A stretch of DNA of 64,000 bases from Larus michahellis (lineage: Eukaryota; Chordata; Aves; Charadriiformes; Laridae): NCBI RefSeq assembly GCF_964199755.1, contig NC_133896.1, positions 94,860,200 to 94,924,199 of the forward strand, read 5' to 3'. A program made the translations under genes and the position numbers. Of the stretch, positions 1 to 64,000 are shown in pieces; position 1 is the stretch's first letter; every line of letters begins with the position of its first letter. The notes beneath the pieces are model-generated. The model worked only from the letters and a program-made list of their open reading frames with translations, had not been told where the DNA came from and ran no database searches.

Positions 1-670
1 CTATTCCTTAATTACGTTGTAATTAAGTTAACCCTTTCTGCTGACAGACCAAAATTATTGTGTTCCACAGATATGCATAAGGCCCAAAGCTCCAACCAAG
101 CGCCTGATATCAAACACTGAAATCCATGTGTGGGGCTCAGTGTTTCTGGCACTGTTCTCAGAAAGAAATTTTTCTTCATGTCAACGAAGAAAAAAATTTG
201 CAGCTGTCTGCCAGCTATTAAAAAAGAAAACAAGCTTTTTTTTTTTAAGTGGAGAACTATCAAGTGCAGGAGTTGAGATGAACTTGTTGCAAAATGTGTG
301 GACTCTTGCTATAGCCTTCCTAGGTTTAATAGACAACAGTACAAACTAGACCAGACAATGCTAATTTAAATGTACTCTGTTGTGTATGTGTGCTCTACAT
401 GATCTCTACTGTAGTAACTACCTGTTTCTGTTCAAAAGAAAGAGGTATCTGTCACCCTACTAGACCTGTTTCCCAGAAACACAACTCTTGAGTCGCATTT
501 CTCTGGGAAATGGGTTGTGGAAGAGATGAAGATAGATGATGAGTTTCCTACAATTTTCTGTGCTTGCTTCAATTGCAACTACAAGAAATGAAATCTCCAA
601 ATGTTGCTTTTTTTCCTTAAGAGCTTGTTTATAGGTGACGTCTTGCTCATGGCACTATTGTTTCTTCCAG
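1..670 (+). other. B4GALT4: B4GALT4 intron 4, 3' part
   Basis: This stretch precedes the exon 5 acceptor at 669-670 and holds no exon I can recognise. By family structure the preceding 123-bp exon (with the WGWGGEDDD loop) should lie left of the window, and no trace of it is seen here. The assignment is an inference from the downstream exons. Confidence 0.75.
7..27. repeat. Perfect short inverted repeat, homeodomain-like
   Basis: Two 9-bp arms, CTTAATTAC and GTAATTAAG, are separated by GTT. Each arm carries a TAATTA core of the kind bound by homeodomain proteins. Such AT-rich palindromes also arise by chance; function is unknown. Confidence 0.4.
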
Positions 671-1360
671 GGTTCAGATGCAGAACATGAAAGTGGTGAG
701 GCCATCTGCTAATGTTGCCAGGTACACAATGATCTTCCACAAACGAGACCATGGTAATGAGGTGAATCAAGAGAGGTGAGTCAAGAATAGTGTTCCACCT
801 TGCATTGTTTTGGTATGTTGCTAGGAGCCAAGCACCTGGGGGCCATGTTCTTTGCTCTAGGCCAAACAGGCATTTTGTGGTACCCAGAGGCTCTGGGGGA
901 CACGCCTGTGACACCACTGTTCACAGCTGGCAGCTGTTCTGTATATAACATCTGCCTAGAATCAACTGGGTGATGTTCCTTTGAAACTTCCAAAGTTATA
1001 CTTACATGAATATAATTTGAGCATATGATTTCAGAGATTAAATGAAAGGACTTTTTTCCCTATGTCTGATTGTCCATGCTGAGGACAGTAAAAGCAGGAC
1101 TTTACATTCCCATAGATACAGAATGACTGTAGCTCTGCCTTTAAGTTTACTAGTGGGAAAGAGCTCAAAACTCCTTTCCTATGCACGTCAATGAAGGTTT
1201 TATCCTCTTTGTCCTCAGGATGAAGCTTCTACGTCAGGTATCTAAAACATGGAAACAAGATGGGCTGAACTCTTGTTCATATAAACTGCTCTCAGTGGAA
1301 CATAACCCTTTATACATCAACATCACAGTAGATTTCAGCATGCAGCCAAAGATCTCATAA
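671..1360 (+). CDS. B4GALT4: Beta-1,4-galactosyltransferase 4, last two coding exons
   Basis: The Golgi type II enzyme transfers galactose from UDP-Gal to GlcNAc in beta1,4 linkage. Two exons are seen. Exon 5 is 671-775 (105 bp, the family's usual size), after a TTTCTTCCAG acceptor and before GTGAGT. Exon 6 is 1219-1360 after GTCCTCAG, ending in TAA. Both junction codons are split in the same phase and rejoin in frame. Exon 5 carries ARYTMIFHKRD..GNE, keeping the Met and His that bind manganese in B4GALT1 (Met344, His347). Exon 6 carries DGLNSCSYKLLSVEHNPLY and NITVDF, a B4GALT4 signature distinct from the NITxDIG ending of B4GALT3. The gene is partial only because the window begins inside it; I see no damage. 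It converges on the related gene on the opposite strand. Confidence 0.93.
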
Positions 1361-1915
1361 GGGTGAGCACCAGACAGGTTATGGCAAATGGCAACAGATT
1401 GTGTTTGTGGTTGCTGTTGACGACTCCCAGCATTCTGCTTGAAAGAGTACTTCAGTAGCACAGAAGAAAGTTCTTCTTCACAGCATCTAACTGATTGGTT
1501 GAGAATTTCCTTTTGTGAGGACTGGAGATAGGAACTTACCCAAGGGACAGGTCCTCGCGTTTTTCTATGCACTTCCTGCTGGGACATTTGCAAAAGTGTC
1601 CTTGTTTGGGCTGGTTCAGTGGAAGGACTTAAACTAAGTCTCCTGAAAAATGTTTTGTTCTTGCAACTATTCCTAAACTTCTGATTTGTTGTAGGGGGGA
1701 AGGCAGCTTCGCACTGCCGATACTGCCATGACTTCAAAAGGAACAGGCCAGTCTCTTCTCATTAAAAGCATAAGGATTCTCCACCAATTTGCTGAGAAAA
1801 GCTAGTTTTTTTCCACCCTGAGGAAAAACTGCTTATGTGTGAGGGAGGGGCAATAATCATAATAGGTGAGGAGATATTAAAAATCTCTCAATAAATACAC
1901 TCCACTGAATTCAAA
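1361..1915 (+). other. B4GALT4: B4GALT4 3' untranslated region (inferred)
   Basis: Non-coding sequence runs from the stop codon to just beyond an AATAAA signal at 1890-1895. The cleavage point, some 10-25 bases after the signal, is inferred. A long opposite-strand open frame over exon 6 and this region is a shadow. Confidence 0.6.
1890..1895 (+). terminator. Polyadenylation signal of B4GALT4
   Basis: A canonical AATAAA about 530 bases after the B4GALT4 stop codon, on the coding strand. It is the first clear signal downstream of that stop. Confidence 0.6.
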
Positions 1916-2980
1916 AGGCTTCTCTTGTCCTTCATGAGTTCAACTCACCCTGCAGTGGGGCTTCTGAAGTGTCCTGTGGCAGAATGAAAGTCTCAGATCT
2001 GTAGCAAGCTGCACATGTTGTATGTTATTCTGGAGCGATGTGGAAGGAAATGCAGTGGCCAACTATGTCAGAGGGAAAGAGATTGCTGCCCACAGTTCTT
2101 AATTCTTGTTGGCCACACTGTTAGCAGAGTGCATATTTGTATACGTACCCAGGCCATTATTATTTGTGATTCTTGTTTTAGAAGATTGGTGAAAGTCTGT
2201 GGTTAACAGACAGTTTTAGTATACTGCAGGATTTCTGCTAAAATCTTGATTAGAGTACTTTGCTTTCCTTACTGCATTATACCTAACTGTCCTTAGACCT
2301 GCTTGTTGGATATGCATCCCATTCCAGGTAGATGTGAAGCCAGGGACATGAGTATATTGTTGAGTTTTTTTAGAAAACATACTAAGAATTACAAGACAAA
2401 ATGCAACTTCTGCTTACTGTAATATTGAAGAATGGTTCTCTAGCTGGTTGACGCATCATTCCAACTGCAGAGAAGGCTGAAGCTTTAAATACATTTTTCA
2501 GGTGTTAGTGGGATAGATGCAGCTTTTCAGTGAACAGGGAATTTTAGTATCTACAAGTAACAAGCAAAAATAGCCTGTGTCATCCTTGCAAAATAATTGG
2601 ACCTGGTAGGCAGGCCTACTGACTGACTTTATAGAGAAAGAAAGATTACAGAAAGGGGAAGGTCTTGGGCAGATGGCATCAGTCTCACAGTCAGGTGTGT
2701 ACAAATGCATTCTTGCCAGGGTCGTGGCTCCACTGTTGACATGTTTGACTTAGTTTTTCCTCTAGTATTTCATTTCTCAGAAGTATTTTATGTTGAAGAC
2801 AGATCAACCTTGAAAGATAATTAATGTCTGAGCAACAGCTGAAATACTAGATTAATTTCCCTACACTGAGCAGGAGGTTAGACTAGGTGACAGACTTGGG
2901 TCCCATTCAGCCTGAATTACTTACAGCTACAACACAAACATTCAAACACTGATGGATCAGGCCAGAAAAAAACAAGGACT
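1916..2980. other. Short convergent intergenic spacer
   Basis: About 1.1 kb separates the predicted 3' ends of two convergent B4GALT genes. Apart from a worn CR1 fragment near 2860-2930, nothing coding is seen. Confidence 0.6.
2860..2930 (+). repeat. Old CR1 LINE 3'-end fragment
   Basis: The stretch reads like the CR1 tail: an AGGTTAGACTAGGTGAC element followed by a degraded 'GGTCCCATTCAGCCTGAATTA' equivalent of the usual GGTCCCTTCCAACCC block. It is strongly diverged and short, so the call rests on the motif order only. Confidence 0.5.
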
Positions 2981-3009
2981 TAAGTTCTGGTTTCAAGGCA
3001 ACTTTTGCC

Positions 3010-3069
3010 TTTATTACACTCATTAAATATTCTAGAAAATTTTAACCCAAACACATAACTAAATTTATT
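3010..3069 (-). terminator. Polyadenylation signals of the B4GALT3-like gene
   Basis: Two AATAAA signals on the minus strand, at 3064-3069 and 3010-3015, lie 476-535 bases past the stop codon at 3545. They give a 3' UTR of about 0.5 kb. Which one is used cannot be told. Confidence 0.55.
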
Positions 3070-3544
3070 TTACTCAAATTTGCAAAAAATATTTACAGAA
3101 CTGTAACTGGCTTCAACACTTTTTCAAAATACAGCACATCAGAGGCCTGTCTGACAGAATAGCTTGCATCTCAATTAACACTTAAAAGTAAGAAGCAGGA
3201 CAGAGCTATCCAGCCATGGAACAAAGGTTCCAGAAAACTTGGGTCAACTTACTGTCGAGGAGACCTTGATCCCCAAGGTCTGAGAACTGGGTCTAGCTCA
3301 GTCACTAGTTTTACAGTGCTTTGGCAATTTTTTTCAGTAAGCCGCAGCCTGTTTTAGTAGCTATCATACCCCATTCCTGAAGCCTTTCCTTCAAAATCTT
3401 ATGCAAAGAAAAGTGAAATGTGTGAAAGACAAAAAGGTTTAGTCTCAGGTGGTGCAAACTCCATGCCACAACAGGAGGTAGAGGCTGAATGCCCATATGC
3501 ATGCTGCCATGCTGAGCCCAAATTCTGCTTCTGTTTGTATTCTC

Positions 3545-6500
3545 TTAAGAAAATGGGGGAACGTACCCAATGTCCACAGTGATGTTGGTATAAAGAGGAT
3601 GCTTTGTCCTGGAAAGGAGCTTGAACTCTAATGAATTCATTCCATCATCCTTCCATGTTTTTCTGGTGTCATGTCGGGAAGCAGACCTGAAGAAGGAAGA
3701 ACACCTGCAGTTAGATAGAACAAAGGTGATGTTTGCAGCTGAAGCTGCAGAAGAAACAGACTTCCAGAGGGGACAAGGGCTTAGCAGGTGGAAGCTGCTA
3801 GCAGAAAAGCCCTGAGAAAATTCTTTTCACGTAATACAGACTAAAGGTATTTTGTAAGACTAAACAGATTAGAATAAGTTCACACTGAGTATTCTAAACA
3901 AGGAGGACAATTTGGACTGGAACCTCATCAGCCAGGGAGACCAGAGAGGTGGCAACTACAGTCTGCAAAGAACCAGGAAACTCGCAGCAGCTTAGAGAGA
4001 CCTTGGAGTGCAACACAAAGCTTGCAGCAATGGTGTACATAGGCTGCTGTAGGTAGGTTTTAAGACAGCGTTGTTATGGAAACCTGAGTTTTGACATGAC
4101 GGGGAAGTCTGCACTGTGAGAAGCCTCCACCACACTTGACCCAACACCCTCCTCCAGCTCTTTTATATAAAACTGGGTCTTTGCTAAGGTCTCCCATAGC
4201 ACCTTTCTCATGTCTTCAGACTAGTATGCTGCTTTCCACTATTTTAATGGCACACTGTAAATCCACACAGACTGAAGAGCAAGTTTTTATTACAGGGAAG
4301 TTGTAACAAAGCGCCTCTTTGAACTGAACTCTCCCTATTTACAACACAGGCAGTATTTTTTTTTTTAAGTTTTATTTCCTGAATAATTTTGATGCTTAAA
4401 GTCTGATAGGTGTTAGCTTCCTTGCTAGTACATGCCCTTAACAATAGGAAAGAAGGAGGAAACTAGGAGAAACCCTTCAAATGCAGCGACAGGAGCAAAA
4501 TGATTCAGTTAAAACTGACTGGGAGGCTTCTTTAAATAGCCACATTAAAGCATAAAAACAAGCAGTGGCATTAGGTGTAGTTACTGCCTGTTCTGAGGAA
4601 GATGACGGTAACAGTCAACCTGCCACAAGCCAAAGAGTAGCCTGCGGCCCCCCCAGAACAATTACCTTCTCCAAGGCTCTTGTGTCTCTGTCTCTGCATT
4701 GTAGTCCATTACTTTGTAGCGTCCAAGGTGAGGTGATGTCCGGACTATTTTCATTCCTGCTAACTGAATCCTTTAAAACAACAAATAAAATCTTTGCTTA
4801 GACACAAAGATGATGTTTCTAGGCTTAGTTATAGGGAAGTTCAAAGTCAGAGATGACTTTTCAGTGTTAATGCAATCAAAGCAAAATGCAGAAGCTGAAA
4901 GAGTGAGTTTAACACCACAGTGCCATGTTATTTTCTCTATCAGGTTCTAACCAGGCTTGGGCTAGAAAAGCTCCCAGCTGCAGTGCACTTTGACAGGGTA
5001 CAAAGAGGATTATAGCAAGCAGGGAATGAACAGCAGCATACAGAGCCTTCAAGAGCCATTCCCACTAATCTGACGATTGAGCATTATTTTCACTTCCTTG
5101 TAAGAGCAGAGCTTTTACTGCCTAGAGGTCCATCACCTAAATTTAAAAAAAAAAATACCAACACCCAAACTTGCAGTTTCTGAAAGGAAGCCAGTCCTGA
5201 GTTTCAGATACAGATTAAGCCTCTCTCTGTTCTTTGAGAAGTGCCATTCACTCAGATGGCCTGATTAGAGGACTGGCTTCATAAAAGATTAGTGATAAAC
5301 ACAGGCACCAGACAAACAAGTGTGAGCTGCTCAGCTGCAGGCCAGTTAGATAAGAAAAAAAGTGAACCAAAGGCTCAGAATTCCATAACAGAGCTCCTAA
5401 AAACAGCATTTTGGGTGACTTTCAAGCAATGCATTGCTGATGGTGGCATCTACATTAGTTTACCAATAAAAAATGCCTGTAACTGGGCTAGAAAACATCT
5501 GTTATTGCAGGGCAGCTCTTATGCAGAGAAAATTCCTGTGAATGTAAGAATGAATGTTAGCTCAATTGAGGTTATCTAACCGGCACGTTGGCAACATTTG
5601 ATTGCCTTCTGTTGAGATCTGGTACAGCAGCAAGCTGCGCTTAAGCTGGAATGTTATAAAGCTGAAAGAGGCTACAGAATTGAAAATATTTGTTAGTCTA
5701 GAGCCATCAACTGATTACAATACTTCATTGACAGTACGACATACTATTATTTCAGACTGAGTTTTAGATGAGGTTTCTTGTTTTCTAAACATAAGCTTAT
5801 TGCACATTCAATCAAAAAGACAAGCAAAAGCAAGAACACCAAACTAGCTTTGCTGTTACACTTTTTGCATGGCAAGATTAAACTAAAACCATAATCTGGA
5901 GCAGTTAATACATTCATTTACTGTTAAGAAGAACCCAACAGACTTCCCTGTAGTTGATAATGTTAACACATAAGCGGGTCCAATTAGAGTAGCATTTTCT
6001 TCTAACAAAAGGTGGATCCTGCTGTTTGCTAGGACTGTTTGCTAGTAGACTACTGCAGTCAGCCAACTATAAGTAGCCGTCAGCATGTTTTTCCCCACTA
6101 ACTCTGTTTTAATAAGTAGTATCCCCTTTACACAGGACCGGTTTGGTTTTTTTGACATGACAATGTCTAATTTCAAATACTAATTTATTTTGTTACTACA
6201 CAGTAAGAAGTGCTTGAGCACCTCCTAAAATCCAAGTCCCGGTAGGTGCACCAAGCTGGCCATTCAAAACCAGACAGCTGATTCATAACTTTCGCACTTT
6301 GACACTTCAGTATATGACTAAATCATTAACAGGCACTGTCCATGGCCTCCATGTTCCTGTGGGTCAGAACATTGCTAATCATTAGTATAAGTTTTCAGAG
6401 AAACAACATATCATTTGCTTCCCTTCAACAAAGGGCTATTTTGGGATCTATATAACCTACTTGTCTTAAGAGATTTCTGTAAGGAAGTGCACTCTTATGC

Positions 6501-9500
6501 ATAACTGGCGTGACTCTCCACCACTGGTACTGAAAACCACATTAGATGCTTAAGCTCTACTAAGAACAGCTGAATAGACCCAGCATTGTAGTATTTGATT
6601 TAAAGATCTATTTTCCTGGCATTCTATTCCTTTAGTAAATGCTGGCACTCTAAACAATCATACACCCTTTCAGTTAGCTTTCTCTGAAAGGAAAAGGAGG
6701 AATTCTATGTTAGAAAACCTGACTTTCAATTCCCAGAAGAATACTGCTTTGTAAAAACTCCTGCAGTCCTTGCACAGAAGATTCCACTGAAACCATGTAA
6801 CTTGTCACACTGTGCAAGACCAAAAAGCCACACAAGGCCTTGATTGTCAGTTTAGTTTTATAAACTCCATGAGCTTGCCTCAGTGCAGGATGATGAAGAT
6901 GCACAGTGCAACTACAAAGCTGAATAAAAAAAGCCACAGCCATGATTTTGTACTTGAAGAATTCGCATTAGGCAGAGTACCTGGAACTAAACTCATTGTA
7001 TTGACTTCTATAGCATGCTGCTGCCATGGCAACTAAAGTACAAGAAAAAACATCAGCTCTTGCTGTCACTGACTCACAGTAATACATAGGCTTCTCCATC
7101 ACCCAGCATTGAAGATGTTAGAACGCCTTGTGTTCCTTAATTCCAAGTATTGGTGATTAGATAATACTCAGAGCAACCTATATGCCCAACATAACTTAAA
7201 TTCCCAACCGTCTGAGAATTAAGAAGTACCTTCTTGGTTTTCTTATTTGTCAAGCTTGCAGATTCATTCCTTCCCTTGGGGCAGGTCATGTCAATGGAGT
7301 CACTTGTCAACTACTGATGGTTATAACCCCTTGGACACACTCCAGAGCGACTGAAGGCACAAGGATGTAAAGTAACATTCCACCCTCCAGAGTCTGAGGA
7401 GAGCTTTGTCCTCCCAGCACACAATGATTAGATTCATAGATTCTGAGTATTTTCTGATATTAACCATTCCCAATGCCAACAGCATTTTGCATTATAACGA
7501 CAGTGCAAGCATATTAAGGAACAACATCTTGGTTCCTTTCGCAGGGTAATGCTACATGTTTCACTAGCCAGCCTGGTTCTATTTTAAGCCTGTCCTGTGC
7601 ATTAATACCTTGTAGCGATGTCATCATTTTCACCACCACTGCCCCAGTATGTATTTGGAAACCCATTCATCTTCATGTAATGTTCTGGAGTCAGAGCAGA
7701 TACACCTCCAAAAAAGGACTTATATGGCAGACTAAAAGATAAAGAAAAAAACCCAAAGAATCAATATTGAAGGATAATACCAGTCCTCCACAAATTAATA
7801 GTGTGATCCAAATCACGCATGTATTTATTAATCACGTACCTTACAGATACTGTCATGACAAAGCCAAAACCAAAAATAGCAAAACCAGGGTAATTCCTAT
7901 TATGCACCATTTCTCCTCCCCTCACCTCAGCAGACCAAAGTAAAGCTGGTTTTAAAATTCACATTTTGGGTTAGTTCAAAATAACCTGCATCCTATCACA
8001 CATCTTCCACATGATTCAGTAATTCCCACCCTATACTTTTATTCTGGAAGGAAAGGCATACAGAAATCTGCCAGACATTTGCCAAGCTGAGCTAACAGTG
8101 GAAGAGGGAACTGCAGGCAAAGAACTGTTCAAGATTGCATGCTTGGGTCAAGAAAACCCTTTTCTGGGGAAGTCACTACTGCAAACTAACAAACAGAAAA
8201 CCTCTTAAAGGCTGTATCTTTCACTGTCCCCGTTCATACTTTCTATGCAAAAAGTGAACCAATTAGGATACATACATGTACATGGAGGCACTTACGTGTA
8301 CTGAAACTTATCCATGGCACTAGCCATATGCTTGGGATAGTATTCATCGCAAACATAGAGATTATAATCATTCTCAGGTACCAGGTCCACATCGTGCAGG
8401 ACAAGGCAGTCCCAGTCTTCATCCTTCAGGGCTTCCCGGACACCAACATTAAGCAGCTTTGCTCGATTAAAGGTACCATTCCCCACCTGGAAAAGAAAAC
8501 CTACATTTCTTCACCAAAACAACAAAAAGGATATCTCAATTCAAATTTATGTTAGTAAAAAAGCCTTATTCAATCAAACGACACCAGAACGAATCAATAC
8601 TGGCTGCAAATTTCATGCCCTAGACTCTGAAAATTTCATCTGCTCCCTTCACAATATTCTCAGCAGTTGTAAGCTTTGCCGTGTCAGGGGCTATATACCG
8701 TGAGCACCTGAAGAAGGCTGACTTTTAAGAGACCAGTAAGTCAATCCTCAGGTGTCCATCTGCACATCAACACTTTTGCCCCAACTACTGCTTAATAAGT
8801 ATAGAAACGAGAAAACAGATCTTGGTCAAACAAAAACTTCATCTGCCTCCCAATCAACTATCAGTTTTAATTAACGAATCCAAAACTTGCTCACTCACCA
8901 CTGATCTTTTGCAACACCAGTACAGGTCAGTTAAAAATGGCTGTTTGACCTGTAGAGGTTGCCCCACAGCAGGGTCAAGCCAGATGTTTTTATTTGATAC
9001 AGACTAAAAAATACCCAACTTCACTTTAGCATTTAGTCTCAACAGTTTTGCTCAGCTACAGACAAACCACCTTCTTGAACAGCTGAAAAGACAAGTTACC
9101 ACTTAATGACTACTTTATCCCCCTAGAAGAAAAAAAAAAAAGCATAACAGATGAATAGTAGAATTATGATCTTGACAAGTGGTATGATATTTCAATCATT
9201 AGCAGCCATGGACATGGGACAGCATATAACTGACCAGCTCTAGACCCATGCATGAAATGGTACTTCCACATCAGAAGATTCACATTTCTTGTTCAGAACC
9301 TAACTCTTAACTGTGAAGCTCAGCTACACCACCAGGCACATCTGGTTTAGATTTACCTGCTGTATCAAGTAGATACTGTAACTGAGCTGCTGACGCTGCA
9401 AGAAAGGATGAATATAGTAAAGAAGATGGTGAAGGTACTTCTCCTGGTTCCTGTATGCTACAAGGATGGCTGATTTGTAGCGGGCCAAGCAGTGAGGTGG

Positions 9501-12500
9501 CCTGTAGAGGCCACCAGACTGAACAAAAGGATTTTTTTTGATGATCATTCTTTCACTAGGGAGCAACTTGAAGGTGATGGTTAATGGACCAACTGTAAGG
9601 AGAGACAGAAAAAAGAAAAGATCAGTGATGTTTCTCAACCTTCGTTCAAGCCTATGAGGTTAGCTATGTATGTTTACTACTTGAGACACCAGCCCTACCA
9701 CAGAACAGTTAACAACGCCACGCAGGTGTGCCCACAATGACTTCCACTACTGCCTGCTGGTCATCTCCCCACCAAGGGGTGCCAGGCTCAGCACCAGGCC
9801 GCCAGGCAACCTCTCAGAGGCATCCCGAGTCCCGGCACAGCCAGCAAACGTCATCGGGCTCCTGCACAGCTTGCTTTTTCCTGGTATTTGTCTCCCTACT
9901 ACACAAGCAGACCTTCTGTCTTTTGTTGCTTAGATGGGATCCTTGAATAAATGTATTCACTGTAAGAACAGCATTGAAAATGAATCAAGATAAGCAGACA
10001 TATCTGCTTTTGCTACCTGTATGGAAAAAGTCTCTAAGCCTCTTTCAGAGGAGATTCAAGGACAAAGATCTCCAAAAGGATATTCAGCAGGTTGGGGCAG
10101 AAATAGTTTAAAGCCTGGATGAATACAAATGCTTTAGGAAATGTTAGCTTTATCTTACAAAAAGTTTCGAGTTCAATTTGATATTATAATCACATGCCAC
10201 AAGGGCTGTATTTGCTATATTATTTAATTAGTGATAAGCAGGCAGTACTTCAAAATTCTGGGATAAGCAGACAACAGAACTGAAAAGAAAGATGGGAGAT
10301 GTTACATTTTTGTGAACAGGCACAGGGTAGCAAAAGAAACTACATATGATACTTCCTCTATTCAATACCTCGATTTTAAATGCAAAACATACTGGATATA
10401 TTTACAGCTTTTACTTAACTAAAAAAATATTTTGCGTTTTTATCTGAATTCTTGCATTCTTCAGATGGAAAAAGCTTGACAAGTAAGTAAGAAAGAATCA
10501 ATATAAAATGTCAATCACCATTTTGACACATCTCATATTGTAACAATATGAGCAAACAAATTCTACAATTATTTAAATGCCTGTCCTTCTGGGTAGCGAG
10601 AAAAGTTTCCAGAACTAGCAGAAGTCATGTTTATACAGAAATTAGTGTATCTTAGTGGTTTCCAACCACTGTCAATTTCTAAGAAAATAAAATACACATG
10701 CTGAATAAGATTAAAATCCATTATTTAAATGAACTAGGAAGACACCTTCACCTAAATCAATTCAAAGGTGACCATTTCAAATGACAGTTAAGTAGGACCA
10801 ACAATTTTCTGCAGGCCATTCTATCCAAAGACAAAATATTTTTTTGCACCAGAAGCCTACGAGACAAGTTGTTAGGATTTTGTTTTTTAAAAAGCTGTAA
10901 ATAAGATTTTCTTTTCCTTCCATAGTTAATCCTATGGCAGTCTTAAAGCAAGTTTTCAGAATCTTGTAAGTCAGACTCCCACTGAAATAAAATATTCTCT
11001 CAAAAAACTTCTGATAATGAAGCCTGAGAGAGAAAGAGCAAATACTTAGGCCTGGTGTTTAGTAGCTTTTGAACAATGAAAGGTACGGGTGTGTCTTAAG
11101 TTCTTAAATCTAATTTAAAATCTAATAAAGTATTTAAGCAGGTGAGTCCATAAAGTACTTCTTCCAGCCCATCCTACATTCAAGTCTCTGCTACGATTCT
11201 AACCAAAAAAAAAAAAAAAGTTCACCCACATCCTGTTTAACTGACACTAGAAGGAGGCAACATTCCTCCACTGTTTTTTTTTTTCGGGGGGAGGGGGGGT
11301 GTTTGGTTTTCTTTTTTGTTTTTTTGTTCTGTTTTGTTTTGGGTTTTTTTGTTGTTTTGTTTTTGTTTTGTTTTTTTTTTTTTTTGAGCACTAACAAGGC
11401 TTAGGGACTAAATTTGGCATAAGATTCAAGCTGTTCACTCAGAGCTGGGTAACATTTTGCTAGTATGTGGAAGTTGGTATACCTCACATTTCTGATGGAC
11501 AAACCTATACTCGACAAGTGTCTCCTTTTCCTTTTCAAAGAACACACATAATGGCATTTCCTGAAGGTTGGTCTGAACAGCCACTGATCCCATTCCTCAC
11601 ACTGTCAGAAAGGTCTAGCCACTGTGAATCCCACTTCATGGGTTTTGTTGGTTGGATTTTGTTTGTTTTTAAAAGGAAAACTTGAATTTTGCTTGTCAGC
11701 AAGTTCGTGAAATAGCTCACTCAAGTATCACTTCCCAGTCCTTCCCCAAGTATCTAAAATGCAGGGGGAATTTGATTTTGACTGTGTTACCCTCAGTAGG
11801 AAACTGGAGTACATCGCCACACCTTTGTACCTGAAACAGAAGAGCAGTTCATCAGAGAATCATGCTGTGGGCCCATGAATCTAGGTCACATTCATTGTTA
11901 AGATTTTATTATGTTACTACCTACTTCTACGCAGACGGTTTCCTGTTCTGCCTTAAAGACCACCACATTTCAGTGCAACATTAGTTTTAACCTGTAATTT
12001 ATGCTGCTTTTTAGATTTATGAACTCTCTGATTATCAGATCTTTTAACTAAAGCACCATTAACCACTGATTTGATAACAACTGGAGCTTGTTAAAGAAGT
12101 GTTATATTCAGATTGGATTTCAACTTCAGATCATTGCTCCAAAGAAAAAATATAAGAAAGGGAATTAATCGCTTTGTTCTCCCACAAAGGCAGGGTTTTG
12201 TTTTCTATAATACAATCAGGGCTCTTTGTATTGAAGAGTAAGATTCTGTAGCAATAATCCTTAAATTCCAAAAAAATCAAATCTAAATTTGAATATAAGG
12301 GTTTGAGTAAGATAATGTGCAATAGTTTTACTCTCGTCGTCTCCTCCCATACCCAAACCTGCATTTTTCAGGTTTTTCAAGACATCGTGTTCTCAGAAAC
12401 TGCCTGGCTCCATACCTCAAACAACTCAGCTCAGAAACTCCATCGAGTATACGCCAAGGAAAGACAGAAAAAAGAAGTTAGTTTGAGACTTACATCCCCA

Positions 12501-15500
12501 AAACCTCTGGCTGCCCTATTCTCCTTGGCTACAAGCTAAATTCTGGCTCTCCTTCCTGTCCAACAAAAGGCTAATACACTGCAATCCAATTAAATCCCAG
12601 AGGTGAACAGTGCAGTTGCAGATTGGACCAAACAGGGAAAATTAAAAAACTGATAAAGCACAGCTTTGGGAAAAGAGGACAAACGTATCTTAGGCATGCT
12701 AAAAAGCACAGGATCCCAATTCAGACAAGATACAGAATCAACACCCTGAAGTGCCTAAGCAATTTCTCCGTGGCCTGGTTCCTAAGCTCTTTCTGTGCCT
12801 GTACCATCACATGGAGGGCGTTCGATTAACATGAAACTTTAGTGTGTAGAGTTAAAACTCGCAATTCCCCATCTGTATTGTTAGCTGGTGCCAGTGACAA
12901 CACGCTCCCTGCTTGCTTTCCTTTCTAGGCCACACATTTGACTATCAGGGGGATCTATTGATTTTGACCAGATCTGTCCCATCTTAAGAAAGAAACTGTA
13001 TGACTTCTAAACTCCTTGCTGCACATTTAGAGTTAGCATCTATAATTACTGAGTTCAACCACAATAAGCAGAATTTACACAAGCTAAACACATAGGAACA
13101 GCAGCATGGATGAATATCTCACTAAGAAAGTGCACCACCACTCACTACATCAATAGAGTCGTATTTGTATAATTCTACCATCATTTGAATGCAGGAAAAA
13201 AAAAAAAGGCAGACCAATAGCCTTAACTTAAGCACCAGTTTCTAATGACAGAATACAAGGCTGCCCCAACTGCAGCTGAAAATAAATCTCAACATTACCA
13301 TCTTTTTGCTTCTCTTTAAATCCAAGAGAAGAAACTCTAGTAGGAGAGCATTGATTAGGAAATGCAGCAGGAGCTGCTCACTGCCACAGCAGATGGTCAC
13401 ACTCATGAAAAGGTTATGACAGATGGGACTGAAAGGGAGAAACTACTATAAGAAGGGCTTGGAAAAAAATTCATCCATCGCATGAGCATATTTAAAAAAA
13501 GCAGTTACAGACAGAACTTTCAACTATTAAAGTCCTCAACGGCCAAACCAACTTCTTCAGCACATACCATGCGTGAAATAAGGTACCTCTTTAAAAAAAA
13601 GAAAAAAACAAACAAGAGTTTGCTGAGTCTTCTAGCATCGAGCTTCCTCCTGGTAAGAGGGAAAGATGAACCAAAACAAACAACACACCTTGCATGCAAT
13701 GTGAGAAAGTCAGATTCTCAATTTAAATGCACAACTCTAGCATATAAACGCTTTGCTTTTTCCAAAAAAGCAAAGGAGGAAGAAACAAGCAACTGATTAT
13801 TTGTGTAGAAAGTTCAACCTCTAAGGGAACACAATTTATTCACAATATTAATGAAGACACTGAATATCTAGTACAATGCTTTTCAAGCTGTCAGTCACAA
13901 AAGGTTCAATGGACACCACTAGGCATTAAAAAAGTAGCATTAGTCAGTGAGAGCCTAGTTCCTCCAAGGCAGAGATGTTTAGCAATTTTACTTTAATTCA
14001 CAGCCCTGGAAGAAACAAGATGCTGTAGATTCAGGAGGTAAGAAAAAGGTGGATGAGCTGCAAGCTGATCTTACATTCAAACAGTTACTGAAATGATCTA
14101 CTATAAGTGGAAAAAGTGCTGCACTTCATAAATGCCCTGATGCAGAAACCATTTAAGCCATTTGGCGTTCTTCCAGTTACTTTAACATGCTTTGGAGTAG
14201 ACACAGTGACTTATTACCAGCTCTGAACTGGAGACTGGAGTCCTCAAGAATTGATTTGAAATCCTATTTAATGGAGTTTATGAAATTAATACTAAAAGGC
14301 ACCACTCTCTCTGATATAATGCTTACAAGAGAGATCAGTCCCAGAAGAGAACATACCAACCAACCAAGACATTTATGAAGTATTTCTAGATCTATTCGTA
14401 CGTGCCTGTGACATACAAAACAAAGGGCAAATACCTTACAGAGCAGCATGCATTTCTCAGGGGGTGTGGGGAGAACAACACCCAGAAGAGGTGGTTTTGC
14501 CTCAGATTTTTGGTTTCTGTCTGTAACATTCTGTTTTCACTTTAGCTTTGAAGTACCACATGCAGGCCCAGCCCCTCTGTTCTCAGCACTCTCGGGGATG
14601 GGCAGAAGAAGAAGTGTTATTAAGATTTCACAGCTCTAAGAGCATTGATTTCTTTATTATAATTTTACTCTGTCTGTCTCCTCCATATACGTCACTACTC
14701 TTGCTTATCTGATGTTCTGCAGGCAAGCTGCACAGAACTGCATCTGGTTTTGTTTGGTTTTCTTTTTTTTTCTTTTTTTTTTTGATCAAAGCTTTCTCAT
14801 TTGACTTTTCAGGACAGCGGATTCTCATCAGTAGTGGAGACAAGTAGGGTGCAGGCATGTTTCTGCTGTGCTTTTTCAAATAAAACAATTAAGTTGGAAA
14901 CACAGAAGGTCAAAATTGTGCAGGTAACAAAATACAATCGTTGGCACATTTTATATAGGACTGCCAAGAAAAAAGAAAAAAAGTTACTTGATATTAACAC
15001 CATGCACCATTTTTACTCTTGTTCTACAATCTCTATGTAGCCAAATCCTTAATATCAGAAGTTTTTAGATCAGAAAAATACTTTTCCTTGCATAAAAAAT
15101 ACAAGTGAGTTAATTGACACAAGAAAGTTTTGTCAGTTCAAGTATTACATCACTATAACACTTTTAAAGTGGAAAAGTTTGAAAAATATACAACTTACAT
15201 TTACAAAGCATCCTGCGTTACCACATACCAAAGCAGTTATTTCAAATACTACTGGCTTATACCTACCAAATATTGGTGACTGCACTGAGCAGTATGGCAT
15301 AGCCTCTTCATTAGGAGCTTGGGTAAACAAGCTGAGGTTTGTATACACATCATGAGTTTTTGAGTAATCCAGAATGGGACGTGAGTCTAAAAACCCACGG
15401 AACACATTTGAAGGTCCACCTCGGTAGAGTATCAGGATAAATATTGCTTGGAAGACAAACAGAAACAGCAGGAAACAAGGATTTTCCACACGAGAGAGGG

Positions 15501-15504
15501 ACAT
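3545..15504 (-). CDS. B4GALT3-like protein, probable pseudoenzyme
   Basis: Six coding exons read in frame: 15504-15267, 9592-9357, 8486-8296, 7731-7609, 4770-4666 and 3686-3545, giving 344 residues. Exons 2, 4 and 5 (236, 123, 105 bp) match the B4GALT gene plan and all introns are GT..AG. The Met at 15504 is preferred because it lies exactly nine residues before the Pro-Cys of the anchor, as in B4GALT3; an ATG eight codons upstream (15528) has a poor context. A transmembrane anchor spans residues 11-27. Cysteines 72/114 and 185/204 and the DVD motif (190-192) are kept, and residues 160-178 (GNGTFNRAKLLNVGVREAL) match B4GALT3. Against B4GALT1, active-site positions differ: Pro187 to Ala125, Arg191 to Gln129, Tyr289 to Phe228, Trp314 to Ser253, Asp318 to Asn257, Met344 to Val283, His347 to Tyr286. 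I infer loss or change of galactosyltransfer. No stop or frameshift is seen, so it is not a decayed copy. Orthology to B4GALT3 itself is unsettled. Confidence 0.92.
9593..15266 (-). other. Intron 1 of the B4GALT3-like gene
   Basis: This 5.7-kb intron lies between the anchor exon and the exon opening the catalytic domain. The donor is G|GTAGGT at 15267/15266 and the acceptor is CTCCTTACAG at 9593. It holds T-rich low-complexity tracts and no exon I can support. Confidence 0.85.
11270..11385. repeat. T/G-rich low-complexity tract
   Basis: Runs of T broken by single or double G, largely TTTTG and TTTTTG units, follow a G-rich core near 11286-11299. On the minus strand this reads as A-rich sequence inside intron 1. 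It looks like an expanded simple repeat or retroposon tail. Confidence 0.8.
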
Positions 15505-16068
15505 AGCTTTTAGCCCATGCTCTGGCATGAGACGGGTGAGGAGTTTTAACCGCCTTCCGCGAGCTGCCGTGCTACCTTCAAGGCTAGATCGCTGGGCAGG
15601 GAAAACCTCCTCCTCCTCTTCTTCAAACTTTCCGAGGCGGCAGCCTGCTCTTCTAGCACGGCTTCGCCGGGACGCTCGGAGCCACACCGCCCTTTCCCGC
15701 TACCAGCCGGCCTGAAGAAGAGAAAAACCTGTTTCAAACACACCCGGGGCAGAAGAGCCGCGGGGGCTGCGGCACCCGAGCCCGGCAGCCAGCACCACGG
15801 CGCGGGGAGCGGCGGTGGCCCTCACCCACCCTCACGCCGGCCCCCGCGGCACAGCCTGCCTGAGGCGGAAGCAACCGCGGGGCCGGGCGGCTCCAGGAGA
15901 GGCCGGCGGGGCAGGGAGCAAGCTCCCCTGTAACCCTCCCACAGAGGCTCCCGGCCTTCCCCTGCTCCGCCCCGGCCCGGGCTGAGGGAGGGAGGGAGCG
16001 AGCGCCCTCACGGCACGGCCGTTACCGCCCAACCGTCACGCAACGGCCGCCCGCCACCTTCTGGCGAG

Positions 16069-16087
16069 ACTACAGCTCCCAGCATGC
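16069..16087 (+). promoter_or_regulatory. ZNF143/THAP11-type promoter motif, copy 1
   Basis: The 19-mer ACTACAGCTCCCAGCATGC closely fits the ACTACAAYTCCCAGMATGC motif (SBS) bound by ZNF143 and THAP11 with HCFC1 at vertebrate CpG-island promoters. It lies in the island upstream of the B4GALT3-like gene. Confidence 0.8.
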
Positions 16088-16131
16088 GAAGCGCGGCAGG
16101 GAGGAGCCCGGCCGGGCTGCCCTGCCGCACG

Positions 16132-16150
16132 GCATGCTGGGGGATGTAGT
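16132..16150 (-). promoter_or_regulatory. ZNF143/THAP11-type promoter motif, copy 2, inverted
   Basis: Read on the minus strand this is ACTACATCCCCCAGCATGC, a second good match to the ZNF143 motif, inverted relative to the first and 44 bases away. Facing copies of this motif are often seen at bidirectional promoters. Confidence 0.75.
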
Positions 16151-16266
16151 CCTCCGGCGCCCTCAGCGGCCGCCGCGGGTGGCAGAAGGCAGAGTGATGA
16201 ACTGCTGTGGGGCTACTCCTGAAGAGACCGCGGCAGCGCAGCCTCCGCAGCGAGGCACCGCCGGCC

Positions 16267-16527
16267 ATGGCCTCACCGCCCATAAAAATTTTGTCTCTTG
16301 CACCCTTCTCTTTAGTGGCCTCCCGTCACGCTCCAAGGGGTGGCCACCAGCTGGGCCACCAGCTCCTGAGTGCTGGCTCGTCTGCCGGCACGCCTGGCCC
16401 CAAACCAGGCGAAGCCTGGGCTGCTGTGTGCCCTCCAAATGGGGCGGCATGGCAAAAAGCTGGGGGTAGAAGGGTGGTAGGGTTTATACGGGGAGCTGGG
16501 AGTACGCTTGCCTCAGTGCTGAGCTAA
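16267..16527 (+). CDS. Doubtful 86-codon reading frame on the divergent strand
   Basis: An ATG in a strong initiation context (GCCGGCCATGG) sits just right of the CpG-island motifs and opens an 86-codon frame on the plus strand. I recognise no domain and composition follows the local GC bias. It could belong to a divergent, perhaps non-coding, transcript or be chance. Confidence 0.15.
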   Translation: MASPPIKILSLAPFSLVASRHAPRGGHQLGHQLLSAGSSAGTPGPKPGEAWAAVCPPNGAAWQKAGGRRVVGFIRGAGSTLASVLS

Positions 16528-18639
16528 GATGTAGGGGACGCATCTATAGGAAAGTTCACCTCAGTCGTTCTGCTGCGCAGAACAACCCATTACTCAATTA
16601 CAGTGGATTGCTTAAGGCCTGGATGTAAATTGTCATCATTTCACATTTACTTTTAAAATTAAATGTACTTTTAAAAATGAAAAATGTATTTAACATATTT
16701 TTTTGCCTGGGCAAAGTCTTGCTCTACTGAAACCCAGTGCTGCTGCTGCAAAGATTGCTTTCCTTGCACACCGCTGTGCGTCCCTACCATTTACGTTCTC
16801 CCTGTGCCGTTCCCTCCACGAGCATGGCAAACCCACCCTGCTTGTCTTCCCCCCCATAAAACAAAGCAATGCTTGCTGTTCTGCAGCAAGTACAATGCCA
16901 CGGACAGGAAAGAATTAATCTCTGCGTCAACCATGGAACAGAGGAACCAAGATTTTTGTGATATGACCTGGGGTTGCAGACAGGAACTGTTTTAGAGCCT
17001 GGTACTGCTTTGTGCTTTATGCTTTGGTTGCAATCCTCCCGTGGGTTGCAGGAGGAAATGGTGAGGTAGGAACAACTTGGGCAAGGCGGTTCTGCCTCTA
17101 TCTGTCTCGGAGGCAGGGAGAAGCTGGACCAGCTGGAACTGTCCTGTGCTGGCGCCTCTGCTGACTTCCTCAAAGTCAGGGCTTAGTTGTAAAAATCGTC
17201 ACCTCGTGTCTGTTCCTGGGCACAAGCAGCAGGTCAGCTGGAAAGGCAAGAGCCTACCCCAAGCTGTATTTTTACCTGTGTGTATATATGCTCTCAAGAC
17301 TGCAAAATGAACGTACAACTAGTCAGATCAACTGCCTGCAGAGGAGCTGAACAGCAAGTGTTTCTGAGCTGAATCTCCAGGAAATTCTCTCTCAGGAGCA
17401 TTCCAAAACCAAATACAGTTCCTCTCCTTCCCCGTCAGCTATCATCCCAGGAACATGTGGATCAGAAACCACCATAAGCCTTTTTCTCACAAGAGGGCAA
17501 GGAAGTATGGACTGGAGAGCAGAGTACGTATGAGAACTTCATGGTGCCAGCAGGTCTGAGCCTTTTCAAGGTCACGGTGCTCATGTTTTAAACAGAGCGG
17601 TGGAAAGCTGGAGTGTGTTTTGAATTAAAAATGAATCCAATTATTTAAATGCAAAAAAAATAATTTAACCGCCTCCACCAAAGCGTGCAAGGGAAGTGGC
17701 GGGCATTTTAGCAACCCCTGCGCACAGATTTATTGAGGGCAGTGGTGGAGGAAAACAATGTGAGACTGGATCTGTAAGAAGCAGGCACCAGGCTGTCTTC
17801 AGTCAAAGGTCTGCCTTTCGCATTTTCACACGTCTGCCTGAGAAATTAAATTGAATGCATACAAAAAAAAAAAAAAGACAAACACCATCTTCAACAGAGC
17901 TTGAAATTAAGTTTGTGTGAGAGCCTCTGGATTGTCCCAGGGGAGGGGGGCTTCCCCTCCCTCCAAGTGCAATTTCACCTCCAGTCAGCCCTGAACGTGA
18001 TGAGAGACTGAGAAAAGTACCTCGCACCACTTAATAAGATTCATTCTTGCTTGCTCTTTCCCCTTCTCCCCGCCTTGTCTCCTGGGGCCTGCACCAGATC
18101 CCCGTTGAAAATGCAGCAGAATTGCTGGGAAGCTTGGCCTTGAAAATGCAAGGAGGGGAGGAACGATGCGCTGGTGTAACAGTGATACCAAGCAGGGTGC
18201 TCAGGCAGTGTTGGTCAATGTCTCTTATCCACTGCCCTCCCGATCCCCAGGGTTTCTGTCAAGGGAAGAGGAAGGTGGCGTTAATCCTTGCACAAGCATT
18301 GTAGAGGCTTTCAGGCCCACAGGCAAGCAGAGCTGCCCCTCTTCTTTGGCGGGGTGATGGGGTTTTCTAGGGTGGATGTTTCAGGTACCTTTGGCCATGG
18401 CACTTCTTTCTTCAGCCTTTCACAGGCTGTTTGCTTGCACACTGCACGTTGCACTTTAAGCAACACCTTTGTGAATGTGATTTTTTAATTACGTAAGTAT
18501 GTATTTGGCTTGTACTCTAAATCGTACTCTTTAGCTTGTACACTAAATTTTTAGCAATGCTTCCTCAAAAGAGCCTTAAAAGTGCTTCCATGTTTCTGGG
18601 AGGAGGGTCCTTTGTTGTTTTTAAAAAACCCCAAAATTA

Positions 18640-18745
18640 CAGATAGCTGATGTGATGCACCTTGCCCAAAGGACAGAGTAAATCAGTGAAAGCATTAGAA
18701 ACAGGACCTGAGTCTACTAGCTACTCCCAGGCTTGTGGATTAGCC
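18640..18745 (-). repeat. MIR-like SINE fragment
   Basis: The order of blocks resembles a MIR or CORE-SINE read in reverse: 'CACCTTGCCCAAAGGACA', 'AAATCAGTGAAAGCATTAGAA' and 'ACAGGACCTGAGTCTACTAG', equivalent to the familiar CTTGCCCAAGGTCACACAG..CAGTGGCAGAG..ACCCAGGTCTCCTGA series. It is well diverged. Confidence 0.55.
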
Positions 18746-21700
18746 AACAGTGGGCTCCTGTCAAATATGTCTGTCCATTCTCCTCCAGTCTGGAGAGAAA
18801 AGGAAGAACCAAGAGCCCAGAGTTGTTTTTCTACCTGATCCCACTGGATTGACACCTAGTGCCCCAGTGAGAGTTTATGCATTTTTTTCCAGTGGGTTGT
18901 AGCCTACAGGGACTGGCAGAATCAGGGACTGGAATAGCGTGCAGTTGGTTAGGAAGATTAAGCCTGGTAATGCCTTAGCCTGTACTCAACCTGTTGGTGC
19001 TGCTCCTGGGTGTCTCCCCCTTCCCTCAGGAGGTGCAGTGGGGCTGTATTGTAGAGGGCCACAAGCTACTGCCTTTGCCTGCTTCCTATTGCTTCCTATC
19101 CTGAGCAACCTGCCCTCCTCCAGGAGGAAGGAAGTTGAAAAATGTCTCTTGAGAGGTTTCATGGCCTCCAGAACCACCTGGGAGTGACTTTTCACAGAGC
19201 AGACAGGCAAAATGGATATATTTTTCAATCAATTTTTGCTGAGACCTGGGATGTAATATGTACCCACATCCCTGCAGGAGATCCCTTGTGTCTTACCATA
19301 CTGCTGCCAGGAGAGCTTGTCCTGGCTCTTCCCAGAGGGGAGGACAGTGTGCAGGAGCTGGCTGGCCCAACAGAGCTGGAGTGGATACCGTGCACGCTGC
19401 AGACCTCATAACATCACCCAGTAGATGCAGCTTGCCATTGCACCTTTCCCCTCTCCCTTGTGATGGAGAACTGACTGCCTGCCCTATGTTGTCACCACCA
19501 CCCACTTCTGAGCTGTGGCCAGCACCTTTAGAGGGCAGTAATCTCAATAGGAATTGTTTGTTGTCATGTCACCAAAATGACAGCTTGCTGCTAGAGACAC
19601 CATAAGAATATGGAGTTCAGGCTACATTCTCTTGTCTCCTTCTGTCTCTTTCCTTCATCTCCATAAAGTGGGCATTGGTCTCAGGGACCTGAAATGTTTT
19701 TGCTTGAATTTCTCATGTGGCATTTGGGTCAGATGAAGACTGAAGGGAGTACCCTCAAAATGAGAACAACTAAAACTGATACATTCTCAATTACAGAGTC
19801 CGCTGTGCTTTCCTGGAAAAGAAGTAAGCACTTACGCTGTGAGACAAGACAATGGTGCAATATTGTACTATTCACATAATATTTAATAATGCTCTAGTAC
19901 CATTCAATATAAATAAATAACCATTAAAAATTACTTTCTTGACATTCTCTTTCCTTTGTCAACAGTATTTTCTGCAACAGGAAATGTTAGTAATATTCAT
20001 TGGTTGTTGAATTGGATGAATCTCAGAGAACATGAATATCAGATACTAATATGCTAGTAAAAACCAGGTGCTGGGATGTCTTCTCTTCTTTAAACACTTC
20101 AGGCTTGATCTGCAGCCTCCCTCCTTATGGCATTCACTCACTGCATTCACTTTCACCGAAGCCTGTAACTCTGACCGCTGCTCCACCACTGGGCTCTCCC
20201 ACCCAGCTCTGCTAACAAACAGACATCTTAATTTGTGGCGTCTGTAATTTGCCTGCCCTTAGCTGATACACCTTGGCCAGCAGCGGTCCTTGCTGTCCCT
20301 AGGCTGCTCCACAGGCAAAAGTGTATTTGTGATGAACAGGTCCAAATGTCTGCTGGCCTGGAGTATCAGCTGTGTACATCCACGCTGTCCATGCAAGGTC
20401 TCGGTCCTGCACAATTTAGTGACTGGTTCTTGATTCCTGGATTCACAGAAACTCTCCTCCGCAGGGCCAGGCTGGGGCAAGAATAGGATGGAATGGGCTG
20501 GTGGTGGGAGCAGGCTCTGACCGGCGCTGAACTGACAGTGTAGCACGCGTCACTGGATACGTGGTTTCCAGTGGGAAACCCATGAATAATAATTTTGCTT
20601 TCTTATAGGGATGCAGAGAGAACAGCTCTCTAAAAACATGTGTGCGTGGGTATCCTTTGCAATGGGAACAAACCCTTGCTGCAACTACCCACCTTCAGTG
20701 ACAAAACCCTATGTAGGGCCTGTGCGAGATCAAAGGCCAAGGAATTAATTGCCATATCCCCTCCTGTTCATACAGGCAGAAACCCTACCCATCTCAGAGG
20801 AGAAAATGGAGGATCGTAAATCAACTCCTTTATTCCCTCACTCTTGCTTATTCATCAAAACCACAAAAAAGGGGACTTAATCTTGGTTTAATGCTGGACG
20901 GAAGCATTGATCCCACCTGCCTGGTGGCAGGGATGGGTCAGCAAAGCCCACTGGAGTGCAAGGCCTGTTACCTCCCGTGGGGGACAGGACACAAAGCTCT
21001 GACAAACGGAGAATGAAAAGTGTTTTGTAGACACCGGGCTTCCTTCATGCTATCTAATGCCAGTAAACCAGACCCTTGCTCTGTAAGGACCTTTCTAGGG
21101 CCCAGAGAAGACACCGTTTTTGTGGCCCATTCAGTATTTCTTCATGCGGAGATGGCTGGCATGGTGGCCTTGTAGTGCTGGATGTGTTCATCCAAAAAGA
21201 TCCTGGCCTGGGCCTCACTCAGCGTGGCCTCCATTTCTCTATTTGCTGCCTGTTCTGATCTCTCCTGGCTTCCTCTCTGATAGGAGGCATTTCACCCCCT
21301 TTGCCCTCTCCTGTGCTTTAGCCCCCTCCCATAGCAGTGTGCGCAGCTGCTTGTTCCCCATGTGAGGGAACATGGACCAACTCCCTCTCTCAGATACCCT
21401 TCGAAGAGCCCCCTTCGGGCAGGCTTCCCGAGATCCCATGGGGACTATCTGCTGAGCGAGGCACTCCTTTGCACATGTTTTTACCTTGCTATGATTGCTC
21501 AGGAGCCAGAAACTTAGTGCCACCCACGTTTCTTGCATAAAGAAACTGTAATTCCTTTCACTGTACTCCCCTCCTTGCTGTGTTTCTGATTATTTTGCCA
21601 GTTTAAGACACCATTGTAAAGAAACCCCGCGGAGCGCAGAACATACGACATTCATCGGTGAATGCTAAGCTCTATTGTTCTCCTGTGAGAGGCTGGGGCG

Positions 21701-24700
21701 AGGGGGGGGAAATATTCTTTCTTCATGAACATGTCAGATGATCTAAGCTAAAAACCAAAACTAAACAAGGAATAGGCAGAGAAGAATTCTAGTATAAATA
21801 AATCAACAAATAAATAAGTCTCCTGCCAGCCCAGAATTTCTTGGGTGGGGATGATTCAGTTGCTCATAACTTTCCCCCAGCTGTGAAATCCTCAATGTGT
21901 TTTGAACGCCTGAAGCCTTGTTTCTCATGGCCTGAGTGAAGATGGTTTTCAACATGTGCTCAGAGGGGTTTCTGGGTCATTCAGGGAATCCTCCTGGAAA
22001 AGTCACAGCAACACCACTCCCCACGCACACACATGGTACCAACACTTGTGCTTTTAATCCAGTGCATCCTTCCTTCAGTCCTCATTTGTCACCTCCTCCT
22101 TTGTGGGCTGCCTTCCACCTGGCTGTCTTCCTGTTTTATTGAGGGAAAGGGAAACCCTTCCACATGACACGCTCCTCTCTCTTCACAGGGCCGCACATGC
22201 TTTTCAAAGTTCAACTGGAAAACCTTGTCACATTTGATAGTTCAGTTATCATCTACATGCTCGAGATACGCTTCTTGATGGTGTATCTCCACATTCCTCA
22301 ACGTTCTCACAGGAGATGAGAGCAGGCTGAAGGTTCCTCTTCTCTGAGCACTTCTCACCCACCTCCGCCCCAGAGAGGTGTCTTCCTCTCTGGAGGTCTA
22401 GGAAACAAGTCTGTGAACATTATTTGAGGCTACCGAAGCACCTGATGGTGCTGCAGGAGGGTTCCGGGCTAGGAACAACGCTTTGAAGTTCACCCATCTT
22501 TACCCCTGCTTTCTGGTCTCTGCAGCGAGACACGGAGGCACGGCCTTCGAGGTACAGTACCTGCTGGGTCTCCCTGAGCGGGAGAGGAACTTTACCCAGA
22601 GGGCTCTGGGCCTGGGGATCTGGGACGGCATTTCCCAAAACAACCTTAAGTGAAGGCAGTTCAAGTTCTCAGCCAAGGCGTAGGCACCAGATCCCTTCTG
22701 AACTCTCAAACCCAAAATGAGACACTTCAGCACAGCTCCCTCCCCAACACCGAAGGCTGATCCATGTAGTTGTCTAAGTGCATCCTTCAGAGGGAGAGCC
22801 TCTCTCAGGCTAGCTTTGTTTTAAAGCTGTTTTGAGAGCATACCAGCCTCAGGCCAACAGGTCCACATTTGTGCTTTTGTGACAGCTCCTGTCCTTGAAC
22901 CACCGCAGCTCACAGCTGCTGTACTGAAGCTCATGTTTCATGATATGCCAGCAAAGACCTTCAGAGGCACCCACACCCATCCTGGATTTCAGCTTCTGTG
23001 CTGGCACAGCCAAGAATGGAGATAACATCTAATAAATTTTACCGAATGGTTAAAAACACAGAGCCCGCAGGGGAAGGGAAGGACTCCTCTCCCAGCTGAG
23101 GAACGGGAGCCAGTGCATGAAGTCAAGGGTGAAGAGCTGTAGGATGGCAGGGCACCACATCAGCTCTGTCCCTGCTCATTACCACTTTTCGGGCAGTGGG
23201 AGCTGATCGGTGTGGCGGCATTCGGGGGTGTTCATCATCCTCCAGCAGCGGAGCAGAGGGCTGAATGGAACAGGCAGGGCACGCAGCTGCTGTGGTTGCT
23301 GACAGACTTTGGGAACGATCACTGCCCGCTGCCTCTGTCAAAACAAACACAAGATGAGGTAAGAAGGAGATAGAGCTGTCCATACCACATCCAGTACAAC
23401 AGGGCAGGAGACGCATTTCCAACAAGGCTGTGCTCTGGTTAAGGTGGACACTGGGCAGGCATCAGCAACCAGGTTCCTCAACCACACTACGCACAGCTTC
23501 GGGCCAGGATGCATCTGAAGAGCTGCTTGTTCTATCTGCAGTGCAGAGTCCTAGCTGGGATATTTTATTTATGAATTAGCAAAAGTTTTTGAAGGATTTT
23601 TTTCACCAGTAAAATCATTATTTTAACCTCTCTGATTTTTATTTATTTATTTTAAAGAAAGAGCAGGAGGATGAGATCTGAGGATCCTTGTTCAGTCTGT
23701 CTGGAAGCTCTGAAATGCAGGTGAGCCTGTTTACAAACATCACAAGGCAGAAGGAGTTCTATGCTAACCTAAGCAAACTCTTCTCCCCGATGCCTGTAAA
23801 TAAATATTAGCATTAAGAATGGGTAGTTTTTATAACACCAGTCTTGCATGATAGCTTTCAGGGCTTTAAGAAAGAGAAATATGAAGCGAAATTAATTTCC
23901 GTCTCCTGCTCTCAGAAGGCATAGCCTGTTTTTCAAGGGGGTTTCAACACAGTTGGCAGGGAGAAGTTCTGTGAGAGCTTTTGGTTGCTCTGTGGCCCCT
24001 GTTGCAATACGGTCAATCCCAAGGATTTTCCCCATCCTTTACTTTCCCCTTCCTACTCTGCATGTCCCCACAACGTTTCTCACAGAGCAGGCTTATGGCC
24101 ATTTTCCACAATATCTCCACAATGAAAGCCTTTTTCCAGTTGAAAATGGGCTCAGAGACCCCCGTTTTGTCCCTCCTGCTCCTCCACTTTGCATGAAGAG
24201 GCTGGGGAAGCAGCTGAGGCTCTCACCTCCAGTCCTCAATCCCAGCACATCTCAGATCCTGCCTAGTGGTTCTCAGGGCAGCAAAAAAAGCAGGATTTCT
24301 AGTGCAGAAAAGAAAAACTCTTTCCCTTTTTTAAATGTTGAGGTCTTCTTTTTCTTTTTGTTGTCCCTCATGAAAAGCAAAACCCTGATGTGTCCTATTG
24401 CTCCCCTTTTGCAGATCTGCTCTGATTTGGCGCACAGAGTTCTTTCCCCCAGGCTCCGCTGGACACAGCTAAGGGTGGTGGGAATGTGGGCAAGGAAGAG
24501 AGTGGACTCCATCTGGGATAAAATAACTGCTATTTATGCAGCATCCATTGACGCCCAATCTTCACAGTTCACATGATCAGCAGGTCCCTTTTACACTGTG
24601 TCTGTGGCAATCTCACAAATAGGCACATGTGCCAATTAGCCATGCAAGTGGTCCAACCAGAGATTAACAGACCACCAAATCCCGCACCAAGCAATGGCTG

Positions 24701-25578
24701 CCTGGCTCACGTCTGCAGGCACTGAAGGGGAAAGAAGCCTCTAGGAGGTCTGGGACTTGACTGGCTTGATCTGATCCTCAATGAGGACTAATTGCCAGGA
24801 GGGAAAGACAGAAATATTCTCCCTATTGTGTCTAAGAACAGAACATCCTCAGGGGAGCAATTTTACCTCTTTTTTTTCTCAGCGGTGGCTTACTAGATCA
24901 TGTCTGTCAAGGTCCTGAAGCTCAGCAGCCTTGATAGTAAGGACCTCTGAAACACCATAACTGTCAGCAGAGATCTCAATTTAAAGATTTAAGAGGGGAG
25001 AATCTAATGATTTTGCTCGATTGCCCAGTCAAGCAATTTACCTTGCAGGTGTCTCCTGGAGTGGATGCCACCTGCCCACTTTGCAGGTCAGAGCAGCTGC
25101 CCCGCATGGCAGATGGTGGTGCAGAAGGGATTGCGGTCAAATTCTCTGCTAATGCAAGTGGAAAGCTCCTTCAAAATCTATGGAGCTGGCCCAGTCGAGA
25201 CTCTGGCTTGAGAGCACCCTGAGAGAATGACTCTGGGTAAGGGTGCAAGTCCTCCTGGTGAATGGGTGGCAGCGTCTTGATCTCTCAGACTGGTCGTTGC
25301 TTCCCTTTCTTGCAACACATGACCTACCGGGAGCTATTCCCATGAGAATCCATAGCAGGTGTGTGGCATTTCTCATGAAGGATGGCTGAGTGTTTGGCCA
25401 GGAAGAGAGAGTGAGGACAAAAGCGCCGATATGTAAATGGCACATTTATGAAAACATTACATTCCACACACTGCATCCGTAGTGGAGCAGTCAACCCCTC
25501 CTCTAACAAGTAGGAAAAGGCAGGCCTAATCTGTTGGAGTTTTTATAAGCCTGCCCATCCTTTACAAAGTAAGTGGTA

Positions 25579-25610
25579 ACTGGATTCTGAGTTAACTGGA
25601 TTCTGAGTCC
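25579..25610 (+). repeat. Direct 16-bp tandem duplication
   Basis: TAACTGGATTCTGAGT occurs twice in succession. It is a small local duplication with no clear function. Confidence 0.7.
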
Positions 25611-26077
25611 TTATGAGCTGAGTTCGGGCAATCGTAGCTTTAGCCTACTGCAGATGCAGCAGGGGTGGGTGCGTAAAAGGAGCTTGTTACTGCTAGCAGA
25701 TTTCACAGAAGCACGGGTTAAAAGAGGTGCTGCTGCCTAAGCATGGGTGTTTAGCATCATTTATGGGTTGCTAGGATATCTGAGATATTAATGAAAAGCT
25801 GGCAGATACAGTACGCAGTTTGTGCACTACAGGAGGGCCAGGTAGGCTACCCCCGGGTCCCTGTGGTGGCACCAGGTGTCTATGTTTGGGCAACAGACTC
25901 CTGTCCCTCACATCTGCTGCTAGGTGTGCAGGGGCTGGGATTGCTTGGCACTTTGTACGGCTGTCACTCAGAGACGATGAGATGATGTGCAAATGCTGTA
26001 TGCTGCTACCAGTAATGCACACAGCAGATCAGTGCAGAAGTTGAAATGCTCATGACTGCCTGTATAAAAGCTGCCAG

Positions 26078-26083
26078 TTTTAT
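26078..26083 (-). terminator. Candidate polyadenylation signal of the B3GAT1-like gene
   Basis: A minus-strand AATAAA lies 1.03 kb beyond the stop codon at 27115. It would give a 3' UTR of about 1 kb. Other signals further left may be used instead. Confidence 0.35.
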
Positions 26084-27114
26084 TTCCACTGGTAGAGCTG
26101 AGTTGTATATTGGGGTCAGGACTGAAAGCAGCCCTGGAATATCTTCCAAAGTAGGAATTAATCATTCAGCATCCTGTATCCTGCCACAGATATGAGTCAT
26201 TCCAGAAAAAGCTGGGTACTCCCAAATTGGGTACCTTTACTCTTTTGGGATTTTTGGGCTAGGTATCTGCCAAGGGCAAACAATGGGATCAGAGGGCATG
26301 GCAGCTGGCAGAGGAGGTCATAGCTCCTCTGAAGCCTGTTCTTCATCAATCTCTACTTCTAAGAACGTCTCACTGATCTCTGATACATTCCTGCCCCCAC
26401 CTGTGGTGGTTGCCATAATCCCCCATCCTGCTGCTGAACCTGGCTCTGTGGACCACAAAGGCACTCCTAGTGCCTTCAGTACTTCTCCTCAGCAGCAGAT
26501 GTATTCCTAGCTCTGCTAATGTTGGTACTGAGCCCCTCAAACTGCGAGAGTCTCTGTAGGTTGCTCTTTGCTGGTTCCTTTGCTGGTTTGAGGTCGTCTA
26601 AGTGTCCCATCGGCTTTTCCCTGCTGCGCCCACACTGCAGTTTATGCAGGATAAAAGCTGAAGGTGGATGCATGATGCGCTTCAGAAGTGACAGGGCTGC
26701 TGGGTAAAAGCTCGTCTGCAGGAGTGTGATCTCTTTCAACACACCGTAGGACAACTTCCACCATTAAAGAGAGTTTGGAGCTGGCAGAAATTGGGGAACA
26801 AGGAATTTGGCTTGTCATTATTACTGAGTGAAACCACAGGATTCTTCTGCCACTTTTCTCTCTGTCTCTGTGCGGGCAAAGCTTCCGTGCAGACTGCAAG
26901 GAGGCTTGAATGAGTATGAAATGCAGGCTGTAAGTGGGTAAAGATGAGGATCTACTTCTTGTGCAAAGGGTGGTATGGTAAGGGAGTTACTGGAACAATC
27001 ATATATGCAGTCTTTGAGGCAATAATAGCATCAATAGGGAATCAGGTACAGATTATTTGCCTTGCCCAAACCAGTAAAGACAAGAGTACTCACGCCCTGG
27101 AGGTGACTCTGTGC

Positions 27115-30100
27115 TTACACCTCTACTCTGGGGTCTGTAAATCCGCGCTTGCCTTCGTTAACCAGAGTGGGCCTCTCAGTTCTTGTGTGCCAGACCAACA
27201 CCTAGAGGGAATCACAAAGAGTTCAGGGGCTCTGGATGCCATGGAAACACTGAGAGCAGCGCATCCTTCAGGGGGAAACCTCAGCAACCCGGGGCTTGCA
27301 GCTGTTTGAAGCATGTGATTCGAAGGGGTTGAACCTGGGAGACGCTTCACAGGACCATGAAACAGTGACAAGGAGGAGGGATCATTCTGGACCGAAGCCC
27401 CAGGCTCAACCCTCTGCCGGTTCTCCTGGATTTTGGAGAAGCACACTGTGCAAATTTTATGGCTGAGGCTCTTTATTAACACAGTTACAGTGCATAGCAC
27501 TAGCCGTTCCTCAGTGTTCTCTGAGCTTCCCATCTCTGATGCACTTGCCAGGCTCTGCCCGTCTGTCCCAGTACTGTTCGGCACCGACATGCACCAGCAC
27601 AGGGCAGGCACAGTGGAAAGTGGAGGAACATGGCAGGAGACTGCAAAAGCAGCCAGGACCCAGTAAGGAGAATGCATCTCCAAGGTCTTTTGTACTTACT
27701 CACCTTTGTGCAGTTGGCTGCTTTGGGCTCCAGGCCATCCATAGTCACTAGATCCTTCAGCAGACTGGTTTCCTGGTAGCCTCCTTTAACTCCCTCCAGC
27801 TTGAAACTGGCCTGAGGCTTCTCCAAAATCAGCTTGATGCTGATAGCAAATCCAGCCATGTCAATAGCAAAGGGCCGGTTAGGGTCAAAGACGGTTTTCC
27901 AGCCCACCACCTTCCCTGCTGGGCTCACTTTTGGGGATTCATATCGCAGTCCCCCAACAAAAGCCACCGGCCAGACTGACACCCTCCTTGTGTAGCGCAT
28001 CTGTGTGCCAGAAAGAAACGGTGCTGTGAAAATTCAACCCCGCGAGGTTTGTCCCAGCCCATTAGTGTACCCATCCTCTGCTTTCATTGGCACCTGTCCT
28101 CCCCCGTTGACTTCCCACACAATCGCACAGCTCTCGGCAGCACAAGCTCTTGTTCACCTGTGCTGTTCCTTGAAGAGCTACAGCTTGCAAAGCTGCAAGG
28201 GTGTTTCAGCACGTCCTCTGAACACCAAACTCACTGCTTTTCTGTGCCCACGTTCAGTCCCTCAGAAGAAGGAAAATCTTCGGCTTTCTGATCTCATCTG
28301 AACTTTTATCATTTTTTGTAAAATTTTCTCAGTAAATGCCAAACACAACTTCTGCAAGGCCTCTAGCTCCGTATTATCAACTCCACTCACTCCAACTTCA
28401 CCCTCATGCAAGTAATCTCCCTCCCTGACTGATGCATCTTTGTCCTCATTTATTGCAAATTCCCACTACCGTTGTTCTTCCGTCCATGGCTACTGCCTAA
28501 AAGAGCACTGTTTTATTGAAACTGTCAGAAAGGACCTGGAAAGAAATAAGAAAGGATGAGCTTAACAGAGACCTAAACAATTCTGAAAACTGGAAATGTG
28601 TTCTGATGCGTAACTCTGTATTTCAAGTGGTGTAGTACAGTTTGGCTTAAATTGGTGACAAGGGAGTTTACTGAATAATCATTTTTTGCAAATTTACAAT
28701 AGACTTGGCATCTCACAAAAGCCAGGTTTCCAGCAGAGGTCTGGGCAAGCTTCTGTGATCCCAGGGGCACAGCCCTGTTGTGGTGGCTGGAACTCGGAGT
28801 ACAGAAGGGCAGCCAAGAGAAAAGGTGAACTAGAAAGTCAGTCAACTTTTCTAATATTCCCTACCCATCACACCTCTGCAACAGTGCAGATCTATGCTTA
28901 CCCGAAGTTTGTCTTCAGTGCTTGTTTAAATCAGGTCAGCTCTCCCTGAGGAGAGGTACAAATTCCAGACTATATATCCTCTGGTCCCTGGCAAAAGGGG
29001 CTCCAGCTGGTGCAATGTTGTGTGAGTGGCAGTTTGCATCTGCAGCCTACACCATGATGGCTGTGAGCGTGTCTTGTGAGCATGGCTACTGGGTTTGCAT
29101 AACCGTGGGTTTGCATCTGCCCTATAGTCAGCTCCCACTGAGTGCAAGGCGGGCAAGGAGATCTCTAGGCAGCATGCTAGAGCCCTTGCCTCCCAGCTCG
29201 TGCTAAATGTCCACATGCTAGTCCTATCTTAGAGGTCTTTGCAAGTGCATCTGGCCTTAAGAGGCATTACGGCTGTATCCTGCTTTTCTGTCCCATGTAA
29301 TTTTGCGGCTCTTACCTCTTCAAAGAGCTCCAGGCTGTAGGTGTTATCATCATCAGCAAAATACACTACCCCTTCTGGTGGTGCTGTGTTGCTGAAGCTG
29401 TCCCTCAGCCAATGCAGCCCCAGGTTCCTCTGTAGTGTCCCCCTTGGGGTGTGGGATGGGATCCAGGACAGTCCCAGCTTCAAACTCTTGGGTGTCTCCA
29501 CATTGAGGTGGGTGAAGTTGAGCCCTGCCTTCTCCAGCAGGTTGGATACCAGGTTGGTCCTCCGGGGCGAGTCCTCCACCACCACCCAGTGCAGGTTCTG
29601 TACGTGTAGGAAGGTGTTGGCCAGACGGGTCAGCTCAGCTTTTTGGACTGGCCGGGTGTAGGTAGGGGTGATAACAAAGATGGTTGGCAGGGTGTCTGAC
29701 CATGGGGGAGGCCTGGAATACACATAATTCTGGATGACTTTAGGCGTTGCCCCTATGCTTTGCTGCTGCCGAATGCATGATGGGAGGCCTTCTTCTCTCA
29801 GTGCAGATGTACCATTGAGAAGAACTTTAGAGGTCACGTTCTCATCTGTCTCTTCTGGGACAAAAGGAAGGAAGGAAGAAGAAGAAGAAGATACATGTTA
29901 GAGAACTAATCACTGCCAGGCTGCCTCCTCTCCAGGGAGTGTCTGGGGACACATCTATCTGGAGCTGGTGCTCAGCACATCAGCATCCTCTCCCCAAAGC
30001 CAGCCTAAGGTGCATGTTTAAAGCCCTCCTAAGAACAGTTTGTGTGCTTGCTGTAGGCAAACCCCGAGGAGGCCTTCAGGCCAGTTTGTCTTTGTTTAAC

Positions 30101-30302
30101 CCATCCCATGAGAGAGCATCTCCTACCAAGGGTTCGCACCAGCAGTCGTCACAACCACCAGCACACTGACACCAGAACTCTTGCACTTACTTCTCAACAG
30201 GCTGAGGTAGCGGGTAGTTGGGTACTGGTGCCACAAGGTTAGGAGAAGAGCCCATGGCAAGGCGATCAGGAGCGTGGTAAGAAGGTTACGTCTCCTCAGC
30301 AT
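27115..30302 (-). CDS. B3GAT1-like glucuronosyltransferase (HNK-1 type)
   Basis: Four coding exons, 30302-30191, 29854-29316, 28000-27704 and 27201-27115, join in frame into 344 residues ending VEV-stop. The ATG at 30302 begins MLRRRNLL, matching the B3GAT1 start, and residues 8-24 form the type II Golgi anchor. The stem is followed by YVYSRPPPWSDTLPTI and PTYTRPVQKAEL, the B3GAT1 hallmark. The manganese motif DDD lies at 205-207 (YFADDDNTYSLELFEE), the likely catalytic Glu at 294 (YQETSLL), and the UDP-glucuronate-binding VWHTRTE at 319-325. The family adds beta1,3-glucuronic acid to Gal-beta1,4-GlcNAc, the precursor of the sulfated HNK-1 epitope of neural glycoproteins. All active-site motifs look intact. 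It clearly differs from human B3GAT1 throughout, more than I would expect of an avian orthologue, so I read it as a paralogue. B3GAT2 and B3GAT3 fit less well. Confidence 0.93.
29857..29892 (-). repeat. Pyrimidine microsatellite at the exon 2 acceptor
   Basis: On the minus strand CTT units followed by CCTT units lead into TTTTGTCCCAG, the acceptor of exon 2 of the B3GAT1-like gene. The simple repeat therefore supplies the polypyrimidine tract. Confidence 0.8.
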
Positions 30303-33300
30303 GCTGCAGAGAGCTTCCAATGCCCAGGCATCTCTCTACCTTTCAGAGCGGAAAAAAGAGTAAGGCCTCCAAATTATCAGTCACCGCAAACATTAGGACA
30401 GTAATCCTAGAGGCCAAACTAATAGGCTGAGTTTGTCTTGCTTGGAGGGAGGCATGATAAATGTTGGGCACCAAACCAGCAAAGTGTTTCTCTAAGTATA
30501 AGTTTACGAGGAGCCCCATTAACGTTGCAGGCCTGAACCATTATCCAGTTGCCCTGGCCAATTCCTGTGCTATTGAATAGCAGCTTTTATCTATTTATGT
30601 TGCTATAAAGAACTGCGCCATGATGAACCCACTATCCTTGACTTGGGGTCATTCATGTTGCTGATTCTGAAGCCAGAGAGGACTGTTACTTGCCCCCTCT
30701 CTGGGGCTGGTATTTATTGCTGAGCTTTGTAGCGATCATTTAATTTGCTTCTTTTTGTACAATTTTTTAAAACTCTGTGCGAGATTCGTGTTCCTGCTTA
30801 TGCAAGTGGACAAAACAGAAAATGTCATGGATCCTCAAGATAGCCAGCATCTCTTTCATTCCTGCAGTTTTAATTCCATCCTGCTTATGCAGGTGCATTG
30901 AAGCAATCAATGATTGCATGCCTACTAAGTTTTCCACGAAATCCCTGCCACAGTCATTCCACGCTGCTGGTGATGCCTGCTGAAAGTTTAATTATTCCAC
31001 ATCCCTTTCTACTCCTGGCTTGCAGTGTTTGGCCACTGCAGCATTTAGTTTAAATCACAGACTTCAGAAGACTTTAATTTCTTTCTTAGCATTTCTATAA
31101 TGTACGTGATTGTGAGAACTGAGAATTGCAACACTTAATGTTTAGTTTTGAAACTCCTTCTATAAGGTGAGAGGAACTAAAAGAAAATAAAGAAAAATAA
31201 AGGGAAAAAGTATCAGGAATAATCAATAACAGGGGGTGGCTTATTTACAGATGGTCGAAGCTACAGTAGTCCTGTGCTTGATTTTTTGTAATTGTTGAGC
31301 ACCTTCAGCTCCCACTAGTTAATATGAATAACGAGCAATCAGTCTGTCTGGAAATCAGATCCTTGTCTTCTCAAGGTAGCCATGCCTTCAACAAAGTAGC
31401 CAACAGTAATGATCAGTTTGGAAAATACAGACCAAAGTATTTGGACATCTATTGCAGACCGCTTGTCCAGGGACATAACTCAGCCCTGTGTAAAGCCATG
31501 GTGTGATGGCTTTCCTGACTCACCTGTTTGAGAGACCCTTAACAGCTTGTGCGCAGTAACTCATATGAGCATGACATCCCAGAGACAACTTCTGGAAGTC
31601 CAACATCAAATGGGCTTGTCTAGTGCATGTGCTGCCTTCGGTGTGGCTCCGGCAGACTGTCAGTCAGGAACATTTTCCTCCAGCTTCTACCTTCTGCTTT
31701 GGTCCCTCTCTGGGTACAAAGTCTCCTGATAGTGTTATTACACACCAGCAACAAAAGCAGTGCTCCAGAGAGAGATATCCACTTCTGCTGCTGCAGAACA
31801 GCAGCCCACAGAAACACTGAATGGTACCAAGCAAAGTTTCTTGTTACCATCTGAGGACTTTCTGCTATCACTCCAAGCAGGTTGCCTGATACCTGATAGC
31901 TGGATTTTATCCCCCTCTCCCTTCTGGTAACATCTGTAATCTGTTTCCTCTGGGATTACCCTTCTGATGCCAAATATTTCTGCTGGTGGACTTCCTTGCT
32001 ACCACAGCGATGCTCGCTAGGAGGCTAAAAAGAGCATAAAACTTTCATAAGCCTCCTGCAGAGAGATTTCTGTTGGGAAACTACAGTCACACATCCCGGA
32101 AACTGGAGAACTGCTGAACGGCACAGCCCCACCGGGCTCTCTTGCTCTCCTAGGCTGAAAGCAATTTGAGGAAAGAGGATGATGGCATCACCCTGATACA
32201 GAGGATGGAAAGAAGGTTCAAACTGGTTGGCTCTACATTCCTACACTGCCAGGGATTTCCTAGATGTACTGAAGGCCATTCCTCTAAAACAAAGGTCCTC
32301 AAAGGGACATAGGCACGTTGAGCGCAAAGGAAGCTCCTTGCCCCAGATTTGGGTCCGACAGCTCCTCACCTGTGCAAAGGGGAAGAATTGCCCTGCTTCA
32401 GCCTTAAAGAATCATGTGAGAAGAAACATGACCACCGGTCCGAACGGGCTCTGCTTTGCAGTGACAGCAGCCACATGGTACTCCTGGAAGGTGTCAGGGG
32501 ATGCTATGCTAAATTAATCCTCTGGGAGCTTCTTGGGAGCTGCCTTTAATTTTTTCCCTTGACATTTTACCTTGGTCTCCTGACAAAACAAGGATTATGC
32601 GATCACAGGGCTCCTCAGTGCCCTACTCTCAATAACTATCAAACCCATATCAGCAAAATCTGACTGAAGGCTAGCATGTCTCAGCAAGTCTTCTGGCAGG
32701 CAAGTAGATACTCACGAGCCCTATTAAGGAAATTGCTGCAACATGAGCTCATTCTGTGCTAGACACTAAAAGTACCATGCTGGAGCAGTCCCTCTAGGGA
32801 ACCTATCTCCATTGCTCCCCAAACCGACCATTTGTGGTTGTAATCTCTAATGCTTCTAGCCCCCTTACTCAAGGAACACCATGGTGGCCATTCATCTACT
32901 TTCAAGCAATGGAAAGATGGATGAAGAAGTGGGCCAAGGAACTTGTGTGGCCTGGGGCACATGGCATTCTTTTGGTGATGCCAGCAGGAGCCTTGTACAG
33001 CAAACATGCTGGCTCTGCATAACTTCATTGCTTTCTGATGGCCGGGTCCAGGGCAGGTACAAGAATCTTCTTCAAGTTTTAGTGCCAAAAGCATAGGTGT
33101 TTCGTAAGCCAGAGATCTTGGCTAGACACAGGGCAGGATGGTGTTACCCACAGCGGGGGCTGCTTTCCCGCCAGGAAATCCTTTCCCTTACCAGTGTAGA
33201 AACACAGAGCAAAGCTTCCCATCACCTGGGGCCACAAGAACAGAAAAAGCCACCAAAGAAATCCAAGGAGGGCTCCGTGCTGACTTGTAGTGGCAGCAGA

Positions 33301-34387
33301 CACTAGGTCCACCTAGGCCCAGGCTTGGGATCATCACAGCTTCTTGCTTCCTCTCGTATGCTTGCAACTACTAGCACTAGAGCCAGGCAGCCAGTGTTTT
33401 TTTCCCTTTAATAAAAGCCCTTAATTACACAGGCACAGTTTCTATGCAGCGGGCCTGCCACTGCTGCAAACTCGGGTCGCTTCTGGAGGAAAGGAGAAGA
33501 GGAGGCGGCGGTTGCAGCTGTGTTACCAAGAGAGCACGCAGGAGAGCGGACCAGAGTTAGAAGAGCTTTAACAAATTCCCTTTCTAGTTCTTTCTCCTCC
33601 TCCTCCTCACAGCCAGCCCTGTTCGTGCTTCCCAAACACCGCTAACAAGCAGAGATGCTGTCTGTGTGTGCAACTCCCCTGGTGCTCCTTGCTTATTTAT
33701 TTCTACATGCACCCTCTCTCTATTGCTTTGCCAAAGCATGCAATGCTGAATGAGTTAAACTCTCCATAAAGCACCAGGTCACTTTTGAACCTTACAGAGA
33801 TGTCTGACTTTTACCCCATTTTCAGAATGGAATACTTTATTTTCTCTTTAAAACCTTACCTTCTCTCTCCCACTGCCGCCCCCTGCATCCGTCATGCTCG
33901 TGCTCTTCTCTGTTCCTTTACATCTTTCACCTGCCTTTTCTCAGTCCTCAAGACGCTCTCTTCTTCCCTGTTTCCAGGATTAGAGGAATCCCCTGGCCTA
34001 CTAATAATTTTAGCATTCATCTTCTCTCCTTCCCCACACAAAGGCCCTTTGCATTTTCTTAATGTGCACCCCGCATGGAATACTTGCCACAAAGTGGTCC
34101 ATTAAAGCATCAGACCATCCTTTTGAAAACACAGCATCAAAACCCAGTCACGTGTCAGTGCCTCTGGGTAGCCTGATGATGGCCCCAGTGGGGCTTATGG
34201 AGGTTTACTGCACATAGTTTTACCTACTTTTTATAATTAAAAACAAAGTCCCCTAAGTGGCTCAGATTAATTGCATGCCTGGCTGGCAGGCATTGCTGTG
34301 TGTATTCTTGGCACAACCAGCTACCTTCCTTCTGCCTTTAAACCCATTCAGAGCAGATCCTATTAAATGAGATTCAAGATCAGAAGA

Positions 34388-34440
34388 AAATTTTGTGATC
34401 ATCTAAACCCACCTCCAGCGATCATCCCGTAATTCCTGGG
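34388..34440 (-). repeat. Short CR1-like fragment
   Basis: The sequence GTGATCATCTAAACCCACCT resembles the reverse complement of the CR1 tail (AGATCATCTAGTCCAACC). It is too short and worn to place further. Confidence 0.4.
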
Positions 34441-34545
34441 TTTAAACTGTAGAGGGCAGGGACTGTCTCTTAATGTGCTTGTACAGTCCCGCACTGATCC
34501 CAACAGGAGCCTTTGGATGCGATTGCAATACAAATATTATTGATT
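34441..34545 (+). repeat. Ancient amniote SINE/LINE tail
   Basis: The blocks 'AGAGGGCAGGGACTGTCTCT', 'GTGCTTGTACAG' and 'GCAATACAAATATTATTG' occur in the order seen in an old repeat common in turtles and other sauropsids (GGGCAGGGACTGTCT..TTTGTACAG..AATACAAATAATAA). I know the pattern but not a firm family name. Confidence 0.55.
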
Positions 34546-37500
34546 GTACTCTTTTGCTGGCTCTTCTCCTCCCTTGCTGTTTCCCCTGTCCTGCCTATTC
34601 CCCTTTGTCTTCCCTTTTCTTTTTTTCCTAGTGTCTCCTGCAGCCCCTGTTTGTGTTACACACCCTTAACAACATTAGCTGGATGTTTGATGGATGCCTT
34701 CAATATGCTGCCTGTAGCCTTCTTGAGCTGTTTTCCAATTACACATCCCTCTCCTTAATTTCATCCATCAATCTTCTGTTCTCCGTTAAAAAATAAACAA
34801 ACACACACAAACAGAGCACAAAGCTGAGTATGATAGGGACAAAATGTTTCTCGTACTACTCTCACTTCATGCTGCTTTGTCAGACTTCTCAATTCCCGGG
34901 ACACAACAGCATCCCATCTCCGTTTAAGCTCGTGTGCTGCTGCAGAGAGCATTAATCTGAAAGGATTCAGGAGAAGAGAACGAGAGAAGCACACAGGGGG
35001 CAGAGCCCAGCCCCATCCTGGATGCCCCAAACTGATGGTGAAGAGAAGCAAGATCTGGCTGAGGCTCAGAGCATCTCGTATGACCGATCCCTTCATCTGC
35101 TGTTGACTAATTACCAACACAGGGTACAATTTGCTACAGGCAAGGCAGCTCAGATGTTGGGAGAGGGATAAGGATTCCCAGGCTGGAGAACAACCCAGGC
35201 AGCCTCCCTCTTCAGATACAACTTTAAGAGGTTGTGACTTTCTCCCTGAGTTGCAGAGTAGTTTGAAAGGACACCTTGGGTGAATGGTAGAGAAAGGTGA
35301 AAGTTAGGGAGAGGCCCAGCAGACCGGGGTTTAGAGGGCTGACGTGTGAGTTCAGATGCCTGCGATTTTCCTATAGGCCTGTCGAAAAGCTGCTCAATTT
35401 ACGTCCTTTTTGATAACTCAGAAACAGTCAGGATCACATGGGCTTTAGCAGTTCTCTTGTGAGGTTTCAGTTCTGCCCACCACCTGCCTGATTCAGCGTG
35501 AGAACCACACCTTTCCAAAAGTTTGCTCTGCAAGAGAGGTGATTTTGCAGCCTCTGGTTCAGGGCAGCCAGCCTGTCCGAGCCAGGCTTACAAGACCCTG
35601 AATGTTGGAGCAACCCCAGCCCCAGGACTGTATGTCTGTAGTCTGAGACACAGACTCTAAAGATCATTTATCTTCCCAGAGGGACAAATTTCACAGTTCA
35701 AACTGTCTCCCGGGAACATCCCGCCACCCACTGTAGAGACTTTTCTAGGCAAGCACCCAAAGCAAACTAGTTTCAGCTAATGGAGACAAAAGCTTCAAGA
35801 AATGGCCCCTAATCTTGGTTTGTACCCTGTTTGCAAGCCTACCATTCTGCGTGTACCCGGGAGGAGAGAGGTGCGGAGAGGGGAGGAGAGAGGGGTGTGA
35901 GGAGCAGAACTGGAGCAGAGCTGCCAGCAGGTTCAGACGACTCTTAATTTCACGCACCAAAACTGTCAGCAGGGTTTTTGGTTTGTTTTGCCTGCGTTTT
36001 GCTGCCTCTCTCCCCTAGCCACCTTGAGGAAGTCCATGCAGATTTCATGAGTTCCCTAACTCCCGGTGTGGGAGATGTGATGCTGAAGGCAGAGCAGGGA
36101 GCTTTCAATTATTGATGAGAGCGACCTCTCTTTAAACAAGGAATGCATAATTCATGGCAGCGCCGGTATTTGTGGTGATCAGCAACGGCTCTGTCTCTGC
36201 TTTGCTGAAATCCAGAGGAAGCCGCTGTCCCCTCTCCCCACATTCCCCCGGGCCCATCAGAGCCTTCAGCCGAAACTCCAGTACTGTTTAAAACTGAGAC
36301 ACGCCGAGATGCCGCAGCGCTTCCCCTCACCAGGCAGTCTCCTGCCTGTTCGAGATGTGCACAATAAAGTGGGAGGACAGATGCAAGGAACCACAGAAGT
36401 GGGTGGAACGGGTTACTGTGCTGGGATAAGCAGGGGTAATTACTGTGCAAACACAGCCACAACAGGACGTTTCTCGGCAGCGGAACTCCTCTGACCCCGA
36501 GACAGGTCTGCAGGAACGGCGTGGATGTAGGACAGAAAGGACAGGCTAGATCTGAAGGACAGTGCCTGAGGGTTCACATCCAGCTGCATTCCTTGTGGGG
36601 GTGGGAAGCAGAAGGGGAAAAGGGAGATTTGGTTTTCTGCTCAATAAGCAGCAATTTCTCCCCTAAACTCTGATGGAACTGGGTGCCTGAAAAGCAGAGG
36701 AGAAAAAAAAAATAGGACGAGGTTTTTTTTCTAGGAAGGTAAATATTAATGATGGAACAGGGAAGGGAAAAGCTCTTTCCTCAACCCAGAACTGGGATCT
36801 TGACCTCCCAGTAGCAGAGGCAATGCAGGCCACTGTGGTCCTCTCTGGAGGTGGAAGGGTGCTCTTCTGCTGGGTATTTTAATTGTCCCTCTGCTGAAGA
36901 CCTCCTGAATGGCTCCAGGCAAGTGACGCCCACCAGCCATCTGAATGAGATGGGTATCTCCCTGCCACTTGTGGGAACAGAGGCTGGGGCAAAATTGAGT
37001 GAGCCCCCTGGAGAAACAAAACCCAGAGAACTACAAATAATAAAACAATATGGGGAAGGACGGCCAGGTCCTTCCCCAAGGCAGGAAGAGTGGAGCTACC
37101 AGCAGCTGTGGGGTTTCAAGGTTCAGCCCCATCCACACTTTGTCACTCGGTGCGCGGGCTCCTGCGGACACAACTTCCCTGGGAAGTGAGTCACTCCCAG
37201 TGAAACAGCCGCCCTTCCCAAGCCCCCACGCTTCTTCCTCAGATGTAAAGAAAGGCTTCATCCTCTCCCTGCCAGCTCCAATCCCTTTGCCATATGGGAC
37301 TGCAGTTACTTCAGCTCAGAAACCAGGCTTGTCCTTGGGGAATGCGCCGTGCATCCCCCCACGTCCCTCCACCGCCCGCATGAACCCAAGTCAAGCATCT
37401 TCCTCCAACCTTCGTCCGTAAACAGCTCGGCACGGCGCCTTTCCCGAGAGCATCCTTATCCCAGGCGTGTGGCTCGTGCCTGAGCAGCTCGGAGCGGGGG

Positions 37501-38374
37501 AGGGGGATGCTTTATACAGGGCTTTGTTCCCCAGTTAAAAAAAGGCAAAAAAAAAGGCAAAAAAACCCCAACAGAAAACAAAAAAAAACGTTGACGAAGC
37601 TAATTAAATCTGCTGGCTAGGTCCCGCGGGAGCCAATACTTTTGAGACAGCGCGTGGCTCAGCCTGCTATCCCCAGGTAGATCAAGGGTATCCAGGCACT
37701 ATCTGGGCTATCAGCAGGAACATAGATAACCCAGTTCAGATATAGACTAGACCTTGAACTTGGCTGCAAAGCCCAGCTATGCAGGAAGCCTTCCGGAGCC
37801 TGCAAAAGGAGGTCTAAACCAGGCTATTTTTAGTCAGCCCAGACCCAAACGTCCTTCGTGATCGACCCATGCGACCTGTCACCGCCCTCCTGATCCCCTG
37901 AGGTTTGGCGAGGGTGGGCTGTGACTCAGAGGGACACAGCCCTCCGCCCCGTCCCAATTTCTCTGCATCTGCACTGCAGAGCCATAATCCAGGGGTGCCA
38001 GAAATACCCAGAAGAAGATTGGCAGCTCAGGCCCAAACAGAAGCAGGAGGTACCAGATGTCTCCTGAGAAAGCCAGCTCTCTCCTGAGAGACCTCTCCGC
38101 TTGGAATTATCCTCTCTTGAAAGGGAAGTCGGGGGCTTATTCAAACGTCGACTTCTCTCCCCTGCTGCCGAGCTCTGGCAGAACCGAGGTCCTTTTTAGG
38201 TGCTGATGACTATTACAGAATAATCATTCCAAACATATCAGCGTGAATCAGCCCAATATCTGCATTATCCAAAAAAAAAAAAGCTTTCTTTTTTTCCGAG
38301 GAGGCAAAATAATTCTAAGGAAGCAAAAACAATACCGGATTGTTCCAAAGTATCTGTACATTTCATCCAGAGCT

Positions 38375-38763
38375 TTCCCTACTGAGTTAACAGCTGATGC
38401 CTGTTCAGCGGGAGTGGGAGCTGTCATTTTGCAGGTTTCTTACAAAAGCAGAAAGGAAAAACCCATAGTATTTGCTTCCAGAACATTTTCAAAGATGGAG
38501 AGGAATTACTTTTTCAGAGAAAAAGGCATTAGGCATTATTTGATGGATAATTACACTTCACAGGTGCTTGTTTAGGGGGAAAAAAAAAAAATCACGTTGA
38601 TCACAAGCTCCTTGTAAAGATATGGGGCCCAAAGGCCAATTCTGTTCCTCTGGTAGCAGCCAGGATGCAGAGACAGGCTTTGATCTTAGCTATGTGTCAA
38701 TATGACATCAAATGCAGACCTCCAGAGGAACATACTATCACTAATGCACACTCTCGATTGATT
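38375..38763 (+). pseudogene. Ty3/gypsy polymerase relic (RNase H region)
   Basis: The first part, to about 38570, reads TADACSAGVGAVILQ, then EKPIVFASRTFSKMERNY, the RNase H region of Ty3/gypsy reverse transcriptases. After a stop at 38573-38575 and an A-run at 38580-38592, homology resumes in another frame with DHKLLVKIWGPK, AARMQRQALILA, QYDIK and NAHSRL, the connection subdomain that normally ends in NADALSRL. So at least one stop and one frameshift break it, and about 18 residues before the DHK motif are missing. Reverse transcriptase upstream is not recognisable; a faint integrase-like stretch may follow near 39050-39120. It cannot make active enzyme. A longer open stretch starts at 38243 but its first 40 codons match nothing. 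Confidence 0.85.
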
Positions 38764-40449
38764 TAGACAGCTTGTTTTCCTCCTGCTTTCAAAGGCAATG
38801 TCGAAATGCTCTTCCCTGCTGGACTTCCCAGTTACTCCTAGGGAGGGCAAAAGAAACCGAAGGAGAAGCTGCTCTGGCTGAAATCACACTGCAAATGAGT
38901 GGAACAGCAATTATGCCATTTAAAACACAGACATAGCTAAAGATGTCTACTGCCTTCCCAAAACCCATGGAAATACTGCCATTTTAATGGTTACACGTGT
39001 GTGCTGGCTCCCTGAAGAATCAGTCCAGACCCGTTATTGCAGGGAAACAACTGTGGGGAGAGGATGTGTGCGGTGTATGGACAACAGTCCCCCAGAGATT
39101 TTATTTGGGAATGCTGGCTGAATTACGTGATCAATAGAAACATCATGCAAACAGAAAATTTGGGCAGAATGTTTTCGTGAGTGGCTGCTCCATAGATTAA
39201 CACAGAGCGGACACCAGCCGGCACTGATGAGTTGCCACCACATCATGCAGGCGTTGGTTAAGTGAGAAGCGGAAAGAGGAGAAACACCACTTTGGTCTCC
39301 TTAAGTTGCAGCTCTCTCAGCTGTGTGAAACGCGCTCGCTCTATAACTAGTTGAGACGGTCCAAAATACTAATTCTGATTTCTTCCTCCGAATAAATCAT
39401 CAGCACTCATTAGATTCGCCACTTGCTGTGTGGCATCCAAGTGTCATGCAGACTCTTGTAAAAACAAACGTAGAATGGAGAAATAAAGTGGCACCTAGAG
39501 AATTGTCTTTTGCAATAGATATACGTTACGGTCCGCTGCTCGATTTGTACCTTAAATGCCACAACTGATCCTACAGCTTGGGCTTGCTTAAAAGAAACGC
39601 CAGAATGAAAATTAGAAAGTCAGAAGACTACAGTGTTTATTCTCCTGCTCTCTGCATGTGAAATGAAAGGGGAAGAAGAGAGCGAAGGCAAGAAGGGCCA
39701 GGAAGGTGATGGCCAGCATCCTGTGGAGGCTGTCCTGCTGTCCTTCCCTGTCCTAACAGGGAAGATGTTAACTCCGGACGACAGGCAGCCCACATCCAAA
39801 TTAGGTGCCAGGGCATCTGAGATCTGAGATCAAGTGGGATTCCCACCTTCAGGGAATGCCAGGGGAGCAGTCAGCACAATACGCGAAATATCTAACTTAG
39901 GCACTGGCAGAAGATAACGCTACATCATGACAAAAAGAAGTTTTTCTTTCTAGAAAAAGCAAGCAGTGGATGCATTTTGGCAAACTGATGATGGAGCTGA
40001 GGAGCAGCAAAAGCCACATGCCCCTTTCTGACAACAATCCAGTCCTACTGGAAAGAAAAGGTGTAGGTTTTGGCTTCTGTTTTTCCAAGTCTTGCACTGT
40101 TAAAATGGAAGAGCCTTTTCTGTTGGGAAGGTAAGGAAGGCTGCGAGGAAATTGAGGGCAGACGAGCTCACAGCACGAGAAACAAACTCTGCTCTCTCTT
40201 TTCAAGTGCATGGGACTTGCTTGTATAGGGACTGCACTCTGCTTTGCTCCTTCATGGCAAATGAAAGTAACCTGGGCTGAAAGTGGTCTTTGCACGTCGT
40301 GTCTAATAAACCTTTGTAGGAATGTGTCTGAGAGAAAATGGTCACGTGAGCCAGCCTCCCTACTATGAGAGATTAGATTAAGAGCAAAACAGGTGGTAGA
40401 AGATGGAATCAGTACATGGGAAAAACGGGAACTGAGAAGGTAGAAAACA

Positions 40450-40683
40450 TGTTGTGCTAATGACTAAGCAATTTACTATGTGAATTCTTGTAACCAACCT
40501 GATCTGTGAATGAACTGCATGGACAGCGCGTGAACAGAGACTGTAAGCCAATCATATAGCTGCCGCTAGCGCGTGCTCTTATTGCCTGTCTATATATACT
40601 CTGTGAAAACTTGAATAAAGGGAGAACGATCATACTCATATTGAGACTCCATCGTTACTCCAGGTCCGTCTCCCACTCCAACA
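40450..40683 (+). mobile_element. Probable solo LTR of an endogenous retrovirus
   Basis: The element runs from TGTTG to CAACA, a perfect short inverted terminal repeat. Inside it are a TATA-like CTATATATACTCTG near 40590 and an AATAAA near 40613, followed by a GA/CT-rich R-U5-like tail. No target-site duplication, internal genes or second LTR are clear, so the boundaries are tentative. It is non-coding. Confidence 0.55.
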
Positions 40684-43574
40684 AACCTTCTCTTGGGAGG
40701 GAGGTCAGCCTATGCTGCATTGTACTCCTGGGCTTATCTGTGAAGTTGGGTGCTTCAGGCTGCTCCTGACCTGGATGCAATAAGGGGTTGGTGCTACCCT
40801 CCAAGCCGATAAGTTGCCTGTTCTGTCCGTCCCTTGAGCTTGGAGTGTGATCTTTGCAGAAATACCAGCAAGAAAATACTGGGAGATACCTCTCTCCAGC
40901 TCTTACATCTCTGCACTCAGGGCTGCTGGGGAGTGCAGATGGGCTGCCAGTTGGCCTTGGGCAGAATAACTGAGGGACAGGTACATCTGGTTGGAAAGAG
41001 AGATGAACTAGGCTTTTTTTGAATCCTTCTCCACACTTTGAGAGCCCTTTGAGCTCACTTCAAAGGCAGATAGGTTGACCTGAAACACACAAAGAGCCGT
41101 CTTGTTGAAACAAGAAATGTTCTGCTCCTGTAAATCTTAGAGATGGACCTGAATCTGTCCTGATTCTGGGGGTGAATATGTCTCTCTCCTTGTGCTGGGG
41201 GGAGGAAAGCACCCTCTAGTTATCAAAAAGTTTTCTGAGCATTGTGTCAGTCTCCCCACAGACAAGAACACTGGTAAAAGTGGCAGCTGCAAAACTAGAA
41301 ACTGGATCTCTAGAAACTCAGGAATGCCTTAAAACAGGGGTTCTGATTTGTCCTTGCTGGACAACGAATTCCTGCCCCCGGAGCATACTTCTGGTTGCTT
41401 TTCAGAGTCTTTGTCCTTAACCAGATTCTGTACATTATGTGACCGATGAACAATCTTTTCTCTCTTTCTGCAGTAAAGTCTCCTTCTTCAACTTATTAAC
41501 TCTCTCCCGGCTGAGGGATGCTGGGTGTTGCCCAAATTGGGCTAACCTTCAGATGATGTTACTAAGGTTGTCCCCACGCACTTCCTCCCCAGGCCCCTGC
41601 AATCGTCCACACACCCTGCATCTCTGGCTGGTGCCTGGTGTGATGGGGAATCAACATCAACAGTTGTCTTCTAAGGGTGTCCTCCGTGTGACGGGTACCT
41701 TGGTGTTTCTGAGCTACAGCGGGGTGAGGCCAAAAGCAGTTCTCTGTGAGGACGTTTGTGTAGGTCAACAAGCCAGGTGAGGCATTCCCAGCTTCCCACA
41801 TGCACACGTGAAGGTGCCTAGAATGTGCCTACTTCCATCCCTTACCAGCTCTGCCAAAAATACCCCTGAAGGGTCAGCAACAGTTCCTAGGCAGGGGAAA
41901 CATCCCAAAACCTCTTGGGGAGGAAGAAGGAACTGGCCTCCTGGTTCTGCTGCTGTAACTGTTCTTTAGGCCATTTGTCTTTGTCCTGATGCTCAGGTCA
42001 CAACCCATGTTAGGGTTAGGAGATAAGTATGTAGTATCAGATTTTATCTGTCTGGTAAGTGTGATGCAGACGGGAATACAAAAGAGCAGAAATCGTGCCT
42101 AGTGACTATTTTGCACCAGTGTTTAACAGCTACAGGACTTGCTGCACTATGAACAAAACTTGCTGATGGCAGCTTATCTACCGCTGAATGTCAGTAGGTG
42201 TTGACAGGAGAGCCATGGGGGTCCTCTGCAGCACCTCCAGAAGAGGCTATTATGTGGGATGAAGTGTGCAGAATTTGTCTAGCAGGCTAATGTTGTGACT
42301 GGGAGTGCAAGTGGGGAGACTGGTCATGATACATGAACAGTACCGGATTTGCTCTCAAGAAAGTGACAAGAGAAGGAAGCACCACGCACCGTGTGCTCTT
42401 GGAGGTGGTAGGAGCAATTTTTAATTATCCTTTCCCAAAGATCCTTTGGGGTAAACTATATTCACCCACAAAAGTCTTCTTAGCATAGAGGTCAGCATTG
42501 ATGATCTCAGCGAAGTGCTTAGCAGTGTCCTGTGCCTTCCCTTGTAATGGAGCTGCTGATGCATATCAAGTGATAAGAGATTTGTTGTGGTTTCCTCAAT
42601 GCTCCAAGAGTCCTGTTCTAACATGGAAGTTAGACACATCACTTCTGCCGTAGAGAAAGTCCTGTTATCATTTGATAACATGCTGCTGAGCACTGTAGGT
42701 TGGAGGAAAATAGGAAACAACACAATAGTTGCTAACCAGAATGGGAAAAGCACTGGGATTACTGGAGGATCTATGGAAAAGGCTATGGGCTGCTCCAGTG
42801 CAAGAGGTGCTGGTATCCCACAGTGGAGGGGAGATGTGTGAATGAAGGCAGCATAGGGAGCTGGATTGGAGAGGACACCTGAAACACCTAGTTGTTGACA
42901 AAACAGAGGCTGCAAGAAGTTGATGGAAGTAGGATGAAGGAGGCAGTTCCAAGGGGAAAAAAAAAAATTGGGTGGGGCAGAAATGCTGGCCAGGCTGATA
43001 TCTGCCACTTGATAGCACTTGCCAAAATGCAAATAATTTGTCTGTTCTAAAGATCTGCCAGGGGATACCTCAGCTACCTGGCGTCGGGGGGTTAATGCCC
43101 CTACCTCCTTTCCTCTATTGCTCCATAGAGATGAGGAGCTGGCACACGACTAAGGGAGAAAAGAAACTTGCTGTGTACCTTGGAGCAGTAGGATTTGCCA
43201 GCTTGCCTCTGACTGCCCTGCCCAGCCCTGAGATCCAGCTCAGCCAAGCTCCTGTTTGACTTCAGCAGATGTTGCCTGTGGGCTTTGTAGAGGTGCGCAG
43301 GGATAATCAAGATTTGGTTTCTGTTTGCTGGCTAATTTGAGTCCCTGCTGTGAGATTTGGACCTTTCTGAGGATTCTATATTAGCTTTAATGATTAAAAA
43401 ATTATTTCAATTCTTAGTGAAGAAGATGCATGATCTATCACTGAAGCCGCTTAGCAACAGGACTCATTAAGACACGTATTAGTACAGAAAGATACCCTTG
43501 CCCCAGCGTCCTCTTGGAATGGCTATCCACTCATCTAAACAAGATAAAGGTCTTTGCTGGCCTCCTCCGAGGCC

Positions 43575-43755
43575 AGAGGATAAAGCACTCAACTGTGAAA
43601 CAAGATTTCTTGGTTCTTTTTCTGGCTTCAACTATGCGTAAGTACGTGGATCCCGGCAAATCATTTCACCTGCTTCAGTGCCTCAGTTCCCCCACAGGTA
43701 AGATAAGCACAACAATGTATAAGCACTCTGGGGAAATGACTTTCAAGTGCCTAAG
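43575..43755 (+). repeat. MIR-like SINE
   Basis: It shows the MIR order: a box B-like head, 'TTCTTTTTCTGGCTTCAACT', then 'CAAATCATTTCACCTGCTTC' and 'AGTGCCTCAGTTCCCCCACAG', with a degraded tail 'TATAAGCACTCTGGGGAAATG'. The central part matches the conserved CORE region well for such an old repeat. Confidence 0.7.
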
Positions 43756-45349
43756 CTCATTAGAGAAAAAAACAACCCTTGCGGTGAATAAAAAGTGTCT
43801 CAGCCCCTTGACAGTAGCTTACACTAACCACGCGGTTTGCATTGCCCTCCTGAAGCCCGGCACACAGTTAGCTAATTATAGGTGAGAGAAAAAATTTTCT
43901 CCTAGCCCCTTACCACCTAATTGGTAGCCAAGTAGAGATGTTAAAACCTTGTTATCTGTCTCAAAAGAATTAATTTTAGGCAAAGCCTGGCAAAGTATTT
44001 CTGGTTATCCTTCAAGGAGAAAGAGGGCCTGCCAGTTCTGGGGCAGGATCTAATTTCACTCACAGGAACACTGTTAAAGACTATGTCTGAGAGGAGAACT
44101 TGGTGGTTTTTTATTCCCAGAATCATTCATTGAACCACTCAGGCAGCCCCATCCTCCTTATGAGGAGAAACTGAGTCAGGGAGGAGGAAGCGGGTATAAA
44201 AGGAAACATTTTGGTCCACAGTGTAAGAGCTGAGGCATTCCTGGCTCTTGGGCTTGCACAAGGGACATTGAACTTCATACCTGAACGCACAAGCCTTGGG
44301 CAGACCTTAGTGTGGGGTGGGGGTAAGGGATGCGCAGGCAAAAGGAAGGTGAGGGAAGAAAAATGGGTGTGGGTGAGATATTAAGATGTGACTGAAACTG
44401 GTTCCTGAGAAAACGAGAGGGAACAGGAGAAGGGCTGAGGTTAATAGAGATGGGAGAGCGGGAGAAAGGAGAGGAGGAATGAACAAGGGTGAGGGAGCAG
44501 GAGACCAAATGGGACAGCAAGCAGGAGGCACAGTCAAAGCATCTGAGCTCTCTCTGAAGAGATTGCCTATTTTGCTTCTGCCTTTTTTCTGTGTGATCTT
44601 GCCTTAAAATTGCAGGAATGTGGCAGCACAGCACTGGCGCTCTGATTTATTAATTCCATCCCATCCCACCAGCCCATAAAACAAAAGCATCTGTGTTTGC
44701 TCAAGAGGAGCACATGAAGGGCCTCATTCACGTCAGAGGTGGAGAGGGAAGCTGGCAGATACAGGAAAGTCATCGGCGCCTCCTTCCTTTTCACCTTTGT
44801 GTGGGTCTGGGCTGGGGGAAGGGCCGTGGGAGGGAAGGATCCAGAGGATGGATGGGGTATCAGGAGGGAGAAAGCTAAGATCACTCTGGCAATCCGCGCG
44901 GGAGAAAGTGGATGGGAGGCAGGACCAAATGAACACGCTAGGCTGGACCACCTAGCATTAAGGAAGGCACCCCAGAAATGCAGAGAGGAGAAGATCCCTT
45001 GCTGCCACCCGGGCTTGCCCAGCACTGGCCTCTGAGGTGGCACTTTGTGCAGTTTTGCCCCGATGAACGGCAGTCCTATTGCTGTGGTCACAGCCAGGGC
45101 TTTCAGGGAGCCTAGCACTGTTGCCTGACCTGTAGCTATGGTCATAACCATAACAGTAAATTAAATCTGCCAGTCGTTGGAGAAATATCCCCTTACAGCC
45201 GTTTTTTAGCATGGTTTTGGAATGAGGAAGGCTCAGGGTGAGATGAATATTAACTATCCTACTTTTAACGACTGGGACACAAAGAGGGAAAGGAGCCAGC
45301 AACCCCTGCTCCTGCCAGGCAAGGATCAACTGTGCTGTTTCTAGCAAGG

Positions 45350-45382
45350 GGTACTGTGATTCTGTGATTCTGTACTGGGAGA
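45350..45382 (+). repeat. CR1-like terminal octamer repeats
   Basis: Two copies of GTGATTCT resemble the ATTCTGTG octamers that end CR1 elements. The body of the element is not recognisable, so this is tentative. Confidence 0.35.
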
Positions 45383-46259
45383 CTTCTGTCAGACACAGAG
45401 AGCCTTGCTAAAGCTGCATCTCTACCCCTGCCCTCAGAGACAGTGTCTTCAGGAGCCAGGCTGCCCTGCGACACCACACGGGGAGCATCACCTCAGGGGA
45501 AGCAGGGCCTGCAAGCTACTGCTGCCCACCCGGTCCTTGGCTTTTTCTCCAAGTTCTCCCACACAAGGGCTGCCTAGGAGCAATCCTGCTTCGCTAGCAA
45601 AACGCAGTTCCCATGTGCCCTGTACTCCCACACACAAACCCACTGTGAACTTAGAGAACGAGACAACATTGCTGCTCTAAAATCTTTTATCCAGAGCCGA
45701 GATTGTCTGACTGCTAACCCTGTTCAGCTCCCAAGTAATCCCAGCACTTTGCTTGGTTAGAGGCTGGCTGTACTGGGAATAAATACCCTTGCTCTCATTG
45801 CCAAGGGGTAGCATCTAAAGAATAGGGCAATACCGTTCTCTTTTGTAATGCAGCATTATTCATAACCCAGCACCACAGAAAGTTGCCAGGATGCTGGCAG
45901 TCTATGAAAATCAAGAGCATAGGCAGGGGAAGCGCCACTGGACCAGCTCAAATCTCATCAGAACTTAACCTGAACCCGCTCCAGCTGACAAAGGCCAAAC
46001 CTTTGAGAGCTAAGTGTCAAAACACAGGCTGGAAACCAGAATTTTTTTGCTTCTGCATGGAAATGAAAATATAACCCAGTGATCTGCATTTGAGCGTGTC
46101 TGTCTCCTTTTGTCCTTTGTCTCTTACATTGATCAATGTTGTGGGTTTCAGAAGGTACAAGAAATCCTGCACTAGACAATTGTGAGAGGTTGAAGCCTGA
46201 AGATTTAGATCTATTTCAAATGGACTGTCCTGTCCAGTGATGAATGATCGACTATCCAT

Positions 46260-46450
46260 CAAAATGGATGCCGCACCAGCGGCATCTTGTAGCAGCGAGT
46301 TCCATATGTGACTACGCACAGCATGGGAAAATACTTTTATCATCAAATTGCTACCTTTCACATTTTCCTGAACACAATCCAGTTCCTCTGCTAAGAAAAG
46401 CCATGTAGGGAGGCATTCATTCTCCCTGTTCCACATTGCTGATAGCTTTG
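46260..46450 (+). repeat. Old CR1-family LINE 3' fragment
   Basis: The blocks 'GCGAGTTCCATATGTGACTA', 'GGAAAATACTTTTATCATCA' and 'TTGCTACCTTTCACATTTTC' follow the order of an older CR1 subfamily (GAGTTCCACAGTTTAACTA..GAAGAAATACTTCCTTTTAT..), widespread in reptiles. The opposite-strand 139-codon frame over it is a shadow. Confidence 0.6.
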
Positions 46451-47204
46451 GTTTTCACCCTGATGTCCCTCCTCGTTTGTCTCCCTGAGCTAACTGGTCC
46501 CATCCTAACAAATCTCTCTATGTGTATCAAGCATTTGTGGGATTACCTGCTCAGAGGAGGGACGAACGGCAAGTGAAATCTAAAGGTCCCTGTGCTGGAG
46601 CTGCGGATCCCAGCTCTGTGTCACAGCCCTGGGAAGCCGTGTCTCCCGAGGAAACTTAGCTCACATTTTACAAATCTGAGGAATTTTCAGAGTGCAATGT
46701 TTTTATCTCAGGGAGAAGGATCTCAGAGAGCCCCCTGCACTGTGCGGCGGAGGAAGCCAACAAGGCAGTTGATTGAACACTTGGGAATGTTGGCAAAGTA
46801 GATAAATTTGAGCTCTTAAGGAAAGACCGTCGGGAGCACTAATGTCACATGAGAGTGAGCTAGAAGAGACTTCAAGCTCTTAATTATGAGCTCGCACAGC
46901 TTAGAACAGCATGAAAGGATGAGGCACCGACGTTTTATAAGTGTGCTGGTCGCAGGTCAGGGTGTAGTTTGAAGACATGCCCCAACCTGGAGGAATGGGT
47001 GGGCTCTGACCAGTGTCCCTTTCGAAGAGCTGGCTGTAGGCAGTCGTGCCTGTGCCTGAGAGGAGGGCGACGATAGCCACAGGTCTCACCCACGTGCTGT
47101 ATTTATTAGTCTTTCGTGGTACCGGTAGGTTTTAAATCTCAGTCCTGTTAGGCTGAGCTGCTTCCCAGCAAGTGCTTCTCAGAAATGCAGGGGCCTTGTC
47201 TGGG

Positions 47205-47391
47205 AGACAGACGATCTGGGGCTGTCTCAGCTCTGACGCTATCAGCTGCAGTGTCTCCCTTGCAAAGTGGGGGTAGTCATCCTGACAAACAGCTCTGTAT
47301 GTGGGCAGGGAGTGCTCTTAATCACGTATGTGGAGTACTTTGAGATCTCGGGATGGGAAAGCGGCGTGGACAAGCATAATGCTTATTATTA
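47205..47391 (+). repeat. MIR-like SINE
   Basis: A MIR body ('CAGCTCTGACGCTATCAGCT', 'TCTCCCTTGCAAAGTGGGGG') leads to the tail 'GTACTTTGAGATCTCGGGAT..AAGC' and ends in TTATTATTA. This is the amniote form whose tail reads GTGCTTTGAGATC..ATGAAAAGCGC. Confidence 0.7.
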
Positions 47392-48569
47392 GACAGAAAT
47401 GCCAGAAGCAAAAAGGGCAGAGCGATTCTAGACTTCTCCAGGGCCCTCCAGGTGTGTGGGACCTGACTTCCAGTCTAGCTTATTACTATCTTTTTAGGCT
47501 TCTTTTATTAGGAACAATTAAATATAAGGAGGAAGGGGACAGATATCATCTTTCCTGTGTACATCCTGCAGAATAATTGCAGAGCTTTCCCAGAGCAATT
47601 TTACATGCTCAGTAAAGGGCATCTTTGGAGCCTATCAAATATCTCATCCCTTGTAGGCTTATATATGAAGGCTTGCAGCATACATCAGGAGATCTCTCTG
47701 TTGCTCCCAAACGTTGCCCTGCTGGAATAGGAAAGACAACTGGGAGTGCTGAAGAGCAGGAGGAAGAAAAGGCCGTGGAGGAAGCTCCGGGAGGTGGATG
47801 GGGTTGTGGGGTAGCTCCTCACGGCTGGGATGGCAACATTGCCTCCCGAGGCACCGGTGGGAAGCCAGAGGTGACTGTACCTGCAGCACCAGCAGGCACA
47901 GCACCCGAGGGAGAGGGGCAGTGGGGGTTTGAGCTATGAAGGCTCTGAGAAACAGGGGCATGTGCAGGGCAGGCAGTAACTCTGGGGAAGAGGGGAGAAA
48001 AGCCATCCGAGGGTACGGCTGGAGTGAATCCACTCCAGGCTCCTGCCAGCAAGCTGCCTGCTAGGTACCACTTTGCTCTCAGACACTAAGGACATCTCCT
48101 GGTCTGCTGCTGAAGCAGAGGGAAGTTCCCTGCCAGAAAGCACCTCTACTGATGCTTCACAGGCAAGAAGAAAGGATGCTGGGCATACGGGAGATAGATA
48201 CAGCCTTGAGCTGTACAGTACCACCTTGCACACTCCACAGGGAAGATACTATTAGAGGACACTAATCACAAAGACGTCCCCAAACCATGGAAAGAATGTG
48301 AATTTAAGGGCTGTACGTTGTAGAAGTATATTCTCGCTTGCATACATTTAGCTGCTCTATAGCTCTGCACAGCTCCCTAGGCAACAGTGTTCCCAAATGA
48401 CACCGTAAAACAGCCCAAAGGTGCGGGAGCCTCCCTTATTAAAAATCTTTGCCATGGGAGAAAGTGTCCTCAGTCCAACTGCTTTACTCTCCATCCCGTG
48501 GCTGCTAAGTGTCTTGCAAGTCAGGCTGAGGCCCATCACTCTAAAGGTGGCTGCATCTCAGCTGTGCTC

Positions 48570-48655
48570 TGTGTCAGCCGATTGAGTTGCTTTGGGATTG
48601 CAAGGTTGCCTAAATGGTTTATCAATTATTGTAATTATTATTATTACTACTACAC
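48570..48655 (+). repeat. MIR-like tail with TTA repeat
   Basis: 'GAGTTGCTTTGGGATTGCAA' followed by AATTATTATTATTACTACTAC resembles a worn MIR tail ending in a triplet repeat. Confidence 0.45.
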
Positions 48656-50492
48656 TGAAAATGTCAAAGATGCCAAGAGCTTTAATTTGATCTCATCCGA
48701 TTCCTGAAATACCCAATACTACGCGTTGGCTGCTCAGCGCATCTGCCTCCGTACATTAACTGCCCTGCGGGGCCTTAATTCAGTGCAGACTGAAGTGCGC
48801 TGAAAGCGATATTGAAGTCGCTCCCGGGAGGGCGGGAAGGGGAGGAATCATGGCCACTGGGCTCCTGGCCTCACACCAGGCCGGCACAGCGTGTGCTTGG
48901 CCGCCGGCGCTCACATACGCTCTGTGTCCCAGGCGTGCCTGCTAACAGATAGCTTCCAGGAAATCATGGAGCAGGTACCGACCGAAAGTGATCCCAGCCC
49001 CACATCCTGCTTCAAGGCACAGAGAGAAGGGGACTGGCGGCACACTTGGCTGCAAACAGATGTGACAGGCTGTCACACGCAGCTCGGACAATGCCCCCCT
49101 CCTGCCCTGTAACCCTCTCTATTACCTGAGACTGATCTGCCCATCATCTCCTACCAAGGTGCCTCATTTCGGAGTAACGATGGCCTCCCTTCTGTGAGGA
49201 TCCTGTCCTGCTGTGTCTGTGCACTCACTCCCAACTCGCCACCAGGCCCCTGGTCCCAGCCCTCTCTGAGGCTGCTTGGTGGGCCAGGGTTGGCAAGGCA
49301 TGAACCTCACCATCCATTTTTCCCTTTTGCACCAGACAAGATTTAAGCCTGAGCAGAGGTGGGTGATCAGACTCGTGTGTGAAGCCGCTGTGCCCTGCTA
49401 CACTCTCCACATAGGTGCCTTGCACAAGGAGGCCTCCTCTGGGTTCAGGAAAGGAGCTGAAAGCACCTGCAGAGGCTGCATTGTTCATGCTCCCCTGCTC
49501 CTCGCTCAGCTGTGCAGGCTTCAAGTTGCCGGACGGGTATTAATTGCTTGTCATTATTGCTCACTACGGTGGTGCTTGGTGCTGCCCCGCTGATCCAAAT
49601 GCCCCTTCTCCCAAGCGTGCACAGAAATTGCCCCTCGGATGGTTTGCCTAAGGAGTTACGGAGGAACCAGCTGCTTCTCTCTGGATTTCCAGCACCTGAA
49701 GGTTTTTTCCGCCTCTCATGCATTAGCTGCTGAGCCTACCCCTCCTCTCCCCTGGCCCTGGGCTGGATGGGCGAGTGGCAGGAGCAGGAGGGTGAAAAAG
49801 AGTACTTTCCAACTCACCTAGGAACATCCACCCCAAACTCTGCTCCAGAAAACCAGCAAGTGCATCCCTTGGCAGGGGCGAAAAGGGGCTGAGTCCTATC
49901 CCAGCCCTCCTGCTCTTGCCCTCTCCCAGTTCACCTTTCCAGAGCTCCTCACGGGGATGCCAGCTCGGGGGTCTGTTCCCGCCGGGGGTGCGTGTACCCC
50001 GGCACAAACCCCGCTGCCATCTGTGCCTTCAGCTTCCCCGGTACCTGTCACGAAGAGGGCCAGTAAAACCTCCCGTGGGCAGCGGGGTGCCGGGGACCCG
50101 CGTTTGGGTAACCTGGCCGGAGATCCCGGCGGCGCTGACTCGGCCGCTGCTGCGGCCGCGGATGGACCGGCACCAGGACTGGGGGCATCTCCCCACAGCT
50201 GGAAAATTCCAGTCTGGGAGTGGGATGTTGCTCCTCTGGAAGGTGCCCGGGCCTGGGGAGTGTGCAAGGACAGGGGCTCCCCGTGAAGCTCGCAGCCGGT
50301 TGGGGCGCTGAGCACGGATGAAGTTTGGGGACCCGGCTGCTGGTGGCGGGGCAGCCTACCCCTCCCAGCGCCAAGCCCTGGGCACCCGAGGTGGACGGCA
50401 AGGTCACCCCTGCATCCCCGGCGCTCCCCCCGACATCCCCAACCCCAAAACCCCGGTGTGCCCGGGGAGGGGAGGGTGGCTGTTCCCGCTTA

Positions 50493-50494
50493 CC
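50493..50494 (-). other. Predicted splice donor of a CpG-island first exon
   Basis: On the minus strand the sequence reads CGCCAG|GTAAGCGGG, with the last exonic base at 50494. Seven of the nine usual donor positions fit. Confidence 0.5.
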
Positions 50495-50585
50495 TGGCGA
50501 GATGCGCCGGTCAGGGCGGAGATGCCGGGGGCTGCCGGGGGAGCATCGCCCGCCGCCGGGCGGAGGGGTGTCCTCCGTGCGCGGT

Positions 50586-50627
50586 GGGACCGGGACCGGG
50601 ACCGGGACAGGGACCGGGACCGGGACC
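50586..50627 (+). repeat. GGGACC hexanucleotide repeat, seven units
   Basis: Six GGGACC units and one GGGACA unit run without interruption inside the CpG island. On the minus strand they would lie within the proposed 5' UTR exon as GGTCCC units. Confidence 0.9.
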
Positions 50628-52365
50628 GGCCCGTCGGCGCTGCCGGTGGCTGGCGGCGACCGCCTTCAGACGGCGCCGGCGATGCGGTTACGCGCGGCGC
50701 GGAGCCGATTTAAGGCCACCCTGTGCCGGGGGGTGGGGGGAGCGCCCAGGGCCGCCCGCAGCCGGCTCCTGCGCGCCGCGCATCCCGCGGGGGCCACCTT
50801 AAGCGGGGAAGGGGCGACGAGCGGAGCCGGCGAGAAGACGACCCGAGCCGGGGCTGGGAGGCAGAGGCAAAGGAGGAGGAGGAAGAGGGGTGGGGGGGAG
50901 GAAGAAGGCGAGCGGGGCCGGGCACCGCCGCAGCGCTGCCCCCCCGCCGGCCGGGAGCGCCGCGCCGCCCAATGCGGGGCCGGGGTCGGCGGCCGGGCAG
51001 GGCCCCTGTCCCTCGAAGGGGGAGGTTTCCCTTGCCCGGGCCCGGCCGGTGCTCGCCCCGCTGAAGGTGGGGTGGGATGGACGGTGGGGTTTTTTTTTTG
51101 TGTCCGTCCCGGGGGGCTGGTTTTGCTGCTGGCCGGCTGCTGGGTCGATTTCTCGGTCCCCGCTGAGGCTCCAGCTGATCCAAGCAGGAGCCACCCACCA
51201 CTGCTATGGACCATGAGGACTGGCGAACAATAAGGAGACCTATGGAGCACGGCCTGAAGCCGGGGGCCACAACGCTTCTGGGCTTCAGTATCCCCTATCG
51301 CTGCTGTATGCCTCAGTTTCCCTTCTAGCTCTGAGGTCGGCATGGAGCGTTGGTGCAGCCACTTCCCACCGCAGCGGCTGCTGGGTGATTCCTTGTGTTG
51401 GCCACATGAGCAGCCATGGCCAACGCTTTGTCCAGCAGCCTCTACCCAGGAGCAGGGCACGTGGGAGCAGAAGACGTGCCTGCTTTGTTTTTCCCCTGCC
51501 TGCCTCCCTTATGAACGGTGTCTCCTGGCCGTAAAGTCACCATGCTGCTTGAAGGGGTGTGTGTGAAGCAACTCTTCAACCTCTCAACTGCAGCTGAATG
51601 CAGAGGGCAGAAGGAGAAGTGAGTTAGGGCTGTCACCCCTCAGCCCTGTTCTAGGAGACCTCTCTCCAGCCTTCTCCTCCTCACATAGGGCTGGGCAGCA
51701 CGTGTCTGTCCCCTGCTTGCTCTCCTGAGGCTGCCACATCCCAGGAGTTTCTCCTGACGAGGTTGCCACAGCTTTCAGCAAACCATGAGGCACAGAAGGC
51801 AGCACAGTGCCAGGCTCAGGTGGGGACTTGTTGATCAAGTTTGGCTTCAGGTAACAAAGGTCCTGCTGTGGGATGCACTAAGCATGGCAAAATGTTTTGA
51901 AAGCCTTGGCTGGAAAGCGCTCTTGGAGAAGAACAAGAGAAGTCTGTCTTCTCCAGTTAGCTGGCAGGTCTCGTCCACGTTTCTGGAGCAGATATTGCTG
52001 AAAACACCTCAGATAGAAAGACATCAGGTGACATTTTACAGCCCAAATGACATTTACAAAGTGCAACACAGAGGCGAACCCAACACGGGCAAAGCAGCAG
52101 GTGTGTGCGTGCCAGTGCCTTCGCTCACCTGCTTCTCCCCTTGCCAAAGGGATGCTCGGAGCTGGACGTGTTCAGCCCCTGGCAGGACCTGCTGCCACAC
52201 TCACCGCTGCCGTGCTCATGGCTGTGTCAACCCACTAGCTGTGTCCTCACGCACCTCTCCCTTGGCCAGCATGGGGCATGAATTGCTGCTCACCTTCACC
52301 AAGTGTGTTGAAGGCTGGCAGTATCCTGCCCTGGCATCCCAGGCTGCCCTCACTAGGAGGAAGCC

Positions 52366-52400
52366 ATCCATGCATCCATCCACCCATCCACGCACCCAGC
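52366..52400 (+). repeat. CATC-type microsatellite
   Basis: Repeated CATC units with CACC and CACG variants form a short imperfect tetranucleotide array. Confidence 0.75.
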
Positions 52401-52744
52401 GATCCTCAGTGTTGAAGGCATAAAGTCCTCAGGTTGTACACTCGGTCCAGAAGAGTCTTGCGTGCTCAGGGATGAAAGCCAGCGTGTGGGTGTCAGGAAA
52501 TGGTGAGACGCTTCCCTGCAGATGGCTCAGCAGAAGCTTGAATTAATCTTGTACTACTGGCAAAAGTGTTACCCTGCTCTAAGAATTAGCTAGTTGGAGG
52601 GCGCCAGCTCCACAGCACCTTGATTTTAGGCAAACCCGCGCCAAAGAAATTGATTACCTCCCCCTGCAAGTCGCTGAGTCTCTCGGTATCCCCACGGATT
52701 GGGCAGAAGGCAGAGCCATTATCCTCCTTCTGTGGTTGGGGAAG

Positions 52745-52980
52745 GGACACAGGAAATTCTGCCTGGACATAAAGAAAGACTTCCTTAGTTTGAGGGTGGC
52801 AGAGCACTGGCACAGGCTGCCCAGAGAGGCTGTGAAGTCTCCTTCTCTGGAGATATTCAAAACCCACCTGGATGTGTTCCTGTCCAACCTGCTCCAGGTG
52901 AACCTGCTTTGGAGGCGGGGGGGTTGGACTAGATGATCTCCAAAGGTCCTTTCGAACTCCTATCATTCTGCGACCCTGTG
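52745..52980 (+). mobile_element. CR1 LINE, 3' end
   Basis: This is the best preserved repeat in the window. It carries, in order, 'GGTGGCAGAGCACTGGCACA', 'GGCTGCCCAGAGAGGCTGTG', 'TCTCTGGAGATATTCAAAAC', 'GGTTGGACTAGATGATCTCC' and 'TATCATTCTGCGACCCTGTG', the standard end of the avian CR1 retrotransposon. It is 5'-truncated, as most copies are. It is the main evidence that the genome is a bird's. Confidence 0.93.
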
Positions 52981-55900
52981 TGGAGGAGATAATTGACTGA
53001 TTATTAGCCACAGACATCTTGTGCGGGCAGTGAGTTGGTCCTGAGTCTTGGGTGAACACCCTAAGCCCGGGACCTCTCTAGGAGAAGTTGGTTAAGAAGG
53101 ACTTTGGATCCTGGGGATCTCTCCCGAGTGCAAAGGCAAGAGGAAGAGATTGGATGCAAGACTGCTGGCAACTCTGGAAACAAAAACCACTCAGGCTTTG
53201 CTTATTCATGCTCCAGGCTCTCCCTTTTTCTGTCCACAACCTTTGACATGGCTGTTCCACTGCTACACACAGAGCCTCAGTTCAGGCAGTGCAACCCGTG
53301 GTTCGACTGGAGGGGCTGAGGGTCAGCACTGCAGGAATATTCTCCCCCAGACCTGGTCTGAGCTGGCTCCTGGCACAAGGAGCACACTTCTGAACTGCAA
53401 CTCGGGTCTGGGGAAGGTGAGTCTGTGCAGGGCCATTTCTCTTGGCCAGAGCAACCAGAATAGATTTATTGGAGGGGACTGGGGTATCCAGTGTGCCATA
53501 ACCTTCCTTATCCCTCCTGAAAGCACTGCCTGGGGCAGCCTGTGTTCCCAGCCACGTGGAAGTTGAGCTGCTGCACTGGTAAGACCTTCCTCCTTCCACT
53601 GCCACCACGGCTGTGTCCAGCCCAGACAAATGCAGCAATCTGCACGCCAGTGCTCCGGGTGGCAGCTCTCCCCCAGCACGCTGTGCCTTCCTAGGCCATC
53701 TGCCCCTCTGTCTGCCCCACACTTCCTCTGATGAAAGTACAACATGATGTGAGAAGCTCCGTGAAATCTCCGTCCTGAGGTCACCACAAAGCTAAGCTCC
53801 TTCCCAGGCGGTGAGTGCTTTGAGATCCTGGAAGAGATGCTGGTGGAGAGGGTTGCTGTTGCAATCTGTACGCAATTTATTCCTGCAGTTTGCTTTTCTT
53901 GCTTTTTCACTGCCGTGCCCTAAGGGGCCTGATGCTGTGTCAGCCTTGAGGCAGACCCACAGACCACATCCCTGAGTTTTGCAGCGGTAAGTCGGAGGAG
54001 AGGAAACGCTGTGGGAAACGCTCACTGACTCACGCTGGAAAGGAGCGAGCTGTGCCTCAGCGCTGTGAGCCTCCCGAGGTCTTACTCCATCTGGGCTGAG
54101 TGGCTGCAGCTGCTCCTCGCTCTCCTGGCTCCCCGCTCCTGCTGCTGCTCCTACGAGCAATGCCTGGCACCGCGGGCGTCTGAGGCACCTTCTAGGACTG
54201 GGGGAGCGATTTGTTCGTCCTTCCCACCCTCCCTTTTGCCAAGGGATTTGGCTACAGGGCAGCAGGGACCTTGATGGTGTCCTCTGCTGTGGGCAGGTGT
54301 GCGATGCGGTGCTGTGGGTACCCGTCTGTTGGCAGCTGCGCTAAGAACGTGCCTCTTCATTGCACCCAAAGCAGGGGAGAAGCAAGCAGAGCCGTTGCTG
54401 GTTCTCGGCTGGCGTGGTGTATTTCACAAACAAAAGGTGAGGAAGAGCTGCCAGCAGCCCTGGAGGAAGGGCAGAGAGAGGTTGTAGGGGTGGGAGGGAA
54501 ACCTACTGAAAAGGTCAGTCAAGAGTCATGCCCACAGCCGAGGCGGCCCGTCCAGCATTGCTGGGGAGTGGCACCCCACCGCCTCTGCAAACACCGAACT
54601 CAAAACACAGCAGGGGCTAAAGTGAGTGAAGCCTTCCCTGTGAGCTGCGGAGGTGGCACCCCCTTTCTGCTGGCAGTGGGGGTGAGCCCTGGAGAAGACA
54701 AGCGGTTCCCTCAAAGTCAGCCCTGAAATCCGTGCCTGAGGGAGGCGATGAGACCCCGGTGGTCTTGCCTGCCAAGCCCCGATCATATTTTCAGAGAGCC
54801 TGTTGAGCTATCTTCTGCCTAGCCCCACTTCTGTCCCAAGGACAGACTCCTTTCCCCCCCGAAACTCCTTTTCCTCACAGCCTTCTGGATGTGGTGAAGG
54901 AGTGACGGCAGGAGGCGGGAAAGGGGGGTCAGGTGCATCTCTCCCAAGGTCCAAAGCTGCGGCAACACCTCTCTCGTCGTTGTAAATCTGCCTCAGAAGA
55001 TGTGTGACAGAACGAGCAGTCCTTGATCTAAAACCTGCCATCCTTTGAAGAGCCTGTGCTTCAGCGAAGCAGCCGGCAATTGCTGCCTGAAGAAAGCTGA
55101 AAAGCCGCTCTGCAAGCTCTGCAGTTTCGTTTCTCTCCCCCTTGAAGCACCAGAACCGTACACTAATCAAGCTATTTCTGCTACAAGCTGGGGAGGAAAG
55201 AAAGAGATTGTTAGTGTTATTGCTATTTTTAAATACTTTGCAGGCTCTTGAATAGGATGATGATGGGGGCCGTGTAAGGACCCAGACAGGGACAGATTGA
55301 TGTGTGGTAAACGCATCTGTTATTCTTCAACTGGGAGGCAGCTCTTTCGGCAGCGCAACTCCAAAGGTGCGGCAAGGAGCCGCTGCGAGGGCTCGGCTCA
55401 CAGCCTCCGACGAGGCTTCGGTCGTCCTTACCCATCTGTGTGGTGCCGTTACTGCGGAGGGGCTCCGAGCTTGCAAAAAAACCCTGGGAATCATCTTACA
55501 GTTATGCAGCGTGTGTAAGGGTGGCTGTGTGCATGCTCCGGAGCCTTCGCGCTCCTTCTGCGTGGGTTAAGCAATTGCCTGCTGCTGCACGTACCTTCCA
55601 CCTGAGGGATGGGGTCTATCCCTGAAAAGTGAGAGAGAGCCTGAGCGACAGCCTTTTCCAGGTCCTACAGAACTAAATCACTCCTGCCCACCAGCCAAAG
55701 AAGTGCAGCGCAGAAGAGAAGTCTCAAGGTTGAGTCTCACCCCAACAGCATGGAATATTCCCATGTGATGAGGGGAGAACAGGGTGGGAGCGGGGAGATG
55801 AGAAGGTGCCTTGTACTGATGGAGAAGTTTAAAGAAACCCAAGCTCAGGTGACAAATTCAGATTGAATTCGGGTGAGAAATGTGAAGATACACAGCCGTT

Positions 55901-56277
55901 ACCCGAAGGCAGCCAGCCCTTCTGGTCTCCCCGAACTATTGAGCTGTTTGGGCAAGGGCTCCGTATGTACCTGGGGGATGGCACTTCAGCATCCCACCCC
56001 TCAGGAAAGGTTTTGCAGAGGGAAAAGATGTATTTACCTTTTTAATCGATTTATGAGCCATCCTTTAATGTTGAGCAGAGAGTTATATCCTGACGGTTGA
56101 TTTCTATAGGATGGCTTAAAAAAAAAAAAAAAGTCACTCTTAAAATGTCAGCTTTAAGAATAATTTCTATGCCATTCTGTCAGTCTTATTTTTGTTAAAT
56201 TCGATAAGACTTCTCCATAAAGGTAAGTAACTGCTTTTATAAGAAACTACTTCTTAAGTGAGCTATCAGTTGAAAGC

Positions 56278-56370
56278 ATGGGCCGGATCCTCCGTGGCAT
56301 TACATCAAATTGACGCAGGTGTAGCTTTTGAAAGCATTGCTGTACGGACCCCGATCTCACCGAGGAGATG
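56278..56370 (+). repeat. Possible old sauropsid hairpin-type repeat
   Basis: 'GGGCCGGATCCTCCGTGGCA' and 'AAATTGACGCAGGTGTAGC' resemble a palindromic repeat frequent in turtle genomes (GGGCCAGATCCTCAGCTGGTGTAAAT..). Only one arm is visible. The family name is uncertain. Confidence 0.35.
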
Positions 56371-59321
56371 CTGCCACTCGATACACGCCGACCAGAGCAG
56401 ATCTCTCTGCTCCACCATTCCTAACAGCCAATATTAATCTCGCATCCAGAAGGATGCGGAGGGCCCTGCTTTCCACAGCCACTGTTCTGACAGCAATGTC
56501 AAGTCCTCCTTTTTCCAAAAGCAGATCATGACACGTCCTTTGTCTGTTCCCTTTGGGAGGCGGAGGGAGGCTGGGCGTGGAGAACAGAGGGCAGTTGTCA
56601 CCCAGCTCCTCAGCTATATGAGAAAGTGGCTTCTGTTTCCGAGCTTCTCTCCGCTCCACGTCTTTCATCAACATCGAATTAAACAAGACTTTCTTTTGTA
56701 CGAGGGGAATGAATGTTCCACGTAAGGGTCAAACAGCACAGCCTGCACAGGCTGGAACCTGCTTCACACAGTATGGGCTTGTCCCGGAGACACACAATCA
56801 CCGTCAGTTGTACATGCCCCCAAGGCTGGCTCCCCTCCTGGCACTGGACACATGGGGGCAGAGTCCATACATCCAGGCGGGGAAGGAGGCAAATGCCAGG
56901 GCAGTGCGGTCCTCTGCAACATCCAGTGCTGCATCTGTGCAGCATCTAGTGGCTGAGCGGGGCTTTTCTGCGCTTGGTCCCCCTCCCCTCCCCGCCTCGC
57001 TGGGTTAGCGCTTGGATGTGAACCTCAGCGTGCCAGCAGTGTGCTGGAGTCGCAGATGAGAAGTCCTGTAGAAGACCTGCTCTTAGAGGTCGGATGGAAA
57101 ATTTCTCTTGATGTGGAGGTGTTCTGATCTGGGTAACAGCTCCACTTGTGATTTTTGGTCTTTAAATGAGAGGCAGACATGAATCCCTGTGGATTCTCTG
57201 AGTCGGTCACATGTATCCTCCAACATGAAGAGATCTCACAAATGTGGCAGGAGGTTTTGATCACCCTCTGCTACAACAGAATCTGCCTCCTGCTGTGGGT
57301 TATAGACACACAGAAAGATGCATGCTGGTCTTTGCTGGTGTGCACTTAGATGTTTGTTCATCCAGTCTTGTTGTGTATATGGGTCCTTCTGACTATGCCA
57401 ACTACTGACACCAGCCTTGCGAGGCTGGGTAGCTGAGCCTGGGCAGAGTCTTCCCTCATGGGAGGTCTGAATCTGTTGATGAGAGAGCGTCATTTGTCAG
57501 GGCAGAGAAGTACATGGTGTGCAGTTTGCTTTGCAACGTGGTTTCTCTAAGCCTGCAATCTCTCCCTCAATGTGAACAACCTCCACCACTCCAGTGTAAT
57601 CCTGCTTAGGTTTCTGCTTGGGAGATAGCTTGGGCATTACTCCTTCAGTGCATTTAACATTCCTTATTTGCTTTCTGGACATCTCCTGAGCAGTGTTCAG
57701 GACAAGGTGATTGCAGCTGAGTGGCATGGCAAAAAAAAAGAGCCGGATGCCAAGACATGCTGTTTCCATGTCAATCAGCAGTGAAGAAGTGTGTGTCCAT
57801 GGGCAAAACTGGGGCTTGGACAGGACAACAGGCTGCAAATGTAAGGGTTTGCGGAAGTACTAAGGACTGCATTATCGCTATATTGTGCTACACCAGCAAA
57901 TGGAAAGGCCACCGTGGTGGGCTTTTTGTTAAAGGCATCTCAGCCTTTAAGCTGTCACTTTTGAGTGCTTGTAATGCATGGCCAGCTAAGTAATTTTCGA
58001 AGCGCTCTTTCCAGCCTGAAACAGAGCATCACAAAGTGGTGTTGGGACAATGTGACACAACAATGCCATAGAGGGCTCAGAAAGCCTTCAGACCCCTGGA
58101 CAGCCCTCTGCATGTGTTATATTCATGCTGATGGGCTGTCTTTAAGAACAAGAGGCAGTCCGACCCAACCTGAAACATGTGGAAATACTTTCTGTGCAAA
58201 GAAATGGGATGAGCTCATGAGCACCGATATGGAATTCCCTTCCTCTCCATCCTCCTCCATCTGTTGACCTTATCTCAGCGCTGAAGAGGCCACTCTGCGT
58301 GGGCGACTCAAACGGCAATTCAGACTTTGGGCTTGTTTGGCTCTCAGCACCTCGCCCACACAAATCCTGCCAATAGTCATTATTGTGATGCCTTCAGAGC
58401 TACTTACAGTGAGAAATATTGGGGGAAAAATGATGGATGTAACGTAATGTACTGACACCACTTGCACCTTGTATCCCCTCCTTATTTCAGTCTCATCCGT
58501 GATGAAAGGCCTGCTTGTTATTTTTGTGCCTCCAATCTCAGAATCAGCCAAGGATCAGGCCAGGGACATGAAGTAAGCATGAATGTACATAGGCTCCATG
58601 TATGTGTGCACACATGTATGTCTGTACATGGATGTGTGCGCACACCAATACTGCACACCACTGCTGCTCAGCAAGTCAAGTTGATGTTAACTCCTCAAAC
58701 AAGCCATGGTTCATCCTTCACCCGTCCTTCCAGGCCATATTTTGTCAGGCAGGATTAATCTTGTCAATAGGGCATCTATATGTGATGTTGATCTATGTAA
58801 TACTCTCCGTAGGAAAAAGAGTACACATTTACTTTTGTATCCTTTAAGACTTGAATATACTGGGAAGTTGAGTACTGTGGCAATAGAATAACAGTTATTG
58901 CTCTAGCTTTGTTATTTTAACTCCCTCATGTACATAATCTATTCTGGAATAAGAGTAATTACTCCAAAGTAAGAGAATGCTTTTATTCTAGAACAGCATT
59001 TCCCTGAGGATGAATTATACTAAAAGCAGAGAATGAACTAGTTTTTCCTGCCTTACCAAACTTCAGGATGCAAAAATTGCTTTCTGATCTGCACCAGAAG
59101 GAAAATCAGATTCTTTTGAGATTTTTCAGGGAAAATAATTCAAGAGAGGTCAGGAAGAGCTCCTTAGCAGCATGCTGATCAGAGTGTCTGTTATGGGTGA
59201 AGGATCCACAATTTGAGGTCCCTTGGCTATCTGATTTATGGATGCATGTTTACCTGGAAATCCAGCTTGTAAAGAAATGTCCTGAAAACACTTCATTGGA
59301 ATAAGTGTGTGTTCTGACTCT

Positions 59322-59354
59322 TATTGTCTCTCTCTCTTTTTTTTTTTTTTTTAG
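59322..59354 (+). repeat. CT and poly-T tract
   Basis: A short TC dinucleotide run is followed by about twenty T residues. Simple repeat only. Confidence 0.85.
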
Positions 59355-62300
59355 TTGAAATCTGCTTGTCCTTGAGAAAAGTTTCATCTTTGATAAAAAC
59401 AGTTGCTATTTTCCAATGAAACACTGGTTTGTTAAAAAATTCATGACCAGCCTTAGTAGTATTAGCATAGATTTAATGGTATAATTATCTAACTCTAGTT
59501 ATGCTGGTCAGTTCCCTGGGGTCCCAAAGCTCTAAGCTCATTTTTTGTGTGTGCGTGTAAGCTCAAATGATAATGCAAGTCAAGTAATCCTCTCCCCGAA
59601 ACGACAGCATCTCATCTCTTCCCTGAAACTACCCTTGCTAGCAGTGCTCGGCAGCACCTGCACCATCCCACCCCTGGCCCCCTCCTGCCCTGCAGCCCCC
59701 TGCCCTGCCCTCCCCGGGCTCCCCACCCATGCTAACTTCTTTTGTAACGTGGGATCCTCCTGAGGTTTCAGCGGCAATTTCCAATATGCAAAATATCCAT
59801 CCGTTGCAGGGCCTTACCGCCCTCCCTGGCTCTCCGTTTGCAGCATCGCTGGCACCCAGGACGGCTCTCAGGCTGGTGACCTTGAAGGAGCGAGCTCTGC
59901 TATCTCTGCACCAGCCGGCCTGCCCGCCAGCTTGCCTTTGCCTTCCCACTGCATCCCCCCCCACCACACTCCGCAGGCACGCTTTGAGCTTGTTGTAGCA
60001 TCTGCTGCCCTCTCATTTGGAGTCTCGCAGTGAATTGCTGCTGCCCTCAGCTAACTGTCAGTATTTATCATGACATCCCATTAGCACGACCCACACTAAT
60101 GACTGTGAAAGATGCATCTATTTCCATTTTCTAAAGGGCTTCCGCTGGCTGAAATCCAGCCGCAGGGTGAGGCTGGGGAGGGTAGCAGGGGGACAAATCT
60201 TCATGTTGACAGAGCAAAGCGCACACATCATTACCAAGGGCTCTTCTCTCTCGCGGCTGGGCAGCTGTCAGGGGGGAGTGAGGAATTTCTCTCTTGGCAG
60301 CTCTGCGCTCAGTGAGGGCACCGCAAGGTGTGAGCCGGCTGGGGGAGATGGGGGAATCGCCTGCCTTTTGCCATCTGCACGGACAGGGCGGCTTTCCAGC
60401 TGACCAGACGGCAATTACCCAAAGCTGCCACTTCTCTCCGAAGCGTGTGTTAAGAGTTAAATCTGCAGCCGCAGGCCCAGCGTGGAAGAGCCAGGAGGTC
60501 GGATGCAAAAAGTTAGTTGGCAGCCCCTCGGGAAGGGGGTGTATGTGGTGGGGAGAGGGTGAAGGATTGGGGGACCATGATGCAGTGTCTCCCTACCCTA
60601 CATAGCTCTCAGCCCACCCCAGATGTGCAGGTCCCTGCTTCTGGGGTCTATGTGTCTGTGGCCCCACTTTGATTTTTCCTCCCTAAATGGCCCTCAGTAA
60701 GGGAGGATTCACTTCTCCCAGGCATTCAGCATCCTTTCCCCACTCCTCTCCAACACCACCTTAATCCAAATTCTGTTTGTGTCCCTTTCATCTGACTGAA
60801 TGGGACTTTGCTGCCAAGGAACTGAGCAGCTTGACTAACACTCTTGTCTGGAGAGAGGAAGTGGGTCCATGGGAAATACTTGTAGCTCCTGCTGTGCTGT
60901 GTTGTTCTAGGTAGAGATAAGTCATCTCTGTTCCAATGGGACCAGAAAATGAGGGTTTTGAGAAATCAGGTTTGTATTCTGAGCCACACATCGATCTCTT
61001 GCAGCAACCCTAGTGGATGTTTTGGTTGAGGTGAAGGTAGAAGAGCGTATGGCAGGTGGAAACCCAGCGCAATCAAATGTGGTGGCACTGTTCCCTTCTC
61101 AGGACCTGACACCATTTTCTCCTTGCCCCTCTCACATCCTGGCTCCAAAAACTCCCACCCACTGCTGACCCAGATCACTCTGTGTTTCACAGCACAGAGG
61201 CCACCATACAAGTGAAACAAAGCAGAGAGAGCTTCCATCTTTGTCCACAGGAAACTTTTCCATGACCCAGTGCAACTTTGGCCATGTAACTTTCCTGACA
61301 CCAAGTTGGAAATACCCTCTTTTGCTCCTACTTATGCCAGCTTGTCTCCCCTGTCTCCTTAGCAGTCTTGCCCTTTAGCTATTGATGAATAGCTGTGTTC
61401 CCTTTCGGTCATCTATTATCCCACAGATATAGATTTAACTTCTGTAATACTTGCTGTAAATTTGACCTTCTAGTCCTCTGACTGGTCTCATCATTTTTCT
61501 CTGATCTCCAGTTCCAGAAATTGCCAGAAGTGCTACAAGTAAACAGCTGATGTAAACTCTTGCCAGAGTTAGATTATTCCTCATCTTTCTTAGGCGCCCA
61601 AAGCAACAAGGACCATTTTCAGCACATTTTTATATTAAAACCCTCTGTTTAGTTGGTGCTTCCTCTCCCTAGGACCTATGCTGTTACCAGAAACATTTCA
61701 CATATCTTCTATTTGCTGAGTATGTGCTAGCAATATTTTAGCCTTGACTTTTTAAAATGAATCCCATCTGGACATTTCTTGCTGAGGTTTCCAATCTCTC
61801 TCTCGCTCTGTTCTTTGCTTGCTTTGGTCTTCATTATTTCATCCCCAAGGATCCAAGAAATGGTTCTATACTCCTCCTTTGATGTTTATCCTTGTCTCCA
61901 CTGCCTGTATGTTCTCCTTTTGCATCTTAGTTCATTGAGAAGTTCCTTGCTTATCTAAATGGGCCTTATGCTGAAATACACAGTCTTCCTGCCCAATCAG
62001 ATTGTTTGTTCCTAAGCTCTCAATAATTTTGCTTTAAGAATCAGTCAGCCCTCCTGGGTATCTTAACCCCTCCCAGCAGCTTCTGAAGTGATTCTGCCTA
62101 GAAAGTCTCTAAAAAAAGGCAAAGTCTGTGGAAGTCCAGAGTGTTAACTGCTGTTTACCTTCCCAGCCATCCTTTAGATCTTAAACTCAATTATTGTATG
62201 GTTACTGTGGTCCAAGCTACTCTCTGTGGCCACATTCACCCTCATTTTTCCTTGTTTGTGAGCAGGAAGAAGACAATTGCTTTGTCCCTGTAGCATTTTG

Positions 62301-64000
62301 AGTTTCCTAGGAAATTCCTGGGTTTCCTGTTGCCCTCACAGCACGTGTCTGGATGATTGATATTCCCTGTGAGGATATCCACCTGCAGTAAGAAGACTTC
62401 TGTTAGGTGTTTTTAGAAAGCCTCATTCACTTCTTCCGCTTGGTCAGGTGGTTTGTGATGGAGCCCCAATACAACAAGCCCATGTTTCTTTCTTTGCTGG
62501 CCTTGATTCAGAGACTGACCATTTCATTGCAGTTCTGTGCAGTCAAGGAGCTCCTTTATGTAGGACTGAAATCCCTGTCCTCTTCTCCCCTGCCTGTCCT
62601 TCCGAAACAACCCGTAACTCATCCATGACCATGGCTCCAGTTGTGAGTAACATCCCACCACATCTCTGTGATCCCACATGTTCCTTCCTTGCTCACTGCA
62701 GTATGAAAGACGAAGAGGAAACTGGAGGCAGGTTCACCCTGTTCCTCCATGTGACTTCCCTTTGGGCAAGAAGCCTCTTGCACTTTGTGTTGGTTCCTGG
62801 CCATATTTCCTTACCTTGTGATCATCTGTGCTGTTCCACGCTGGTTTCTCCCCTGCTGCACTCCGAAAAACCCTATTGTCTGGTGTCACTGAGCAGAAGG
62901 AAGTGTTTTCTGAGGCATGACAGTGAAAAAACCCTAAACCAAACACAGAAACTTAGATGTTCAGATTCAGCATAAGGATAAAAAGAATAAATAGGCCTTA
63001 GCAATAAAACGTTTTACAGCTAAAACCTGATTTTTGCCTCTGCCCTGTAAGATGGGTACTATACATTATATGCTGTGACAGGGTGGTCTTGCTAAAAGCA
63101 AAATGATGTGTGATGTGAGTGAGAGATTCATGGCACGTTGGAGACTGCCTTGTCTTGCTTGTCTGGCTGAGCTTTGTGTGAAACTGATACACTCTGATTA
63201 TCTGTGATAATATGACCTGATGGACAGAGGGAGCTCCGTTACGCAGCACTACAGCAGAAAGAGACTTGGTTAAACATTCCTGAGTAGGTTGAGAAACTCT
63301 GATGGAGTAGAGGACTACTTCCAGGCTTTCCTCCCCCAAGAAAAAACATTTGAATGTCTTTTGATCATCACTGGATGGATGAATTGGTAGGGAGGATGAG
63401 TCAGGCCCTAAGGAGAAATGTAAGCAGCTGAATGGAGCTCAGGTGATTTTTGTCCTGCATTTTGTTTGTCCAGAGGGACGTTGAGCAGGATTCACCAGGA
63501 CCTTCTCTGCTTGATGTATTGAATGGCTGACAGCCTAAAGCCTCCCGGACCTCAGTCCAAAGCTAAACCCCAAACGCTTCCACCACATTTTACAGATAAG
63601 AGAGAGAAGCTTGTAGGGGAAAATCTCAGGCAAAAGCAGCAGGGCAGGCTGGCTGATAAAACTAATCAGGCTGGCAGTGAGGAAGAGCTTTGTTGTTACT
63701 ACCTGCAACTGAAGATAAAGTACTGGTAAAATGGTAAGAGCTGTTTGGGCTGAGTGGGGAAGGGGGATGTGAAGATTATGGGATGGAGCAGTTGGAGGAG
63801 AATCTCTGAAGTTGATTTGCTATGACTCTCTCCTGAACGAAATCCCAGGAAGCTCTGAACTGTACTTCAGAAGCGTAAAAAAAAAAAAAGACCCTCCCTT
63901 TTTAATTTCTTGTAGGTAGAAGCACACAGGCATGGGGGGAGAGGGGAGGTACTCAGCCAGAGGGACAGCTAGTGGGAAGAGCTGACAGCCTTAACAAGTT

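Follow-up and report, generated by a model that had tools for sequence, protein, structure and literature searches.

The beta-1,4-galactosyltransferases (B4GALTs) cap a large share of animal glycans. Conserved non-catalytic proteins which serve an active relative are also known, Cosmc (C1GALT1C1) being one, and GnT1IP-L (MGAT4D) has, to our knowledge, no transferase activity of its own. GnT1IP-L is stated in a passage of PMC4572887 to inhibit MGAT1, and Fam20A is presented in part of PMC5865150 as a pseudokinase activator of Fam20C. CHPF and CHPF2, chondroitin polymerase subunits with degraded catalytic sites, are reported in a section of PMC12748766 mainly to stabilise the active CHSY1 and CHSY3.

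The present analysis concerns a window of 64,000 nucleotides from Larus michahellis (contig NC_133896.1, positions 94,860,200 to 94,924,199), which holds a gene of the sauropsid branch of a B4GALT3-like (3L) clade. The best overall explanation, which we consider probable from the compared sequences, is that sauropsid 3L is a Golgi type II pseudo-galactosyltransferase in which catalysis would have been lost and the scaffold conserved. It has family, fold, domains, cysteines and membrane anchor in common with B4GALT3 and with the 3L proteins from outside the sauropsids, here called canonical. With CHPF and CHPF2 it shares a degraded catalytic site, lying in their case in a GT7 domain; unlike sauropsid 3L, they belong to another subfamily of two-domain proteins, carry an additional domain in the middle and have a known partner. 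A distant fold match is one chain of the CHSY3-CHPF complex, and the matched residue range fits CHSY3. GnT1IP-L differs in belonging to another glycosyltransferase family and in that its partner and its expression have been shown experimentally. Cosmc and Fam20A, which resemble sauropsid 3L as non-catalytic members serving an active relative, come from unrelated families and their mechanisms are known. No prior account of sauropsid 3L as a pseudoenzyme was found among the open-licence PMC papers listed, and the Trp loop is described in a passage of PMC6198961 as strictly conserved in B4GALT1-7. The database labels "beta-1,4-galactosyltransferase 3(-like)" are misleading, in some species as though the protein were the B4GALT3 enzyme.

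The earlier note on this DNA described six exons joining without a break into a B4GALT protein with seven altered active-site residues, and both parts of that description hold. The gene lies on the minus strand, its 1035-nt coding sequence encodes 344 aa, and 5/5 introns are GT-AG. Exon 1 (15267..15504, aa 1-79) encodes the cytosolic tail, the transmembrane anchor and the stem. Exon 2 (9357..9592, aa 80-158) holds A125 in place of P187 and Q129 in place of R191, and exon 3 (8296..8486, aa 159-221) the DVD motif at 190-192 and the pair Cys185/Cys204. Exon 4 (7609..7731; 123 nt, aa 222-262) has F228 for Y289 and reads WGSGGENDD, with S253 for W314 and N257 for D318. Exon 5 (4666..4770, aa 263-297) carries V283 for M344, Y286 for H347 and the beginning of the lid loop, and exon 6 (3545..3686, aa 298-344 and the stop codon) the conserved C-terminal fold. 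The seven sites were matched by alignment to human B4GALT1 and bear the numbers of the bovine enzyme. The features which the note had listed as kept (anchor, Cys72/114 and Cys185/204, DVD motif, C-terminus) are all present. Two of the replacements require more than one base change each (W314, TGG to AGT; M344, ATG to GTA), and two metal ligands are altered (M344V and H347Y) while D254 is retained. As to marks of a pseudogene, the window gene has no broken frame and no broken splice site.

Both GT7 Pfam domains score above the cut-off in the window protein (PF13733, 183.7 bits; PF02709, 82.1 bits), and the closest solved structures are those of B4GALT1. The protein has the GT-A fold of the B4GALTs, which is predicted to be intact, and the four disulfide cysteines are present in 26/26 sauropsid rows of our alignment. 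In the Falco orthologue, as modelled by AlphaFold, residues 9-27 form a helix, and the 3L protein presumably has type II membrane topology. An in-frame ATG upstream at 15528 offers a possible N-terminal extension of 8 residues; the same methionine is preceded by 8 residues in a gene model of Rissa tridactyla (P0018), which is identical to the window protein over the two stretches common to this isoform and has altered junctions. Some predicted isoforms from Accipiter, Gymnogyps, Geospiza, Vidua and Phasianus (P0013, P0014, P0020-P0022) leave out exon 4, and with it the former catalytic loop, without a shift of frame. We discarded such skipping as a sauropsid novelty, as an isoform of the frog Rhinoderma (P0122), from the canonical clade, skips the exon too.

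The relatives were collected in two protein database searches, the first returning the best 120 of 1137 matches and the second, with the Xenopus orthologue as query, the best 120 of 2911, together 156 different proteins. A tree was built from 80 rows picked from these, the window protein and human B4GALT1. The window protein groups with 3L (54 rows, support 100/100) and not with B4GALT3, and within 3L the sauropsids form a clade of 26 rows (100/100). These are 12 birds (including the window and P0007), 2 turtles, 1 gharial, the tuatara and 10 squamates; the 28 non-sauropsid rows come from amphibians, cartilaginous fishes, gar, bowfin and bichir. The sauropsid group keeps an SH-aLRT support of 100 in a quick tree made after removal of the Trp loop, the lid and six pocket columns. 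Beside 3L stands a B4GALT3 clade of 22 rows (98/95), whose bird, reptile and platypus members carry a canonical site. A pair of shark rows counted with B4GALT3 diverges before both clades (89/63); in the quick tree all 24 B4GALT3 rows, the two shark rows included, are one group. Tetraodon P0082, an odd fused model which falls outside both clades, was in the tree and was removed before the counts. By its sequence the window gene is thus placed as the sauropsid orthologue of 3L, an ancient paralogue in vertebrates with B4GALT3 as its nearest relative among those sampled, "nearest" referring to the tree rows, which include neither B4GALT2 nor B4GALT4, and to the order of the listed matches. No mammal was found in 3L among the matches listed, below which a short or divergent relic may lie. 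It should be noted that names do not always follow the tree: three 3L proteins (P0004, P0017 and P0043, from Serinus, Gavialis and Bombina) are named B4GALT3 in the database, and those of eel and conger (P0135, P0141) are labelled "3-like" and placed in B4GALT3. The Strix model P0026 contains PF00078, which we take to be a reverse transcriptase domain, within a 3L protein, probably a retroelement absorbed into the gene model.

Eight catalytic residues were scored (R191, D252, D254, W314, E317, D318, M344 and H347). All eight are present in 28/28 canonical 3L rows and in 24/24 B4GALT3 rows, whereas the 26 sauropsid rows keep only two (3 rows), three (12), four (7) or five (4: two turtles, the tuatara and Podarcis). 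W314 is absent in 26/26 and is replaced by D (8), R (6), S (5), H (4) or, once each, T, A and K. H347 is missing in 25/26, the gecko Euleptes being the exception with H, and the position of Y289 is F in 25/26. The position of D318 has D in 11/26 and otherwise N, T, H, A or a gap; the residue is lost in birds and also in Varanus, Sceloporus, Elgaria and Euleptes, and the gap is found in Gavialis. M344 is M in 10/26 and R191 is R in 6/26, and two residues kept in the window protein, D252 and D254, are N in 9/26 and 4/26 rows. The counts use the window protein and 25 of the 50 sauropsid 3L proteins among the 120 listed, 26 rows in all. Of the 25 which were dropped as partial or alternative models, 19 have a readable Trp loop, with W314 in 0/19, and the remaining 6 have no residue there. 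W314 is present in the other 70/70 listed rows, i.e. in non-sauropsid 3L and in B4GALT3, that of sauropsids included.

The question raised in the earlier note, whether Ser253, Asn257, Val283 and Tyr286 are fixed, is thereby answered in the negative for the clade, as the residues vary among the 26 rows. The same set of four is carried by Falco P0001, the representative of a 287-member cluster at 90% identity, the set being read in P0001 and not member by member. Judged from the alignment, the window residues show one state of a site in drift; common to the clade are the loss of W314 and, nearly so, Y289F and the loss of H347. The note had also held that relatives with a canonical WGWGGEDDD would point to decay or a local artefact. 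Such relatives do exist outside the sauropsids, but the change is clade-wide and old and so no local artefact, and the open frames argue against a decay still in progress. Phe228 was dropped as a sign of inactivity, since Y289F is reported in a passage of PMC6198961 to be without effect on the activity of B4GALT1 and since Polypterus, of the canonical clade, has Phe too. The axolotl protein (Ambystoma, P0057), otherwise a canonical 3L, has Ser at the family Tyr289 position.

The first of the alternatives is a transferase which still works, using a new donor or acceptor or needing no metal. Inverting enzymes which work without metal do exist, the fold is predicted to be intact, and E317 (23/26), D319 (24/26), R228 (25/26), F226 (26/26) and R359 (25/26) are highly retained. 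A new catalysis would however be expected to fix its residues, and the pocket is not fixed: seven residues occur at W314 and five residues or a gap at D318, D252 and D254 are partly N, and the lid is variable. D318 and D320 are moreover reported in a passage of PMC4202792 to be essential in B4GALT1, and we regard this alternative as very unlikely. Since the stand-in residues differ between sauropsids, a redesigned and fixed active site was rejected, and the same variation argues for lost catalysis. The earlier note had offered two readings, a selected pseudoenzyme and an enzyme with a new donor or no need for metal. The former is favoured by the loss of Trp314 and other residues in 26/26 rows together with the open frame and the conserved scaffold, and the latter is disfavoured by replacements which vary by species. 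We infer that sauropsid 3L lacks catalytic activity; weak activity may persist in non-avian sauropsids, where D318, M344, D252, D254 and E317 survive in many rows.

Changes per region were counted by parsimony on the tree and compared between sauropsid and canonical 3L; the p values given for regions take changes as independent, and the borders were set after the alignment had been seen, both loops being chosen because they are named in the literature. The Trp loop (aa 251-261) has 36 sauropsid against 5 canonical changes, a ratio of 7.2 compared with 0.68 outside it (chi-square p 2.8e-9; 2/334 blocks of equal length are as high). For the lid (aa 282-306), which is variable in canonical 3L too, the ratio is 1.19 against 0.65 elsewhere (p 1.3e-6; 30/320 blocks as high). 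The tail and transmembrane segment (aa 1-29) show the opposite, with 60 sauropsid against 182 canonical changes, a ratio of 0.33 versus 0.76 (p 5.5e-8, the lowest of 316 blocks), and so does the C-terminal fold (aa 307-338; 0.42 versus 0.74, p 0.0004; 9/313 blocks as low). For the stem no rate difference between sauropsid and canonical 3L was found (p 0.6). At ten sites nearly all sauropsids share a residue which is rare in canonical 3L, and 5/10 of these sites fall within the first 29 residues (binomial p 0.0007); at 2/5 of these N-terminal sites the sauropsid residue is that of most B4GALT3 rows, so the change may have gone in either direction. A Trp loop which drifts through the history of reptiles and birds, the rest being kept, would be a natural split of structural from catalytic function.

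Among 88 columns invariant across canonical 3L, B4GALT3 and B4GALT1, and with "changed" meaning at least 3 sauropsid rows, 11/17 ligand-contact columns are changed compared with 15/71 others (Fisher p 0.0009), and several of the latter are pocket neighbours (G313, G315, R189) or lid residues. Another possibility is that sauropsid 3L is a lectin-like or nucleotide-sugar-binding pseudoenzyme, which would bind sugar or UDP and act as a glycan sensor or chaperone and not as a protein partner. Such binding would agree with the retention of F226 and R359, of Y286 (23/26), and of F or L at the F280 position (26/26). Yet the ligand contact W314 is gone, the hydrophobic residue at the I363 position, likewise a ligand contact, is changed in 23/26 rows and the F360 position is never F. 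The idea that the acceptor site is kept preferentially was rejected: acceptor residues are retained at 0.59 and donor residues at 0.60, so both are eroded alike and no kept ligand site stands out. We therefore rate a ligand-binding role as quite unlikely. In the models the acceptor helix of the lid appears broken in Falco and continuous in Xenopus, in a part where model confidence is low.

It could also be imagined that the gene is in slow decay toward a pseudogene. Catalytic residues have been lost, and sauropsid 3L has longer paths than B4GALT3, by a factor of 1.3-2.7. The factor is 1.3-1.6 between bird and turtle, 1.7 between galliform and neoavian, 1.9 between bird and crocodilian, 2.1 between elapid and bird and, at its highest, 2.7 between lizard and turtle, several pairs using different species of the same group for the two genes (for example Falco/Theristicus, Chelonoidis/Natator). 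A like excess is however seen in amphibian pairs with canonical 3L (Xenopus-Bombina 1.6, Spea-Xenopus 1.8, Ambystoma-Xenopus 2.1; shark-Xenopus gives 1.4). The resemblance suggests that the site was lost without a clear speed-up of the whole protein, perhaps with the exception of lizards, as the lizard-turtle ratio exceeds the amphibian range of 1.6-2.1. Neutral drift would also bring stops: when drift of the window coding sequence without selection was simulated at 0.2 substitutions per site, identity fell to 67% and 5.3 stops appeared. The window protein and emu 3L are 91% identical over the whole query, and between birds of this kind the neutral divergence is 0.2 substitutions per site or more. 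Full-length 3L proteins are annotated in birds, turtles, gharial, tuatara and squamates, and the tail with the transmembrane segment and the C-terminal fold are, as described above, more conserved than in canonical 3L. Decay is thus highly improbable, and the protein-level evidence points to probable purifying selection on sauropsid 3L.

What the alignment contains, then, is a clade-wide loss of catalytic residues, variability of those residues, and conservation of the scaffold. The pseudo-galactosyltransferase reading hypothesizes a loss of catalysis which most likely happened a single time, on the lineage of living reptiles and birds, and of which the likeliest founding step would be the loss of Trp314, common to all sauropsid rows. 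Drift would then have affected the two parts which close over the substrates, the Trp loop and the lid, while conservation persisted in the membrane anchor, the two disulfides, the GT-A core and the C-terminal fold. In the Golgi, where the protein is presumably located, the luminal domain and the anchor would pair with an active glycosyltransferase, the first candidate being a B4GALT such as the canonical B4GALT3, and B4GALT4 is a possible partner as well. The pairing would stabilise, retain or inhibit the active transferase, in the way that CHPF serves CHSY and GnT1IP-L acts on MGAT1. Golgi transferases assemble as homomers and heteromers according to a passage of PMC6198961, and it is because the pocket has been released, the scaffold and anchor kept, and both heteromers and serving members have precedents that we propose such a role of partner or regulator. 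By analogy with these systems it is plausible, at somewhat less than even odds. A hint in its direction is that two residues of the salt bridge in the B4GALT1 dimer are retained in sauropsids (E313 in 23/26, R330 in 25/26). The lid interface of that dimer is not kept (equivalents of I359 in 3/26, F356 in 0/26, A360 in 1/26), though the F356 and A360 equivalents vary in canonical 3L also; V322 varies too. More speculatively, and with greater doubt, the pseudo-B4GALT might have been fixed in the reptile-bird ancestor, apparently lost altogether in mammals, and become, in sauropsids only, an obligate regulator in the Golgi, either of beta-1,4-galactosylation or of some other transferase, acting through its newly constrained anchor and not through its pocket.

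The loss is common to lepidosaurs and to archosaurs with turtles, which makes a single event on the sauropsid stem, about 280 million years old or more, the simplest account; two parallel losses are possible instead. About 14 kb from the 3L gene lies an exon of a B3GAT1-like glucuronosyltransferase (29229-29897, minus strand; PF03360), scoring 182 bits with B3GAT1 versus 141 with B3GAT2. We take human B3GAT1 (11q25), B4GALT3 (1q23) and B4GALT4 (3q13) to be one paralogon, and 3L would then be an ohnologue lost in mammals. Upstream of exon 1 a candidate promoter (16069..16150) contains two facing ACTACAnnTCCCAGCATGC motifs, at 16069-16087 on the plus strand with no mismatch and at 16132-16150 on the minus strand with one mismatch. 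They are the 2 matches found in a search allowing up to 2 mismatches, which gave 0 in 100 shuffles. The motif is presumably a site of the ZNF143/THAP11 type, and the facing pair is perhaps a housekeeping-like two-way promoter. No Rfam family reaches its gathering score within the window. An open frame at 38210-38575 on the plus strand encodes an RNase H-like domain of a reverse transcriptase (PF17919, PF17917) and is a retroelement fragment.
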